The notes below the pieces were generated by a model. That model saw nothing but the letters and a program-made list of their open reading frames with translations, ran no database searches and was not told the origin of the DNA. Below, piece after piece: positions 1-64,000 of a DNA stretch of 64,000 bases; within the stretch, counting starts at the first letter, position 1, and each line of letters begins with the position of its first letter. This DNA is from Rhodothermales bacterium. GTDB taxonomy: Bacteria > Bacteroidota > Rhodothermia > Rhodothermales > JANQRZ01. The position numbers were made by a program, and so were the translations under genes. The stretch covers positions 62,001 through 126,000 of the forward strand of contig JANQRZ010000014.1 of NCBI GenBank assembly GCA_028284265.1, in the 5' to 3' direction.

Positions 1-1010
1 TTCCCCACTCCGCTATACTCGTCGAGGATGCCCCGGTGATACGGGAGCACAAGGCCGTTCCGGTTCGTCCGGTAGTCGTTGACAAGAAGGATCGAACTCG
101 TGACGCGGCGAACGAACCACGCCTCTTCAGCGTCGGGGTCCGGGTCAGGATAGATGACGGTCTCGCTTCGGAACGCCGCCGCATCGACAGCGCGGAGGTA
201 CAGTGTGTTCGGCGAATCGGTCAGGAGACCCGACAGCCGGAAGTCCGACGGAACGCTCCCCCGACCGAGCAGCAAGCGCGCCTCGGTTTCCGCCGCACCG
301 GGGTCCTCGGCCACGAGCGTGATGAAGTCCGTCTCAGCAGGCAACCGGACGAAGCCAGCGGTCGTGTCGTTGAGGGCGACCTCGATAGCCGCGATGTTGG
401 CAATACCATCAAGGTCTTCGGCAACGAAGGCGAAGGAAGTCGCGGGCCACGTCGTGTCCGGTGGCGCTTCAGCGGTGCTGATACGGAGCGTGGGGGGTGA
501 GTTACGCACCGGGAAGACAGTACGAGCGGGCGTCTGGTCGGTCGCATCGTCGTTGTCGATGGCGCGCACCTCGAAGGCAACGTTGGCGACCGGTGCGCCT
601 TCGGGGATCGGCAGGAGCACGAGCGAGTCGCGCGAAGCCGTGCGCGCCCACCCGACCTCGTTGCCGATCATGCCGGTCTCATCATTGTCGTAGAAGCGAA
701 TCTCGAACGCCTCGACGTAGCCGTCGGGGTCGGTGCCGGACCAGTTGACCTCGACGAGACTCGTAAAGCGCCGCGTCTCTAGCAGCACCTCGGTGACGAT
801 GGTCGTATCGCCGCCCATGATGAGCGTGTCGCCGGGCACCGCGAGGGTGTCGGTGAGCACGTCCGTCAGGTCGGCAGCCTGAACGGCGAGCGCGGTCTCG
901 GGCGCGAGGTTCTCGCCTGCAGTTCCCTCGAAGCCGCTGTCACACGCCGCCAGCAGCGCGGGCACAGCGAGGAGCGCGAGGCCGAGTAAGCGGACCGTCA
1001 ATCGGTGCAT
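1..1010 (-). CDS. Exported lipoprotein with fibronectin-like domain, 3' end off the window
   Basis: The minus-strand frame opens at the ATG ending at 1010 and stays open for 336 codons to the window edge, so the C-terminus is missing. The N-terminus is a lipoprotein signal peptide with lipobox LLAAC (Cys23), predicting a lipid-anchored envelope protein. Residues about 85-115 contain the phrase WSGTDPDGYVEAFEIRFYD, which is typical of fibronectin type III or Ig-like domains in Bacteroidota surface proteins, and a second similar segment follows (RNSPPTLRIS onward). No enzymatic motif was seen. It lies 73 bp downstream of a sorting-domain protein on the same strand, separated by a GC-rich hairpin, so it is either the last gene of that surface-protein cluster or separately transcribed. 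The exact role is unknown. Confidence 0.8.
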   Translation of the reverse strand, partial: MHRLTVRLLGLALLAVPALLAACDSGFEGTAGENLAPETALAVQAADLTDVLTDTLAVPGDTLIMGGDTTIVTEVLLETRRFTSLVEVNWSGTDPDGYVEAFEIRFYDNDETGMIGNEVGWARTASRDSLVLLPIPEGAPVANVAFEVRAIDNDDATDQTPARTVFPVRNSPPTLRISTAEAPPDTTWPATSFAFVAEDLDGIANIAAIEVALNDTTAGFVRLPAETDFITLVAEDPGAAETEARLLLGRGSVPSDFRLSGLLTDSPNTLYLRAVDAAAFRSETVIYPDPDPDAEEAWFVRRVTSSILLVNDYRTNRNGLVLPYHRGILDEYSGVG

Positions 1011-1039
1011 AACAAACAGGTATTCGGGAGATGAGCGAA

Positions 1040-1066
1040 GGGGCCGAGCCGCTGTGGCCCGGCCCC
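1040..1066 (-). terminator. GC-rich hairpin between two surface-protein genes
   Basis: GGGGCCG and CGGCCCC arms enclose a short loop, 18 bp downstream of the stop of the sorting-domain gene. There is no clear T-run on the minus strand, so it may act as an attenuator or partial terminator before the downstream lipoprotein gene. Confidence 0.5.
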
Positions 1067-1083
1067 TCGCCCTCATCATGGAG

Positions 1084-3285
1084 TTACTTGACGAGCGTCA
1101 CGCGACCGGTGAGGGTCTCGCTGCCCGAGGTAAGGCGGTAGACATAGACGCCAGCGGCAAGGCCGCGTGCGTCGAGCGTCGCCTCGTAGCGACCGGCGGC
1201 AAGCTCGGCATCCACGAGCGTGGCGACCTCGCGGCCGAGCGCATCGTAGACCCGGAGCGATACCGGACCTGCTTCGCCGAGTTCATAGGCGATGGTGGCC
1301 GCGCCCGCGAACGGGTTCGGGTAGGCGCGGTCCAGCGCAAACCGCCCGGCCTGCGTGCCGTCTTCGTTGGCGACCGGGAAGCCGATGTCATCGGGGCTTT
1401 CGGGGGCCAGCTTGTAGTTGCCGAATGAGAACCACCACAGACCACGGATGCCGCCAATGTTCTGGCCCACCGTGAAGTTCATGATGTTGAAGTCCTGCGG
1501 TACGGCGTCGGAGACATCATCGGCGCGGACCTCGTTAGGCTCGGTGCCGTCGGACGAGAACTGCCACTCGCCAAAGCCCTGCTCGGCGTCGTCGCCGTCG
1601 GCGTTGACATCGGTGATGGTGACCCCGTTGAACTGAAGCCCCATGCCTTCGTGCGCTTCGGCCACGTCATCGTCTTGGAGCACGTTCGTCGTGACGACCT
1701 TGTAGGCATAGGGAGCACCGGAACTCGTCCGGGCAATCGTAGCATCGTCGAGTCGGGTGACACCGAAGTTCTCGGCAATCGTAGCGGAGCTGACCGTGAC
1801 GCGGTCTCCCGGTGCTAGCTCCAGCAGCGCGATGTCGGTCGTGACTTCGACGAAGACGCCGGTCCATGCGGCGAGGCCCTCGTCGTCCTGAATCGTGAGC
1901 AGACCAGAGGTCGCCACGTCGCTCATCACGACAGCTTCGATGTTGATGTTGTCGGTCGTGATCCCGGCGAACGGGCTGGAGCCGGGACCGCCGCTCGCGG
2001 TGAGTTGCACGTCCTCGATAGAGTCGATACCATCGAAGAGGACTCGGTAGGAACTCGACGGGCTTTCCGAGGAAGCTCCTTCGCTGTCCGTCGCCTCGAT
2101 GGAGTAGGTCACGAACGCTCCGTCGGCCTGCGCGGGGATGTCACCCGAGTAGACACCCGAACCGTTGTCGGTCAGGGTCACGGCACCCGCTCCACCGGGC
2201 GTCGCCTCATAGGACAGCACCACACTGGCAATCGGGCTGGAACCTTGCGTGACTTCGACCGAGATCGTCACGGGCGCGTTGCCCGGCACATCGTCCGGCC
2301 CTGTGATGGCTCCGAAGATCGGCGGAGACTCGAGTGCTTGGAGATCGTCATCCTCGAACGGCGCAACCGACATGGCGTCCGTCGAGATGTCGTTGTCGAA
2401 ATCGAACGCACGGAGCGCGGCGAAGCCTTGCACCTCGATGACGGCACCGGTGGCAGGCGGAACGAAGGGGTCCTCTACGGGACGCGTCGCGTAGGGCGGA
2501 TTCGGGTAGCCATCGCCGCCCGACCGGTCGTTGCGGAAGCGAAGCGAGATGTCGTCGCCGTTCACCACCACGTCGGAGCCTGCGGAGCTAAACTGCCAGT
2601 TCGGGCGACCCGTGTCGTCGGCAACACTGGCTTCGACGACCGCGCTCTCGAAGCGCACGTACTGGTTGTTGAAGTCGTTGAAGTTGGTCCAGTTGGTCTG
2701 GTACAGGTCGTTGCCATCACCGTCCTGCCCGACGACCCGGTTGAGATCGTCCGTGGTGATGACGATCGGCTCAATGATCGCATCCGGCAGGTCGAGGTCA
2801 TCATAGTCACCGACTTCCTCGAAGACCGAAGGGGCAACCTGAATCACGTTGTTGAACTCGCTGACGGTGCCGATGATGTCGTAGACCACACCGACCTCCA
2901 TATCCAGAATCGAGGCGGAGCCATCGACGAGCTGGAGGTTCATGCCTTCATAGCCCTCCGAGTTGGCCGTCGTGTCACGGACAAAGACATGGACACGCCC
3001 CGGCACGTTGGCGTCGCCGTTCCACGAGGCGAGGCCGGAGTTGAAGGGGTTGGTGAGGACAACCGCCGTGAACGCGACTTCGTTGCCATCCTGCTCGAAG
3101 GTGATGAGGTTGTCCACATCGTCGCCCGTAGCATCAATACCGAGGGCTTGGAGTTGGTCGAGGTTGGACTGAGGGACGCGGATAATTTCACGCACGGTAA
3201 GGTCGGTCTGCGCCACGGCAGTCGTCGAAAACACGACCGGGGCGAGCACAGCCACGAGCGCGAGCAAGCGGGTAGCGATCTTCAT
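1084..3285 (-). CDS. Secreted multidomain protein with C-terminal (type IX-like) sorting domain
   Basis: This 733-residue protein has a clean Sec signal peptide (residues 1-26, cleavage after AVAQ). Residues about 27-300 and 430-640 carry repeated beta-rich segments that resemble the OB-fold/DUF5689-like modules of Bacteroidota exported proteins (phrases such as VYDIIGTVSEFNNVIQV). An Ig-like segment lies around 330-420. The last 80 residues begin AYPNPFAGAATIAYELGE and continue with LRVYDALGREVATLVD and a final GRVTLVK, the classic PNPF-type sorting domain that targets proteins to the cell surface through a type IX-like system. It sits 31 bp downstream of another sorting-domain protein, so the two are probably co-transcribed. 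No catalytic residues were recognised. Surface adhesion, scaffolding or nucleic-acid binding are all possible. Confidence 0.85.
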   Translation of the reverse strand: MKIATRLLALVAVLAPVVFSTTAVAQTDLTVREIIRVPQSNLDQLQALGIDATGDDVDNLITFEQDGNEVAFTAVVLTNPFNSGLASWNGDANVPGRVHVFVRDTTANSEGYEGMNLQLVDGSASILDMEVGVVYDIIGTVSEFNNVIQVAPSVFEEVGDYDDLDLPDAIIEPIVITTDDLNRVVGQDGDGNDLYQTNWTNFNDFNNQYVRFESAVVEASVADDTGRPNWQFSSAGSDVVVNGDDISLRFRNDRSGGDGYPNPPYATRPVEDPFVPPATGAVIEVQGFAALRAFDFDNDISTDAMSVAPFEDDDLQALESPPIFGAITGPDDVPGNAPVTISVEVTQGSSPIASVVLSYEATPGGAGAVTLTDNGSGVYSGDIPAQADGAFVTYSIEATDSEGASSESPSSSYRVLFDGIDSIEDVQLTASGGPGSSPFAGITTDNINIEAVVMSDVATSGLLTIQDDEGLAAWTGVFVEVTTDIALLELAPGDRVTVSSATIAENFGVTRLDDATIARTSSGAPYAYKVVTTNVLQDDDVAEAHEGMGLQFNGVTITDVNADGDDAEQGFGEWQFSSDGTEPNEVRADDVSDAVPQDFNIMNFTVGQNIGGIRGLWWFSFGNYKLAPESPDDIGFPVANEDGTQAGRFALDRAYPNPFAGAATIAYELGEAGPVSLRVYDALGREVATLVDAELAAGRYEATLDARGLAAGVYVYRLTSGSETLTGRVTLVK

Positions 3286-3316
3286 GGTGTTGGGGGATTA
3301 AGTGAGGGGTAAAGGG

Positions 3317-5524
3317 TTAGCGAATCACGACGAACTTGCCCGTCTGTGTGTCGCCGGTGTCGAGGTCGCGGACGGAGAAAAGGTAGAGGCCGCCAGCGAT
3401 CTGGAGGCCGTTTTCGGAGAGGATATCCCAAGCGTGCTCCCCACCGGCGGTCACGCGGTTCTCGCCGCTGAGAGCGCCGTACCAGCCGATGTCGCCGCCG
3501 GACGGATCCGCCGCGTCGTGCTGCATCTCGGCGACAATCTCGCCCGCGACGGTGTAGACGCGGATTTCAGCGCGGGCCGGGAGGTTTGAGAAGTAGAGCT
3601 TGCGAGCGCTGTTGCTCTGCCCGTCCCATGCTGCCTGCACGCGGTACGGGTTGGGATAGACGACGGGCGCAGGTCGTTCAGCGCCCGTGACAGCAGCGCT
3701 GCCGGGGAAGACACGCACGGCGTTGGCGGTTCGGCTCGACTCGAACGAGTCCAACCCAGCCTCGCGGTCACCCTCGTCGAAGGCGGTCACGGCGAAACCA
3801 TACTGCCAGCCACTCAGCAAGCCCTCGGCCACATAGCGGTACTCGTAGGTCCGATCATCGCCGGGGAAGGTGACGGGCGTTTCGAGGCGGACGGCATCAA
3901 AGCCGGTGTTGAAGCCAATGTCATTGCCCCGCCGGTCGAACTGTACGAGGAGATCGGCCTGCCCGAAGAGGTCGCCTGCGAGGTCATCTCCGGGATCGGT
4001 ACGGTAGATACGGTAGCCCTCGAAGTCGCGGCGGCCCGTGATGGGGTCGACGCTTTCCTCGGACGAGGTGTCCCAGTAGAGAATCGCCCGACCGCGCTGC
4101 GCCTCGACGCGGAGAGCGGGCGAGGCGGGCGGTTCGGGGATCAGATAGCGGTCGAGCACACCATTACCGTTGATGTCTTCGCCCTCGTCGAGTTCGCCGT
4201 CGTAGTCGAAATCTTCGCCAGCGTAGGTGCGCTGCGCCCAGAACACGTTGTTGCGGAGCAGTTCGCGGCTGGCCTCGTTGTCGATGGGCTTGCCGCTCTG
4301 GCCCTGAAACTCTTCGGGCTTGAGCGCCGAGACGAATGCCCACGTCACCGTGATCGAACCGCCGGGGGCCACCTCGGTGAACGGCCCGACCGAGAACACG
4401 CTGATCCAGTTGCCCTCGGCGGTCAGGCCATCCGTGGCGAGGCGCTCGCCGAAGGACACGGCATCGCCCGGCAGCGGCTCGTTGAGCGGCGTCGGGATGC
4501 TCATGCGCTCGTAGCGGTCGAGGTCATTCTGGGGTCGATCGAGAATGTCCGTCGCGCCGGTAAACTTCCACCAGCGCGGGTTGGCGCGCGGCACGGGCAG
4601 GCCGTCCGCTCGGTAGGCGTCCTGCACGAAGGGATGGAAGAAGCGGCTGCCACTGTTGGGGTCGTCCCACTCGGCACCGAGGAAGGCAATCGCGCCGTAG
4701 GTGTTCAGCGTCTCCTCCGTGCCACCTGCGTTCCAAGCGTAGGAAACGAACTGGCTGTCGGTCGCAGCATCGCTCACCGAGCCGTCTTCCGCGTATTCGG
4801 GATAGCCCAAGAAGCCACGTCCGCTCTTGTTGAAGAAGTTGCCGCCCTGATCGGTCGTCGTGATGATGTTGCGGACGACGAGGTCGTCCCACATGCCGAC
4901 GTAGACCGAGTCCCACGGCTGGTCCGAGATGTTGGTGATCTCGTGCTCGACGATCACGAAGTATTCGGTGAAGGGGAAGCTCCACGCATAGGACCGGCTC
5001 TCGACCGACATGCCGAGTTGACCTGCTGGGTCCGGCGTCGGCGTGAACGTCCCCGGCACCACGCTCGCCGTGTCCACGAAGGTCGATAGGAAATCCTGCT
5101 GACTCACCGAGAGCGGCGTAAATGACGGGTCCGACGGAATCGACGAGCGCCCTTGGATCAGGCTTGCCTGCGTCATCTCATAGCCCGTGTTACCGGGACT
5201 ATAACCTGCTGTACTCGTGATGGCAGCGGTGCGGACCGTGATGAGGCCATCGGCGCGGAGCGCTCCAACCCACAGACCGGCCTCGAAGAGGTGCTCAATC
5301 CCGCTCTCCAGTGGATATTCCAGCGAGGGCGGCGCAGCCCCAGCGCTGTTCCGCACGTCCGAATTGCCGTAGAACCCGGCGTTCGACACCGTCATTCCAA
5401 TGTTGCCGACCTCGTGGGTGGCTTCCTGAAACGGCTGCGCCATCGTCTCGGACGCAACGAAAGCACCGAGAGCAAACAGCGGAAGGGCGAGGCGACGGAC
5501 AGACGCCAGCAGCGAACGGGGCAT
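3317..5524 (-). CDS. Secreted protein with fibronectin-like and C-terminal sorting domains
   Basis: I chose the ATG ending at 5524 because it gives a normal signal peptide (residues 1-30, ending TMAQ). An upstream in-frame start at 5590 would add 22 residues that do not look like a signal sequence. The mature protein (total 735 residues) has a long N-terminal region of unknown fold, a calcium-loop-like stretch near residue 450 (DYDGELDEGEDINGNG), a fibronectin-type segment at about 480-600 (EGYRIYRTDPGDD), and a C-terminal sorting domain from about 640 (VVYPNPYRVQAAWDG, then IRVYTVAGEIV and GKFVVIR). This architecture is common in Rhodothermia surface proteins. Likely first gene of a surface-protein cluster running to lower coordinates. 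Confidence 0.83.
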   Translation of the reverse strand: MPRSLLASVRRLALPLFALGAFVASETMAQPFQEATHEVGNIGMTVSNAGFYGNSDVRNSAGAAPPSLEYPLESGIEHLFEAGLWVGALRADGLITVRTAAITSTAGYSPGNTGYEMTQASLIQGRSSIPSDPSFTPLSVSQQDFLSTFVDTASVVPGTFTPTPDPAGQLGMSVESRSYAWSFPFTEYFVIVEHEITNISDQPWDSVYVGMWDDLVVRNIITTTDQGGNFFNKSGRGFLGYPEYAEDGSVSDAATDSQFVSYAWNAGGTEETLNTYGAIAFLGAEWDDPNSGSRFFHPFVQDAYRADGLPVPRANPRWWKFTGATDILDRPQNDLDRYERMSIPTPLNEPLPGDAVSFGERLATDGLTAEGNWISVFSVGPFTEVAPGGSITVTWAFVSALKPEEFQGQSGKPIDNEASRELLRNNVFWAQRTYAGEDFDYDGELDEGEDINGNGVLDRYLIPEPPASPALRVEAQRGRAILYWDTSSEESVDPITGRRDFEGYRIYRTDPGDDLAGDLFGQADLLVQFDRRGNDIGFNTGFDAVRLETPVTFPGDDRTYEYRYVAEGLLSGWQYGFAVTAFDEGDREAGLDSFESSRTANAVRVFPGSAAVTGAERPAPVVYPNPYRVQAAWDGQSNSARKLYFSNLPARAEIRVYTVAGEIVAEMQHDAADPSGGDIGWYGALSGENRVTAGGEHAWDILSENGLQIAGGLYLFSVRDLDTGDTQTGKFVVIR

Positions 5525-5641
5525 ACGGAGTGGCGGGAGGCGGGAAGCGGCGGAAGCCCAGAAACCAAAGCCCTGAGCAAAGGGCAACATACACCTCCCA
5601 CACCCCCGGAGTAAAATCCGACGGAGGGCTTTAACGGAGGA

Positions 5642-7162
5642 TTAATGACTGGCCTCGCCTGACGCCTCCTGGTGCCGCCCTACGGCATGACCGTTACTCG
5701 CTACCGCTCGGCGTCGGGCGCGGACATAATCGGAGACATGATCACCGTAGGACACGACGAATGGCCCCAAGTGGTCGGACCCACGAATGGTGTCTCGGCA
5801 GTTGGTGGACCCGCAGGTACAGGCAAAGTCAGGCATCGCCGCGCCGTAGAACGTTGCGTAGTCCACCGTGACCTCCTCCCCCGCGGCGAGCGGTCGGCGA
5901 GCGACGAGGTTGAGGCCGTCGATCCACGCGGTCGGGTCGCAGGCGTGGTTGATGGGCCGCCAGTCTTCGGGATCGTCGTGCCACATCACCCAGACCTCGT
6001 CGGTCAGCGGCCACGCATAGCGGGCAAACCAGTCCTTGCGGCGCTCGTCCCAGTGCCGCTCAACGTGGCTGCGGGTGACGAGGACATGCGGCTGCTCCTC
6101 ATAGCGCTGAACGATGTCGCCCTCGGCTATCGGCTCGGTGGCGAAGGTGCCATAGTTACCCTCACGGTCGGCGCGGACCTCCCAGCGCGTTCGCTGCCGC
6201 CGGCTGCGGGCGAGGGCTGCCGCGATGATCTGATCAACGAAGCCTTCGTGTCCCGCCGGATCGTTCTGTAGGATGAGGTCGGCGCTGCCGGGATCAGAGG
6301 GTGGATAGAAGATGGCGCAGTTCGGGTTGATCTCCAGCATCCACACGTCGCCCTCGGCATCGACCCGGAGGTCGCAGCGCCCGTAGCCTGCCCCGCCGAG
6401 TCCGGCGAAGAGGCGACGCGAGGCTTCCTTGAGTCGCTCTGCGAGATCGGCGTCTTCTACGGGCCGGGCATGCATGCCATGATACTCGACCCATTTCAGG
6501 TCATAGTGCTTGAACGTCTCGCCCTCGGGAAAACGGTAGGCTACCGGCGTGTAGGCGGTCGGCTCGCCGTCCGGATGCTCCGCGACGAGAACCGTGAACT
6601 CGCGCCCCTCGATGAACTCCTCGACGAGGGCCGCCCCGCCGCCGTAGCCCGCCTGCATCAGCCGGACCTGCTCGCGCAGTGCCTCCGGTGTCAAGACGCG
6701 CGACGCCTTGGTCATCCCAATGCTGCTGTAGCTGTTCGGGTGCTTGACGATCAGCGGGAACTGGAGCGTCTCGATCGCACGGTCGAGGTCGGCCTCGGTG
6801 CGGACCTGCACCCCGGCAGGCGTCTTGACACCCCAGGCGTGGCAGACGCGCTTCATCGCTTCGCGGCTCGGCTCGTAGCACGCTGAGGTCGCCCCGGTAA
6901 ACGGCAGGCTGAGCCGTTCGAGCGCCTGCACCACCTCGATCCCCGGCGCATCGCCGTCCCACGACCCGTCGCACAGATTGAGGAATACGTCATAGTCCTT
7001 CTGCGCGAGACCGATGATCTGCGGCACGGCCGTGGCCTTCGTCAGGTAGACCATCTCTGCCTCGTGCCCGTCGAGGTAGACCGTCGGATCATAGGGTAGG
7101 TCATCCTCCGCGAGAGGCGACTCGGACTCGTCGTAGGTGTAGCAAAGAATGCAGACGCGCAC
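5642..7162 (-). CDS. ATP-grasp (D-Ala-D-Ala ligase-like) fused to a SET domain
   Basis: This 506-residue protein joins two enzymes. Residues 1 to about 315 form a D-Ala-D-Ala-ligase-type ATP-grasp: a pre-ATP domain (FLNLCDGSWDGD), the ATP-binding phrases FPLIVKHPNSYSSIGMTKAS and VEEFIEGREFTVLV, and the metal-binding end GRCDLRVDAEGDVWMLEINP with Asp, Glu and Asn in the expected places. Residues about 330-465 form a SET methyltransferase domain: entry GNYGTFATEPIAEGDIV, the pseudoknot core INHACDPTAWIDG and AGEEVTVDYATFYG, followed by a Cys-rich post-SET-like tail CTCGSTNCRDTIRG. Known ATP-grasp enzymes of this class ligate carboxylates to amines; SET domains methylate lysines. The combined substrate is unknown. 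It is transcribed away from the Smr gene at 7272 and sits alone, 118 bp downstream-facing the sorting-domain proteins. Confidence 0.82.
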   Translation of the reverse strand: MRVCILCYTYDESESPLAEDDLPYDPTVYLDGHEAEMVYLTKATAVPQIIGLAQKDYDVFLNLCDGSWDGDAPGIEVVQALERLSLPFTGATSACYEPSREAMKRVCHAWGVKTPAGVQVRTEADLDRAIETLQFPLIVKHPNSYSSIGMTKASRVLTPEALREQVRLMQAGYGGGAALVEEFIEGREFTVLVAEHPDGEPTAYTPVAYRFPEGETFKHYDLKWVEYHGMHARPVEDADLAERLKEASRRLFAGLGGAGYGRCDLRVDAEGDVWMLEINPNCAIFYPPSDPGSADLILQNDPAGHEGFVDQIIAAALARSRRQRTRWEVRADREGNYGTFATEPIAEGDIVQRYEEQPHVLVTRSHVERHWDERRKDWFARYAWPLTDEVWVMWHDDPEDWRPINHACDPTAWIDGLNLVARRPLAAGEEVTVDYATFYGAAMPDFACTCGSTNCRDTIRGSDHLGPFVVSYGDHVSDYVRARRRAVASNGHAVGRHQEASGEASH

Positions 7163-7271
7163 TAGGCAACAGGTCAGGAAAGCAGCAGGACAGAGCGACG
7201 GGGCACCCGTAGTTTACGCGACAGGTACCTGATGAAGCATCCCCATCCTATCTGACGCGGACTACCCGACC

Positions 7272-7598
7272 ATGCCCCGCCTCGACGACAACGGTACGAC
7301 CGTTACTCTTGACCTCCACGGTGCAAGCGTGAACGACGCGCTCGACCTCATCCGGCGCACAACAGCCCTTGCTGCCGAGCGCGGTCGAACGACGCTCCGT
7401 GTAATCCATGGCTCCTCTACTTCTGACGCACTCGCACGCAACCGTACAATCAAGCACGCGCTGCACGACCTTCTTGACGACGGCGACCTCCCCGAAGCGC
7501 AGAGCGATGTGCGGTTCGAGAGCGAGACCCTCATCAGCCTTCCCCTCACCAGCACCCGGTCGTCTGCACCGATTCGGCTCCTCGATGTGAACCGATAA
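7272..7598 (+). CDS. Stand-alone Smr (MutS2 C-terminal-like) domain protein
   Basis: The 108-residue product is almost entirely an Smr domain: VTLDLHGASVNDALDLI at residues 11-27 gives the LDxHG motif, and LRVIHGSSTS gives the conserved IHG loop, followed by a C-terminal helix around IKHALHDLL. Smr domains bind nucleic acid and in characterised members cleave RNA or DNA; MutS2-type Smr acts in ribosome-collision rescue and recombination control, but small free-standing versions are less well understood. Here the usual G-x-G of the IHG loop is replaced by S-S, so nuclease activity is uncertain. It is divergent from the ATP-grasp/SET gene, with 109 bp between starts. Confidence 0.85.
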   Translation: MPRLDDNGTTVTLDLHGASVNDALDLIRRTTALAAERGRTTLRVIHGSSTSDALARNRTIKHALHDLLDDGDLPEAQSDVRFESETLISLPLTSTRSSAPIRLLDVNR

Positions 7599-7685
7599 AC
7601 CGCCTAGATTTTTATTTCTCGCCCTGCCCTTTCTGACGTCCCGCTGGTTTAGTTAAACTATCGCTCGAACCACACTATTTTCCTC

Positions 7686-8384
7686 GTGCCCCCTCGCCCT
7701 CGCATAGGCATTACGACCTCGCTTAATGACGGCGAGCAGCGCCTCGACCGGCGCTATGTACTCGCTGTGGAACGCGCGGGCGGCCTGCCTCTCATCGTCC
7801 CAATGCTGGAGTCGGACGAGGCCGCCGAGGCGTTCGCCGCCCTACTCGATGGCCTCGTTGTGACCGGCGGCCCGGCGATTACGGACGGCATGGTGGGTCA
7901 ACTTCCGCCCGACATCGAAGAAACTGCGGCGGCCCGTCTCGCGTCTGACGTTCGCTTACTCTCTTCCTTCTTCGCGGCTCGGCGTCCTGTGCTCGGCATC
8001 TGCTACGGCATGCAGCTTGGCAACGCCCTTGCAGGCGGGACGATCTATGCCGACGTGCAAGCGCAGTATCAGGAAGCCACTGCCCATAGCCAGAAGCGGG
8101 GTGCCACAAACCATGCGGTTCTCGTAGAGCCGGACACCCACTTAGGCCAATTGCTCGGCCACGACGCCTTCTCGGTCAACACGCGCCATATCCAAGCCAT
8201 CGAAGAGACAGGCAACGGTTTCCGCGTGGCAGCCCGCGCACCGGACGGCGTGGTCGAAGCCATTGAGAGCGCGGATGGCCTGTTCATCGGCGTCCAGTGG
8301 CATCCCGAGCGAATGGACGCCTCGATGGACGCCCTTTTCCGCGATCTTGTTCAGAAAGCCGCCATGCACCCCTCCTCGGCCTGA
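7686..8384 (+). CDS. Class I glutamine amidotransferase-like hydrolase (PuuD/peptidase C26 family)
   Basis: The 232-residue protein begins with a GTG start and matches the gamma-glutamyl-gamma-aminobutyrate hydrolase family in length and motifs. The nucleophile elbow is GICYGMQLGN (Cys near residue 104), the phrase GLVVTGGPAI lies upstream, and the His-Glu pair is in GVQWHPERM near residues 203-211. Such enzymes hydrolyse gamma-glutamyl amides in polyamine breakdown or similar glutamine-derived substrates. No polyamine genes are nearby, so the true substrate is unclear. It lies 87 bp after the Smr gene and 79 bp before a transglycosylase gene on the same strand. Confidence 0.85.
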   Translation: MPPRPRIGITTSLNDGEQRLDRRYVLAVERAGGLPLIVPMLESDEAAEAFAALLDGLVVTGGPAITDGMVGQLPPDIEETAAARLASDVRLLSSFFAARRPVLGICYGMQLGNALAGGTIYADVQAQYQEATAHSQKRGATNHAVLVEPDTHLGQLLGHDAFSVNTRHIQAIEETGNGFRVAARAPDGVVEAIESADGLFIGVQWHPERMDASMDALFRDLVQKAAMHPSSA

Positions 8385-8463
8385 ATTTTGATGTTGCAGC
8401 ACCCGATCTTGCTCTGTTCCTCCGTTCTTTAATCCTCCACCCTATCAGCGTCCCGTACCGTCC

Positions 8464-10302
8464 ATGTCTGACCTCCCCCCTGGGTCCTCTCACCCTACCA
8501 AGCGCTCATTCGCGGACTATCTCACGGACCCGAGTGCCCGACGCATCGAGTGGCTCGCGCTGCTGGTCATCGTGGCCTTCGGCGTGTTCGCCCTCGTGAT
8601 TACACGGGCCGACCTCGTGGCGCAAGGCGTGGCCCCGAGCGAACAGACGGAAGAAGATGCTACGGTGGCGGCGGAGCTGGAGATGCTAGAACCGGTGGTG
8701 CGAGGGCCGTTCACATTTGCATCGCTCGATATCCACCCGGACCGCACCTATGCGCCCTACCTCTCGGGTGCCTTCATGCAGTCGGCAGACTCCACCAGTT
8801 CGCGGGATGTCACCTTGGATGACTTCCGCGCTCAACTCGACATCTACGAGAAGCGACAAGGCGTAGATGACAACTTCTCGATCCGGGTGATCGACAGCCG
8901 GACAGCGCAGACGCTGGAGGTGTTTACCCTCCGCGCTGAACGCGACCACTACGAAGCGACGGGCGAAGCTAACTGGGATGTGATCGACCGGGCACGCCGC
9001 CCGGCAACCACGCAACTCATCCGCAAGTGGGTGGCACGCGGCGTCCCCAAAGCAGACATCTCGATTCGCTGGGGTCGGGCCAACCAAGTGCAGGGTGCCC
9101 GCGAGCGCGAGCGGCACACCATCGAGTACGAGGTCCGCTACGCGCGCCAACTCGGCCTGAGCCTGCTCACGACCGAGATTGGCACCGTTGAGACGTTCAA
9201 TCAGGACTGGCTCGTTTCTCCCGTTGGAGCTAAGGGCCGGTACCAGATGATGCCGGACATTCTCGACCTCTTCGATGTCAATACGTACACCCTTCCGGCG
9301 CAGGCAGGCGCGGTGGAGGTCCGCGAGGAGTTGAACCCGCTGCTCTCGCTTCAGGGGTCGTTCCTGCTGGTGCGAGGCTACGCGAACGCGGTCGGGCATG
9401 AGATCCCCGGCGTCTCGGCGTACCACACCGGGCCGGGCAACATCTTCCACCTCTACCAGACCTACCTCCGGGCCAACGCGGGCGAGGAAGCCCTGCCTGC
9501 CAAGACCGTCACCGACGCCTACATGTGGGGCGTAACTGACGGCTTCACCCGCGTTCGCAAGCAGTCCTCCTTCGGGCCGCACTCGCGGGCCTATGTGCTT
9601 CAGGCTTACGGCTCGCTCCGCGCTGTGGAGCACGAAGAGATTGACCCCGACCAGACGCTCAAGACGGAACAAGTCACGCTGAATTCCGGCGTCTCGATTA
9701 CGCTCCGCGATCTCCTGAGCACCCTCCAACCGCACGACACCCGCCTCGATTGGGGCTCGGACAACGACTATGCGAATCTCTACAGCCGCTTCCGTGCGCT
9801 CAACCCGCACATGAAGCTCCCGGTCTCGGGCAGCGACGAGGCGGTGAGCGTACCGGCAGCAGGCAACGTCACCCTCACCCGTGCCGTGGACGGTAAGCGC
9901 ATTCGCTTCTTCCTGCCCTACGGAGCCTCCGAGGTGCTGACCCAGATCGGCAATGACATCCTCGATGGGGATGCGCTCGTCCGATTCGATGAGGCCACCT
10001 TCGCTGACCCGGCGAAGACCGGCGAGCAAACGCAGTACGACCGGGCCTACGATCGCCTCGTGCAGGACACCGGGCGCTTCGGGTTCAACAGCGCCAACAA
10101 GCGTCGCCTCGACGCGCTCTACACGAGGTTCCGGCAACTCGCCGATGAGAACCCAACGCCGTACCGCATCGCCCAAGAGAAAATCATCACGATCCACCGC
10201 CGGACGTGGGGCACTGCTGCCTTCCGTGAGCTTGCTGCGACCGTGGACAACGTGCTCGCCTCCCACGCTACCCCAGCCGCAGCCGCTACTACTGCACCGT
10301 AG
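8464..10302 (+). CDS. Membrane-anchored lytic transglycosylase-like protein
   Basis: The 612-residue protein has one N-terminal membrane helix (residues about 31-52, LALLVIVAFGVFALVI) and a large extracytoplasmic part. Around residues 235-330 it carries a lysozyme-like SLT domain: the segment VETFNQDWLVSPVGAKGRYQ aligns with the family pattern E-S-x-F-x-P-x-A-x-S-x-x-G-A-x-G, placing the catalytic Glu in VET, followed by MMP, and AYHTGPGNIFHLY matches the AYNAGPG motif. These enzymes cleave peptidoglycan glycan strands. The C-terminal 250 residues contain no domain I recognise. The neighbouring gene is the amidotransferase at 7686, with no obvious functional link. Confidence 0.8.
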   Translation: MSDLPPGSSHPTKRSFADYLTDPSARRIEWLALLVIVAFGVFALVITRADLVAQGVAPSEQTEEDATVAAELEMLEPVVRGPFTFASLDIHPDRTYAPYLSGAFMQSADSTSSRDVTLDDFRAQLDIYEKRQGVDDNFSIRVIDSRTAQTLEVFTLRAERDHYEATGEANWDVIDRARRPATTQLIRKWVARGVPKADISIRWGRANQVQGARERERHTIEYEVRYARQLGLSLLTTEIGTVETFNQDWLVSPVGAKGRYQMMPDILDLFDVNTYTLPAQAGAVEVREELNPLLSLQGSFLLVRGYANAVGHEIPGVSAYHTGPGNIFHLYQTYLRANAGEEALPAKTVTDAYMWGVTDGFTRVRKQSSFGPHSRAYVLQAYGSLRAVEHEEIDPDQTLKTEQVTLNSGVSITLRDLLSTLQPHDTRLDWGSDNDYANLYSRFRALNPHMKLPVSGSDEAVSVPAAGNVTLTRAVDGKRIRFFLPYGASEVLTQIGNDILDGDALVRFDEATFADPAKTGEQTQYDRAYDRLVQDTGRFGFNSANKRRLDALYTRFRQLADENPTPYRIAQEKIITIHRRTWGTAAFRELAATVDNVLASHATPAAAATTAP

Positions 10303-10319
10303 CCATACACGACACGCTG

Positions 10320-10871
10320 CTACTTCTCGATACGCTCGATGCGGTCGCCGGAGCGAATTGTGCCTCCGCGCTCGACGATGAACAGCGCGCCCCGGTAACG
10401 CCGCTGCCGGACGACAGCAAAGGCCTCAGCACTCGTCCGCTCACGGAAGACCGAGCAGGGTCGGTGCTCACGCTCGGACCGGGCCAGCACGACCTCCTCC
10501 CCTACGCGCACCCGGTCGCCCGGCTCCAGCGCAGCGAGGTCGAATCCTTCGGTGATGAGGTTGTCGCCGATGACCATCGGATCGACCCCGAGCACGCGGA
10601 GCGTGTCGAGCGCGATGGCAGACACCTCGCGGCCGGGGACGTGCTTGCCGAGGTAGAACGACTTGCGTGCATGGTCGCCTGCGAAGCCTTTGCCCGGCAC
10701 GGCGGTCACAGAGTCCCGCTCGATGTGCTCCTTCGGTCGCGGCGTCTCGACGAGCATCGCCACGGTCCCGGTCGCCCCAAGCCGCTGCTGCTCCAGCTCG
10801 GTCAGCCATGCCTTGACAATGGTCAAGTCTGGGTTCGATGGTTTAAGCACGTCGCTTGATGCGCGCTTCAC
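10320..10871 (-). CDS. MOSC domain protein
   Basis: This 183-residue product is a MOSC domain from about residue 33: GATGTVAMLVETP is the first strand, VTAVPGKGFAGDHA is the glycine-rich signature, and GDNLITEGFDLAALEPGDRV matches the core. A single conserved-region Cys occurs in EHRPCSVF. MOSC domains bind molybdenum cofactor or a persulfide and act in sulfur or Moco transfer and in amidoxime-type reduction. The first 30 or so residues are a non-MOSC extension, and the assumed start overlaps the end of the upstream gene by 29 bp, so a later start is possible. A second unrelated MOSC gene lies at 15612. Confidence 0.8.
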   Translation of the reverse strand: MKRASSDVLKPSNPDLTIVKAWLTELEQQRLGATGTVAMLVETPRPKEHIERDSVTAVPGKGFAGDHARKSFYLGKHVPGREVSAIALDTLRVLGVDPMVIGDNLITEGFDLAALEPGDRVRVGEEVVLARSEREHRPCSVFRERTSAEAFAVVRQRRYRGALFIVERGGTIRSGDRIERIEK

Positions 10872-11295
10872 TTGAAACCTCCTGCATCAACTTCCGCAGC
10901 CTAAATAGCGAAATCGAGCGTTGCCCATTGCTCTGCATCTTCCCTGCGCTTGACCAAGCTAGTCCCCCTGGTCCATTGAACTCTTCGGAGAAGCTTCCAT
11001 CAGGGTAAAGCTTCAACACCAGCAGATAATCAGGCTCTGAGCGTATACCTACTTGGCTTCCCTGCGTTGCCTTGATTTGGATGTTTCGTCCATCAGGACA
11101 ACAGGCATCGTGGGTTTCAGTAGAAGCTGTATGCAGTTCAAGCCCATAATGATGAGCAGCTAGCACCTCGCCGATACTTCCTACAAGATGCCCGTCGGGG
11201 GTGAACCGACGACCGGGAAAATGATCTTCGAGTTGCTGAACCACATCGTAAAGCTGTTCAACGAGTGCAGGAATGGCACTGATCGCATCTCTCAT
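10843..11295 (-). CDS. DUF6998-like protein, possible PD-(D/E)xK fold
   Basis: The ATG ending at 11295 gives a 150-residue protein beginning MRDAISAIPALVEQL; a longer frame exists but would overlap ppk1. The sequence has the recognisable pattern FTPDGHLVGSIGEVLAAHHY, then THDACCPDGRNIQIKATQG, then EPDYLLVLKLYPDG and GQRSISLFRLRKLM. I place it in the DUF6998 family from memory of that pattern. The spaced Glu, Asp and Q-I-K suggest a restriction-endonuclease-like core, which is inference. The gene is visibly less GC-rich than its neighbours and is wedged between ppk1 (10 bp away) and the MOSC gene, which suggests recent acquisition. Confidence 0.7.
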   Translation of the reverse strand: MRDAISAIPALVEQLYDVVQQLEDHFPGRRFTPDGHLVGSIGEVLAAHHYGLELHTASTETHDACCPDGRNIQIKATQGSQVGIRSEPDYLLVLKLYPDGSFSEEFNGPGGLAWSSAGKMQSNGQRSISLFRLRKLMQEVSSEARIKRRA

Positions 11296-11305
11296 CTTGC
11301 CTTCC

Positions 11306-13597
<2,292 letters not shown>

Positions 13598-13645
13598 CGT
13601 CGGGTAGAAGGAGCAACATACGCCGGACCTCCTCCGAGGTGCCGA

Positions 13646-15565
13646 TCACGCTTCATTCTCCGCCGGGGCTTCCTGTCCCCACGCCAGAAACTCCCGGCGC
13701 TCGATCTGCGCCTTGAGGTGTTGCAGGTCCTGCATCTGCCGTTGCAAGTCCGTCAGGTCGTCCCCAGCCTGCTCCGCCGCGTAGGTCTTGCGAATGATGA
13801 GGGCGATGGCTTCTTCCACACGGTCCAGCTTGAGGAGCATCATCGCGCTCGCCGCCGCGTCGTAGGGTTCGCCGTTGAGTTCCGGTACGCCGATCCCGGC
13901 TAGCTTTTGCCAGTTCTTGGAGACCGCATGCCGATCCATGAGCACACCCGTCGCGATCTGCTGCACCGCTGGACCAAAAGCTCCTCCGATAAACGCCTCG
14001 CGGTCGATCTGCCCCGTCTGGTATTGCTCCAGAACCTGCTCAACGATCTGGCGCACCGGGCCTTCCGAGAATTCGTCAAGCCCCATGTGGCCGAGGACGT
14101 GCTCGACCATCGGACGACCGTGCTCCAACATCAGCCGGATCAGCGCGCCCTCCTCGGGCCGCATCGCAATCGTGACGGGCGTCGGCAGGCCCTCATCCGG
14201 TGGCGGAGCCTCGCGTGGCGGAGGCACAGGAGTAGACCGCCTACCTCCCTTGACAAGGTCTCGGAACTGCACGCGGAGGTGGATATCCGGCACGCCGAGT
14301 TGCTCGGCAGCGACGCGGATGTAGCCGTCCTGCGCGACCGTGTCGGGAATCTGAGCGATGGATTCGAGCACCGAGCGCGCCGCCTCGGCTTGGCCTTCGG
14401 GCGTGCCGAGTGTCCCAGCACGCCGCGCGGTGGCGACCTTGAAATGCACGAAGCTCTGTCGGTTCTTCTGGAGGTAGTTGCGAAACGCCTCGCCGCCAAA
14501 CTGCTGCACGAACGAGTCCGGGTCCGACCCTTCGGGCAGCGCGACGACATAGGCCGCCAGCCCTTCGCGCAGAATCAGGTCAATGCCTCGGAGCGCAGCA
14601 GCGGCTCCTGCGGAATCGGCATCATAGAGTAAGAGGACACGCTTCGCGTAGCGCCCGAGCGCCTTGACCTGCTCCGGCGTCAGCGCCGTCCCGCTCGACG
14701 CGACCACGTTCTCGACATCAGCTTGGTGAAGCGAGATCACATCGGTGTAGCCCTCAACGAGGATGACCTCTTCTTCGCCCCGGATCGCCTGCTTGCCTTG
14801 GAACAGCCCGTAGAGCACGCGGCTCTTGTGATAGACCCGCGTCTCGGGCGAGTTGATGTACTTCGGCGGGACGTAGTCGCCTGTCGGCGGCGCGCTGTCG
14901 GGGAGGACACGCCCGCCGAAGCCGAGGACCTTGCCGACGTGCGAGAGGATCGGAAACATCGCCCGCTCGCGGAAGCGGTCGTGGAACCCATCGCTGCTTT
15001 TGTTCGGGAGGACGAGACCGGCGGCGTCCAGAATCTCCGGCTTGATCTGCGCGGCCTCGGCAGCTTTCAGGAGACCATCCCACTGGTCGGGTGCGAAGCC
15101 CAATCCAAACTTCTTGATCGTCTCCGCCGAGAGACCGCGCCCCTCGAAGTAGGCCAGCCCGCGCTGCTTGCCGGTGTCGGTGCGGGTGAGTTGCTCGAAG
15201 TACCACCGGGCGGCAAAGCGGAGCGCGTGGAGGACCGACTCCTTCTCGTCGGCGTGTGGGTCCTGTGCGCCCTCCTCGGGCAGTTCGATCCCGGCTTTCT
15301 CGGCGAGGAGTCGGACGGTCTCGGTGAAGCCTAGCCCCTCGACCTTCATCAGGAACGAGATCGCATCGCCGCCCTCCCCGCAGCCGAAGCATTTATAGAT
15401 CCCCATCGACGGGTTGACGTTGAACGACGGGGTCTTCTCGTTGTGAAACGGGCAGAGGCCCTTGAAGTTGGAGCCTGCCTTTTTGAGCCGAACGTAGTCG
15501 CTCACCACGTCCACCACGTCGGTGGCGGCCTTGACCTCTTCGACCTTGTCTTCGGGAATCATCAT
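13646..15565 (-). CDS. dnaG: DNA primase DnaG
   Basis: Synthesises RNA primers at the replication fork. Start set at the ATG ending at 15565 (product MMIPEDKVEEVKAATDVVD), which gives the family-typical N-terminus and 639 residues. The CHC2 zinc finger is CPFHNEKTPSFN then YKCFGCGEGGDAISFLMK (Cys, His, Cys, Cys). The Toprim catalytic domain follows, with VEGYTDVISLHQ and the acidic LLLYDADSAGAAAA. The C-terminal helicase-binding region (last 150 residues) is present and ends in a long helix-rich tail. It is 46 bp downstream of a MOSC gene and 48 bp upstream of ppk1 on the same strand. In many genomes dnaG neighbours rpsU and rpoD; that arrangement is absent here. Confidence 0.97.
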   Translation of the reverse strand: MMIPEDKVEEVKAATDVVDVVSDYVRLKKAGSNFKGLCPFHNEKTPSFNVNPSMGIYKCFGCGEGGDAISFLMKVEGLGFTETVRLLAEKAGIELPEEGAQDPHADEKESVLHALRFAARWYFEQLTRTDTGKQRGLAYFEGRGLSAETIKKFGLGFAPDQWDGLLKAAEAAQIKPEILDAAGLVLPNKSSDGFHDRFRERAMFPILSHVGKVLGFGGRVLPDSAPPTGDYVPPKYINSPETRVYHKSRVLYGLFQGKQAIRGEEEVILVEGYTDVISLHQADVENVVASSGTALTPEQVKALGRYAKRVLLLYDADSAGAAAALRGIDLILREGLAAYVVALPEGSDPDSFVQQFGGEAFRNYLQKNRQSFVHFKVATARRAGTLGTPEGQAEAARSVLESIAQIPDTVAQDGYIRVAAEQLGVPDIHLRVQFRDLVKGGRRSTPVPPPREAPPPDEGLPTPVTIAMRPEEGALIRLMLEHGRPMVEHVLGHMGLDEFSEGPVRQIVEQVLEQYQTGQIDREAFIGGAFGPAVQQIATGVLMDRHAVSKNWQKLAGIGVPELNGEPYDAAASAMMLLKLDRVEEAIALIIRKTYAAEQAGDDLTDLQRQMQDLQHLKAQIERREFLAWGQEAPAENEA

Positions 15566-15611
15566 GGGCGTTCGGGGCGGGTCAGAACATACGCGCAGCC
15601 GACCGCTGCGT

Positions 15612-16094
15612 TCACGCCAATCGAACCGAATCGCCGACACGGATTGTGCCCTCGGTCAGCACCTCGGCGCGCAGACCACCACGCCGGACGAGGGCGTCGA
15701 AAATCGCCTCCTGTCCGGTCACGCGGATGAGGTATTTGCAAGGCGCACAGACCCGCACGCCGCGCATTCGCACACCGCCAACAGTGAACTCGCGCTTCTT
15801 CCAGTCGGCCAGCGGAGCGCCACGCACGACGAGGTTGCGTCGGTGCTCTCCTGCCGACACCTGCACACCGAACTCGGCTTCGGCGGCAGCCAGCGCGTCC
15901 GCGTCGATGAGCGTGACCTCACGGAGCGAACCGGGCCAGCGGCTAAACGCGCCCTCCCCCTTCCAGTAGCGGTCGCCCTCCAGCCCGCGCCCCGGCACCG
16001 CCCGGACAGCCTCCACCGACTGCATCGGAGCCTTTGCTTCGGGGGCGATGAAAATCGCTTCGAGCGAGCCGGTCTCGTCGGGGATCACATCCAT
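15612..16094 (-). CDS. MOSC domain protein with conserved cysteine
   Basis: Start chosen at the ATG ending at 16094 (MDVIPDETGSLEAIFIAP), giving 160 residues, the usual length of a single MOSC domain. Signature segments are VRAVPGRGLEGDRYW near residue 30, EFGVQVSAGEHRRNLVVRG near 80, and VRVCAPCKYLIRVTGQ near 115, where the first Cys is in the position used for cofactor or persulfide binding. The Q-E-A-I-F-D-A and RGGLRAEVLTEGTIRVGD ending is typical. It differs clearly from the MOSC gene at 10320, so the two are not a recent duplication. The likely role is sulfur or molybdenum-cofactor handling; partner unknown. Confidence 0.85.
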   Translation of the reverse strand: MDVIPDETGSLEAIFIAPEAKAPMQSVEAVRAVPGRGLEGDRYWKGEGAFSRWPGSLREVTLIDADALAAAEAEFGVQVSAGEHRRNLVVRGAPLADWKKREFTVGGVRMRGVRVCAPCKYLIRVTGQEAIFDALVRRGGLRAEVLTEGTIRVGDSVRLA

Positions 16095-16111
16095 GCCGCA
16101 AAGTACGGCCC

Positions 16112-16157
16112 GATGAAAATGAAAGCCGCCCGACCTGCGCGTGCAAGTCGGGCGGCT
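16112..16157 (-). terminator. Rho-independent terminator after Ig-like lipoprotein gene
   Basis: Arms AGCCGCCCGAC (16124 onward) and GTCGGGCGGCT (to 16157) form a strong stem, and on the minus strand it is followed by a T-rich tail (TTTCATTTTC). It lies 28 bp past the stop of the lipoprotein gene and just upstream of the MOSC start. Confidence 0.8.
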
Positions 16158-16185
16158 AGAGCCACGGATTCCTACCCCCGAAGGC

Positions 16186-17670
16186 TCAGAAGTCGCGCGT
16201 GACAATGTCTTCCGTCAGCCCGCCGCCAACCGAGGAGCGCGTGAGCTGGAAGTTCCCGTTCGGGCTGTTCACGACGATCGTAATGGTCTCGACCTCAGGC
16301 GGGAGCGGGAGATCGTCCTCGCCTTCCTCATCACCCTGCACAACAGCAAACGTGAATTGCGTGGTGCCGACTCCGGGGCAGAGAAAGTCACCCAACTCCA
16401 CGTCCACATCGCCCACAGCCTCGACGTTCACACCGTCGGCGTTCACACTGATCACCGAACCCGGCGCGAGTGGGTGGCCGAATTGGTCGGATACCGTAAA
16501 GGTGTAACCCTGAAGCTCCAAGCCCGGTGTGTCGAGCGTAACGCTGGTCGTGCCCGAGAACAGGATCGGCGCGAGGGCTTCCACCGTCTGCTGATTCATA
16601 TCCGAGGTGGTGGCCGAAACCTGACCATACCCTCTGGGATCTGCGCCCGGACAAGCTGCCGGAGGCTCACCCGTATTGAAGGGCGGAGCCGCGAGCAGCG
16701 TGACGGTCGTTCTTCCCAGTGGATCCGTCGTGCCTGCACCTTCGATGATTCCGGTGCTCGTAGTGAAATAGACGGCCGTACCGGGCTGCACGGGGTTGGC
16801 ATAGATATCACCGGCAATGGCCGTGACCGGGCTTTCTACGCCAAGACGTTGGTAGCCTGGAATGTTGTTCTGTGGAAGCCCCAGACCGAAATGGTCCTGA
16901 TCCGGCAAACCGCCCGTGATGGTAATGATGACGGGATACGAGACAATCTCGTCGCCATCACTGTTGGTCGCTGTGGCGAGAATCTGGACGGTGCCTGAAA
17001 CGGTACCACTCGAAAGGGTGGTCTGCACTTGACCTAAGGCGTTGGTCTCGTCGCTCGCAGGCTCGAGGAATTCGCCGCCACCGGGACCATTGGCAATCGA
17101 GAAGTTGACCGTGATCGCGTTCTCGGTATCGACTGCGTTCCCGAAGGCATCGAGCACGACGAACGTGAGCGTCGCCGTCTCGTCGGCCCCCGCACTCCGC
17201 ACCGCAATAGCTGTCGATGACCGGTCAAGGAGCGTGATGCTGGCCGCGGGGCCGGAGCCTTCATCCGCCCCATCGTCAGGGCCGCCCCCGCCTCCACCGC
17301 CATCTCCTCCGTCGCCGTCGCCACCGATTCGAGTGAGCACAATCGCAGGAACCGGGGTGACCTCATCAACAAAGACCGTGACACTGCGCTGGGGAGCTTC
17401 CTCGAATCCGTCAGCGAAAATGTCGAGGGTGACGACCGCGCGCGAGCTGTCCACCTCAACATCGAGCGTGTAGTTACCCTGACCGTCGGTGACGGTCGAG
17501 GCTCCGAGGTCCGTGGCGACGACGTTGGCACCGCCAACAGCGTTTCCGGCGGTGTCTGTTACGCGGCCGGAGAGCGTAGCGATGCCGCTCTCATCGGTCG
17601 AATCACATCCAGCAACGAGCACGCAGAGCAACAGCGTGCAGGGCAGGAAATAGCGGAATAGGGTAGGCAT
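16186..17670 (-). CDS. Lipoprotein with carboxypeptidase-regulatory and Ig-like domains
   Basis: Start placed at the ATG ending at 17670 because it begins a lipoprotein signal peptide MPTLFRYFLPCTLLLCVLVA with the lipidated Cys in LVAGC; total 494 residues. Residues about 30-105 form a carboxypeptidase-regulatory-like beta domain (LSGRVTDTAGNAVGGANVVA, then DGQGNYTLDVEV). A flexible Gly/Asp-rich linker lies around residues 120-145. From about 150 a bacterial Ig-like (Big_1/invasin type) domain follows, with FVVLDAFGNAVDTENAITVN and NALGQVQTTLSSG, and a second similar copy around 270-345. A cell-surface structural or adhesive role is inferred. It has its own terminator and a 244 bp upstream gap, so it is probably transcribed alone. 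Confidence 0.82.
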   Translation of the reverse strand: MPTLFRYFLPCTLLLCVLVAGCDSTDESGIATLSGRVTDTAGNAVGGANVVATDLGASTVTDGQGNYTLDVEVDSSRAVVTLDIFADGFEEAPQRSVTVFVDEVTPVPAIVLTRIGGDGDGGDGGGGGGGPDDGADEGSGPAASITLLDRSSTAIAVRSAGADETATLTFVVLDAFGNAVDTENAITVNFSIANGPGGGEFLEPASDETNALGQVQTTLSSGTVSGTVQILATATNSDGDEIVSYPVIITITGGLPDQDHFGLGLPQNNIPGYQRLGVESPVTAIAGDIYANPVQPGTAVYFTTSTGIIEGAGTTDPLGRTTVTLLAAPPFNTGEPPAACPGADPRGYGQVSATTSDMNQQTVEALAPILFSGTTSVTLDTPGLELQGYTFTVSDQFGHPLAPGSVISVNADGVNVEAVGDVDVELGDFLCPGVGTTQFTFAVVQGDEEGEDDLPLPPEVETITIVVNSPNGNFQLTRSSVGGGLTEDIVTRDF

Positions 17671-17855
17671 GAAACTGGGCGTCTTGGGCTTGAGCGAGGT
17701 AACGAGAGTCACATCGCTGTGGGGTAGGTTTGGACCTGCCATTGGGGTATAGCGGGTCATGTTCCATATCGTCCGCCGACAGGCCGACCTTTATCCCGCG
17801 AAGTCATTTCTCTCCCTCGCTTCCCCAACGACCAGTCTGGCAACACCCTAAAATG

Positions 17856-17885
17856 CGTAGGGGCGACCTCGCGACCGCCCCTACG
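17856..17885. repeat. Perfect short palindrome, GTAGGGGC family
   Basis: CGTAGGGGCG and CGCCCCTACG arms enclose the middle ACCTCGCGAC. It lies 29 bp past the stop of the M16 peptidase gene and could terminate it, although no T-run is evident. The outer GTAGGGGC/GCCCCTAC ends match those of the longer element at 37928-38002, so I treat it as the same dispersed family. Confidence 0.65.
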
Positions 17886-17914
17886 CTATCTACCAGCCAA
17901 CAAAATCTTCTGGC

Positions 17915-20851
<2,937 letters not shown>

Positions 20852-21177
20852 CGGGAAAAGTCGGAGTGGGAAACAGCGGAGGGGGCAACATGGTCGCCGG
20901 GGTTTCAACGAGACCTAGGGCTGGATTTGTGCCCGGTCTAGGCCGAAACCAACGTGAATATCCGCAGGCAGGATGCGACCACCCCGCTCCGATGTTGCCG
21001 GACGGCTTTACCGCATCGTGAAGCGCGGCAAGCACCGCTGCGGTAGCTTAACAATCTGTCGTTGCGAGCGACCGAAGGAAGCGAAGCAATCTCCCGAAGT
21101 CTACGAGTTCGTCGGGAGATTGCCACGTCGCTGCGCTCCTCGCAATGACAAGCCCTATTCACTGTCTCTACTCAATC
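20852..21177. other. Divergent intergenic region with palindromic repeat
   Basis: This 326 bp gap lies between the starts of the M16 peptidase (minus) and the OsmC gene (plus), so it must hold both promoters. No reading frame with coding character was found. About 90 bp of it is a dispersed palindromic repeat (21058-21149). The remainder shows no operator or riboswitch that I can support. Confidence 0.7.
21058..21149. repeat. Dispersed palindromic repeat, GTCATTGCGAG family
   Basis: The element ends in CTCCTCGCAATGAC and begins with a degenerate complement GTCGTTGCGAGCGAC. An inner perfect inverted repeat pairs AATCTCCCGA (21088-21097) with TCGGGAGATT (21112-21121). A second copy with the same outer ends is at 43033-43137. 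Chance translations of this family give the well-known spurious HCEERSDVAIS-type peptides in many unrelated bacterial genomes. Confidence 0.85.
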
Positions 21178-21645
21178 ATGGAAATTCCTGCCGACTTCGC
21201 CGAAGTCTTCGACCACCGCGTCACCGTCCACACGCCCGCCTCGGGCTTCCGCAGCGGCATCGCCATCCGCCAGCACTCGCTCGTCGCCGATGAACCGGAA
21301 GAAGTCGGCGGCACCGACCAAGGGCCGACGCCCTACGACCTCCTCGGAGCCGCCCTCGGCACCTGTACCGCGATGACGCTCAGGATGTACGCCGACCGCA
21401 AGAAGTGGCCGCTCGAAGGCGTCACGGTCCAAGTCGAGCACGACCGCCTCCACGCTGCCGACTGCGCCGCCTGCGAGACCAAGCAGGGCAAGATCGACCG
21501 GCTCCGCCGCACGCTCACCCTCGACGGCCCGCTCGACGACGGGCAGCGCGCCCGCCTGGTCGAGATCGCCGACCGCTGCCCCGTCCACCGCACCCTCGAA
21601 AGCGAGATCATCGTCGAGACGTCGCTGGCTGGTTCGGAGGCGTAA
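21178..21645 (+). CDS. OsmC/Ohr family protein
   Basis: The 155-residue protein starts at the ATG at 21178. OsmC-family signatures are clear: TPYDLLGAALGTCTAMTLRM near residues 55-75 holds the first redox Cys, and EIADRCPVHRTLESEI near 130-146 holds the second. Between them are two extra cysteines (ADCAACETK), as in the subgroup that carries a CxxC insertion. Family members reduce organic peroxides or handle reactive sulfur species through the paired cysteines. It is divergent from the M16 peptidase and has no partner gene on the same strand closer than 79 bp. Confidence 0.92.
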   Translation: MEIPADFAEVFDHRVTVHTPASGFRSGIAIRQHSLVADEPEEVGGTDQGPTPYDLLGAALGTCTAMTLRMYADRKKWPLEGVTVQVEHDRLHAADCAACETKQGKIDRLRRTLTLDGPLDDGQRARLVEIADRCPVHRTLESEIIVETSLAGSEA

Positions 21646-21724
21646 TCAAGAAACGTCGCCATACCTCGCGTCTCCGAGTTCTCGTGAGCACGGTGTCTGT
21701 GACTAAATGACTTGACTTCTAAAG

Positions 21725-22219
21725 ATGCACGAACGCAGTCTCGCAATATTGCTTTTTTCTGGTGTGGCTGTTCTCATTTGGATCGGCTTCTTGGTGTTCG
21801 TTGCCTCACCAGAAACGGGAGCTTGGTTGCAAGTCGGTGTTGGTATTGCCATAATGACAGCGACTGCGTTTGTGAGTGCATGGCTTGCGCCAACTCTCAC
21901 GGTTGAGGCTCAAAGGGGCGCAAATCTCTGGAAAGGGGCCTACCTCGGTGCCTTCATCGTATTCGCCAGTTACGCGATAGCCGCTGTATTACTTGCAGTG
22001 GGCATTACGCTTGTAGCGACGGTCGGAGAGTCAGGCTTTACAGTTCGCCGCGCATTTGAGAGTGTTCTGTTCATTGCGTACCTAGGCTTCGCGGGTGCCA
22101 TTACAATACTCAGCCCCGGACTCGTTCTTGGTGCTGCTGCCGGTGCGTTGTTCTACCGGATCACACGTTCACTGCAAACGCGGGCCCCAGAATCTCCACC
22201 TGAGCACTCGGCTATTTGA
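21725..22219 (+). CDS. Small integral membrane protein, unknown function
   Basis: The 164-residue product has four likely membrane segments: about residues 7-27, 34-54, 70-97 and 118-142 (for example LAILLFSGVAVLIWIGFLVF and ILSPGLVLGAAAGALFY). I recognise no family. The DNA is noticeably less GC-rich than adjacent genes, with more A/T-ending codons, suggesting recent transfer. It lies between the OsmC gene and the ergothioneine pair, with 64 bp to egtB. It could be a small transport accessory or immunity-type membrane protein; this is not determined. Confidence 0.6.
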   Translation: MHERSLAILLFSGVAVLIWIGFLVFVASPETGAWLQVGVGIAIMTATAFVSAWLAPTLTVEAQRGANLWKGAYLGAFIVFASYAIAAVLLAVGITLVATVGESGFTVRRAFESVLFIAYLGFAGAITILSPGLVLGAAAGALFYRITRSLQTRAPESPPEHSAI

Positions 22220-22283
22220 CCTAGGGATAGAACGTGACACCGCGTGGTGCGTAGGAGAAGCCCCGTTACCCATCGCCACCACC

Positions 22284-23606
22284 ATGCCCGTCCTCGCCCC
22301 CTCGCTTGACCGTGAGACCTTCCTCGCGCTTCCGCTCGCCGAGCAGTACCACACCGTCCGCGCCTTCACCGAGCACCTCACCGAACCGCTCACGACCGAG
22401 GACTACGTCGTCCAGTCGATGGCCGACGTTAGCCCGACGAAGTGGCACCTCGCACATACGACGTGGTTCTGGGAAACCTTCGTCCTCGGCGAGTACGCCG
22501 ATGGCTACGCGCTCTACGACGAAGCCTACCCGTTCCTCTTCAACTCGTACTACGTGCAGGCGGGCGAGCGTCACTGTCGGGCGCAGCGGGGCTACCTCTC
22601 CCGCCCCACCGTCGCCGAGGTCTTCGCCTACCGCGCCCACGTCGATGAGGCGATGCAGCGGCTCCTCGCTGGCATTCCCGGCGATGCGGACTCAACGCTC
22701 GCCGAAGTCGTCCGCGTGGGCCTCAACCACGAGCAGCAGCACCAAGAGTTGATGGTGACGGACATCAAGCACGTCTTCTCCGTCAACCCGCTCCGCCCGG
22801 CCTACCGCGAGCGGTCGGTGACGCCCGCCCCCGACCCCGGCCCGATGCAGTGGATCGCCTTCGACGCTGGGCTGCACGAGGTCGGCTACCTGCCCGAGCG
22901 CGACGGTGTGTTCTCGTTCGACAATGAGACGCCGCGTCACCGGGCCTTCGTCGAGACCTTTGCCCTCGCCGATCGGCTCGTAACATGCGGCGAGTTCATG
23001 GCGTTCATGGAAGACGACGGGTATGAACGCGCCGAACTGTGGCTCTCCGAGGGCTTCGCTACGGTGCAGGCCAATGAGTGGACCGAGCCCTTCTACTGGG
23101 AGCAGCGCGACGGTGAGTGGCAGCACTTCACGCTCGCCGGGATGCAGCCCGTCGACCCGCACGCACCCCTCACGCACATCTCGTACTTCGAGGCCGACGC
23201 CTTCGCCCGCTGGGCCGGGGCACGACTCCCGACCGAGTTCGAGTGGGAAGTCGCCAGCGAGGGACTCCCGATGACGGGCAACTTCGCCGAGGATGACGTG
23301 CTCCACCCGATGCCACCGGAGTTCGTTGCGTCGGGCGGCGACGGAGCACCCGCAGCGCCCCAGCTCCGCCAACTCTTCGGCGATGTGTGGGAGTGGACGC
23401 GGAGCCAGTATTCGCCCTACCCCGGCTACAACCCGCTCCCCGGCGCGCTCGGCGAGTACAACGGCAAGTTCATGTCAAACCAGTTCGTGCTGCGCGGCGG
23501 AAGCTGCGCGACGAGCCGAACCCACATACGCCGGACCTACCGCAACTTCTTCCCCGCCGATGCAACATGGCAGTTCACCGGCATCCGGCTGGCGAAAGAC
23601 CTCTAG
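22284..23606 (+). CDS. egtB: Ergothioneine biosynthesis protein EgtB (iron-dependent sulfoxide synthase)
   Basis: EgtB joins a sulfur donor (gamma-glutamylcysteine or cysteine) to trimethylhistidine using oxygen and non-haem iron. Start at the ATG at 22284 gives 440 residues, normal for the family; longer frames upstream run into the previous gene. The N-terminal DinB-type domain provides the iron ligands: the first His in KWHLAHTTWFWE near residue 55 and the HX3HXE pair in NHEQQHQELM near 152. The C-terminal FGE-sulfatase domain has GEFMAFMEDDGY and the closing RGGSCATSRTHIRRTYRNFF. It is followed after 23 bp by egtD, and the two almost certainly form one operon. Confidence 0.95.
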   Translation: MPVLAPSLDRETFLALPLAEQYHTVRAFTEHLTEPLTTEDYVVQSMADVSPTKWHLAHTTWFWETFVLGEYADGYALYDEAYPFLFNSYYVQAGERHCRAQRGYLSRPTVAEVFAYRAHVDEAMQRLLAGIPGDADSTLAEVVRVGLNHEQQHQELMVTDIKHVFSVNPLRPAYRERSVTPAPDPGPMQWIAFDAGLHEVGYLPERDGVFSFDNETPRHRAFVETFALADRLVTCGEFMAFMEDDGYERAELWLSEGFATVQANEWTEPFYWEQRDGEWQHFTLAGMQPVDPHAPLTHISYFEADAFARWAGARLPTEFEWEVASEGLPMTGNFAEDDVLHPMPPEFVASGGDGAPAAPQLRQLFGDVWEWTRSQYSPYPGYNPLPGALGEYNGKFMSNQFVLRGGSCATSRTHIRRTYRNFFPADATWQFTGIRLAKDL

Positions 23607-23629
23607 CCCCCCTCCTAAGCTTCTCCTTT

Positions 23630-24583
23630 ATGCAACCCGCCCCACCTGCCACCACCGAAGAACGCGACGCCTTTCTGCGCGATGTCATTGAGGGCCTGTC
23701 CGCCTCGCCGAAGTCGGTCCCCTGCAAGTATTTCTACGACGAGGTCGGCTCTGCACTCTTCGACCAAATCACGGAGACGTCGGAATACTATCCGACGCGG
23801 ACCGAGCTGGCGATCATGCAGGCGCACGTCAGCGAGATGGCGGACCAGATCGGAAGCGGGGCCGTGCTGATCGAGCACGGCAGTGGGTCGAGCCTCAAAA
23901 CCCGCGTGTTGCTCGATCACCTTGGCGACCTCGCAGCCTATGTCCCCATCGACATCTCGCGCGAGCACCTCCTCGCCACCGCCGAGCGCTTGAGAATGGC
24001 CTATCCCGACCTTGCCATCCTCCCCGTCGCCGCCGACTATACGTCTGCCTTTGCCCTACCCGACTTGCCTGACGGCAAGCGGGTCATTTACTTCCCCGGC
24101 TCGACGATTGGAAACTTCGATGAGGAGCAGGCTTCGGCGTTTCTGGAGCAGGCCGCCCGCATCGCCGGGCCGGGTGGTGGCCTCCTGATCGGTGTGGACC
24201 TGAAGAAAGACCCTGCCGTGCTCGAAGCGGCCTACGACGACGCAGCAGGCGTGACCTCGGACTTCAACCTGAACCTCCTCGACCGGATCAACCGCGAACT
24301 CGGCGGCACTTTCGACCGCGACCAGTTCAAGCACCGGGCGATCTGGAACAAGGCAGCGAGCCGGATCGAGACCTATCTCGTCAGCCTCCGCGACCAGACC
24401 GTAGAGATAGATGGCAAGGCGTTTCACTTCGGCGAGGGCGAAGCAGTACATACCGAGAACTCGCACAAGTACACCGTCAAGGGCTTCGCAGCCTTCGCAG
24501 CCCAGCACGGGTTCCGCGTGCGCCAGTGCTGGACCGATCCCGACGACCTGTTCAGCGTACAGTATTTCGAGACGGAGGCGTAG
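23630..24583 (+). CDS. egtD: L-histidine N(alpha)-methyltransferase EgtD
   Basis: Catalyses three S-adenosylmethionine-dependent methylations of histidine, the first step of ergothioneine synthesis. Start at the ATG at 23630 gives 317 residues, the family length. Signatures include [20 protein letters not shown] near residue 34, the SAM-binding [18 protein letters not shown] near 85, [14 protein letters not shown] near 160, and the C-terminal [16 protein letters not shown] that contributes the substrate pocket. It lies 23 bp after egtB. Because EgtB and EgtD suffice for the core pathway when a C-S lyase is supplied elsewhere, ergothioneine production is a reasonable inference. No egtC or egtE was seen nearby. 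Confidence 0.96.
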
Positions 24584-24613
24584 CTTCCCGTCACCGCACG
24601 CACTGTCCAGCAC

Positions 24614-25375
24614 ATGGGAAACAAGAAGAAGCCGAAGGTCGTGCTCGGCCTAGACATCGGCGGCACCGGCATCAAGGGGGCGCTCGTAGATACGAGAACG
24701 GGAGAACTCGTCGCACCTCGCCACCGCATCCCGACGCCGCAACCTGCCACACCGAAGGCTGTTGCCCAGACGGTCGTCGAGATCGTCGAGCACTTCAAGT
24801 GGAAGGGCCGGATGGGATGTACGCTGCCCGCCCGCGTCCGCAACGGCATCGCCGAGACGGCGACCAACATCGACGATGCGTGGATCGGCAAAAAGGCGAC
24901 CAAGCTGTTCGGCAAGAAGACCGGCCTGCGCGTCCGCCTTCTCAACGACGCCGACGCCGCGGGCCTGGCCGAGGCGCATTTCGGCGCTGGCAAGGGCAAG
25001 AACGGCAGTATCGCCGTGCTCACCTTCGGCACGGGCGTAGGTAGCGCCCTCATCATGGACGGCACCCTCGTCCCCAACACCGAGTTCGGGCAACTCTGGC
25101 TCAACGGGACGACGCTCGAAAAGTGGTCAGCCAATTCGGTCCGCGAGCAGCACGAGCTATCGTGGGAAGCGTGGGCTGAACGGGTTCAGGATGCCCTCGA
25201 CCACATCGAGTATATCCTCGCTCCCGACCTCATCGTCATCGGTGGCGGTGTGAGCAAACCGCACCGATGGCAGCAGTTCGGTCGGCTCCTCAAGACCAAC
25301 GCGAAGCTCGTCCCGGCTCGCCTCGCGAACGAGGCTGGAATCATTGGAGCCGCGTGGTACGCCCGCAAGGGGTGA
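24614..25375 (+). CDS. ppgK: Polyphosphate glucokinase (ROK family)
   Basis: Phosphorylates glucose using polyphosphate (and usually ATP) as donor. The 253-residue protein starts 30 bp after egtD. The phosphate-binding loop is [17 protein letters not shown] near residues 9-25. Following are [11 protein letters not shown] near 72, [18 protein letters not shown] with the catalytic Asp near 115-120, and [14 protein letters not shown] near 137. The [11 protein letters not shown] segment is characteristic of the polyphosphate-type rather than ordinary ROK kinases. It is convergent with the SPOR lipoprotein gene, with only 3 bp between stop codons. Functional link: ppk1 at 11306 makes the phosphate donor. 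Confidence 0.92.
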
Positions 25376-25378
25376 CCA

Positions 25379-25906
25379 CTATTCTCGGATGGCTACCCGG
25401 TCTGGAACGATAAAGGCCTGGTCAAACCGTCGCCGGATGAGGGGCAGCGCCGCCTCGGCCTCACGGCGGTACTCGAAGGCTCCGAGCCGGACCCGGTAGT
25501 AGGGTCGGTTGAAATCGAGATTGGCGTCGAGGCCCTGCCCCATCGTCTCGATGGCATCCGGGTCGTTGCGGACAACACGCCACCAGCCCATGGCCTCGTC
25601 GCGGACCTCCTCTGCTTCGCCCTTGTCCGCCGACGAGAAGATCTGAACCCGGTAGCCTTGCACCACACGCGGGCCGGTGGATTCGGGCATCGCGATGGTG
25701 CCAGCCATGAGCACGTCCGGCACGTCGTGCTGGACCTCCGCGCTGGCCTCGGGCGGCTCGTCGTCGTAGCCCGACGGATCAAACGTCTCATAGGCCGGGT
25801 GCTCACGCTCATCTACCGTCGGAAGAGACGGCTCCGTCACCTCTTGGGGACCGCTGCAAGCCGTCAGGGTGAGCGTGGCGAGAAGTAGAAAGGCTGCAGA
25901 TTTCAT
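25379..25906 (-). CDS. SPOR domain lipoprotein
   Basis: The 175-residue protein has a lipoprotein signal peptide with lipobox LTAC (Cys17) and a low-complexity, acidic middle (about residues 30-65). Residues about 82-170 form a SPOR domain: VQGYRVQIFSSADKGEAEEV at its start and YYRVRLGAFEYRREAEAAL near 135. SPOR domains bind denuded peptidoglycan and usually localise proteins to division sites. It is the last gene of a minus-strand run after deoC (12 bp gap). Confidence 0.9.
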   Translation of the reverse strand: MKSAAFLLLATLTLTACSGPQEVTEPSLPTVDEREHPAYETFDPSGYDDEPPEASAEVQHDVPDVLMAGTIAMPESTGPRVVQGYRVQIFSSADKGEAEEVRDEAMGWWRVVRNDPDAIETMGQGLDANLDFNRPYYRVRLGAFEYRREAEAALPLIRRRFDQAFIVPDRVAIRE

Positions 25907-25918
25907 GGGATCGTTGAG

Positions 25919-26830
25919 CTAGTAACCATCGCCGCCGGACGCCGTGCCTTGCACGATAGCGACCGACGCGCTCGCCCCGATGCGTGTGGCTCCGTGCGCA
26001 ACCATCTCGCGGGCATCTTCCAGCGAGCGGATTCCGCCCGAGGCCTTCACGCCCATCCGATCACCCACCACGCGGCGCATGAGTGCCACGTCCTGCGGAC
26101 TCGCGCCGCCCGTCGAGAACCCGGTCGAGGTCTTGACGAAGTCAGCTTCGGCATTCTGGGCGAGGACGCAGGCGACGACTTTTTCTTCGTCGGTCAAGAG
26201 CGCCGTTTCGAGGATCACCTTGACAACGGCCCGCCCGCCCGAGGCATAGCGCGCCGCCTCGACGACGGACCCGATATCGGCCTCGACCTCGTCGTACAAT
26301 CCGCTCTTGAGGAAGCCGACGTTGAGGACCATGTCGAGTTCGTCGGCCCCGTCGCGGTAGGCCTGTTCGGCCTCGGCGGCTTTGACCGGCGACCGGCTTG
26401 CGCCGAAGGGGAAGCCAAGGACGGTGCAGACAGCGGACGTGGCCCCGCGCAGCATCTCGGCGGCAAGCGGGACGTAAGACGGGTTGACGCAGACGCTGGC
26501 GAAGCAGTAGGTCCGCGCCTCCTCGCAGAGCGACCGGATGTCATCGGCGGTCGTCTCGGGCTTGAGGACCGTGTGGTCGATCATCCGGGCAATCGGCGGC
26601 GCGAGGGCGCACGCCTCCGACGCCGTCCCGTTGGCCGAGGCCCGCATCCCGACGCGCGCTGCACCGACGCCGAGCATCCGCTCCAGCGCCTGCTGCAACT
26701 CCGTAGCGGATACGCTACCGGGCGTCCACCCCGCCAGCCGTCGTTCGAGTTCGCTTTTTTCCTGTTCGGTCAAGGGTGCGAAAAGTTGTGAGTCAAGAGA
26801 TAGCTGGAGACAAGATAGGAACCACCTCAC
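25919..26830 (-). CDS. deoC: Deoxyribose-phosphate aldolase
   Basis: Cleaves 2-deoxyribose-5-phosphate to glyceraldehyde-3-phosphate and acetaldehyde in deoxynucleoside catabolism. Key residues are present: [15 protein letters not shown] (proton-relay Asp), [10 protein letters not shown] (Schiff-base Lys) and [14 protein letters not shown] (second Lys). The start is uncertain: the longest frame begins with a GTG ending at 26830 and overlaps the upstream gene by 38 bp, giving an N-terminal extension of about 75 residues before [15 protein letters not shown]. No ATG exists in that extension before the helix [12 protein letters not shown]. Neighbours do not include other deo genes. Confidence 0.93.
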
Positions 26831-27362
26831 CGACTGGACTCATCGCATTCCAAAACACAAAGTCTTCGGCGTTGGCAGTGGAATAAATAATCATACCGTC
26901 GCCTTTAGCCTTGACACGAGCAATAGGAAGCACGACGACGACAGAGCCGCTGAGAGGCAAACCGATTCTATCACCTGTTGCAAGCTCACCTGAAGCGAGC
27001 GTTCCCTCTATACAGAGAAAGCCAGACGTGGTCAAGTCACGAAGTGTTTGCACCTCAAAAGAACCACGCTGCTCTTCCGCCCATGTCGGACGGTACACCC
27101 ATTCTTCCGACGGGTAGAATGGATTGCCATCCAGTTCGGACTCGAAACCCAGTTCGGCGAGACGTTGAGCAGTCTTTTCCCCACTTGTCTTGCCCGACAG
27201 CGGTATCGTCCGCTGCTCCCCGCCGAGCACGGCATCTATTGTTTCTTTCGCTTCTTTTAGTCCCCAGTCCGCAGCACGGCGGACTGTTTTGATCGCGTCG
27301 ATCTTGCGTGGATAAGACTTGGCTCCAGTAATGGTAAGGTGCGAGGATGAAGCCTTACTCAT
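26793..27362 (-). CDS. L7/L12 C-terminal-like domain fused to a translation-factor-like barrel
   Basis: The 189-residue protein has two parts. Residues about 8-78 resemble the C-terminal domain of ribosomal protein L7/L12: the phrase [20 protein letters not shown] matches the family pattern K-x-x-x-I-K-x-V-R then G-L-K-E-A-K. Residues about 112-185 look like the domain-2 beta barrel of translation GTPases ([20 protein letters not shown]). There is no GTPase domain. Known L7/L12 C-terminal domains recruit translation factors to the ribosome; a free protein with both elements is unusual. It could be a ribosome-associated regulator, or an unrelated barrel. The gene is lower in GC than its neighbours and overlaps the probable deoC start. 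Confidence 0.6.
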
Positions 27363-27380
27363 AACTCATGCCCGTACCCA

Positions 27381-28766
27381 TCACGCGCTCTCTAGCTCTT
27401 CGTCAAGGTTGTACTTGCGGCGCTTCTCCCAGAGGGTCTTCTTCGAGATGCCGAGGATGCGGGCCACCTCGGCGTAGGACGTGTCGGTCGTGCCGAGGAT
27501 GTGGCGGATGTACTCGTGCTCTAGGTCTTCGAGCGAGCCGCCGCTGCGGAAGCGGAAGTAGCCGTCGGCCCCGGCGTCCTCGAAGCCCTCAGTCTTGAGC
27601 AGGGCAAGATCGGAAGCGTCGAGCGTCGAGCCGCGCGTGAAGATCATCGCCCGCTCCAGCACGTTGCGAAGCTCGCGGACGTTGCCCGGCCACTCATGGT
27701 CGAGAAGCTTCTGCTCGGCAGCCTCGGTGAGGGTCTCGACGTCGCGCTTGAGTTCCTTGTTGAAATACTTGATGACCTCGTGGGCGATGAGCAGGATGTC
27801 CTTGCCCATCGTCCGCAGCGCGGGCAGCTTCAGCGAGACAATGTTGATGCGGAAAAAGAGGTCCTTGCGGAACGTCTTCTCGGCGACGCTCTCTTCGAGG
27901 TTGGCGTTCGTGGCGCAGACGATCCGGGTGGCGACGCGGATGTCATCGGTGCCGCCGACGCGGCGGAAGGTGCGGCTCTCCAAGAACGAGAGGAGCTTCG
28001 CCTGAAGCGGCATCGACATCGAGTCGATCTCGTCGAGGAAGAGCGTCCCGCCGTCGGCGATTTCGAGGAGGCCGAGCTTGCCTGCCCGGGCGTCGGTGAA
28101 CGCGCCCTTCTCGTAGCCGAAGAGTTCGGATTCGAGGAGGTTGTCCGGCAGCGCGGCGCAGTTGATCTCCATGAACCGACCGGCGTTCCAGTCGGAGTTG
28201 TAGTGGATCGTCTTGGCGACGAGGTTCTTGCCGGTCCCCGTCTCGCCGCGGATCAGGACAATGGTGTTCGGGATATCGCTGAGGGTTTCGATGGTCTCGC
28301 GGACCTTCTCGATCTCGGCGCTGGTCCCGACGATCTTGTCGACATCGTGCGCCTTCTTACGCTCGCGCTTGATCTGCCGGAGTTCGACCTTGTCCGAGTA
28401 GAGGTCGAGCGCCTTGGCAAGCAGCGCCCGCATCTCTTCGAGGTTGACCGGCTTCTGGAGGTAGTGGAACGCCCCGAGCCGCATCGCCTCGACCGCCGTC
28501 TGCACCGATGAGTGCGCCGTCATCATGATGATCGGCAGGGTGAGGTCGCGCTCGCGGAGCGCTTCGAGGAGTTCGATGCCGGTCATCTCCGGCATCATCA
28601 GGTCGGTCAGGACGAGGTCAGGGACCGCCCCACCGTCCAGCTTCTCCAGCATGGTGACCGGACTGGTGAAGGCCTCGGCGTTGTAGTCATCACGGCGGAG
28701 GACCGTGGCGAAGAGTTCACCGATCTTGGGGTCATCATCTACGACGTAGATTGCCTTTTTGCTCAT
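27381..28766 (-). CDS. Sigma-54-dependent response regulator (NtrC family)
   Basis: The 461-residue protein has the full NtrC layout. The receiver domain (1 to about 120) has the phosphoacceptor Asp55 in LVLTDLMMPEMTG and acidic pocket VVDDDPK. The AAA+ domain (about 143-380) has Walker A GETGTGKN and Walker B GTLFLDEID. The sigma-54 contact loop reads GAFTDA rather than GAFTGA, a common variant. A Fis-type helix-turn-helix ends the protein (SYAEVARILGISKKTLWEKR). It activates sigma-54 promoters after phosphorylation; the cognate kinase is not adjacent. The gene is first in a minus-strand run with the L7/L12-like gene 18 bp downstream. Confidence 0.95.
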   Translation of the reverse strand: MSKKAIYVVDDDPKIGELFATVLRRDDYNAEAFTSPVTMLEKLDGGAVPDLVLTDLMMPEMTGIELLEALRERDLTLPIIMMTAHSSVQTAVEAMRLGAFHYLQKPVNLEEMRALLAKALDLYSDKVELRQIKRERKKAHDVDKIVGTSAEIEKVRETIETLSDIPNTIVLIRGETGTGKNLVAKTIHYNSDWNAGRFMEINCAALPDNLLESELFGYEKGAFTDARAGKLGLLEIADGGTLFLDEIDSMSMPLQAKLLSFLESRTFRRVGGTDDIRVATRIVCATNANLEESVAEKTFRKDLFFRINIVSLKLPALRTMGKDILLIAHEVIKYFNKELKRDVETLTEAAEQKLLDHEWPGNVRELRNVLERAMIFTRGSTLDASDLALLKTEGFEDAGADGYFRFRSGGSLEDLEHEYIRHILGTTDTSYAEVARILGISKKTLWEKRRKYNLDEELESA

Positions 28767-28948
28767 CGCGTGTCCGTGGGGCTAGGGGGCTTACTGCGGG
28801 GTGGGAAGGGCAGACTTATCGAGTCCATAAGTCAGACGTCGGGAAATATAAACCGTTTCCATTCGTAACGTTCATCTTTTCACATCCTGCACCGCGGCGG
28901 TGATATCCCGTTCCCGTTGACAACCTATCGTCACGCTAAACCGATCTA

Positions 28949-29317
28949 ATGCGCCCTCCTTCTTTGCTTATCGGCACCCTCGCCCTAATCTTTACTGCCT
29001 GCGAGCCAGAGACTGTCCCGCTCCCAACGCTCGACACACCGCCTCTCCACACGACGACGGTTTCCGCACTCGACTCGCTCGTTGGAACAGAGGTGTCGGT
29101 GAATGGCCGGGTGCTCGATCAGACCGCCGGAACTCCGACCTTGGTGCTGGACGACGGGACCGGGTTGATCCGAGTAGCAATGCCCGAGACGCCACCCGGC
29201 CTCGTGGGGCATCGGCTATTCGTGCGCGGAACCGTGACGGAGGCCGATGGACAACCCCTTCTCGAAGCGATTGAGTGGCTTTACGACTCGACGGCGGTCT
29301 CTGTCCGTTCGGACTAG
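28949..29317 (+). CDS. Small OB-fold-like lipoprotein
   Basis: The 122-residue product starts with a lipoprotein signal peptide ending in FTAC (Cys18). Residues about 38-112 are beta-rich and read like an OB-fold of the kind seen in Bacteroidota envelope proteins: LVGTEVSVNGRVLDQTAG, TLVLDDGTGLIRVAMP and VGHRLFVRGTVTEADG. No enzymatic residues. It is divergent from the sigma-54 regulator, with 182 bp between starts; a TTGACA-like box at 28917-28922 is present but the spacing to any -10 element is poor. Function unknown. Confidence 0.7.
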   Translation: MRPPSLLIGTLALIFTACEPETVPLPTLDTPPLHTTTVSALDSLVGTEVSVNGRVLDQTAGTPTLVLDDGTGLIRVAMPETPPGLVGHRLFVRGTVTEADGQPLLEAIEWLYDSTAVSVRSD

Positions 29318-29447
29318 AAAGGCAACCGTTCAGGCCAAACCGTTTGATTGCGCCCAGCACGCGGGCTATCGTTCCCTTGCGGCTGCATTACGTGGCCGTG
29401 GGGATGACCACCCGCAGGGCGCGCCCCGGACCTATCGGCCAGGACCT

Positions 29448-29705
29448 ATGGAGTATACATCGGCTCACCTCTCCGAGAATCCTCTCGAAGGACTCGTCAG
29501 CGAAGACATCTACCAACGCCTCGTTGAGCACAACCTCCTGAGTGAGAAGGGGGTCCGCGACTTCAGGATCCGTGAGGCCTTCCGGGCGATGCGTCACCGG
29601 GACACCCCGGCCTACGAAGCCATCGAGGCGCTCCGCGAAGAGTACCCCTACCTCCAATTCGACACGATCCGCAAGATCGTCTACGGCCTACGCAATAAGA
29701 AGTAG
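29448..29705 (+). CDS. Small conserved-looking helical protein, unknown
   Basis: The ATG at 29448 gives an 85-residue protein; an upstream in-frame start would overlap the previous gene and reads as non-coding. The product begins MEYTSAHLSENPLEGLVSED and appears wholly alpha-helical, with a possible helix-turn-helix-like ending (AYEAIEALREEYPYLQFDTI followed by RKIVYGLRNKK). Codon use fits the genome and it is followed by a strong terminator, so it is probably a real gene. I do not recognise a family. Confidence 0.6.
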   Translation: MEYTSAHLSENPLEGLVSEDIYQRLVEHNLLSEKGVRDFRIREAFRAMRHRDTPAYEAIEALREEYPYLQFDTIRKIVYGLRNKK

Positions 29706-29747
29706 GCACGCCCCGTTCTTAACCACGATTCTCAAGGGGGAAGGGAG

Positions 29748-29823
29748 CCAGCCGGGCCGTAACCCGGCTGGTACAAGACGAAGCGCGCAGAGGGTGGCAT
29801 GGCACGCCCTCTGTGCGCTTCGT
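29748..29823. terminator. Tandem hairpins, bidirectional terminator
   Basis: Two adjacent hairpins fill the space between convergent genes: CCAGCCGGG/CCCGGCTGG at 29748-29771, and the long stem from ACGAAGCGC with CAGAGGG to CCCTCTG and GCGCTTCGT at 29778-29823. They lie 42 bp after the small plus-strand gene and 12 bp after the rlmB stop, so they can serve both directions. Confidence 0.75.
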
Positions 29824-29835
29824 CGTATGTAGCGC

Positions 29836-30600
29836 CTACCCCCGCTCGCGCACCGCAGCGAACAAGGCTACCCCAGTCGCCACCGAGGCATTGAGCGATT
29901 CCGCTGGGCCGCGCATTGGAATCGAGACGAGGTAGTCGCACGTAGCGCTGACCCGAGGCCGCAACCCCCGCCCCTCACTCCCGACGACGAGCGCGATGGG
30001 CCGGTCCCAGTCGAGCGTCCAGACGGTCTCCTCTCCCGCTCCGTCGAGGCCAACCACCCAGTAGCCACGCTCCTTGAGTTGGATGAGCGCGTCGGCGAGG
30101 TTCGTCACGCGGGCGACGGGGATACGAGGCGCTGTGCCCGCACTCGCCTTCAGGGTCGTCGCGCTGAGCGGCGCTTGGTTGCGGTCGGGGACAATCACAC
30201 CCGAGGCTCCGGCGGCGACAGCGCTTCGCAGGATCGCCCCAAAGTTGTGCGGGTCGGAGACCTCGTCGAGCACGACGAGGACGGGCTGCGCTTCGCGTAC
30301 CACGTCCGGCGTCGGCGCGACACCGTGCAGCATCGCTTCGAGGTCGGCATACTCGACCGCTGCTGCCATCGCCACAACGCCCTGATGGGTGATGCCCGGC
30401 GCGAGGCTGTTCAGCTTCGCCTGCGGCACAAACTGCACGGGCACACCCGCCTCAGTCGCCGCCCGGCGGACCTCTTCCAGCGCCCGCGTCGGGCTGCCCT
30501 TTGACTTCGCCAGCAGCACCTTCTCGATGCTGCGCTCGCCCCGCTCCAGCGCTTCGCGGACTGGGTTGCGCCCGGCGATGATCCCCGTCGTATCAGCCAT
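29836..30600 (-). CDS. rlmB: 23S rRNA (guanosine-2'-O)-methyltransferase RlmB
   Basis: A SpoU/TrmH-type methyltransferase; family members modify 23S rRNA at the 2251 position. The ATG ending at 30600 gives 254 residues. N-terminal substrate-binding domain starts at IIAGRNPVREALERG. The three SPOUT motifs are present: VLDEVSDPHNFGAILRSA near residue 105, IALVVGSEGRGL near 195 and IPMRGPAESLNASVATGVAL near 220, including the key Asn, Glu and Ser residues. The start overlaps the 3' end of the upstream decarboxylase gene by 8 bp, so they are translationally coupled. Confidence 0.94.
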   Translation of the reverse strand: MADTTGIIAGRNPVREALERGERSIEKVLLAKSKGSPTRALEEVRRAATEAGVPVQFVPQAKLNSLAPGITHQGVVAMAAAVEYADLEAMLHGVAPTPDVVREAQPVLVVLDEVSDPHNFGAILRSAVAAGASGVIVPDRNQAPLSATTLKASAGTAPRIPVARVTNLADALIQLKERGYWVVGLDGAGEETVWTLDWDRPIALVVGSEGRGLRPRVSATCDYLVSIPMRGPAESLNASVATGVALFAAVRERG

Positions 30601-32005
30601 GCATGACCTCCGTGCGGACACGTTGGGCGAACGTTTCGAGCCGGTCGAGCAACGTCCCGACATACTCCTCGTGCTCGGGCTTCATCAGGACCGAGCGCAG
30701 GATGCGGACATGCTCTTGGTCCGCTTCGAGATCGGGGTAGCGAGCGCGGATATCCTCGGCAGGAACGCGGTAGAGACTGAGGAAAACCGGATCGTCTTCG
30801 TCCTGCATGGCAAGGTCGAACAGTCGCTGACTCGCCGCATCTACTGCCGACAGCGTCGCCTCCTCGGTTCTCGGAAAGAACGTCACGATGTCGAGTTCGG
30901 GCAGCAGGTAGAGATCGAAGTCGTCCGACGCCTTCAGTTTGTCGGCAAACGCACGGGCGGCGCGAAGACAGGCTGCTAGGGTCAAGCCGAGGCCATCGTC
31001 GGGCCGAAGTGGCAGAGCACGGAGCGTCAGCCAGAGCGCCCCAGCCGCCGCACCGGGCCGCGAGCATTCGAGCGAAATCTCACCAAGGTGCAGTTCGTCG
31101 GAGGTAAAGTAAGTGTACGGCGAGTCGTGCCGGTAGAGTCGCCCGACACTCGGATCGCGGAAGAGCACACAGCCGCACCCGTAGGGCTGGAGTCCGTGCT
31201 TGTGGGGATCGACCACCACCGAGTCGCACGCGGAGAGCGCGCGAAAGGCGTCGGCTGGGAAGTCTCCGGGAGCCCCGCTACCCGCTTGCGCCATCAAGCT
31301 AAAGAACCCGCCGTAGGCCGCGTCGGCGTGGAGACGGACACCGTAGCGCTCGCGCAAACCCAGCGCCTCGTGGATCGGATCGACGCTGCCCAGCCCGGTC
31401 GTCCCCGGCGTGAGCACAACCGTCCCGATCCGACCCGCCTTGAGTTCGTCTTCGAGCGCGTCGAGGTTGAGGTGCCCGCGCCCGTCCGTCGGGATGGTGA
31501 CCGTGTCGAGGCCGAGCACTTCGCTCATCCGGCCGTGCGTATAGTGCGCGTCGGCGCTGAAGGCGATGGCCTTGTCGGGGTGCAGATGGCGGGCTACCCA
31601 CAGCGCTTCGAGGTTTGCCATCGTCCCGCCACCCGTCAGGTGACCGAGCGTGTCATCCGGCAACCCGAACATCGCGGCAAGGTCGGCGACGACCTCTTTC
31701 TCCATCTGGCCCGTTGGGGGGCCGCCGTCGAGCGCGTGGTTGTTCGGGTTGATCCGCATCGCGGCGGCGTAGGCGGCAACGGCGACCGGGTGCGGTGGCT
31801 TGAGCATCTGCCCCGCATAGCGCGGGTGAAAGAACGGGTAGTTGCCTCGCAGCCGGTCGAGGTACTCGCCGAGGGCCGCATCGAGCCGCTTGGCATCCAC
31901 CGCCGAAGCAGGGTGCCGCTCATACTCGCCCCACGACGCTTCCCACGCGGCCACGCTGGCGAACGCACGGGCGACAAGGTCGCCGGTCTCCGGCTGCATC
32001 GTCAT
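30593..32005 (-). CDS. PLP-dependent group II decarboxylase
   Basis: The ATG ending at 32005 (MTMQPETGDLV) overlaps the stop of the TlpA-like gene as ATGA, giving 470 residues. The PLP-binding Lys is in VVDPHKHGLQPYGCG, preceded by LHADAAYGGFF (Asp for the pyridine nitrogen) and HLTGGGTMANLEALWVARH. The N-terminal ALDGGPPTGQMEKEVV is typical of the aspartate/glutamate/aromatic amino acid decarboxylase superfamily. The amino acid substrate cannot be told from the sequence; members make beta-alanine, GABA, diaminopropane or aromatic amines. Sits between a thioredoxin-like gene and rlmB. Confidence 0.9.
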   Translation of the reverse strand: MTMQPETGDLVARAFASVAAWEASWGEYERHPASAVDAKRLDAALGEYLDRLRGNYPFFHPRYAGQMLKPPHPVAVAAYAAAMRINPNNHALDGGPPTGQMEKEVVADLAAMFGLPDDTLGHLTGGGTMANLEALWVARHLHPDKAIAFSADAHYTHGRMSEVLGLDTVTIPTDGRGHLNLDALEDELKAGRIGTVVLTPGTTGLGSVDPIHEALGLRERYGVRLHADAAYGGFFSLMAQAGSGAPGDFPADAFRALSACDSVVVDPHKHGLQPYGCGCVLFRDPSVGRLYRHDSPYTYFTSDELHLGEISLECSRPGAAAGALWLTLRALPLRPDDGLGLTLAACLRAARAFADKLKASDDFDLYLLPELDIVTFFPRTEEATLSAVDAASQRLFDLAMQDEDDPVFLSLYRVPAEDIRARYPDLEADQEHVRILRSVLMKPEHEEYVGTLLDRLETFAQRVRTEVMHG

Positions 32006-33108
32006 GGGGCCTCCCCTTCGCCGAGGAGATTCGTGAGGGTCCGTTCTAGGTTCACCCCGCGCAGGTCGGCGCTGGAGGTAGCGATAATCGTCCCGTCCGG
32101 CCCAATGAGGACCGGCTTGGGCAGCGCCCGAACCTCGAACGCCTGCGACATCCCGCCGCCGAACCCGTCGCCGTTCCAGACGTGCAGCCACGGCATCGGG
32201 AAGCGCTCGGCGCGGAAGCGGCGGGCGACCTCGGGGCTGTCGTCCATCGAGACGGAGAGAATCTCGAAGCCGCTCCCGGCGAAGCGCTCGTAGGCGGCGT
32301 GGAGCGTCGGCATCTCGTGGATGCACGGCAGGCACCACTCGGCCCAGAAGTCGATCAGATAAACCTTGCCTTGGAGCGATTCCCGAGAGACTAGATCGCC
32401 CCCATCGAGTGGCGGCATGGCGAACTCCGGCACCGGCGCGCCGACACGAACGCGCGTCGCATAGCGACGGAACACGCCGTCAGCGACTAGACCCGGCTCG
32501 GTCTCGAAGAATCGGTCGGTCTGTAGCATATCGAAGTAGCGCTGCGCCCGGCCCTCTTTTCTGGCGGCGTGCGACGTTTCGAGGCCGTAGAGCAGGACAT
32601 ACCCCTGCACCTCGACATCGGCATGCTGCTCAAAGATCGCGCGGGCAGCGGTCGCTGCAGAAGTCGAATCAGCCTCCGTGGCGAGGGCGAGGGCGCGCTT
32701 GACGAGCATCGGACGGTGCGACCACAACTCGTCGGCTGGCCCGATCTCTTCCAGCGTCCGCACCCCGAGCGCGGCGTCTTTCGTGTGAGGATCGGTCTCG
32801 ATGGCAACGTAGCTCAACAGCAGGGCTTGCCGGACTGTCGCATCGGTTTCGGCTTCGATGGCCGCCGCGAGGTCCGCCTGCTCGTCGGTGAAATCGAACG
32901 ACGCGGTAGCATCGTCGAGCGCGCGCTGACGCGAGCTAGGCGACAGGCCCTCGGTCGCCGCCATCACCTCACGACGGGCCTCCTCCACGCGCTCGCTCCG
33001 CTCGTCGAGAGCACGAAGTACCTCGGCCACGCGCTCCGAGGTGTCGGACTGCGCGAAGGTAAGAGGTGCCAGTAGACAAAGGCAGAGGAAGATGGCACTC
33101 TTTCCCAT
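32002..33108 (-). CDS. Exported TlpA-like thioredoxin with N-terminal helical region
   Basis: Start at the ATG ending at 33108 gives a signal peptide (MGKSAIFLCLCLLAPLTFAQ); longer frames upstream run through a repeat element. The 368-residue protein has a helical region (about residues 25-215) rich in acidic and Ala residues, then a TlpA/AhpC-type thioredoxin fold from about 225: PVPEFAMPPLDGGDLVSRES, the redox motif FWAEWCLPCIHEMP, SVSMDDSPEVARRF and the cis-Pro region VRALPKPVLIGPDG. Probably an envelope disulfide reductase. It overlaps the downstream decarboxylase by 4 bp. Confidence 0.9.
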   Translation of the reverse strand: MGKSAIFLCLCLLAPLTFAQSDTSERVAEVLRALDERSERVEEARREVMAATEGLSPSSRQRALDDATASFDFTDEQADLAAAIEAETDATVRQALLLSYVAIETDPHTKDAALGVRTLEEIGPADELWSHRPMLVKRALALATEADSTSAATAARAIFEQHADVEVQGYVLLYGLETSHAARKEGRAQRYFDMLQTDRFFETEPGLVADGVFRRYATRVRVGAPVPEFAMPPLDGGDLVSRESLQGKVYLIDFWAEWCLPCIHEMPTLHAAYERFAGSGFEILSVSMDDSPEVARRFRAERFPMPWLHVWNGDGFGGGMSQAFEVRALPKPVLIGPDGTIIATSSADLRGVNLERTLTNLLGEGEAP

Positions 33109-33110
33109 CC

Positions 33111-33205
33111 TGTCATTTCGACGAGCGCAGTGAGGAGAAATCTCCTGTGCTGGCGTCATGCAATACCTCATGGAAGGAGATTCCTCACATTCGTTCGGAA
33201 TGACA
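33111..33205. repeat. Dispersed palindromic repeat, TGTCATT-CGA family
   Basis: Outer ends TGTCATTTCGA and TCGGAATGACA are near-complementary, and inner GGAGAAATCTCCT/AGGAGATTCCTCA segments pair. It lies directly upstream of the TlpA-like start and downstream of lgt. Related elements: 34248-34376 and 36701-36838. Confidence 0.75.
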
Positions 33206-33230
33206 AGTTCAATGTGATTAACCGACATCA

Positions 33231-34193
33231 TCAACTCACTGGAACGGGATCGGCGGCGCGGCGGCGCGTGGTTAGGGCCAGCCCGACAACGCCCGCGAGC
33301 ACGATCAGGATGGCGATGAACTGCGCCTGCGACAGCGCGATCCACGACAGCTCCGGGTTGAGACGGATCGTCTCGATCAGGAAGCGCTCAACACCGTTGA
33401 AGACGAGGTAGAGTGAGAACAGCCAGCCCGCCTTGAACGGGTGCGTCCGCAGCGCCCACAGCACGGCAAAAAGTATCGTACCGAGCGCAAACTCGTAGAG
33501 CATCGTCGGATACACGCCCGTCGCGCCCTGACACACCTCGGTGGACATGCCGTTGCGCTCCATCTTGGTGATCGTGTCGGCGACCACGTCTACCTCCAGA
33601 ATGTTGCGCGGGAAGGTCTCACTCCAGAGGAAGCTAGGAATCCAGCCGGGCTTGTCGGCGAGGTTCGAGCAAATGCCCCAATCGCCGTCGCCGGAGAGGT
33701 AACACCCGATCCGACCGATGCCGTACCCGAGGATCAAACCCGGCGCGACGGCATCGGCGATGAGTGGGACGCGAAGGCCCTTTTTCTTGGCGTAGTAGGC
33801 AATCGCGAGGCCCGCGCAGATCAGCCCGCCGTAGAAGGTCAGTCCCGAGGTCGAGAAGATGATCGAGACCGGGTCAAGGACGAAGCGCTCCCAGTAGTCG
33901 ATGATGTGGAACAGCTTCGACCCGGCGACGCCGACGACGGCCGCGATCAGCAGCATCGTCCACACGAGCGCCGACGGACTCGCCTTGACCGTCTTGACGC
34001 GCCCGTTCTTGCCCGGCTCCTTGATCTCGACGGCCTTGAGTTGCCCCGCCGCGTACATCCGGTCCATCTCTTTTCGCGCCAGCCACGCCGCCGTCAGCAG
34101 CGCCGTCGCCACCATCAACCCAAACGAGAAGAGCGGAACGGGGAACTCGAACCCGAAGAGGTCGGAGAAGATGTCGGTGATGCGAGGATACAT
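33231..34193 (-). CDS. lgt: Prolipoprotein diacylglyceryl transferase
   Basis: Transfers diacylglycerol to the lipobox Cys of prolipoproteins in the inner membrane. The 320-residue protein has about seven membrane segments. The signature region is GYGIGRIGCYLSGDGDWG (family pattern GRxGNFxNGE), here with Cys and a Ser-Gly-Asp variation, and the late LYLVFNGVERFLIETIR matches the conserved C-terminal segment. It is longer than usual because of a charged insert after the first membrane segment (about residues 45-72). The role fits the many lipoproteins encoded in this window. Upstream is a 398 bp gap. Confidence 0.95.
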   Translation of the reverse strand: MYPRITDIFSDLFGFEFPVPLFSFGLMVATALLTAAWLARKEMDRMYAAGQLKAVEIKEPGKNGRVKTVKASPSALVWTMLLIAAVVGVAGSKLFHIIDYWERFVLDPVSIIFSTSGLTFYGGLICAGLAIAYYAKKKGLRVPLIADAVAPGLILGYGIGRIGCYLSGDGDWGICSNLADKPGWIPSFLWSETFPRNILEVDVVADTITKMERNGMSTEVCQGATGVYPTMLYEFALGTILFAVLWALRTHPFKAGWLFSLYLVFNGVERFLIETIRLNPELSWIALSQAQFIAILIVLAGVVGLALTTRRRAADPVPVS

Positions 34194-34247
34194 ACGGCGG
34201 AGTGATGGGAATAGCGAGAATCAGGACTTGCACAGAGGTAGCGTACT

Positions 34248-34376
34248 TGTCATCCCGAGCGGAGTCCTGCAAGAACGTAGTCGAGGGATCTTTCTGGGCA
34301 GAACTGGAAGTGATTACCGAACCCGTGCCCGCAGAGATCCTTCGACTCCGGCCGATGGCCTTCGCCCAGGATGACA
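34248..34376. repeat. Dispersed palindromic repeat, TGTCATCC-GAGC family
   Basis: Starts TGTCATCCCGAGCGGAGTCC and ends TTCGCCCAGGATGACA, with inner GTCGAGGGATC/GAGATCCTTCGAC arms. Same family as 36701-36838; translations of such elements give spurious STFDKLRMTT-like peptides in many genomes. Confidence 0.8.
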
Positions 34377-34497
34377 TGCTCTTGCACCTTCAGACCATTG
34401 CAATGATACGGGCCGAACACTGAACGCCGGAGACCGGACGATCATTTCACTTGCACTCAGAGCGTGCTCAATGATTCACCTACCCCACGTTAATGCT

Positions 34498-34571
34498 AGT
34501 CATCCCCGCGCAGGCGGGGACCCACCGGGCTTGCTAATCCTCTGGATGCCCGATCAGGGTCGGGCATGACT
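34498..34571. repeat. Dispersed repeat of the VIPAQAG type
   Basis: AGTCATCCCCGCGCAGGCGGG begins the element, and it ends ATGCCCGATCAGGGTCGGGC followed by ATGACT. Internal hairpins are CCCCGCGCAGGCGGGG and CCCGATCAGGGTCGGG. One frame reads VIPAQAG, the hallmark of a repeat class known from Proteobacteria and others; finding it here is notable. Confidence 0.75.
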
Positions 34572-34591
34572 GTTTTCTGTAGAGCAGCTTC

Positions 34592-35884
34592 TCATACCTC
34601 ACTCCTCTTGAGCGCTTCCGCCAACTCATCGAACGGGACGCTGCACTGCTCGCCGGTCTCCATGTCCTTGACCTGCGCCGCCTGCGCCGCCAGTTCGTCT
34701 TTGCCGACGATGACGGCGGTGCGGGCGTTCTGCCGGTTGGCCTCTTTCATCTGCGCCTTCAGTGAGCGCCCCCGCACGTCGAGGCCGACCGCGAGGCCCG
34801 CCTTCCGCAGCCGGTGCGCGGCGGCGAACACCCACCGCTCGGCCTCCTCCCCGAGCGCGACGAGGAACGCCGCCGGATCGGGCCGGTCGGGCAGCGCGAC
34901 CTGCTGCGCTTCGAGGGCGAGAAAAAGCCGCTCGAACCCGGCAGCGAAGCCGACCGCCGGAACGGCCTGCTTGCTCCCGACCGCTTCGGCCAACCCATCG
35001 TACCGCCCGCCGCCCGCAAGCGCACTCTGCGCGCCGAGGTCGTCGCTCTCTAGCTCGAACGCCGTCTGCGTGTAGTAGTCCAGCCCGCGCACGAGCCGGG
35101 GGTCCTCGACGAAGTCGATGTCCAGACTCGTCAGGAGCGCCTTGACGGTCTCGTAGTGGGCACGACTCGCGTCGTCGACATAGTCGATCAGTAGCGGCGC
35201 GTCCTCCAGTAGGGTCTGCTCGTCGGGACTCTTGGTGTCGAGGATGCGGAGCGGATTGGTGTCGAGGCGGCGGCGACTGGTCTCGGAAAGCTGGTCGGCG
35301 TGCGGGGCGAGGTGGGCACGGAGCGCCTCGCGGTAGCGCGGGCGGCTCTCGGCGTCGCCGAGGGTGTTGATCCGCAGCCGCGTCCCGGTGATGCCAAAGG
35401 CGTCGTAGACGGCCACCATGCAGGCGATGGTCTCGGCGTCGGCGCGGGGGTCGTCGGTGCCCAACGTTTCGGTGCCGAACTGGTGGAACTGGCGGAAGCG
35501 GCCCCGCTGCGGGCGCTCGGCGCGGAAGCACGGGCCGATGTAGTAGAGCTTCTGGGTCCCGCCGCGCTGGGCGAGGTGGTGCTGGAGGTACGACCGCATG
35601 ACCGGCGCGGTGATCTCGGGCCGGAGGACATAGTCGGTGCTCCCCTTCGTGAAGGCGAACATCTCCTTCTGCACGATATCCGTCGTGCCGCCGACCCCGC
35701 GCGCGACGAGGTCCGTCGGCTCGAAGACCGGCGTGCGGATCTCCTGAAAGCCGAAGCGGCGCATCACGTCGCGTACCGTCGCCTCAACGTGCCGCCACGC
35801 CGCGCTACCGTAGACCATCGCTCCACCCGCGTCGTAGGCGTCAGGCAAAATGTCGAACGTGCCGGGGATGTTCTGAAAGGTCAT
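34592..35884 (-). CDS. hisS: Histidyl-tRNA synthetase
   Basis: Charges tRNA-His. The ATG ending at 35884 is preferred over the TTG at 35899 because GGAGAG lies just upstream of it at 35888-35893. Product 430 residues. Class II motifs: motif 1 region near QEIRTPVFEPTDL, motif 2 CFRAERPQRGRFRQFHQFG, the His-A loop RGLDYYTQTAFELE and motif 3 AGGGRYDGLAEAVG then GFAAGFERLF. The C-terminal anticodon-binding domain (from about residue 325) ends with DMETGEQCSVPFDELAEAL. A small Imm32-like gene ends 11 bp upstream. Confidence 0.97.
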   Translation of the reverse strand: MTFQNIPGTFDILPDAYDAGGAMVYGSAAWRHVEATVRDVMRRFGFQEIRTPVFEPTDLVARGVGGTTDIVQKEMFAFTKGSTDYVLRPEITAPVMRSYLQHHLAQRGGTQKLYYIGPCFRAERPQRGRFRQFHQFGTETLGTDDPRADAETIACMVAVYDAFGITGTRLRINTLGDAESRPRYREALRAHLAPHADQLSETSRRRLDTNPLRILDTKSPDEQTLLEDAPLLIDYVDDASRAHYETVKALLTSLDIDFVEDPRLVRGLDYYTQTAFELESDDLGAQSALAGGGRYDGLAEAVGSKQAVPAVGFAAGFERLFLALEAQQVALPDRPDPAAFLVALGEEAERWVFAAAHRLRKAGLAVGLDVRGRSLKAQMKEANRQNARTAVIVGKDELAAQAAQVKDMETGEQCSVPFDELAEALKRSEV

Positions 35885-35887
35885 CTG

Positions 35888-35893
35888 CTCTCC
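35888..35893 (-). promoter_or_regulatory. Shine-Dalgarno GGAGAG for hisS
   Basis: GGAGAG on the minus strand, with GGAG 5 bases before the hisS ATG. It decides the start against the upstream TTG. Clear Shine-Dalgarno sites are uncommon in this window. Confidence 0.6.
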
Positions 35894-35895
35894 GC

Positions 35896-36132
35896 TCAAG
35901 TATCAGAACTGGCGCTGCTTGACACGATAACATCTGGACCATCGTGAGGCCAGCCATCGTAGTGATCTCGAAGATGGGCGTGGCTAAACTGATCTCCCCT
36001 CTCTTCCATGAGATCCGCTACCTCACTAAGGAACGTCGCCAAGAGGCGCAAATCTCTCGACGTGGAAGAAAAGATGACAGAGTCAAGCGAAACGAGTTCG
36101 TGAGAGGGTAGAGCGTAACCTTCTGCGATCAT
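35896..36132 (-). CDS. Small Imm32-like protein (tentative)
   Basis: The 78-residue product contains VIFSSTSRDLRLLATFLSEV then SHAHLRDHYDGWPHDGPDVI. The arrangement of a hydrophobic strand, a helix with LA-x-x-L, a His-x-His-Leu turn and a final D-V-I-V strand resembles the Imm32 family of small proteins, which are predicted immunity proteins to polymorphic toxins. This is pattern recognition only. The gene is less GC-rich than hisS and the PTS gene on either side and overlaps neither. No toxin gene is adjacent, so it may be an orphan immunity gene or may do something else. Confidence 0.55.
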   Translation of the reverse strand: MIAEGYALPSHELVSLDSVIFSSTSRDLRLLATFLSEVADLMEERGDQFSHAHLRDHYDGWPHDGPDVIVSSSASSDT

Positions 36133-36150
36133 GATTGCTGAAAATGTAAA

Positions 36151-36642
36151 CTATACTGCAAGCTCCGCCTCGGCTTCGCGGAACAGAGCGAGCGCCTCGT
36201 CCGACGTCTTGGCAGCGAGAAGGGCGTCGCGGAAGTCGGAGCGGTTCATTAGGCGGGAGATGCGGCCGAGCAGCTTGACGTGGTGCCCCCGCTCCCCCTC
36301 CGGCCCGATGAGCAGGAACAGCATCCGCACCGGCTCGTCGTCGTGCGACTCGAACGGGACCGGCCCGGCGGTCGTAGCGAAGGCAGCGACGGTCCGGCGC
36401 ACGTCGGACGTCCGGGCGTGCGGCAGCCCGAGGCCGAGACCAACGCCCGTGGACAGCTTGGCCTCACGGACGAACACGTCCTGCCGCACCCGGTCGAGAT
36501 CGACCACATCCTCGTGCCCGACGAGCAGGTCGATGAGCGCGTTGAGCACCTCCGGCTTGTCCGCCCCCTCCAGACCGACGCGGACGGTCGCGGGAGTCAG
36601 CAGATCGGCGATGGAGAGGGTATCGGTGTCGGCGTTTGGCAT
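36151..36642 (-). CDS. PTS EIIA-type (fructose/nitrogen class) protein
   Basis: Start at the ATG ending at 36642 gives 163 residues; a longer frame runs into a repeat. The phosphorylatable His75 is in GLGLGLPHARTSDVRR, the hallmark of the fructose/mannitol/PtsN EIIA class. Flanking segments DVFVREAKLSTGVG and VRMLFLLIGPEGERGHHVKL fit the family. No EIIB, EIIC or sugar genes are near, so a regulatory PtsN-like role is more likely than sugar uptake. The neighbouring gene downstream is the small Imm32-like gene. Confidence 0.88.
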   Translation of the reverse strand: MPNADTDTLSIADLLTPATVRVGLEGADKPEVLNALIDLLVGHEDVVDLDRVRQDVFVREAKLSTGVGLGLGLPHARTSDVRRTVAAFATTAGPVPFESHDDEPVRMLFLLIGPEGERGHHVKLLGRISRLMNRSDFRDALLAAKTSDEALALFREAEAELAV

Positions 36643-36700
36643 GGCGGCAGAATATACGCGCCGGAGCCGGGGTCGTTCAGATGCCGCAAACCATTCCATC

Positions 36701-36838
36701 CTGTCATCCTGAGCGAACGAAGCGAGTCGAAGGATCTCTGGTGAGACTGCCAAGAGAGATCCTTCGACTTCGGCTCTCCGGGCCTTCTCGGCTCTCCGGG
36801 CCTTCTCGGCTCTCCGGGCCTTCGCTCAGGATGACAAG
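36701..36838. repeat. Dispersed palindromic repeat containing an 18-bp tandem
   Basis: Outer ends CTGTCATCCTGAGCGAACG and CGCTCAGGATGACAAG are complementary, and inner TCGAAGGATCTCT/AGAGATCCTTCGA pair strongly. The right half contains three tandem 18-bp copies (36770-36823). It occupies most of the gap between rluD and the PTS gene. Confidence 0.85.
36770..36823. repeat. Three tandem 18-bp direct repeats
   Basis: TCGGCTCTCCGGGCCTTC occurs three times in a row without change, inside a palindromic element. Identical copies suggest recent expansion by slippage. Confidence 0.9.
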
Positions 36839-36851
36839 CGCTATCGAAAGG

Positions 36852-37919
36852 CTATGCCCCCTCCACCGCCCGCAGCCGGTCGAGGACGTGCTGCATGTCG
36901 TCGGGCAGCGGCGCGGCGAAGTCGAGCGCCTCGCCGGTCGTCGGATGCGTGAAGCCGAGGGTCGCGGCGTGGAGCGCCTGCCTCGGCATCACCTCGAAGA
37001 GATTGCGGAAGAACTGCCGCCGCTTGCCGGAGTCCAGGCCGCTCCGGATCGCCGTGCCGTCGTAGGTCTCGTCCCCGAGGATCGGGTGGCCGAGGTGGCG
37101 GGCGTGGACGCGGATCTGGTGGGTCCGCCCGGTCTCTAGCCGGAACTGCACGAGCGCCGTGTGCCGCATCGCCTCGACGGTCTCGAAGTGCGTCACGGCG
37201 TGCTTGCCCCGGTCCTCCGGCACGACCGCCATCTTGCGCCGGTCGCGCACGTCGCGCCCGATATAGGTTTCGACCGTGCCGGATTCGGGCGGCATCCCCC
37301 AGACGATGGCGAGGTAGCGCCGCCGCGTCGTCCGGTCCATGAACTGCCGGGCGAGCGCCGCGTGCGCCGCATCGGTCTTCGCCACGACGAGCAAGCCCGA
37401 GGTGCCTTTGTCGAGCCGGTGGACGATGCCGGGGCGGACCGTCACGTCGCCGTCGAAGCGCGGGGCCGCCGTCGCAGTCGAGAGGCCGACCTCGTCATCG
37501 TCACCTTCCTCCTCGTCCTCGAACGAGAGCGTCCCGCCACCGACGTGGTGCAGGAGCGCGTTGACGAGCGTGCCCGTCCGGTTCTTGTGCGCCGGATGCA
37601 CGACCAGCCCGGCAGGCTTGTTGACGACGAGGAGCGCGTCGTCCTCGAAGACGATGTCGAGCGGGATCGCCTCGGGCTTCGCCTCGATGGGCGGTGGGCG
37701 ATGGAGCACGAACTCGATCCGATCGTTCGCTGCGACGGGCGTCGAGACTTTCGTCTGCACCGTCCCATTGACCGACACGTCGCCTGCCTTGATGCCGCGC
37801 TGCACCTTCGCGCGCGAAGCGTTCGGGAGGTAGTCAGTGAGATACACGTCGAGCCGCTGCCCGGCGTGATAGCCCTCCGGCACCTCGACCACGACGAGGG
37901 TTTCTTGCTTTTCTTCCAT
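36852..37919 (-). CDS. rluD: Ribosomal large subunit pseudouridine synthase, RluD family
   Basis: Converts uridines of 23S rRNA to pseudouridine. The ATG ending at 37919 gives 355 residues; a longer frame would start inside a repeat. An N-terminal S4 RNA-binding domain (RAKVQRGIKAGDVSVNGTVQ near residue 37) precedes the catalytic domain, whose aspartate is in GIVHRLDKGTSGLLVVAK. The late LETGRTHQIRVHARHLGHPI matches the family. An acidic insert (FEDEEEGDDDEVG, about residues 132-144) lies just before the catalytic motif, beyond the usual length. It is separated from the aminotransferase by a palindromic repeat. Confidence 0.93.
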   Translation of the reverse strand: MEEKQETLVVVEVPEGYHAGQRLDVYLTDYLPNASRAKVQRGIKAGDVSVNGTVQTKVSTPVAANDRIEFVLHRPPPIEAKPEAIPLDIVFEDDALLVVNKPAGLVVHPAHKNRTGTLVNALLHHVGGGTLSFEDEEEGDDDEVGLSTATAAPRFDGDVTVRPGIVHRLDKGTSGLLVVAKTDAAHAALARQFMDRTTRRRYLAIVWGMPPESGTVETYIGRDVRDRRKMAVVPEDRGKHAVTHFETVEAMRHTALVQFRLETGRTHQIRVHARHLGHPILGDETYDGTAIRSGLDSGKRRQFFRNLFEVMPRQALHAATLGFTHPTTGEALDFAAPLPDDMQHVLDRLRAVEGA

Positions 37920-37927
37920 GATGCAAG

Positions 37928-38002
37928 GTAGGGGCAGACCTGCGTGTCTGCCCAACCAGATTGCCAAACTTGGGATGGGCGAACACATGGGTTCGCCCCT
38001 AC
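37928..38002. repeat. Dispersed palindromic repeat, GTAGGGGC family
   Basis: Begins GTAGGGGCAGACCTGCGTGT and ends GGGTTCGCCCCTAC, with inner GGGCAGACctgcgtGTCTGCCC and GGGCGAACacatgGGTTCGCCC hairpins. It lies between the rluD start and the aminotransferase stop. The outer ends match the short element at 17856. Confidence 0.85.
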
Positions 38003-38012
38003 GATGGCATTA

Positions 38013-39161
38013 TCAACTTGCTTGGGCAATCCGAGTCGTGCTCACATCGGCGACGACTTCGAGCGCTCGGTCTACTTCCTCCGGCGTGTTGTAATAGGTC
38101 GGCGAGAAGCGGAGCTTGCGGTCGCGCACGGCGATGGCGACACCGCGTTCTTGGGCGAGGTCGAACACCGCTTCCGGGTTGGGATGCTCGACCGCGACAA
38201 CGCCCGAGGCATGCTTTGCGTCTTCCGAGCCGTAGCGCCGCAGCCCGAGCCGATCCAGCCCGTCGGCCATCTGCTCACGTCGTTCGAGCACTTGCGCCTC
38301 GCACCAGTCGCGCCCGGCGCCGAGGTGTAACCCGACCGCCGCATCGAGCGCGACGATGCCCGCATGGTTCAGCGTGCCGATGCGGAATCGCTTGGCGTCC
38401 TCGTGGAAATCAGTCGGGTAGGCGAGAAAATCGTCCCAATCGATGGGTCCATTGAGCCAGCCGCGCACGGGGCGAAGCTGGGCTTGCAGCGCTTCGGTGA
38501 TGTAGAAAAACGCCGTGCCCTGCATCCCCATCACCCACTTGTGCCCGCCGCACGCGAGGAAGTCGATGGGGAGGTTTGCTACGTCCATCCTCAGTGCTCC
38601 GACACCTTGGATCGCATCGACCGAGAAGAGGACGCCCCGGTCGCGGCAGAGCGATCCGATGGCGTCGAGGTCGGCGCGGAAACCGGAGAGAAACTGGACC
38701 CAGCTAACGGAGACCAGCCGCGTCCTCGGCGTGATCGTCCGCTCGACGTCTTTGACGGTAAACGTCCCCCGGTCGTGCGGGATAAAGTCGAGTTCGACGC
38801 CGCGCTCGCGCAGCCCGAGCCACGGGTAGACGTTGGCCGGAAACTCGCAGGCCGGGACCGCGATCCGGTCGCCCGCCTGCCAGTCCAGCCCCTGCGCGAG
38901 GACGTTCAGCGCCGACGACGTGTTCGGCGCAAACTCGACCCGCTCGGTCTCGGCTCCAAGCAACAGGGCGACACGCGCGCGGGCGCGCTGGACGATAGGC
39001 TCGACGTCGAAGTAGTTGTTCGGCTTCGTCCGGTGGCGCTGGTCGAGAAACGCCCCGACGGCCTCCATCACGGGACGACTGAGCGCGCCCGTCGAAGCGT
39101 GGTCGAGGTAGGCCCACTCGTCGGTGTGTGGAAAGTGGCGGCGAAGATCGTCGAGCGTCAT
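38013..39161 (-). CDS. Aminotransferase class V (cysteine-desulfurase-like fold)
   Basis: The 382-residue protein is a fold-type I PLP enzyme of class V. The PLP lysine is in FLACGGHKWVMGMQGTAFFY; upstream are AYLDHASTGALSRPV and SVDAIQGVGALRMDV with the conserved Asp. It lacks the Cys-containing loop of genuine cysteine desulfurases in the usual region, so substrate is open: selenocysteine lyase-like, kynureninase-like or isopenicillin epimerase-like members exist. The start overlaps the EEP phosphatase gene by 4 bp (ATGA), indicating an operon with dprA. Confidence 0.88.
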   Translation of the reverse strand: MTLDDLRRHFPHTDEWAYLDHASTGALSRPVMEAVGAFLDQRHRTKPNNYFDVEPIVQRARARVALLLGAETERVEFAPNTSSALNVLAQGLDWQAGDRIAVPACEFPANVYPWLGLRERGVELDFIPHDRGTFTVKDVERTITPRTRLVSVSWVQFLSGFRADLDAIGSLCRDRGVLFSVDAIQGVGALRMDVANLPIDFLACGGHKWVMGMQGTAFFYITEALQAQLRPVRGWLNGPIDWDDFLAYPTDFHEDAKRFRIGTLNHAGIVALDAAVGLHLGAGRDWCEAQVLERREQMADGLDRLGLRRYGSEDAKHASGVVAVEHPNPEAVFDLAQERGVAIAVRDRKLRFSPTYYNTPEEVDRALEVVADVSTTRIAQAS

Positions 39162-40264
39162 CGGTCTTGGTGTTGTTTTTCGCGCTTCTCTTCGGGCGTC
39201 TCCTCAGCTTGTGCCTCGGCAGCGTCTTCGAGGATGTCCTCGGCAGCCTCCCGGTCTTCGGCGTCGGCTTCGGGGGCAACCTGTTCATCGCTCCGCTTCG
39301 GCTCGTAGGCGAGGTCAATCATGATCGGGAAGTGATCGCTGCCGACGTGCCCAAGGCGGTCGAGATAGATGACCTGAAGATCGCTCGAGTGGAAGACATG
39401 GTCGAGGGGCCAGCGCATCACGGGATAGTCCGCATGGAACGTCGAATACAGCCCGCGTCCGATGCGTGGGTCGAGCAGGCCAGAGATACGTTGGAAGAGG
39501 CGCGTCGTGTAACTCCACGCCACGTCGTTGAGGTCGCCCGCGACGATAACCGGCCCAGTGGCATCCTCCAGTTCTCGGGCGACGAGGACAAGTTCGGCAT
39601 CGCGTGCCTCGGAGTCCTGCTGGATATCGGGTCGCGGCGGACGCGGGTGAATGAACGCAAACCGGACCCGGTCGCCGCTCGGCAGTTCGACCTGGCCCCA
39701 CACCGAGGGCACGTCCTCTTCGACGAGGTACCGCGTCTCGACCTCGTGCAGCGGCCAGCGTGAGTAGACCAGCATCCCGTAGGTGTTGTCGAGTGGCTCC
39801 GACACGGTATGCGGCAGATCCGCCTCGAGCACCTGCGCCTGCTCGGCCCACCACGCATCGGTTTCGACAGCCACCACGAGGTCTGGCTCAGCGTCGCGGA
39901 TCACGCGGAGCCACTGATCGGCCTTGCGGTTGTCCATCAGCACGTTCGAGACAACGAGGCGGAAGGTCCGGTCGCCCGCTGTCACCTCCGCATCGGACGA
40001 CTGCACGGGATAGAGCGCGGTGTACGGCCAGATGCGCCAGAGCTGAACGGCAAGGCAGAGCGTAAGCGCCCCGACCATCACGTAGTCGAGCCAGTGGCCC
40101 CGCTCGACGGACAGCACCAAGGTGATGAGCGTGATAACTCCGAGCACGGTGAGTTGAGCACGGGGAAAGTCGAACATCCGAATCCACCAGTGCGGCTCGC
40201 GAATGAACGGCAGCACGGTGGCACCGATGACAAACGTTGCCACAATGAGGAGGGCGACTTTCAT
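39158..40264 (-). CDS. Endonuclease/exonuclease/phosphatase family membrane protein
   Basis: The 368-residue protein has N-terminal membrane segments (about residues 1-20 and 36-75), then an EEP catalytic domain from about 100: RLVVSNVLMDNRKADQWL, DLVVAVETDAWWAEQ, GPVIVAGDLNDVAWS and the final DRLGHVGSDHFPIMIDL. The Asn, Glu, Asp-x-Asn and Ser-Asp-His residues of the family are all present, so metal-dependent phosphodiesterase activity on nucleic acid or lipid is expected, outside the cytoplasm. The C-terminus is a charged coiled tail rich in Glu. Overlaps dprA and the aminotransferase by 4 bp each. Confidence 0.87.
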   Translation of the reverse strand: MKVALLIVATFVIGATVLPFIREPHWWIRMFDFPRAQLTVLGVITLITLVLSVERGHWLDYVMVGALTLCLAVQLWRIWPYTALYPVQSSDAEVTAGDRTFRLVVSNVLMDNRKADQWLRVIRDAEPDLVVAVETDAWWAEQAQVLEADLPHTVSEPLDNTYGMLVYSRWPLHEVETRYLVEEDVPSVWGQVELPSGDRVRFAFIHPRPPRPDIQQDSEARDAELVLVARELEDATGPVIVAGDLNDVAWSYTTRLFQRISGLLDPRIGRGLYSTFHADYPVMRWPLDHVFHSSDLQVIYLDRLGHVGSDHFPIMIDLAYEPKRSDEQVAPEADAEDREAAEDILEDAAEAQAEETPEEKREKQHQDR

Positions 40265-41394
40265 GAACGGAAAAACTGCTTGCCCGCAAGCTGCCGGACC
40301 AACCCTTTGAACTCAAGCGACAGCAAGTAGACCAACGCCGACGAGCTATCGAGACCGGCGCGCTCGCAGAGGGTATCAAGGTGAACCGGCTCGGTGGTGA
40401 GCGCTTCGTAGAGCTTCTTCTCGGCTCCGTTCAGCACAGGCGGCGCAGGGCGTGCTTCGGCTTGGGCTTCAGGCTTGGTTTCTATCTGGCCTTCGAGTTC
40501 TTCGAGCAATTCGTCCACGCTCGTCACGAGGGTCGCGTAGCCCTTGCGGATGAGTTGGTTCGTGCCCTCGCCCGTCGGGGAGAACAACGCGGCGGGCGCG
40601 GCCCACACCTCGCGGTTCTGCTCCAGCGCCATCCACGCCGTGATGAGCGCTCCACCCGTCGCCCGCGCCTCGGCGACGAACGTCCCGAGCGATAGGCCCG
40701 CGATGATCCGGTTCCGCCGTGGGAAGTTCGGCGCATCAGGTGCAGCTCCGAGGCCGAACTCGGAGAGCACTCCGCCCTGCCCCACGATGATCTGCTCGAC
40801 GAGCGACCTGTGCTTCGCCGGGTAGATGCGGTCCACGCCGGAGCCGAGGATAGCGAGCGTCCGGCCCCCGGCTTCGAGTGCCCCTCGGTGCGCCGCCGCG
40901 TCGATGCCATAGGCGAGACCGCTGACAATCGTGAACCCGCGCCGCGCCAATTCAAAGGCGAAGTCGTGGGCAACGCGCTTGCCGTAGTCCGTCGCTTTTC
41001 GCGTCCCGACGATGGCGATGGCTCGCTCATCTTGCGGCAGCAGATCGCCACGCAGCCAGAGGACGGCAGGCGGATCGTAGATCTGCCGGAGGAGCGAGGG
41101 GTAGCGCTCGTCCCATAGCGGCACAAGTTGGGCCCCGATCTGCTCGGCGCGGACGAACTGGTCGTCTACTTCCGCCTCGCCCTCGAAGTCAGCAATCGCC
41201 TGCGCCGTCTTCCGCCCGACCCGTTCCACGCGAGCCAGCGCCTGCGGGGGAGCCGACAGCACCTCCGTCGCCGAGCCGAAGTGCGCCAGCAGCGACCGAA
41301 TCCGACCCGGCCCCACCCCCGGCACGAGCGAGAGTGCCACGAGCGCCCGCAGTTCGTCAACGTCAGTCGGTGCAGTGCGGGCAAAGAGATCCAC
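40261..41394 (-). CDS. dprA: DNA-processing protein DprA
   Basis: Loads RecA onto incoming single-stranded DNA during natural transformation. The 377-residue product has an N-terminal HhH/SAM-like part (SLVPGVGPGRIRSLLAHFGS), a Rossmann core with IAIVGTRKATDYGKRVAHDF and TIVSGLAYGIDAAAHRGAL, GSGVDRIYPAKHRSLVEQII and FPRRNRIIAGLSLGTFVAEA, and a C-terminal winged-helix (LDTLCERAGLDSSSALVYLL). It follows obgE after 50 bp and overlaps the EEP gene by 4 bp. Natural competence is suggested but not shown by this gene alone. Confidence 0.95.
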   Translation of the reverse strand: MDLFARTAPTDVDELRALVALSLVPGVGPGRIRSLLAHFGSATEVLSAPPQALARVERVGRKTAQAIADFEGEAEVDDQFVRAEQIGAQLVPLWDERYPSLLRQIYDPPAVLWLRGDLLPQDERAIAIVGTRKATDYGKRVAHDFAFELARRGFTIVSGLAYGIDAAAHRGALEAGGRTLAILGSGVDRIYPAKHRSLVEQIIVGQGGVLSEFGLGAAPDAPNFPRRNRIIAGLSLGTFVAEARATGGALITAWMALEQNREVWAAPAALFSPTGEGTNQLIRKGYATLVTSVDELLEELEGQIETKPEAQAEARPAPPVLNGAEKKLYEALTTEPVHLDTLCERAGLDSSSALVYLLSLEFKGLVRQLAGKQFFRS

Positions 41395-41444
41395 GTTTCA
41401 GGAGCGGAAGAACGGAGGAATGAAAGAGCGGAAGATAGGGTGCT

Positions 41445-42455
41445 CTACTCCATCGCGTGCTCTGCTTCCACGCGCTGCCACAACGCCTCTTTCAGCCGCT
41501 CCAGACCACGCTGCGCCACGGCGGAGACGGGCAACACCTCGATGCCGTCGGGAAAGCCACTCCGGGCGTCGGCGACGAAGGCGTCGAGCATATCCGCCGG
41601 GAGGAGGTCGGTCTTGGAGAGGGCGACGAGGCGGGGCTTATCGAGGAGATCAGGGCTGAACGCTTCGAGTTCGGCGAGGAGGGTTTGGTACTGCGCGCCC
41701 GGATCGTCCCCATCGGCGGGCACGACGAACAGGAGGACGGCATTGCGCTCGATGTGCTTGAGGAAGCGGATGCCGAGGCCCTTGCCGTCGCTCGCACCTT
41801 CGATAATGCCGGGGATATCGGCGATGACGAACGAGCGGTGGTCGCCGAGGTAGACCATCCCGAGGCTCGGCTCCAGCGTCGTGAACGGGTAGTCGGCCAC
41901 CTTCGGCTTCGCCGCCGAGAGTGTGGAGACGAGGGTGCTCTTGCCCGCGTTTGGAAACCCGACGAGGCCGACATCGGCGAGGAGCTTGAGTTCGAGCGTG
42001 ACCTCGCGCTCTTCGTTCGGCTCGCCGGGCTGGGCGTAGGTCGGAGCTTGGTTGGTGGCACTCTTGAAATTGACGTTGCCCAGCCCACCACGCCCGCCCT
42101 GTGCGAGCACGACCCGGTCGCCATCTTCCATCAACTCGCCGAGTAACTCGTCCGTCTCCGAGTCGCGTGCGACAGTTCCGGTGGGCACTCGGAGGACGAT
42201 ATCATCCGCACTCTTGCCGGTCTTCTGCGCTTTCTGCCCCGGCTGCCCGTGGTCGGCGAAGTGGTGGCGGTTGTAGCGCAGATCGAGGAGCGTGTAGAGG
42301 TTCTTGTCGGCTTCGAGAATGACCGAGCCGCCGGCTCCCCCATCGCCACCGTCAGGTCCGCCCTTCGGCTCGTACTTGGCGCGGCGGAATGTGGCCGCCC
42401 CGGCCCCGCCTTTACCGCTTCGGACGGAGATGGTGACATAGTCGACAAACTTCAT
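41445..42455 (-). CDS. obgE: GTPase ObgE/CgtA
   Basis: A ribosome-associated GTPase needed for 50S assembly and stress control. The 336-residue protein has the glycine-rich Obg fold (residues 1 to about 158, GGDGGAGGSVILEADKNL, GRGGLGNVNFKSAT) followed by the G domain: G1 GFPNAGKSTLVS, G2 near the TTLEPSLG phrase, G3 ADIPGIIEGASDGKGLG and G4 LSKTDLL. It lacks the longer C-terminal OCT domain. Likely first gene of the obgE-dprA-EEP-aminotransferase operon, divergent from rnhA across 38 bp. Confidence 0.96.
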   Translation of the reverse strand: MKFVDYVTISVRSGKGGAGAATFRRAKYEPKGGPDGGDGGAGGSVILEADKNLYTLLDLRYNRHHFADHGQPGQKAQKTGKSADDIVLRVPTGTVARDSETDELLGELMEDGDRVVLAQGGRGGLGNVNFKSATNQAPTYAQPGEPNEEREVTLELKLLADVGLVGFPNAGKSTLVSTLSAAKPKVADYPFTTLEPSLGMVYLGDHRSFVIADIPGIIEGASDGKGLGIRFLKHIERNAVLLFVVPADGDDPGAQYQTLLAELEAFSPDLLDKPRLVALSKTDLLPADMLDAFVADARSGFPDGIEVLPVSAVAQRGLERLKEALWQRVEAEHAME

Positions 42456-42493
42456 GGGAGCACAGGTAAACTGGAGAGGCTTTCACAGGAACG

Positions 42494-43009
42494 ATGGGCC
42501 GGGTGCAGTACGTTGCTTTTCCCGATAAGTCCCGCCCGCTTTCCCAACCCTCTGTGAAACACGTCACCCTCTACACCGACGGCGCGTGCTCCGGCAACCC
42601 CGGCCCCGGCGGCTGGGGCGTCCTCCTCCAGTCCGGCCCGCACGAGAAAACTCTCAAAGGCGCGGAGCCGGAGACAACCAACAACCGGATGGAGCTGATG
42701 GCCGTGATCGAGGGACTACGGGCGCTGAAGAAGCCATGCCGAGTTGCCGTCCACACCGACAGCGCCTACATCGTCAACGCTTTCGCCGAGGGCTGGATCG
42801 ATGGCTGGCAACGGCGCGGCTGGAGGACGGCGGGCAAGAAGCCCGTCAAGAACCGCGACCTCTGGGAAGAGCTACTCCGCCTTAAAGCGATACACGAGGT
42901 CAAGTTCGTCAAGGTAAAAGGTCATGCAGACGACGAGCGCAACAACTACGTCGATGGCATCGCCGTCAGCGCCATCGACGACCTGCGGATCGAGCTAGGG
43001 CTGAAGTAG
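42494..43009 (+). CDS. rnhA: Ribonuclease HI
   Basis: Degrades RNA in RNA-DNA hybrids. Catalytic residues are all present: YTDGACSGNPGPGGWG (Asp), NNRMELMAVIEGL (Glu), VHTDSAYIVNAF (Asp) and KVKGHADDERNNYVD (His and Asp). The ATG at 42494 follows an AGGA sequence and gives 171 residues with a 20-residue extension; a GTG at 42554 would give 151 residues, closer to the E. coli size. I keep the ATG. The gene is followed by a dispersed palindromic repeat. Confidence 0.94.
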   Translation: MGRVQYVAFPDKSRPLSQPSVKHVTLYTDGACSGNPGPGGWGVLLQSGPHEKTLKGAEPETTNNRMELMAVIEGLRALKKPCRVAVHTDSAYIVNAFAEGWIDGWQRRGWRTAGKKPVKNRDLWEELLRLKAIHEVKFVKVKGHADDERNNYVDGIAVSAIDDLRIELGLK

Positions 43010-43032
43010 GGCACTCCTTTCCATCCATGCTT

Positions 43033-43137
43033 GTCATTGCGAGGAGGCCGCAGGCCGACGTGGCAATCTCCAGAGAAATGGAGGCGACTTGGGGAGATTG
43101 CCACGTCGCTCGGCTTCGCCTCGCTCCTCGCAATGAC
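43033..43137. repeat. Dispersed palindromic repeat, GTCATTGCGAG family
   Basis: Perfect outer arms GTCATTGCGAGGAG (43033-43046) and CTCCTCGCAATGAC (43124-43137), with inner GACGTGGCAATCTCC/GGAGATTGCCACGTC. It is the second copy of the element at 21058-21149 and lies between rnhA and the TRAP genes. Confidence 0.9.
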
Positions 43138-43157
43138 AGCAGGTGGCGCAAGTCCCG

Positions 43158-43742
43158 ATGCGAACGCTAGCTTCCGGGCGAACTCACTACACCCTTTTGC
43201 TCCGCTTCGCTCATACCATTGACCGGATCAACGCCGCCATCGGCAAGGTGGCGTGTGGCCTATTGCTCGGTATGATCGGGCTGGGCGCACTGACGGCATT
43301 GCTGCGCTACGTCGGGCGACCGCTCGGGCTGTCGCTGACCTCGAACGCCTTTCTCGAAGGGCAGTGGTACCTCTTCAGCGCCGTCTTCCTCCTCGCCGCG
43401 GCGTGGGCACTGCGCGAGAACGACCACGTCCGGGTCGATGTGCTCTACGGTCGGCTCGGTCCGCGTGGGCAGGCGTGGATCGACCTCCTTGGAACGATCC
43501 TCTTTCTGATTCCCTTTTGCGGGCTGATGCTGTGGGCGACGTGGCCGAGCGTCGCCGAGTCGTGGGCCGTGCGCGAGGTCTCGCCCGACCCCGGCGGACT
43601 CCCCCGCTACCCGATTAAGGCGCTCGTCCCCGTGGCCTTCGTCCTGCTCCTGCTGCAAGGCATCGCCGAGGCGATCAAGGCGACGGACCGGCTGCGAGGC
43701 GGGACCGCGCCGCCGGAGCATCACGCGACGGAGGGTGTCTGA
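43158..43742 (+). CDS. TRAP transporter small permease (DctQ type)
   Basis: The ATG at 43158 gives 194 residues with four membrane segments (about residues 27-50, 70-90, 109-133 and 152-172). Family phrases are LEGQWYLFSAVFLLAAAWAL near 65 and DHVRVDVLYGRLGPRGQAWI near 90, typical of DctQ subunits, which form the small membrane part of tripartite Na+-driven uptake systems. It is followed, after a hairpin, by the large permease. No periplasmic binding protein gene is adjacent. Confidence 0.9.
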   Translation: MRTLASGRTHYTLLLRFAHTIDRINAAIGKVACGLLLGMIGLGALTALLRYVGRPLGLSLTSNAFLEGQWYLFSAVFLLAAAWALRENDHVRVDVLYGRLGPRGQAWIDLLGTILFLIPFCGLMLWATWPSVAESWAVREVSPDPGGLPRYPIKALVPVAFVLLLLQGIAEAIKATDRLRGGTAPPEHHATEGV

Positions 43743-43768
43743 TGATGAGTATGAGTGTCTGTGTGTTT

Positions 43769-43829
43769 GGGGGTGTGAGGGTACCGTCGTACTTGCCCCA
43801 CTCTCACACTCCCACCCTCTCACACCCCC
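43769..43829 (+). other. Hairpin between the two TRAP permease genes
   Basis: GGGGGTGTGAGGGT (43769-43782) pairs with ACCCTCTCACACCCCC (43814-43829). No T-run follows, so it may be a repeat remnant or an mRNA processing site rather than a terminator. Confidence 0.6.
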
Positions 43830-43836
43830 CACCGCC

Positions 43837-45159
43837 GTGACCGCCGACCTCCTCGGGCCGCTGATGTTCGCGGCGGCGCTGCTCCTGATCTTCAGCGGCT
43901 ACCCCGTCGCCTTCGCCCTCGGCGGGACCGCGCTCGGCTTCGCGCTCCTCGGCGTCGAGTTCGGGTTCTTCGAAGGGCCGTACCTCCTCGCGATGGCCGA
44001 CCGGACGTTCGGGGTGATGTCGAACGCGATCCTGCTCGCCGTTCCGTTCTTCATCTTCATGGGGACGATGCTCGAAAAGAGCCGCCTCGCTGAAGACTTG
44101 CTGACGACTATCGGCGCGCTGTTCGGGCGGATGCGCGGCGGGCTGGCCTTCGCCGTCGTGTTCGTCGGCGCGCTCCTCGCGGCGGCGACGGGCGTGGTCG
44201 GCGCGAGCGTGGTAGCGATGGGGATGATCTCACTCCCGGTGATGCTCCGCTACGGCTACGACGCCTCGCTGTCGGCGGGCGTCATCACGGCCTCGGGCAC
44301 CCTCGGGCAGATCATCCCACCGAGCGTCGTGCTGATCGTCCTCGCCGACCAACTCGGCGTATCCGTGGGCGACCTGTTCGTGGGCGCGCTGGTGCCGGGA
44401 GTCATGCTGGCTGGACTGTATGCGCTTTACATCGTCGGCGTCGCGTTCTTCAAACCGGAGGCTGCCCCGGCCCTGCCCGCCGAAGCACGAAGCGAACACG
44501 GTGCGGCGCTCGTGGGGCGAGTCGTCAAGGTGCTGCTGCCGCCGCTCGTGCTGATCGTCGTCGTCCTCGGCAGTATCTTCGCCGGGATCGCCACACCGAC
44601 CGAGGCGGGCGCGCTCGGAGCCGTCGGCGCGACCGTCCTCGCGCTCATCAACCGGCGGCTCACCCGGTCGGCACTGTGGGAGACGGCCAAGACGACGACA
44701 CTCCTCACCACGATGGTCGTCTTCCTGCTCATCGGGAGTACCGCCTTCGCGCTCGTCTTCCGCGGCCTCTACGGCGACATCTGGATCGAGGACTTGCTCA
44801 CCAACCTGCCGGGCGGCGTGATCGGGCTGCTCATCGTGGCGAACCTCGTGATCTTCGTGCTGGGCTTCTTCATCGACTTCTTCGAGATCGCTTTCATCAT
44901 CATCCCGCTTCTCGCCCCCGCCGCCGCGCTCCTCGGCGTGGACCTCGTGTGGTTCGGGGTGATGGTGGGGATGAATCTCCAGACTTCGTTTCTGACGCCG
45001 CCGTTCGGGTTCGCGCTGTTCTACCTGCGCGGCGTCGCCCCGCCCGAGGTCAAGACGACCGACATCTACCGGGGCGTGCTCCCGTTCATCGGCATCCAAC
45101 TCGTCGGGCTGCTGCTCATCATCCTCTTCCCCGAGTTGGTCACAGGACTGCTGGATTGA
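43837..45159 (+). CDS. TRAP transporter large permease (DctM type)
   Basis: The GTG at 43837 (VTADLLGPLMFAAALLLIFS) gives 440 residues, the usual DctM length, with about twelve membrane segments. A longer frame from an upstream ATG would translate the hairpin. Family signatures are AVPFFIFMGTMLEKSRLAED, ASGTLGQIIPPSVVLIVLAD and GMNLQTSFLTPPFGFALFYL near the end. It forms the transport channel with the small subunit just upstream. Substrate is unknown; C4-dicarboxylates, N-acetylneuraminate and keto acids are known ones. The stop lies 2 bp from the parE stop on the other strand. Confidence 0.93.
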   Translation: MTADLLGPLMFAAALLLIFSGYPVAFALGGTALGFALLGVEFGFFEGPYLLAMADRTFGVMSNAILLAVPFFIFMGTMLEKSRLAEDLLTTIGALFGRMRGGLAFAVVFVGALLAAATGVVGASVVAMGMISLPVMLRYGYDASLSAGVITASGTLGQIIPPSVVLIVLADQLGVSVGDLFVGALVPGVMLAGLYALYIVGVAFFKPEAAPALPAEARSEHGAALVGRVVKVLLPPLVLIVVVLGSIFAGIATPTEAGALGAVGATVLALINRRLTRSALWETAKTTTLLTTMVVFLLIGSTAFALVFRGLYGDIWIEDLLTNLPGGVIGLLIVANLVIFVLGFFIDFFEIAFIIIPLLAPAAALLGVDLVWFGVMVGMNLQTSFLTPPFGFALFYLRGVAPPEVKTTDIYRGVLPFIGIQLVGLLLIILFPELVTGLLD

Positions 45160-45161
45160 GG

Positions 45162-47093
45162 TTATACGTCGAGCTCCTCGACCTCGGCGGCGTGGGACAT
45201 GATGAACTCGAAGCGCGGCGTCGAGTCGCGGCCCATGAGGTCGGAGATGGTGTTCTCGGTCTCCAGTTTCTCGCCATCAGGGATGGTGACTTGCAGGAGG
45301 CGGCGGGTAGCGGGATCGAGGGTCGTCTCGTTCAGTGTGGCAGGCATCATCTCGCCTAGCCCCTTGAAACGCTGAATCTCCGGCTTCGCCCGGCCCTTCG
45401 CCAGCTTCTTAAGAATCTTCTCTCGGTCGGCCTCGTCGAGCGCCCAGTAGGTCTCTTTCCCGGCATCGATCCGGTAGAGCGGTGGCTGCGCGATGTAGAC
45501 ATAACCCTCGTCGATCAGCGGGCGCATGTAGCGGTAGAGGAACGTCAGCAGCAGCGTAGCGATGTGGTGCCCATCGGAGTCGGCATCCATCAGGAGGATG
45601 ACCTTGTGGTAGCGCAGCTTGCCGGTGTCGAGGTCGTCGCCCAGCCCGCAGCCCAGGGCGTCGACGATGTTCGAGAGTTCCTTGTTGGCGCTGACCTTCG
45701 CGGTCGTCGCCTGCTCGGCGTTGAGGACTTTGCCCCTGAGTGGAAGGATGGCTTGCGTGTTCCGGTTGCGCCCCTGCTTGGCGGAACCACCCGCCGAGTC
45801 GCCCTCAACGATGAAGAGTTCGCTCTCGGTGGGGTCGGTGGACGAGCAGTCGGCGAGCTTGCCGGGGAGGTTGAGACGGTGGCTGACAGCGGACTTCCGG
45901 CGGGCTTGCTGCGCCGCCGACCGACTCGCCACGCGCGCCTTCGCGGCCTGCACAATCCGGGTGACGATGGCCTCGGCAACGGTCGGGTGGGCATTCAAGT
46001 ATTGCTCGAAGTCGATCCGCAAAACACCCGACACGACACTACGCGCCTCGGGGTTGTTCAGCCGCTCTTTCGTCTGCCCCTGAAACTGCGGCTCGACGAT
46101 GAACAGGTTGACGATCCCGTACAGCCCCTCGCGGATATCGTCGGCGGTGATGTCGAGCTTTTTCTGGCCGAGGTCGTGCGTGTCGATGTAGTTGCGGACG
46201 GACTTGGTGACGGCGTCCTTCATGCCCTGCTCGTGTGTCCCACCAAACCGCGTCGGGATGCCGTTGACGAACGAGTGAATCTGTTCTTTGGGCGCTTCGG
46301 TCCAGTGCAGCGCCACCTCGATCCGCCCGCCCTCTTCCAATTCTTGCCTAACGACAAACGCTTCCGGGTGGACGGGCCGTGCCGTGTCGTCAACGATCAG
46401 CTTTTCGAGGTACTCGGCGATGCCGCCCTCGTGCTCGTACTCGTGCCGCTGCCCGTTGACTTCGTCCTTGAAGACGATCTTCAGCCCAGCGTTGAGGTAG
46501 GTCTTGACCTCCAACGTCTCGGCGATCACCGCCGGGTCGAGCGTGACGGTCTCGAAGATGTCCGGGTCGGGCCGGAAGAAGATGCTGGTGCCGGTGCCGC
46601 GCACGCCCGTCTTGACCTTCTTCAGCTTCGAGGTCGGCGCGCCGCGCTCGTAGGTCTGCCGGTAGAGCGTCCCGTCGCGCTTGACCTCGGCGACGAGTTC
46701 CTCGGAGAGCGCGTTGACGACGGACGACCCGACACCGTGCAGCCCACCCGAGGTGATGTAACTCGCCCCGTCGAACTTGCCGCCCGCGTGGAGCGTGGTC
46801 AGGATGACCTCGATCGTCGGCACCTTCTTCGTCGGGTGCTTGTCGACCGGGATGCCGCGCCCGTTGTCGGTGACGGTCAGGCTCCGCCCGTCTTTGTGGA
46901 GGACGACCTCGATCTGCGAGGCGTACCCGTTGGTCGCCTCGTCCACGGCGTTGTCGACGATCTCCCAGACGAGGTGGTGGAGGCCCGCTTTGCCGGTCCC
47001 GCCGATGTACATACCGGGGCGGCGGCGGACCGGCTCCAGCCCTTCGAGGACCTGGATGTCTTTGCCTGTGTAGGTGGTTGCTACTTCTGCCAT
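45162..47093 (-). CDS. parE: Type IIA topoisomerase B subunit (topoisomerase IV ParE-like)
   Basis: The ATPase and Toprim subunit of a type IIA topoisomerase. The 643-residue protein has the GHKL ATP site ([43 protein letters not shown]), the Toprim [20 protein letters not shown] with PLRGKVLN, and [20 protein letters not shown] with the metal-binding Asp residues. It lacks the large GyrB insert. Partner subunit at 47924 lacks the GyrA box, so I call the pair ParE/ParC, but gyrase naming cannot be excluded without comparison to a second pair. A lipoprotein gene separates the two. Confidence 0.9.
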
Positions 47094-47133
47094 GTTGAAT
47101 CAGATGAAGTCGCGCGCTCCAAAGACCGCTGAG

Positions 47134-47829
47134 TTAGGAGGAAATGGACTGCTCGAATGGTGTTTTCCTCGTTGTGAGCCAAGCCAAGTGACCGGCCAAC
47201 TTTTGCCAGAGTTCGGGGCGGTCGAATCCGGGGTCAGCCACGATGTAGTCTCTGAATCGCCCGTAGCTCACCACTTCCTTGTCTCTATTGTGCCACAGGA
47301 CATAGTCAATAGATGCCCAGGCCGTCGGTGGACTCATGCCCATCGACGGATTGGGGTGAGGAAACGCTTTGCTGGCACTAACGTTCAACTCGGAGATTAG
47401 CATGACGTAGTCAGCCTCGCCTCCCGACAGCGTAAACGAGACACCCTCTGCGGGAGCATCGAAGACTTCGTATTTGTTGCTTGCTACCCGGTAGGTGCCC
47501 TGCTTTACCGCAATAGGAGCGTCTTCTCGTCTCGACTCCACGGAAGAGAATAAGCCGTACGTCATCAAGCTATCTCCAAAGCTGTCTAGGAAGAAAGGGG
47601 CGAATGCATCGATACCTTCCAAGTCAAACGAATCCGATGCGTTACCCCCGATAGAAAGGTCGCCTTGCTGTAGCACAACTGCGAGTGATCCCGTATCGAG
47701 GTCTGCATCTGCGTATGACGGGGCGGTGTGTGGCGAGGGCTTAAAAGCGCTGCCAATCGATGAACACCCTGCCGTCGCAACGATGAGAACAAGTAGGTAT
47801 GAGAGTGAAATGAGCCGCATAGCCTTCAT
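47134..47829 (-). CDS. Lipoprotein of unknown function inserted between parE and parC
   Basis: The 231-residue product has a lipoprotein signal peptide with lipobox ATAGC (Cys22). The mature part has no family I recognise; phrases such as FFLDSFGDSLMTYGLFSSVE and YVMLISELNVSASKAF suggest a beta-rich envelope domain similar in feel to outer-membrane-complex lipoproteins. DNA is less GC-rich than parE and parC on either side, with more A/T-ending codons, which suggests insertion into an ancestral parC-parE pair. It lies 40 bp before parE and 94 bp after parC. Confidence 0.7.
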   Translation of the reverse strand: MKAMRLISLSYLLVLIVATAGCSSIGSAFKPSPHTAPSYADADLDTGSLAVVLQQGDLSIGGNASDSFDLEGIDAFAPFFLDSFGDSLMTYGLFSSVESRREDAPIAVKQGTYRVASNKYEVFDAPAEGVSFTLSGGEADYVMLISELNVSASKAFPHPNPSMGMSPPTAWASIDYVLWHNRDKEVVSYGRFRDYIVADPGFDRPELWQKLAGHLAWLTTRKTPFEQSISS

Positions 47830-47923
47830 GGATTGACTGATTAGGGAAGCAAGTCTTCGACAGCGATGGGCGTCGAGGTCTCCGGGGCGATTAAGTTTCT
47901 GTCTTGTTTTTGCATCGCGGACC

Positions 47924-50353
47924 TCAGTCGTTACCGCTCAAGTGTAACTCGACCGGCGGCGGGACGACGCGGCGGAGGGTGCCGCGCTGGATCACGTTCT
48001 TGCCCTTATTGCCCCGGTTCGAGACCTCGAACTTGGTCGTCCGCACGATCTCCGTCCGGCCCCGGTTGGTCTCGACCTCGAAACCCTCGCGGGCGGCGTC
48101 GGAAAGGACAAACCCGAGCACGCGGTCCTTCTCGTCGAGGCGCATCGCGATGACGCCTTTCGCGGCGTTCTTGAAAACGGGAATCTGCGGCGCGGGGAAG
48201 ATCAGCGCCCGCCCCTCGCGCGAGGCAAGGCACACGTTCTCGTCGCCCCGGCTCACGCTCGCGCCGACAACCCGGCTGCCCTTCCCGACACGCATAAACA
48301 CGCGCCCGTTCTTGTTCGACGGCTCGGCGAAGGCATCGAGCGTGAAGCGGACAGCCATCCCATCATCAGTGAGGGCGACGCCGAACGGCCCCATGTCGAG
48401 GTCGGCGGGCGCACCGTCGCCGGAGAACAGTTCGGGTTCCATCTCTTCGAGCGGCACCGGATCGGGCAACACCCGCTCGTCGAGCGAGACCACACCGACG
48501 ACGTGCTCCTTGTCCTTGAAGTCGAAAAACTTCTGGACGGGATCGCCATAACCGGTCGTCTGCGGGAGGTCGTCAATGCGGGCGGTGAAGACGCGGCCCG
48601 CACTCGTAAAGAAACCAACGGTAGCGCGGGTCGATCCGGCAAGCGCATAGGCTACCTCGTCGCCGTCGCGGACGCGAATCGCGTCGAGTTCGGTGTAGGA
48701 GCGCTGGCGCTTGACCCACCCGTCGCGCGTCACGATGACGTAAACATCCTCCTTCGTGATGTAGTCCTCGGCGGAGTATTCCAGCACCGCGTCGGGGCCG
48801 ATGACCCGCGAGAGGCGGTCGGTGGCGTACTGCTTCTTGAGGTCGCGCAGTTCCTGCTTGATGAGCGTCCACAGCCCCTTCTCATCGCCGAGGAGCTTGC
48901 GGAGTGCCTTGGCCTGCGCCTCCTTCTCGGCGAGTTCGGCGCGGATCGCGTCGATCTCCATCCGAGCGAGGCGGTAGAGCTTGATCTCCAGAATCGCGTC
49001 GGCCTGCACGTCGTCGATCCCGAAGCGGTGCATGAGGCGCTGCGCGGCGTCGGCCTTGTTCTTCGAGGCGCGGATGAGCTTGATCGCCTCGTCAAGTGCG
49101 TCGAAGATCTTGACGAAGCCCTTCAGGATGTGAATGCGCTTCTCGAGCAACTCGAGGTCGTACTGCAGCCGCTTGACGATGACTTCGAAGCGGAAGTCGA
49201 GGAAGGCTTGCAGCGCCTCACGAAGATTGACTTTTTTAGGGGCCGCGACCTCCGGGTTGTCAGTCGGGACGAGGCACGTCATGTTGACGTGGAAGCGCGT
49301 CTGAAGCGGCGTATGCTTGAAGAGATACGCCATCGCCGCCTCCGCATTGGCCCCGCGCTTGATCTCAAGTACGATGCGGACTTCGTCGGTGCTCTCGTCA
49401 CGGATGTCGACGATCTGCGGAACCTTGCCGTGCCGGATGTGGTCGGCGATTTTCTCGATGAGGTCGGCTTTGGCGAGGCCGTAGGGCACTGAGGTCAGGA
49501 TGACCTTGCTCTTGCCCTCCATCTCGTAGCCACCGCGCAGATCTACCGGTCCCTCGCCGTTCTCGTAGATCGCCACGAGTTCTTCGGGCGTGTTCAGGAT
49601 GCGTCCACCCGTCGGGAAGTCCGGGGCCGGGACGTATTTCTCGACGAGCGTCGAAGTGCGGGCGTTCGGGCTGCCGATCAGGTAGATCGCCGCGTCAATC
49701 ACCTCGCCAAGGTTGTGCGGCGGAATGTTCGTCGCCATCCCGACCGCAATACCCGTCGCGCCGTTGACAAGGAGGTTCGGGAACTGGGCCGGGAGGACGA
49801 CCGGCTCGAAGAGGGTGCCATCGTAGTTCGGGCGGAACGGGACCGTCTTCTTGCGGATCTCCTCGGAGAATGAAGTTCCAGGAGGCGTCAATCGTGCCTC
49901 GGTGTAGCGCATCGCCGCCGGGTTGTCCCCGTCGAGCGAGCCAAAGTTGCCGTGCCCGTCCACGAGCGGGACACGCATACTGAACGGCTGTGCCATACGT
50001 ACCATCGCGTCGTAGATCGCCGAGTCGCCGTGAGGATGATACTTCCCCATCACCTCGCCGACGACCGTGGCACTCTTTCGAGGCCTTGCACCGCTTACTT
50101 CGTAGATCGCTCTAGCAAAGCTGGCAGCCTTTGCGTCAGAAACCGTCCCAACTCGGCCTCGGCTTTTTGGAGGCAACTGAGCCTCTGTGCCGAGCCTAAG
50201 GTTGGTGTACATCGCATACAGGATGCGGCGTTGCACCGGCTTGAGGCCGTCGCGGATGTCGGGGAGCGCACGGCTAGTGATGACCGAGAGCGCGTAGTTG
50301 AGGTAGCGCTCTTTCGCAGTCTCGTGGAGGGGGATGACGTCGACGACGGGCAC
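47924..50353 (-). CDS. parC: Type IIA topoisomerase A subunit (topoisomerase IV ParC-like)
   Basis: The DNA breakage-reunion subunit. Motifs are [40 protein letters not shown] (quinolone-resistance region) and the catalytic Tyr150 in [10 protein letters not shown]. The C-terminal beta-pinwheel (from about residue 520) ends [17 protein letters not shown] and lacks the GyrA box (QRRGGKG), supporting a topoisomerase IV rather than gyrase role. An extra stretch at residues about 55-89 ([20 protein letters not shown] onward), encoded by 50087-50191, interrupts the usual short link before [13 protein letters not shown]; its codon use differs from the rest of the gene. Paired with parE. Confidence 0.9.
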
Positions 50354-50528
50354 AGGCAGGGCAGTCGGGTTTCAGGGTGGGATGCGCTCTAACCTACGCG
50401 CAAGTCAGCAGATGTCAATGGCCTTGCAATAACAGACACAAGTGCCAACTTCCTGCCGGGACCGCAACATACCACACGGGGGTGTCAACCCGTGTCACTC
50501 CGCTTTCGATTTGCAAAAACGGATACCT

Positions 50529-50572
50529 ACCCCCTGCTCTCTCCGCTTCGCCGCACTAGCAAAGCAGGGGGT
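50529..50572 (-). terminator. Terminator-like hairpin after the AlbA_2 gene
   Basis: ACCCCCTGCT (50529-50538) pairs with AGCAGGGGGT (50563-50572), overlapping the stop codon of the AlbA_2 gene. A second small hairpin ACACGGG/CCCGTGT lies at 50474-50495 in the parC leader. No strong T-run. Confidence 0.6.
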
Positions 50573-51231
50573 CACTCTACATCGTAGGCCAGCGTGAAGT
50601 AGTCGGCCTGCTCGTTCGGGTGCAACCGGAGCAGGTTCGCCTTTGCCAGCAGGACAAGCGTCTGCGAGGCGCGGCGCTTCGGAATGTCGACGAGCCGGGC
50701 GAAACCCTCGACGGTGATCTGCTCATGGCGGTCGAGGTAGCGCATCAGCACCCGCTCCTTGTCGCCGAACTCGAACCGGACGTCGCCGGGCGCACGCTCG
50801 TGCTTCATCAGCCGGACGGCCTCGCGGCTCGCCTCGATGCTCTGGTCGCCAACGCGAACGTAGGGCGTCCGGGCACGCCCATTGCCATTGACGATGCCGA
50901 CGAGGTAGTGCGGCTTCTCGCGGCTCTCGGGCACGTCGAGCACGAGTACCTCACGCTTGCGCGTCACGGGCACCCGCTCCATCGCGTAGGCCACTGGAGG
51001 GTCGCAGTGTGTCTCCAGCGCCTGCCGGAACGCGAAGCTCTCCTCCTCCACATCGCGTACCCCGCGGATCGTCCCATCGTCTTCCACCCCGACGAAGAGC
51101 TTGCCGCCTCGGGCGTTAGCGAGGGCGATGATTTCCTTGGCGATCCGCTCAGGCCGGGGGGCGCGATGCTTGAACTCGATGTGCTGCCCCTCGCCGAAGC
51201 TGACGTACCGTTTGATGTCGGACAGGTCCAT
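50572..51231 (-). CDS. AlbA_2/Schlafen-type DNA-binding protein
   Basis: The 219-residue protein has an N-terminal AlbA_2 domain (about residues 10-130): GEGQHIEFKHRA, then AKEIIALANARGGKLFVGVE with DDGTIRGV, and YLVGIVNGNGRARTPYVRVG. This is the ATP-dependent-regulator/Schlafen-like fold that binds nucleic acid. Residues about 150-219 form a possible winged helix (QITVEGFARLVDIPKRRASQ), so it may be a transcriptional regulator. No known defence genes are adjacent. It lies upstream of parC across 218 bp and downstream of gpsA across 45 bp. Confidence 0.83.
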   Translation of the reverse strand: MDLSDIKRYVSFGEGQHIEFKHRAPRPERIAKEIIALANARGGKLFVGVEDDGTIRGVRDVEEESFAFRQALETHCDPPVAYAMERVPVTRKREVLVLDVPESREKPHYLVGIVNGNGRARTPYVRVGDQSIEASREAVRLMKHERAPGDVRFEFGDKERVLMRYLDRHEQITVEGFARLVDIPKRRASQTLVLLAKANLLRLHPNEQADYFTLAYDVE

Positions 51232-51276
51232 GTCGGAGATATGGCTGAAGCGGGGCGAGGTTTCGGGTAGAACGTC

Positions 51277-52323
51277 TCATAACCCGCGCATCATCTGTGC
51301 AAGAGCATCCTCGCGCTTGGCCGCCCGCGTCATCAGTTCGTAGACCGCATCTTCAGGACGGAGGTGGTTGAACAGGATGTTGTAGACGGCTGCCGTAATC
51401 GGCATCTCGACGCCGTGCCGCTCGGCGAGAGCCTTGGCCGAGTTGGTCGTCTTAACCCCCTCGGCGACCATCCGCATCTCCTCCTCGACCTCTTCGAGCG
51501 AGCGTCCCCTGCCGATCTGCTCGCCGAAATACCGGTTGCGGCTGTGGCGGCTGAAGCACGTCACGATGAGGTCACCGAGTCCGGCCAACCCGGAGAACGT
51601 CAGCGGGTCCGCGCCGAGAGCGAGGCCGAGACGCTTGATCTCGGCGAGGCCGCGCGTGACGAGCGCCGCTTTCGCATTGTCGCCCAACCCGACGCCGTCC
51701 GACATCCCTGCCGCGAGCGCCATAACGTTCTTGACCGATCCCGCGATCTCGACCCCGACGAGGTCGGCGTTGACGTAGACCCGAAGCCGGTCCGTCATGA
51801 AAGCCGCCTGTGCGTCGTGCGCCACGTCGTCGTTCGGCATCGCCACTACCACCGTCGTCGGTTTGCCTGCACCGACCTCTTCGGCGTGGCTCGGTCCATA
51901 GAGCACACCAACCTGATCGGGGTTCGCGTCGGGCAGCGCTTCGCGGAGCACGCCGGTCGTCGTGAGGAGCGTGCCGATCTCGATGCCCTTGGCGACGGAA
52001 ATCACTGCATGCTCGGAACCGACCTTCCCGGCAATGGACTCGGCCACCGCACGGACCGACTGCGACGGCGTGGCGAAGACGATGAGTGCACACCCGTCGA
52101 TGGCCTCCTCGATATCCGACGTGACCGTGACGCGCTCGGGGAGCACCGCGTTGGGGAGATAGTCGAGGTTGCGCCGTGACTGCCGGATCGTCTCGACGAG
52201 GGCGGGGCGGCGCGCCCAGAGCCGGACATCATGCCCACCGTAGACCGAGAGACTGTGCGCGAGCGCGGTGCCCCAACTTCCGGCTCCGAGCATCGCGATG
52301 GGCGTGGCAGCGAGATCAGACAT
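51277..52323 (-). CDS. gpsA: Glycerol-3-phosphate dehydrogenase [NAD(P)+]
   Basis: Reduces dihydroxyacetone phosphate to sn-glycerol-3-phosphate, the backbone for phospholipids. The 348-residue protein starts MSDLAATPIAMLGAGSWGTA, with the Rossmann glycine motif, and has LIVFATPSQSVRAVAESI, VLYGPSHAEEVGAGKPTTVV, EIAGSVKNVMALAAGMSDGV with the catalytic Lys, and GLGDLIVTCFSRHSRNRYFG. Six base pairs separate it from purM upstream, so the two are probably one operon. Confidence 0.96.
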   Translation of the reverse strand: MSDLAATPIAMLGAGSWGTALAHSLSVYGGHDVRLWARRPALVETIRQSRRNLDYLPNAVLPERVTVTSDIEEAIDGCALIVFATPSQSVRAVAESIAGKVGSEHAVISVAKGIEIGTLLTTTGVLREALPDANPDQVGVLYGPSHAEEVGAGKPTTVVVAMPNDDVAHDAQAAFMTDRLRVYVNADLVGVEIAGSVKNVMALAAGMSDGVGLGDNAKAALVTRGLAEIKRLGLALGADPLTFSGLAGLGDLIVTCFSRHSRNRYFGEQIGRGRSLEEVEEEMRMVAEGVKTTNSAKALAERHGVEMPITAAVYNILFNHLRPEDAVYELMTRAAKREDALAQMMRGL

Positions 52324-52329
52324 GGCAGC

Positions 52330-53325
52330 TTATCCCGTGACGTGGCCGATCTCGAACGGCGTCTCCCCCATCGCGTCCCACACGGCGATAGCGTGCGCCC
52401 GCTTCTCCGGCGGCACCACGGCGACCAACCCCGCGCCGAGGTTGAAGGTGCTCCGCATATCCTCCTCCGGCACCTCGCCGAGCCGCCCGATCAGATTGAA
52501 AATCGCAGGTCGATTCCAGCTATCCCAGTCGATCTCCAGCCCGAGGCCGTCCGGCACGATCCGGCTCGTATTGCCTTCGATCCCGCCGCCCGTGATGTGC
52601 GCGAACCCGTGCGCGAGGTCGTCCGCGATCAATGCTTGGATCGCGTCGAGGTAGGATCGGTGAACCCGCAGCAGTGCCTCGCCAACCGACTCGCCGCCGA
52701 GTTCGTCGGGCCGGTCATCGACCTCGAAGTGCTCGAAGAGAACCGCACGGGCGAGCGAATACCCATTGGTGTGGAGGCCCGTCGAGGGCAGCGCGAGGAG
52801 TACGTCGCCCGCCTCTACGCGGCTGCCGTCCACGACCCCGTCGCGCTCCACGATCCCGACGATGCAGCCCGCGAGGTCGTAGTCGCCATCGTCGTAGATG
52901 CCCGGCATCTCGGCCGTCTCGCCGCCGACGAGCGCGCACCCGTTTTCCTTGCACGCCGCGACGAACCCGCTCACGATCTGCTCGGCTACGTCGGGGTCGA
53001 GCCTGCCAGTGCCGAAGTAGTCGAGGAAGAACAGCGGACGGGCACCGCAGACGGCGATATCGTTAACGCAGTGGTTGACGAGGTCCTGCCCGACGGTGTC
53101 ATGCTGTCCGGCGCGCACCGCCACTTTCAGCTTCGTCCCGACGCCGTCGATGGACGAGACGAGCACCGGGGCTTGGTAGCCCGAAGGCAGTTCGAAGAAG
53201 CCACCGAACGCGCCGATGTCGGCGAGCACGCCCGGCGTGAAGGTCTGGCGGACGAGGCCCTTGATGCGGTCAACGGTTTCGTCTCCGGCAGCGATGTCGA
53301 CGCCAGCGTCGCGGTAGGTAGTCAT
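52330..53325 (-). CDS. purM: Phosphoribosylformylglycinamidine cyclo-ligase
   Basis: AIR synthetase of purine biosynthesis. The 331-residue protein has VLVSSIDGVGTKLKVAVRAG near residue 55, GQDLVNHCVNDIAVCGARPL, DYFGTGRLDPDVAEQIVSGF, GCALVGGETAEMPGIYDDGD and HITGGGIEGNTSRIVPDGL, the typical PurM series. Six base pairs separate it from gpsA downstream. Other pur genes are not seen in the window. Confidence 0.97.
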   Translation of the reverse strand: MTTYRDAGVDIAAGDETVDRIKGLVRQTFTPGVLADIGAFGGFFELPSGYQAPVLVSSIDGVGTKLKVAVRAGQHDTVGQDLVNHCVNDIAVCGARPLFFLDYFGTGRLDPDVAEQIVSGFVAACKENGCALVGGETAEMPGIYDDGDYDLAGCIVGIVERDGVVDGSRVEAGDVLLALPSTGLHTNGYSLARAVLFEHFEVDDRPDELGGESVGEALLRVHRSYLDAIQALIADDLAHGFAHITGGGIEGNTSRIVPDGLGLEIDWDSWNRPAIFNLIGRLGEVPEEDMRSTFNLGAGLVAVVPPEKRAHAIAVWDAMGETPFEIGHVTG

Positions 53326-53403
53326 GAGCGGGATAGCGAAATCAGGTAGGGCTGCAAGATAGGCGCGAGCGCTCGGCCCGGCGGGTTAAAAAGTTGAGGC
53401 CGT

Positions 53404-54192
53404 CTACCGGCCGCTCCGCCACGGCGGGTCGGTCTTGCCGAGGAACGCGGCGATGCCTGCCTTGCAATCGTCGGTGCCCCGCGCGAGGGCGTTGAGTTGG
53501 ACGGCGTGGCCGAGTGCTTCGTTCAACCCCATCCCCGGCACATCGGCGAGGAGTTGCTTGGTGAGCGCGATAGCGGTGCCACTCGTCTCGGTCGCCAATT
53601 CGTGGGCGAGATCAGCTACAGCCTCATCAAGCTCGTCCGGTGCGACGACGCGCATGATGAGACCGACCTCCGCCGCTTCGTCCGCCGTGATGAGGTGCCC
53701 GCGCAGCATCAGGTCGCGCGCCGCCGCCTCGCCGAGCTTGCGGAGGACGAAGACCGACACAATCGCCGGAACGAACCCGATCCGTGTTTCGGTGAACCCG
53801 AGCTTGGCGCGGTCCGAAACGAGCGCGATATCGCACACCGCCGCCAGCCCGCAGCCCCCGGCGATGGCATGCCCGTTGACCTTCCCGATGACCGGCTTCG
53901 GGTGGCGATAGATCGCCTCGAACAGTTCGGCCAAGTGCTGCGAGTCGGCAAGGTTATCCATCGGCGAGGCCGTCTGGAGCGCGTCCAGCGCCGCGAGATC
54001 GGCTCCGGCGGAAAACACCTTGCCCGCGCCCGTCAACACAACGACGCGAACGGCCTCCTCGGCGGCAGCGTCAGCCAGCGCCGCTTTCAGCGCCCCGACG
54101 AGATCGGCGCTGAGAGCGTTGCGCTTGTCCGGTCGGTTGAGGGTGAGCGTGCAAACGGGACCGTCGCGGTGGACGAGGACAAAGTCAGACAT
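53404..54192 (-). CDS. Enoyl-CoA hydratase/isomerase family protein
   Basis: The 262-residue crotonase-fold protein has the oxyanion-hole segments VFSAGADLAALDALQTASPM and GHAIAGGCGLAAVCDIALVS, and the catalytic Glu in KLGFTETRIGFVPAIVSVFV. The N-terminus is VHRDGPVCTLTLNRPDKRNA. Members hydrate enoyl-CoA esters in fatty or branched-chain amino acid breakdown; the methylglutaconyl-CoA hydratase subgroup is plausible. It stands alone between purM and a DUF2461-like gene, so the pathway is not revealed by context. Confidence 0.9.
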   Translation of the reverse strand: MSDFVLVHRDGPVCTLTLNRPDKRNALSADLVGALKAALADAAAEEAVRVVVLTGAGKVFSAGADLAALDALQTASPMDNLADSQHLAELFEAIYRHPKPVIGKVNGHAIAGGCGLAAVCDIALVSDRAKLGFTETRIGFVPAIVSVFVLRKLGEAAARDLMLRGHLITADEAAEVGLIMRVVAPDELDEAVADLAHELATETSGTAIALTKQLLADVPGMGLNEALGHAVQLNALARGTDDCKAGIAAFLGKTDPPWRSGR

Positions 54193-54237
54193 AGGTTTCT
54201 CGTTGGGCAGAGCCGAAGGTGTGTACCGAACGAGAAA

Positions 54238-55035
54238 CTATGAACGCGACACGTCTTCTCCCACCCACCACTGATAGAGCGACCAAAGCTCGGCCTGTGC
54301 GTCGATGGCGTGGCGCACGAGGTTTGGCCCGGCGGCGAGCACGGCATCCCGCGACAGGGTGCGGCGAATCCACAACCCTTTCGCTTGGGCGAGGTCATCC
54401 GGTAGCGATGCAAGAGGCTCGGCGAAGGTAGGCGACACCTGTTGCCTCGTCACCGTCGGCGCGTAGGTGAACGTATAGCCGTGCCCGACGAGGTCGTTGA
54501 TGAGTGCGAGAGTGCGCTTCGGCTGATCCAGCATCCGCGCCTTGGCCTCACGAAACAGCCCCTTCGCATACTCGCCGACGTAAAGGCCGAACGCGAACCC
54601 GTCGGGATAGAGACCGTGCGAGAGCTGCACGTCGGTGAGGCGACGACGTGGCGGGCTGTAGAACGCCATCCACAGGTGATGATGACACCCGCCTGCACCG
54701 AAGTCGTTTTTGAGCAATCGACTGAAAACATTCTTCTCCGTCTCGAACGGCAATCGGTTCGGGATCACCCAGTTGAGCACGAGGTCATCGCGGTAGACTT
54801 TGAACGGCTCGGTGACAAACCGCTTAATAGTCTCTTTTTCTTTCCGATACTGCCCGATGTGAGGCTGTGCGCGGAGGCGTTCTAATAGGCCGAAGGCCTC
54901 TTCGCTGAATCCCTCGAAATGCAAATCCAGCGGCTCCGGTGCAACAAAGACTGGAGCCAAACGAACCCCAACGTGACCCCTCAAGCCATCAAGCGCGTCA
55001 GGCATTCGGTTTATCACATGAAGATGTGGTTCCAT
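54238..55035 (-). CDS. DUF2461/McrB N-terminal-like protein
   Basis: The 265-residue product reads, after about 40 residues, FEGFSEEAFGLLERLRAQPH then RYRKEKETIKRFVTEPFKVY order phrases, NVFSRLLKNDFGAGGCHHHL, AFYSPPRRRLTDVQLSHGLY and GFAFGLYVGEYAKGLFREA. This pattern resembles the N-terminal domain attached to some McrB-like AAA ATPases and the DUF2461 family, here without any ATPase. It may bind modified DNA if the likeness holds, but that is inference and no motor or nuclease partner gene is adjacent. It is divergent from the outer-membrane barrel gene, with 108 bp between starts. Confidence 0.5.
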   Translation of the reverse strand: MEPHLHVINRMPDALDGLRGHVGVRLAPVFVAPEPLDLHFEGFSEEAFGLLERLRAQPHIGQYRKEKETIKRFVTEPFKVYRDDLVLNWVIPNRLPFETEKNVFSRLLKNDFGAGGCHHHLWMAFYSPPRRRLTDVQLSHGLYPDGFAFGLYVGEYAKGLFREAKARMLDQPKRTLALINDLVGHGYTFTYAPTVTRQQVSPTFAEPLASLPDDLAQAKGLWIRRTLSRDAVLAAGPNLVRHAIDAQAELWSLYQWWVGEDVSRS

Positions 55036-55143
55036 TAAATGACCCGCGCTTCTTATTATTGTCGTGATGGATTGGGGTGCTCACCCCTCTACGCGATACC
55101 GCTACGCTCGTTCACCCTCGTTCAACCCAAACCCTCAACCGCT

Positions 55144-55761
55144 ATGCGTAAAGCTTCTGCTCTGGTTCTCCTGCTCGCTCTCGCTTTTTCCTTCACCACC
55201 GCCCAGGCCCAAGCCCAGGGACTTGTCTATGCGAAGAACACGCAGACGCAGGAAACCCTTCCTGAGGGTAGTGCGATGGCGTCGGGCTTCGTCATTATCC
55301 CTTACGTCGGCTACAACCTCGAAGATGTGGTCGGCGGCTTTCTCGTCGGCTTCGGGGCCGAGTTCGTCGCTCCGTTTGCCATCAGCAACCTCGACCTCAG
55401 CATCATGCCGTCGGTTGAGTACGTGTTCTCGGAAGACTTCGGCGCCGGTTTTGGCGGCACCGTGAGCACCTCCGTCTTCCAGATCAACGGTGACATCATC
55501 GCGAAATTCGCCCCCAGCGGCTCCATTGCACCCTTCGCCGGTGCCGGTATCGCGTATGTCATCTTCAACGTCGATACCGACACAGCATTTGGTGGATTCG
55601 ATGCCAGCAGCTCGGACATCGGGCTAAACCTGCTCGGCGGTGTTTCCTTCCCCGGCGCGTTCGGCAACTTCGAGCCGTACGTGATGGGGCGAATCACGCT
55701 TGCAGGCGGAACGGCTATCACCATCATCGGTGGCCTCCGTATCCCCCTCGGCGGAAGCTGA
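55144..55761 (+). CDS. Outer-membrane beta-barrel protein
   Basis: The ATG at 55144 gives a signal peptide (MRKASALVLLLALAFSFTTA, cleavage near AQAQ) and 205 residues. The mature chain alternates hydrophobic and polar residues in about eight strands, with Gly-rich turns and a last strand GTAITIIGGLRIPLGGS, the expected profile of a small OmpA-like or OMP_b-brl barrel. The motif EYVFSEDFGAGFGGTVSTSV is consistent. Function unknown; structural or passive transport. It has a clear bidirectional terminator 22 bp downstream. Confidence 0.8.
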   Translation: MRKASALVLLLALAFSFTTAQAQAQGLVYAKNTQTQETLPEGSAMASGFVIIPYVGYNLEDVVGGFLVGFGAEFVAPFAISNLDLSIMPSVEYVFSEDFGAGFGGTVSTSVFQINGDIIAKFAPSGSIAPFAGAGIAYVIFNVDTDTAFGGFDASSSDIGLNLLGGVSFPGAFGNFEPYVMGRITLAGGTAITIIGGLRIPLGGS

Positions 55762-55782
55762 TCTTAACCCCGTGGCTTGACC

Positions 55783-55817
55783 ACGCCCCGGTCTGCTTCG
55801 GCGGGCCGGGGCGTTTT
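55783..55817. terminator. Bidirectional Rho-independent terminator
   Basis: ACGCCCCGG and CCGGGGCGT arms with loop, followed by TTTT on the plus strand. It sits between convergent stops at 55761 (barrel) and 55816 (exported protein). Confidence 0.85.
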
Positions 55818-56823
55818 AGTACGTACCTGTTGTGGCGTCGGGGGCAGCCGACGTGAAGAGCGCCTTCATCATCACGCGCTCGGTTCGGGTGCGTTCGCCG
55901 AAGCGTACGCGCTTCAGATAGTCCATACCGAGCACCCGACCCCGCCGCCGGTCGATGCGGTACGTCGCTTGCTCCTCCACCCCGAAGCGTCGCGCGATCT
56001 CGGTAGGCGACAGCCGTGGGCTGTCCGGCGACACCTCGCGCAGCAGATCGACGATGACACGGGCGAGAGCTTGGGCGTCGGGCGTCTGCCGCCAGCGCAC
56101 GGTGAGCACCGAATCGGTCGCCGCAAAAGCATGGAGGCGAAAGCTGGTGGTGGCAGCAATCGACGCCCCGCCAAACGGATTGGGGAGCAGCGAGCGGGAG
56201 GTCACGTCCCGGCCTACGGGGTAGCGCCCGCCGGAGGCAAGATAAAACCGCTCGGCATCAGCAAGAAGCATGTGCTCCAGCCCGGCGTCAGTCGACACGG
56301 TGGCGCGGACGGCGGCGAGGGCCGGGCGCTGCGTCAGCGTGAGGCGCGGGGCGAGCCGCCGGAGTGCGCGCCCGATGGCCGCACACAGACTATCCCCGTT
56401 GGCGATTTCGCGAGGCTGCCCGGTTCGGTCCGTGCGGAATACAATCGGGACCCCTTCGAGCGTGTTGGTGAGCAGATCAAAGCGGGCCCCACGCTGCGCG
56501 GCGTTGTCACGTCCGACATCTGTGTCCTCGGCTCGGTAGGTCCACGCAAAGGTGTAGCCACGCGGACGAACCGCGAGCACCCGCATATCCACCAACCACG
56601 TTCCACTCAGACTGTCGGCGAGGAGGTCGCCTTCGTGCTCGGCGAATGTTTTGACGATGCGCATCGTAGCGCGCTCTCCGGGCCGCCGGTCAAAGGGAAC
56701 CTCGATGGTGGTGGAGGTTGCCGCTTGCGCTCGCCGAGCCGTCGAATCCGTAGTCTGGGCAGCGGTGGGAAGGGAGAAAAGAGAGAGGAGAGGAAAAAGA
56801 AAGAGAAGAGAGCGACGAAGCAT
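55816..56823 (-). CDS. Exported protein of unknown function (DUF6263-like length)
   Basis: The ATG ending at 56823 gives a hydrophobic signal peptide (MLRRSLLFLFPLLSLFSLPT) and 335 residues. An upstream ATG at 56856 with an adjacent purine-rich stretch is an alternative and would add 11 basic residues. The mature protein is beta-rich with segments IEVPFDRRPGERATMRIVKT and GVPIVFRTDRTGQPREIANG, and no known catalytic motif. It might be a DUF6263-type periplasmic protein, which I suspect from layout only. The purine-rich leader can pair with the signal-peptide-coding region (see separate entry). Upstream is fbp on the same strand. Confidence 0.7.
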   Translation of the reverse strand: MLRRSLLFLFPLLSLFSLPTAAQTTDSTARRAQAATSTTIEVPFDRRPGERATMRIVKTFAEHEGDLLADSLSGTWLVDMRVLAVRPRGYTFAWTYRAEDTDVGRDNAAQRGARFDLLTNTLEGVPIVFRTDRTGQPREIANGDSLCAAIGRALRRLAPRLTLTQRPALAAVRATVSTDAGLEHMLLADAERFYLASGGRYPVGRDVTSRSLLPNPFGGASIAATTSFRLHAFAATDSVLTVRWRQTPDAQALARVIVDLLREVSPDSPRLSPTEIARRFGVEEQATYRIDRRRGRVLGMDYLKRVRFGERTRTERVMMKALFTSAAPDATTGTY

Positions 56824-56875
56824 GGTAGGCTTTCTAGTCTCTCTTTTCTTTCCCATCCTTCTTTTCTCTGCTACC
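56767..56875 (-). promoter_or_regulatory. Purine/pyrimidine inverted repeat covering a start codon
   Basis: On the mRNA (minus strand) a purine-rich leader (56831-56875) faces a pyrimidine-rich signal-peptide segment (56767-56819); AGAAAAGAGAGA-type and TCTCTCTTTTCT-type arms pair across the ATG at 56823. It could hide the start codon. Inference from sequence only. Confidence 0.4.
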
Positions 56876-56876
56876 C

Positions 56877-57929
56877 CTACAGCGTCCGCCGTCCGGCAAC
56901 GAAGTCCTCGGCCATCTCGACCATGTCGGCACTGCCGATGTAGACCGGGCAGCGCTGGTGCAGCATCTCGGGCTTCACATCGAGGATCGGCTGGCTCCCG
57001 GTGGAGGCACGGCCTCCGGCCTGCTCGACGATGAAGGCCATCGGGTTGGCTTCGTACATCAGCCGGAGCTTGCCGCGCGGGTCGCGCACGTTGGCCGGGT
57101 AGATGTAGATACCGCCCTTGAGTAGGTTGCGGTGGAAGTCCGCCACAAACGAGCCAATATAGCGCGACGTGTAGGGGCGGTTCGTGGCCTTGTCCTCGAT
57201 CTGGAGCCACTTGATGTACTCCTTCGTCCCGTCCTCCCACGAGCGATAGTTGCCCTCGTTGATCGAGTAGATCTTGCCTACGTTCGGCGTCTGGATGTTC
57301 GGGTGCGACAGGAGGAACTCGCCGATGGAGGGATCGAGCGTGAAGCCATTGACGCCGTTGCCTGTCGTGTAGACGAGCATCGTCGAAGACCCGTAGACGA
57401 CGTAGCCTGCCGCCACCTGGTCGCGGCCCGGCTGGAGAGCGTGCTCGGTGAGCGGCTCCTCGCATCCGTCGGGCAGCCGGTAGATCGAGAAGATGGTGCC
57501 GATGGAGACGTTGACGTCCACGTTCGAGGAACCGTCGAGCGGGTCCATCAGCACGATATAGCGCCCGGAGTGACCATTGGTCTTGATCGGGATGGCCTCG
57601 TCGTGTTCCTCGGAGCCGATCATGCAGACCTCGCCGCCCCGGCGAAGCGCCCGGACGAACTCTTCGTGGGCGAGCATGTCGAGCTTCTTCTGGGTATCGC
57701 CCGTCGCGTTCTCGCCCCCGGCCTCGCCGAAGATGTCCACCAGCCCGGCCTTCCGCACGTCGCGGTCCACGATCTTGGCCGCGAGGGCGATGTCGCGGAG
57801 CAGGCGCGAGAACTGGCCCGTCGAGCCGGGTACATCGCCTTGGCGCTCGATGATGAACTGTTCGAGGGTCTTGAGCTTGCCGCCGCCGTTGGCGAGCGAC
57901 TGCTGGGTCGGAGCGGTTACGGTCTGCAT
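56877..57929 (-). CDS. fbp: Fructose-1,6-bisphosphatase class I
   Basis: Catalyses the key gluconeogenic step. The 350-residue protein has [20 protein letters not shown] (metal-binding Asp residues), [13 protein letters not shown] (acidic metal ligand), [20 protein letters not shown], and [20 protein letters not shown] with the substrate-phosphate Lys and Tyr, then [20 protein letters not shown]. All are class I features. The N-terminus fits the family. It is downstream-facing the exported-protein gene and upstream-facing a 66 bp gap. Confidence 0.96.
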
Positions 57930-57995
57930 AAAAAGGTAGGATCAGGATGACTCAACCTATCGGCACAGCCACTGGAGGGGTTAAAGAGTCACAAT

Positions 57996-58694
57996 CTACA
58001 CTAAGTCCCTGTGCTTCTCGGCGAGGGATGCGAGGAGTTCACGGGTTCTGCGTGGCGCGTTCACAGCCTCGTCCGATGCCAAGTCGGCGATGAGGCGGCG
58101 CAGCGCGTCCGGTGTGTCCACATCGTACCACGCAGGCAGTACGCTGACAGCAGCCCCTGTGGCCTCGGCCCGCTCCAAGGTCTGCACGAACACATTGGGG
58201 TGGCTGTAGGCCATGCCCTCGAAAAGCCGTGGGTAGACCTCGTTCATCCCGAGCAGGTAATACCCGCCATCGTCGCTCGGCCCGAGGACGATAGAGAGCG
58301 GCGCGTTCAGTTCCTCAAACCCGCACTCGACGAAAGCGAGCGGGAGCGTCGGGTGGTCCGTCCCGATGATGACGACGCACTCGTAACCCGCCACGAAGGT
58401 CTCGACGAAGGCGTTGAGCATGCGGGCACCGAGGCCCTTGCCGCGCTGCGCATGGACCGAGACCCCATCCGGCGCGAAACCCTCTGGAACGGGCGTCTCC
58501 GATGGCGCGAGGTAGAGCCGTACGTCGGCCTCAAGATGACCGTAGGCGTCGAGGCTGTCGTGGAGAAAGGCCTCGTAGAGGTGCGCCGCCTCAGTCGGCG
58601 TCAGTAGCGTCGTCAGCCGGGTCTTGACGGCACCCGGCTCCGGCAGCTTGGCAAAAACAATGAGCGCGGCGCGGCGAGCGTGAGGGTGCGTCAC
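57996..58694 (-). CDS. TIGR04282-type glycosyltransferase (arsenosugar-related)
   Basis: The 232-residue protein has [20 protein letters not shown] near the start, a G-K-T-R-L nucleotide-sugar-binding pattern, [20 protein letters not shown] with the acidic metal site, and [20 protein letters not shown] near 145, matching the TIGR04282/DUF2064 glycosyltransferase family linked with arsenosugar and similar sugar transfers. It starts with GTG and overlaps the response regulator gene by 4 bp, so it is last in the kinase-regulator operon. Sugar substrate unknown. Confidence 0.88.
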
Positions 58695-59134
58695 TCGGAG
58701 GGCAGTTTGACGAGCGACAGCCAGAAGTCGTCGATGGCCCGGACCACTTCGAGAAACTGGTCGAGGTCAACGGGCTTGGCGACGTAGCAGTTGGCCGCGA
58801 GGCTATAGGCCGCTGCCACGTCGTCTTCGCTCTGCGAGGTCGTCAGCACGACAACGGGGATGGTCTTGAAGCGCTCGTCGGCACGCATCGCGGCGAGGAC
58901 TTCGCGCCCGCCCATCTTGGGCATGTTGAGGTCGAGCAGCATCAGGTCCGGACGCGGCACGTCCTCGAATGTCCCTTCCTTGCGAAGAAACCGGAGCGCC
59001 TCTTCCCCGTCGCGGGCGACGTGGAGGTTGTTGGCGACCTTGGCGTCCCGCAGGGCTTCGATGGTCAACGTGACGTCGCCGGGGCTGTCTTCGACGAGGA
59101 GGATTTCAATGGGGCGAGTGGTGGCATCAACCAT
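58691..59134 (-). CDS. Single-domain response regulator (Rcp1-like)
   Basis: The 147-residue product is a lone receiver: [20 protein letters not shown] at the start, phosphoacceptor Asp68 in [26 protein letters not shown] and [16 protein letters not shown] with the conserved Lys. There is no output domain, as in Rcp1 regulators that act with phytochrome-class kinases. The start overlaps the kinase stop by 8 bp, so they are coupled and probably partners. Confidence 0.93.
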
Positions 59135-60305
59135 GGGCAGGGTCCGAAGAAGCGGCGGGAAGAGTGAAATAGAACGTTGTGCCCGGCGCGGCGTCGGGAT
59201 CGGATTCGAACCAGAGGCGGCCGCCGTGGCGCTCGACGATCTTCTTGCACATGGCAAGGCCGATGCCCGTTCCCTCGTACTCGTCGCGGGTGTGGAGACG
59301 CTGGAAGATTTGGAACACGCGGTCGGCGTGGTGCGATGCAATGCCAATGCCGTTGTCGGCCACGGCGAAGCGCCACATCGCCCCCTCTTCGATCTCTTCA
59401 GCCCAAACCCGAACGAGCGGCACGGCCTCACCGCGAAACTTGATCGCGTTGGCGACGAGGTTCTGTACCAACTGGCGCATCTGCGTCTCGTCCGCCTCGA
59501 CCGTCGGCAGGTCCGCCACCTCTATCGTTGCATCGGCTTCATCTAAGGCAGGACCGAGGTCCGTCAGCACGGTCTGGAGCGTGCGCTGCATATCGACCGG
59601 CTTAAACGCCTTGCCACGCGTCCCGACCTGCGAGTACACCAGCAGGTCCCGGATCAGCGTCTGCATCCGCTTCGCCCCGTCCACCGCGTAGGCGATGTAC
59701 TCGTCGGCGGTCTCGTCAAGCTGGTCGGCATAGCGGCGCTGGAGAAGTTGGAGGAAGCTCGACACCATCCGCAGCGGCTCCTGCAAGTCGTGTGATGCGA
59801 TGTAGGCGAACTGTTCAAGTTCAGCATTGCGCTCCTTGAGCTGCTCGGCGTTGCGCTTGAGGGACTGTTCGACGCGGAGTTGCTCGGTTACGTCGCGCTG
59901 CGTAGCGACCCAATGGGTGATCTGCCCCGCCCCGTCTTTGATGGCGGCAATGTCCCAGTCCATGACGAACGTCGTGCCGTCCTTGCGGTAGTTCACGGTC
60001 TTGCCCGAAGACAACTCGCCGCGCTCCAGCTTGTCCCGAAGCTGGTCGATGACGGCGCGGTCGGTTTCCGGTCCTTGGAGGATGCGCGGGGTCTTACCGA
60101 ACACCTCGGCGAGCGTGTAGCCCGTCAACTCGGTGAAGGCCGCATTGGCGTAGACGATGCGCGGCCCCGGCTCGTCGAGGTCGGCGTCGGTGATGAGAAT
60201 CGAGTCGCGGGCGTGCTCGACAGCGCTCGCCAGCAACCGCAGCCACCCCTCGAAGGCCTCGTGTTCGGCAGCGGGGTCGTGGGTATCGGGCGCAGGCGGA
60301 AACAT
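59127..60305 (-). CDS. Sensor histidine kinase with LOV-like PAS domain
   Basis: The ATG ending at 60305 gives 392 residues; a TTG 42 bp upstream is an alternative. Residues about 25-150 form a PAS domain with strong LOV resemblance: [18 protein letters not shown] then [20 protein letters not shown], and the ending [13 protein letters not shown]. The Cys that forms the flavin adduct in LOV (GRNCRFLQ) is Pro73 here. The DHp domain has [20 protein letters not shown] with the phosphorylatable His, and the ATPase has [18 protein letters not shown] and [18 protein letters not shown]. The cytoplasmic kinase has no membrane segment. Partner: the response regulator at 58691. Confidence 0.92.
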
Positions 60306-60373
60306 GGGGACGAGAGGTGTCGAAACCGTGAGGGGCGGTGGCTCCAACGGCGCACGCGGTTCGCTGATCCGGG

Positions 60374-61732
60374 CTATGCCACAACCTCGGCGAGGGCGTC
60401 GCGGAGACTGAGTACAGCAGCGTCGTCACCGAGTGCCCGGTCGAGCGTTCGCTCGAACACAGAAGCCTGGCCGGGGTAGTCCACCTCGTCATAGATCGTG
60501 TTGTGCCAGAGCAGTACGCACACTCCTCCTACGCGATGGCATGCAGCGAAAAGGTCAAGGATGCTCCGCTCGGCCTCGTCGGGCGACAAGCCCTGATGCG
60601 CGAAGAGCGTGGTGTCCATCACCGTGAGCGGCAGTTCCCACACGTCGAGCGGCGCGTTCGCCTGCACATCGAAGAGCGGAAATGGAAAGCAGGTACCACG
60701 CCGGAAGCCGGGCTGCCGGGCAAACCCGAGCGTCGAGTCGAGACGAAATCCAGCGACTTCGTGCAGCCTCGGCGTCATAGCCTCGAAGCGGAGGAAGTGT
60801 TGCCGAACCGAGGCAGGCGGTGCGCCGGTCAGCATCGTGAGCAGGTCGCGCTCCTCGATGAGGTGCCCGAGGTGGTCGTGTCCGAAGTAACTCGGGTGCA
60901 GCCCGACCTCGAACCTGTCACGCGCCAACCCCGCGACGAAGCGCCGAAGCCAAGGGCTGCGCGTCGAATACGGTACGTCCCACGGTCCGCGTGCGGCGGT
61001 TTTGAAGAAATACGTCGCCCCCACACCATGCGCCCGCTCGGCCTTGACCATGCGCTCCAGACTCGTGCGCCGAGGGTTCGGAGCGAGCGTGGCCTGCCGG
61101 ACGGCGGCTCCAGCCTGCCCATCCCGACGAAGCGCAGCGCGGGCGAGGGTGCCGAGTCGCCGCTTGCGAAGCAGGTCCACATCGTGCGTGAGCGCCACGG
61201 CCCACGGCTTGCCTTGCCATGTCCACCGCTGGATCGGCACACCAAGCGCCGCTAGCTGCTCTGCCAACATTTCGCGGTATCGGTCCACGATGGGTTCCTC
61301 TGCACAACCCAGTTCTGCTTGGAGCGAGGCGCTGTACGGGAAGCGCCCGTGCTCGTCGCGTATCCGCGTCGCCACCTCTTGCCAGCCCGATAGCCAGAAA
61401 AAAGCCGAGGCGACGAGGTCTGCGGAGTCGGGAGCCGGGAAGTTGGGCGATGCGCGTCGTGGGAAAAGAACAGGGATGCCATCGAGCACCGAGGCGTCAT
61501 CAGCGCGGTAGAGTTCGCCGGAAGCGAAGAAGGCCTCTGTGTTGGGGTCGAGATAGACCGTAAGGACACCGTCTGGCAGTGCCTCGGGCTGTGGCCCGTA
61601 GTAGAGGCTACCCGCCGCGAGATCGTCACGCTCTACCCAATCAGGTTCGAGACCAAGCGGTGCGAGAAGTACACGCAGCGCATACCGCGCCTTTGGCTCG
61701 AACGCCGCCGAGGCTTCGATGCAGCACGGTAT
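60374..61732 (-). CDS. Polysaccharide deacetylase family protein with DUF7033-like N-terminus
   Basis: The frame is open on the minus strand from 61801 to 60374, but from its 5' stop down to a GTG ending at 61489 there is no ATG, GTG or TTG. Coding character starts near 61735: RYALRVLLAPLGLEPDW and LAAGSLYYGPQPEALPDG look like the DUF7033 domain that precedes many NodB-like deacetylases, so starting at the GTG would cut real sequence. I give the ATA codon ending at 61732 as a stand-in. The NodB domain has VALTHDVDLLRKR (His-Asp), LHPSYFGHDHLGH and LLWHNTIYDE. The 5' end abuts a repeat-like stretch (61741-61842); truncation is possible. Confidence 0.75.
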   Translation of the reverse strand: MPCCIEASAAFEPKARYALRVLLAPLGLEPDWVERDDLAAGSLYYGPQPEALPDGVLTVYLDPNTEAFFASGELYRADDASVLDGIPVLFPRRASPNFPAPDSADLVASAFFWLSGWQEVATRIRDEHGRFPYSASLQAELGCAEEPIVDRYREMLAEQLAALGVPIQRWTWQGKPWAVALTHDVDLLRKRRLGTLARAALRRDGQAGAAVRQATLAPNPRRTSLERMVKAERAHGVGATYFFKTAARGPWDVPYSTRSPWLRRFVAGLARDRFEVGLHPSYFGHDHLGHLIEERDLLTMLTGAPPASVRQHFLRFEAMTPRLHEVAGFRLDSTLGFARQPGFRRGTCFPFPLFDVQANAPLDVWELPLTVMDTTLFAHQGLSPDEAERSILDLFAACHRVGGVCVLLWHNTIYDEVDYPGQASVFERTLDRALGDDAAVLSLRDALAEVVA

Positions 61733-61740
61733 GCGATGGG

Positions 61741-61842
61741 CTGAAGACAGAGGACGCTGGACAGTGAGACGATGGAAAGCGGACGATGAGACGGTAGCCT
61801 GCTATCTACCGTCTTCTGTTTCACCGTCTACTGGGATTGGCA
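61741..61842. repeat. Degenerate repeat, AGACGGTAG family
   Basis: AGACGGTAG (61789-61797) and CTACCGTCT (61806-61814) form a hairpin within a stretch of similar GACGATG/GTCTACTG words. The sequence resembles the low-complexity dispersed repeats that yield spurious SRLPSHRPLS-type peptides. It stands at the 5' end of the deacetylase gene. Confidence 0.5.
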
Positions 61843-61901
61843 TTTCATCGAAAAATACCTTGGCTGCGCGGGATAGACGTGCTATTCTTGGCCCTTCCAC
61901 G

Positions 61902-61931
61902 CCGGCCCCGTCGCTTGGGTGCCGGTTTTTT
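61902..61931 (+). terminator. Orphan plus-strand terminator-like hairpin
   Basis: CCGGCCCC and GGGTGCCGG arms with a 7-base loop are followed by six T. It lies 74 bp before the isomerase start, and no plus-strand gene precedes it within range, so it may end a small RNA or a leader transcript. Confidence 0.45.
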
Positions 61932-62004
61932 CGTCGCCGAAAGCGGTGGACCGCACGCGGTGGCGCGACTCTGATCCTACCGACTTAACACGAGCAATGA
62001 CGTT

Positions 62005-64000
62005 ATGGGCATGATGACCAAGATGCGCGAGAGCACAGGTGTGGTTCTCTGGATTCTCGTTCTCTCGTTCGGCGGCCTGTGGGTCCTTCAGGACTCTGGT
62101 GCCCTTGACAATATCGGCCTGCAACAGCGCCAGAACATCGCCGTCGTCAACGGCGAGCCTGTGCTCTACGAGGAGTATACGCGCGCGCTCGAACAGGAGG
62201 TCCGCAACTACCAGCAGCAGACGGGTGAGTCGGCCACGCAAGCCCTCCGCGATCAGTACTCCGACACGGTCTACGATCGCCTCATCGAGAACAAGCTGCG
62301 CGAGCGCGAGATGGACCGCCTCGGCATCCGCGTCACCGACGCTGAGGTCCAGAACCTCTTCACCGGCCCGAACCCAGACCCCATCGTCCGCCAGCTTTTC
62401 GCCGGCGCGGATGGCGAACTCGACCGGGGCCTGCTCCAGAGCGCCATCGACAACCCCGAGGCCACGCAGGACCTGATCGCCATCGAGGAATACCTCCGCA
62501 GCAAGCGCCGCGCTGAGAAACTGAACGCGCTCTTCGGGGCCGCCGTCCGCGTGACCGACGCCGAAGTTGACGCGGAGTACATCCGCCGCAACCGGACGGC
62601 ACAGGGTCGCTACATCGCCCTCCGCTACGCCGAGATTCCCGACAGCGCTGTCGCGGTGACCGAGCGCGACTTCCGAGCCTACTACGACGACAACCGCGAC
62701 GACTATGCCCGCGAGCGGACCGTCACCGTGGATTTCGTCACGCTCTCGCAGGAACCGAGCGCCGAGGATTCCGCCTCCGTCCTGAGCGACCTCGCCGACC
62801 TCACCGACGCCTTTGCCGCTGCCGAGGATGACTCGGTGTTCGTCCTCCAGAACTTCTCGCAGGTGCCCTATACCGGAGCCTACGTCGGGCCGGGCAACAT
62901 GGACACCGCCTTGGCTGAAGCCATCTTCGCTGACCCGACGGTGGGCCGTGTCGCTGGCCCGGTGCTCGTTGGCGATCAGGCACGGCTCGTCAAGATCACG
63001 GATGTCCGTTCGACCGGCAATACCGCCGTCCGCGCCCGCCACATCCTCTTCGGCAACCGGGGTGACACGGACGAGCAGCGCGAGGCCCAGCGCCAGCAAG
63101 CGCTCGACATCCGGCAGCGCCTCCAGAGCGGCGAATCCTTCGAGACCCTCGCCCGTCAGTATTCGCAGGACCCCGGCAGCGCCGCACGCGGTGGCGACCT
63201 CGGCTGGTTCGGCGAGGGCCGGATGGTCGCACCGTTTGAGGAAGCAGCCTTCGGAGCACGCATCGGCGATGTCGTCGGTCCCGTAGCGACAGACTTCGGG
63301 TTCCACCTGATCCGCGTCGAAGAGCGCACTGACGTTGAAGTCCAATTTGCGCAGGTTGCCCAGTCCGTCGGCGTCACCTCCGCCACCCTCCGCGCCGTCC
63401 GCGACAAGGCCGACGACCTGACCTACTACACCGAGGAAGGTGGCGACTTCGCCGCCGAGGCTGAACGCCTCGGGCTGGACCTCCAGCAAGCCGTTGTCCA
63501 AGGCGACCAAGCCTTCATCCCCGGCCTCGGCAACAGCCGCGCCGTGCGGAGCTTCATCGCCCGTGCCCAACCCGGCGACGTGTCTGACGTAATCGACACC
63601 GGCACCGACTTCGTCGTCGTCCGCGTGGCCGAGGTCGAGCCGGAGGGCTTCCGCTCCTTCGAGGACGTGCGCGCTGAGATCGAGCCGCGTGTCCGGCTGG
63701 AAAAGAAGAAAGAGGTGCAAGCCGCCAAGCTCCGCGAGGCGAGCGGTGGGCTGGACCAACTCGGTGCCGCTGTGGGTGCCCCCGTCCGCACCACGCAGGA
63801 CCTCGCGCTCTCAGCTACGACGGTGCCCGGTCTCGGGCGTGAGCCTGCCTTCATCGGCACGCTCCTCGGGCTGGACCAAGGCGAGACCTCGGGCGTTGTG
63901 ACCGGCGAGAACTCGGTGTTCGTCATCGAGTCCACCAGCGTCACTGACGCCGACGTGTCGGCTATGACCGCCGAGGAGCGGACGGCGCTGAAGACCGAAC
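62005..64000 (+). CDS. PpiD/SurA-type peptidyl-prolyl isomerase, 3' end off the window
   Basis: The frame starts at the ATG at 62005 and is open for 665 codons to the window edge. An N-terminal membrane helix ([20 protein letters not shown]) is followed by a SurA-like chaperone region ([20 protein letters not shown], then [20 protein letters not shown]) and a PpiC-type rotamase at about residues 342-437 ([51 protein letters not shown]). PpiD-type proteins fold exported proteins at the periplasmic face of the inner membrane. A segment after 440 repeats chaperone-like character. Upstream is a 180 bp region with a terminator-like hairpin. Confidence 0.93.

What the first reader, a model, noticed from the sequence alone, without database searches (positions are those of the whole stretch)
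5642..7162. ATP-grasp ligase fused to a SET methyltransferase
One protein carries a D-Ala-D-Ala-ligase-type ATP-grasp with its metal-binding ending (MLEINP) and a complete SET core (INHACDP, TVDYATFYG) plus a Cys-rich post-SET-like tail. A peptide or amide ligase tied to a lysine methyltransferase points to a modification system for a peptide, polyamine or protein tail that I cannot name. Seen directly: the motifs. Inferred: that both halves are active and work on one substrate.
Basis: partly seen in the sequence, partly recalled or inferred. Interest (0 to 1): 0.75.

Follow-up and report, generated by a model that had tools for sequence, protein, structure and literature searches.

The report
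Two-in-one amino-acid ligase and methyltransferase
A bacterial protein joins an enzyme that links amino acids to an enzyme that adds methyl groups, and its relatives in many phyla sit in a conserved gene set that probably builds and exports a small methylated peptide that nobody has yet identified.

Summary
ORF 5642-7162 on the minus strand (506 aa) is an intact Ddl-type ATP-grasp ligase fused to an intact SET methyltransferase with a post-SET zinc motif. It is not an artefact. Full-length homologs occur in isolates and MAGs of about a dozen phyla, and all catalytic residues are conserved in 42 aligned proteins. In most relatives the fusion lies in an operon: small BurB-like SET protein, second Ddl-like ATP-grasp, the fusion, and an ABC exporter membrane domain. 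In 200 Chitinophagaceae genomes the fusion and the small SET co-occur in 58 of 60 cases, including 6 where they are unlinked or on different contigs. One Myxococcales protein fuses both SETs to the ligase. The residues that define D-Ala:D-Ala ligases are replaced, and the genome has its own Ddl. In sequence both SETs are nearest to BurB, which methylates free methionine, and no precursor-peptide gene is conserved. My best reading is a small-molecule assembly module: one amino acid is methylated, ligated to another by acyl-phosphate chemistry, and usually exported. The window's genome keeps only the fusion, with no second SET. Substrate and product are unknown. The library searched holds no description of the system, only eukaryotic TTLL12, which is inactive and has the reverse domain order.

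The parts
5642..7162 (-). gene for the ATP-grasp-SET fusion protein, 506 aa
6194..7162 (-). Ddl-type ATP-grasp ligase half, residues 1-323
   Evidence: Pfam PF07478 68 bits; Foldseek to DdlB 8evz 1.1e-20
6323..6340 (-). MLEINP, Mg-binding end of the ATP-grasp (E277, N279)
   Evidence: E277 and N279 invariant in 42 homologs
5783..6184 (-). SET methyltransferase and post-SET, residues 327-460
   Evidence: Pfam PF00856 39 bits; Foldseek to BurB 9l4t 2.5e-8
5939..5950 (-). NHAC, SAM-binding motif and first zinc Cys (N405-C408)
   Evidence: H406 and C408 invariant in 42 homologs
5858..5863 (-). D434-Y435, catalytic-position Tyr; equivalent to BurB Y124
   Evidence: Y435 invariant in 42 homologs; alignment with BurB
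5798..5821 (-). post-SET Cys motif C448-x-C450-x4-C455
   Evidence: invariant in 42 homologs
5645..5782 (-). C-terminal tail of type I fusions (GDHVSDYV motif), residues 461-506
   Evidence: conserved in type I rows of alignment A1; helix 478-496 in the model

Best explanation
The protein is a bifunctional small-molecule enzyme. Its ATP-grasp half phosphorylates a carboxylate with ATP and Mg2+ and hands the acyl phosphate to an amine, making an amide (peptide) bond between two amino-acid-like substrates that are not D-Ala plus D-Ala. Its SET half moves a methyl group from SAM to the same building block or to the product. The BurB-like features favour a free amino acid or short peptide (S- or N-methylation) over a protein lysine. 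In the complete form of the system a second small SET and a second Ddl-like ligase repeat the pair, giving a twice-methylated, two-ligation product, and an ABC-type membrane protein exports it. The window's genome has the stand-alone form, with the fusion only. Shown: fusion, conservation, intact active sites, operon, co-occurrence, altered Ddl specificity residues. Inferred: both activities, one shared substrate, small-molecule product, export.
For: All ATP-grasp and SET catalytic residues are invariant in 42 fusions. Ddl acceptor motifs are replaced: YEAKY becomes YDLKW or YALKT, and NTxPGxTxxS becomes NPNCxxFY...GSAD. The NCBIfam Ddl cut-off is missed by far (74 against 245.65 bits) and a true Ddl is elsewhere in the genome. 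Around 87 non-redundant loci the second ATP-grasps (63), small SETs (55 in 49 loci) and the ABC membrane protein (30 loci, directly downstream) are all on the same strand as the fusion. Chlorobium has small SET, fusion, full ABC exporter, short SET. Co-occurrence: 58 of 60 fusion genomes also carry the small SET (Fisher 2.4e-45), 6 of them unlinked or on different contigs; the ABC protein occurs in 25 of 200 genomes, never outside this system. An ATP-grasp-SET-SET triple fusion lies in a Myxococcales MAG, 41 bp ahead of a PALP (cysteine-synthase-like) gene. The small SET matches BurB at 1e-14 against 3e-5 for the best histone enzyme; the fusion SET at 2e-8 against 6.5e-5. BurB methylates free Met (PMC12542666, PMC7496086). 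No conserved precursor peptide.
Against: No substrate is known. The structural comparison does not separate BurB from MLL-type SET domains (2.5e-8 against 5.2e-8). BurB's SAM- and Met-contacting residues are only partly conserved here. The window's genome lacks the second SET and no exporter gene adjoins the fusion, so export and a second methylation are not shown there. The co-occurrence P value ignores shared ancestry of the genomes.
Confidence: 0.6

Rival explanations
1. A protein- or peptide-tail modification system: the ligase adds an amino acid to a protein end or side chain and the SET half methylates a lysine of the same protein.
For: SET domains mostly methylate protein lysines; the eukaryotic fusion TTLL12 belongs to a protein-modifying family (PMC3520985); Foldseek ranks MLL4 next to BurB.
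Against: Aliphatic residue at the Phe/Tyr-switch position in 40 of 42 fusions; sequence nearest to BurB; no conserved small ORF near 89 loci; exporter in the operon.
Confidence: 0.18
2. A cell-wall enzyme: a Ddl offshoot that makes an altered peptidoglycan dipeptide, methylated by the SET half.
For: The nearest solved ligases are all Ddl; the Ddl-like family includes D-Ala-D-Lac and D-Ala-D-Ser ligases.
Against: Ddl specificity residues lost; canonical Ddl present; no conserved mur or van neighbours in the clusters examined; an exporter would not be needed.
Confidence: 0.08
3. A pathway to a methylated polyamine conjugate.
For: A same-class genome (L152) has a SET-AdoMet decarboxylase-spermidine synthase fusion 25 bp from a SET protein whose C-terminal half looks like an ATP-grasp.
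Against: That locus has the reverse domain order and its ligase part has no Pfam hit; no polyamine genes recur near the true homologs.
Confidence: 0.06
4. One half has lost catalysis and serves as a scaffold or regulator, as in TTLL12.
For: Precedent: TTLL12 lacks critical residues and shows no methyltransferase activity (PMC3520985).
Against: Here every catalytic residue checked in both halves is invariant across 42 proteins of about a dozen phyla.
Confidence: 0.05

Closest known systems
BurB / MSMT, SET-domain methionine S-methyltransferases of DMSP synthesis (PDB 9l4t, 9l4v)
   Same: BurB is the nearest solved relative of both SET types by sequence; H-x-C motif, catalytic-position Tyr, Cys3 post-SET, aliphatic residue two before the Tyr; works on a free amino acid.
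   Different: BurB is 172 aa, stand-alone, acts with decarboxylase, transaminase and dehydrogenase genes; here SET is fused to a ligase and, in most relatives, paired with a second ligase and an exporter.
D-Ala-D-Ala ligase (Ddl) family, DdlB (PDB 8evz)
   Same: Same fold and ATP/Mg machinery.
   Different: Acceptor-pocket motifs replaced, NCBIfam cut-off missed, separate true Ddl in the genome, SET fused at the C end.
TTLL12 (eukaryotes)
   Same: Only SET plus ATP-grasp fusion found in the literature library.
   Different: SET-like domain first, TTL-type ATP-grasp second, key residues missing in both, no methyltransferase or tubulin tyrosination activity seen in vitro (PMC3520985).
Graspetides such as microviridins (from general knowledge)
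   Same: Paired ATP-grasp ligases next to an ABC transporter.
   Different: Ddl-type rather than RimK-type ligases; no precursor peptide gene; SET enzymes instead of acetyltransferase.

Membership tests
D-Ala-D-Ala ligase | Ddl C-terminal ATP-grasp domain | tested here: met
   PF07478 68 bits over cut-off 24; Foldseek Ddl
D-Ala-D-Ala ligase | curated Ddl family score (TIGR01205, 245.65 bits) | tested here: not met
   74 bits
D-Ala-D-Ala ligase | D-Ala pocket residues (YEAKY Tyr; PGxTxxS) | tested here: not met
   replaced by YDLKW/YALKT and PNCxxFY...GSAD
SET methyltransferase (class V) | SET Pfam score over cut-off and SET fold | tested here: met
   39 against 22.4 bits; Foldseek SET hits
SET methyltransferase (class V) | SAM motif NHxC, catalytic-position Tyr, post-SET Cys | tested here: met
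   invariant or nearly so in 42 rows
SET methyltransferase (class V) | methyl transfer from SAM | not testable with these tools
   needs enzyme assay
protein-lysine methyltransferase | Phe/Tyr at the switch position two before the catalytic Tyr (general knowledge: G9a, DIM-5, MLL1) | tested here: not met
   L/V/M/I in 40 of 42
BurB-like methionine S-methyltransferase | nearest relative by sequence among solved structures | tested here: met
   2e-8 fusion SET, 1e-14 small SET, histone enzymes 6.5e-5 and 3e-5
BurB-like methionine S-methyltransferase | nearest relative by fold | tested here: inconclusive
   BurB 2.5e-8, MLL4 5.2e-8
BurB-like methionine S-methyltransferase | DMSP pathway neighbours (decarboxylase, transaminase, dehydrogenase) | tested here: not met
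   no such cluster was recognised among the recurring neighbours of 87 loci
graspetide RiPP | precursor peptide gene | tested here: not met
   no small ORF conserved near the operons
TTLL12 | SET-like then TTL domain, critical residues lost | tested here: not met
   order reversed, residues kept (PMC3520985)

The most novel reading that the evidence does not exclude
A widespread, undescribed biosynthetic system in which SET methyltransferases and Ddl-like ligases form modular pairs, fused or split, that build and export a new class of methylated peptides (possibly sulfonium- or betaine-bearing). SET enzymes would then be a common natural-product tailoring class in bacteria.
Probability: 0.4. 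Interest if true: 0.82.

Novelty: new variant of a known kind. Interest (0 to 1): 0.63.

Why it matters
The malleicyprol paper says natural-product methyltransferases had been found only in classes I and III before BurB (PMC7496086). This module would make BurB one of a large group, spread over about a dozen phyla and paired with ligases. It predicts an exported metabolite in culturable strains, so it can be tested directly, and it warns against annotating bacterial SET genes as protein-lysine methyltransferases by default.

Tried and rejected
Mis-assembly or chance fusion: rejected by full-length homologs in isolates. The cell's own Ddl: rejected, canonical Ddl on another contig. RiPP precursor: no conserved small ORF. 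Defence system: no PADLOC hit. Phage or plasmid cargo: no hits. Type I fusions without a neighbouring small SET might have it elsewhere in the genome: true in one Planctomycetota genome, not in most. First GTDB scan with a single sequence found nothing; the alignment scan worked. Literature searches for SET plus ATP-grasp or Ddl gave only TTLL12 and an irrelevant paper. My notebook entry '>500 in GTDB contigs' overstated: 566 candidates include plain ATP-grasp relatives; only the best 80 were examined.

Full report
Observation. The ORF is at 5642-7162, minus strand, 506 aa, GTG start. Homologs begin at the same residue, so the start is credible. Pfam finds a Ddl-type ATP-grasp domain (residues 122-280, 68 bits) and a SET domain (337-435, 39 bits), both over their cut-offs. 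AlphaFold2 with 42 homologs gives pLDDT 91.3 and pTM 0.86. Foldseek assigns the whole model to Ddl (8evz, 1.1e-20) and the C-terminal half alone to SET (BurB 2.5e-8, MLL4 5.2e-8).

Not an artefact. Of 297 genomes of the phylum 15, own included, carry a full-length fusion. An alignment scan of GTDB contigs kept 80 loci, nearly all spanning both halves, among them the isolates Chlorobium ferrooxidans, Sediminibacterium goheungense, Ferruginibacter paludis and Lacibacter cauensis. A tree of 48 fusions splits with full support into type I (window, Chlorobium, Chloroflexota, Gemmatimonadota, Myxococcota, Planctomycetota and others) and type II (mostly Chitinophagaceae); 11 phylum labels occur, Chlorobium not counted among them. 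Many rows are MAGs, so single placements may be binning errors.

Active sites. In 42 fusions the ATP/Mg residues K104, K140, E181, E188, R262, D264, E277 and N279 and the SET residues H406, C408, Y435, C448, C450 and C455 are invariant. Y435 aligns with Y124 of BurB; residue numbers read from the alignment agree with those in the BurB paper (PMC12542666). The position two before this Tyr, which is Phe or Tyr in histone lysine methyltransferases (general knowledge), is aliphatic in 40 of 42, as in BurB (Met122). Against Ddl the ATP site is kept but the D-Ala pocket is not: the YEAKY Tyr and the PGxTxxS motif are replaced. The genome has a canonical Ddl on another contig. So the ligase half should still make acyl phosphates but use other substrates.

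Context elsewhere. Around 87 non-redundant loci the conserved neighbours are a small SET protein (~165 aa, 55 copies in 49 loci), a second Ddl-like ATP-grasp (~380 aa, 63 copies) and an ABC six-helix membrane protein without ATPase (PF13748, 30 loci, directly downstream), all on the same strand as the fusion. Chlorobium has small SET, fusion, full ABC exporter and a 120-aa SET. In 200 Chitinophagaceae genomes the fusion occurs in 60, the small SET in 60, both in 58 (Fisher 2.4e-45, not corrected for kinship). In 6 of the 58 the two genes are unlinked or lie on different contigs (in one, G293, 1.7 Mb apart on one contig), so co-occurrence is not merely linkage. The ABC protein is in 25 genomes, all with one or both of the others. 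A Myxococcales protein is ATP-grasp-SET-SET, and a Planctomycetaceae locus is the same with a frameshift. The Myxococcales gene is followed after 41 bp by a PALP enzyme of the cysteine-synthase kind.

Context in the window. The window's genome has one SET domain only, this one. Its neighbours, a Smr-domain gene, a peptidase C26 gene and secreted proteins (by eye), do not recur as a cluster elsewhere. Other type I genomes also lack the small SET. The fusion therefore can stand alone.

What the SET half acts on. By phmmer the fusion SET finds BurB at 2e-8 and MLL1 at 6.5e-5; the small SET finds BurB at 1e-14 and the best histone enzyme at 3e-5. BurB methylates free methionine to S-methylmethionine (PMC12542666; PMC7496086). 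With no conserved precursor peptide and an exporter in the operon, a small-molecule product is most likely. The fold comparison does not decide between BurB and histone enzymes, so this step is inference.

Mechanism proposed. SET half: SAM-dependent methylation of an amino-acid building block or of the product. ATP-grasp half: carboxylate phosphorylation and attack by an amine. Full module: two methylations, two ligations, export. Confidence 0.6. Rivals: protein modification 0.18, cell-wall precursor 0.08, polyamine conjugate 0.06, one dead half 0.05.

Known or new. Both domain families are known. The combination is not described in the library searched, apart from TTLL12, which has the reverse order and no methyltransferase or tubulin tyrosination activity in vitro (PMC3520985). 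I file it as a new variant of a known kind (ATP-grasp peptide assembly with SET tailoring).

Noticed in passing
window 22095-24583, plus strand: Overlapping genes that read like EgtB and EgtD of ergothioneine biosynthesis (by eye from the translation only); 15 kb from the fusion.
   Followed up: no
L152:6989-10318, minus strand (G203, same class as the window): A SET domain fused to AdoMet decarboxylase and spermidine synthase (617 aa), followed after 25 bp by a 483-aa protein with SET first and an ATP-grasp-like second half: an independent SET/ligase pairing with a polyamine link.
   Followed up: partly
L163:6997-10328, minus strand (own genome, contig C16): A different Ddl-like ATP-grasp (331 aa) beside a lysine 2,3-aminomutase-like gene.
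   Followed up: no
L164:2041-5872, minus strand (G211): Downstream of a type I fusion: FGase-like, MATCAP (tyrosine carboxypeptidase family) and glutathione-synthetase-like ATP-grasp genes in a row.
   Followed up: partly
window 7686-8384, plus strand: Peptidase C26 (gamma-glutamyl hydrolase family), divergent from the fusion with a Smr-domain gene between; gamma-glutamyltranspeptidase-like genes lie near L164 and L145.
   Followed up: no
L070 and L053, downstream convergent: Cystathionine/methionine gamma-lyase-like gene next to the fusion in two Gemmatimonadota contigs.
   Followed up: no
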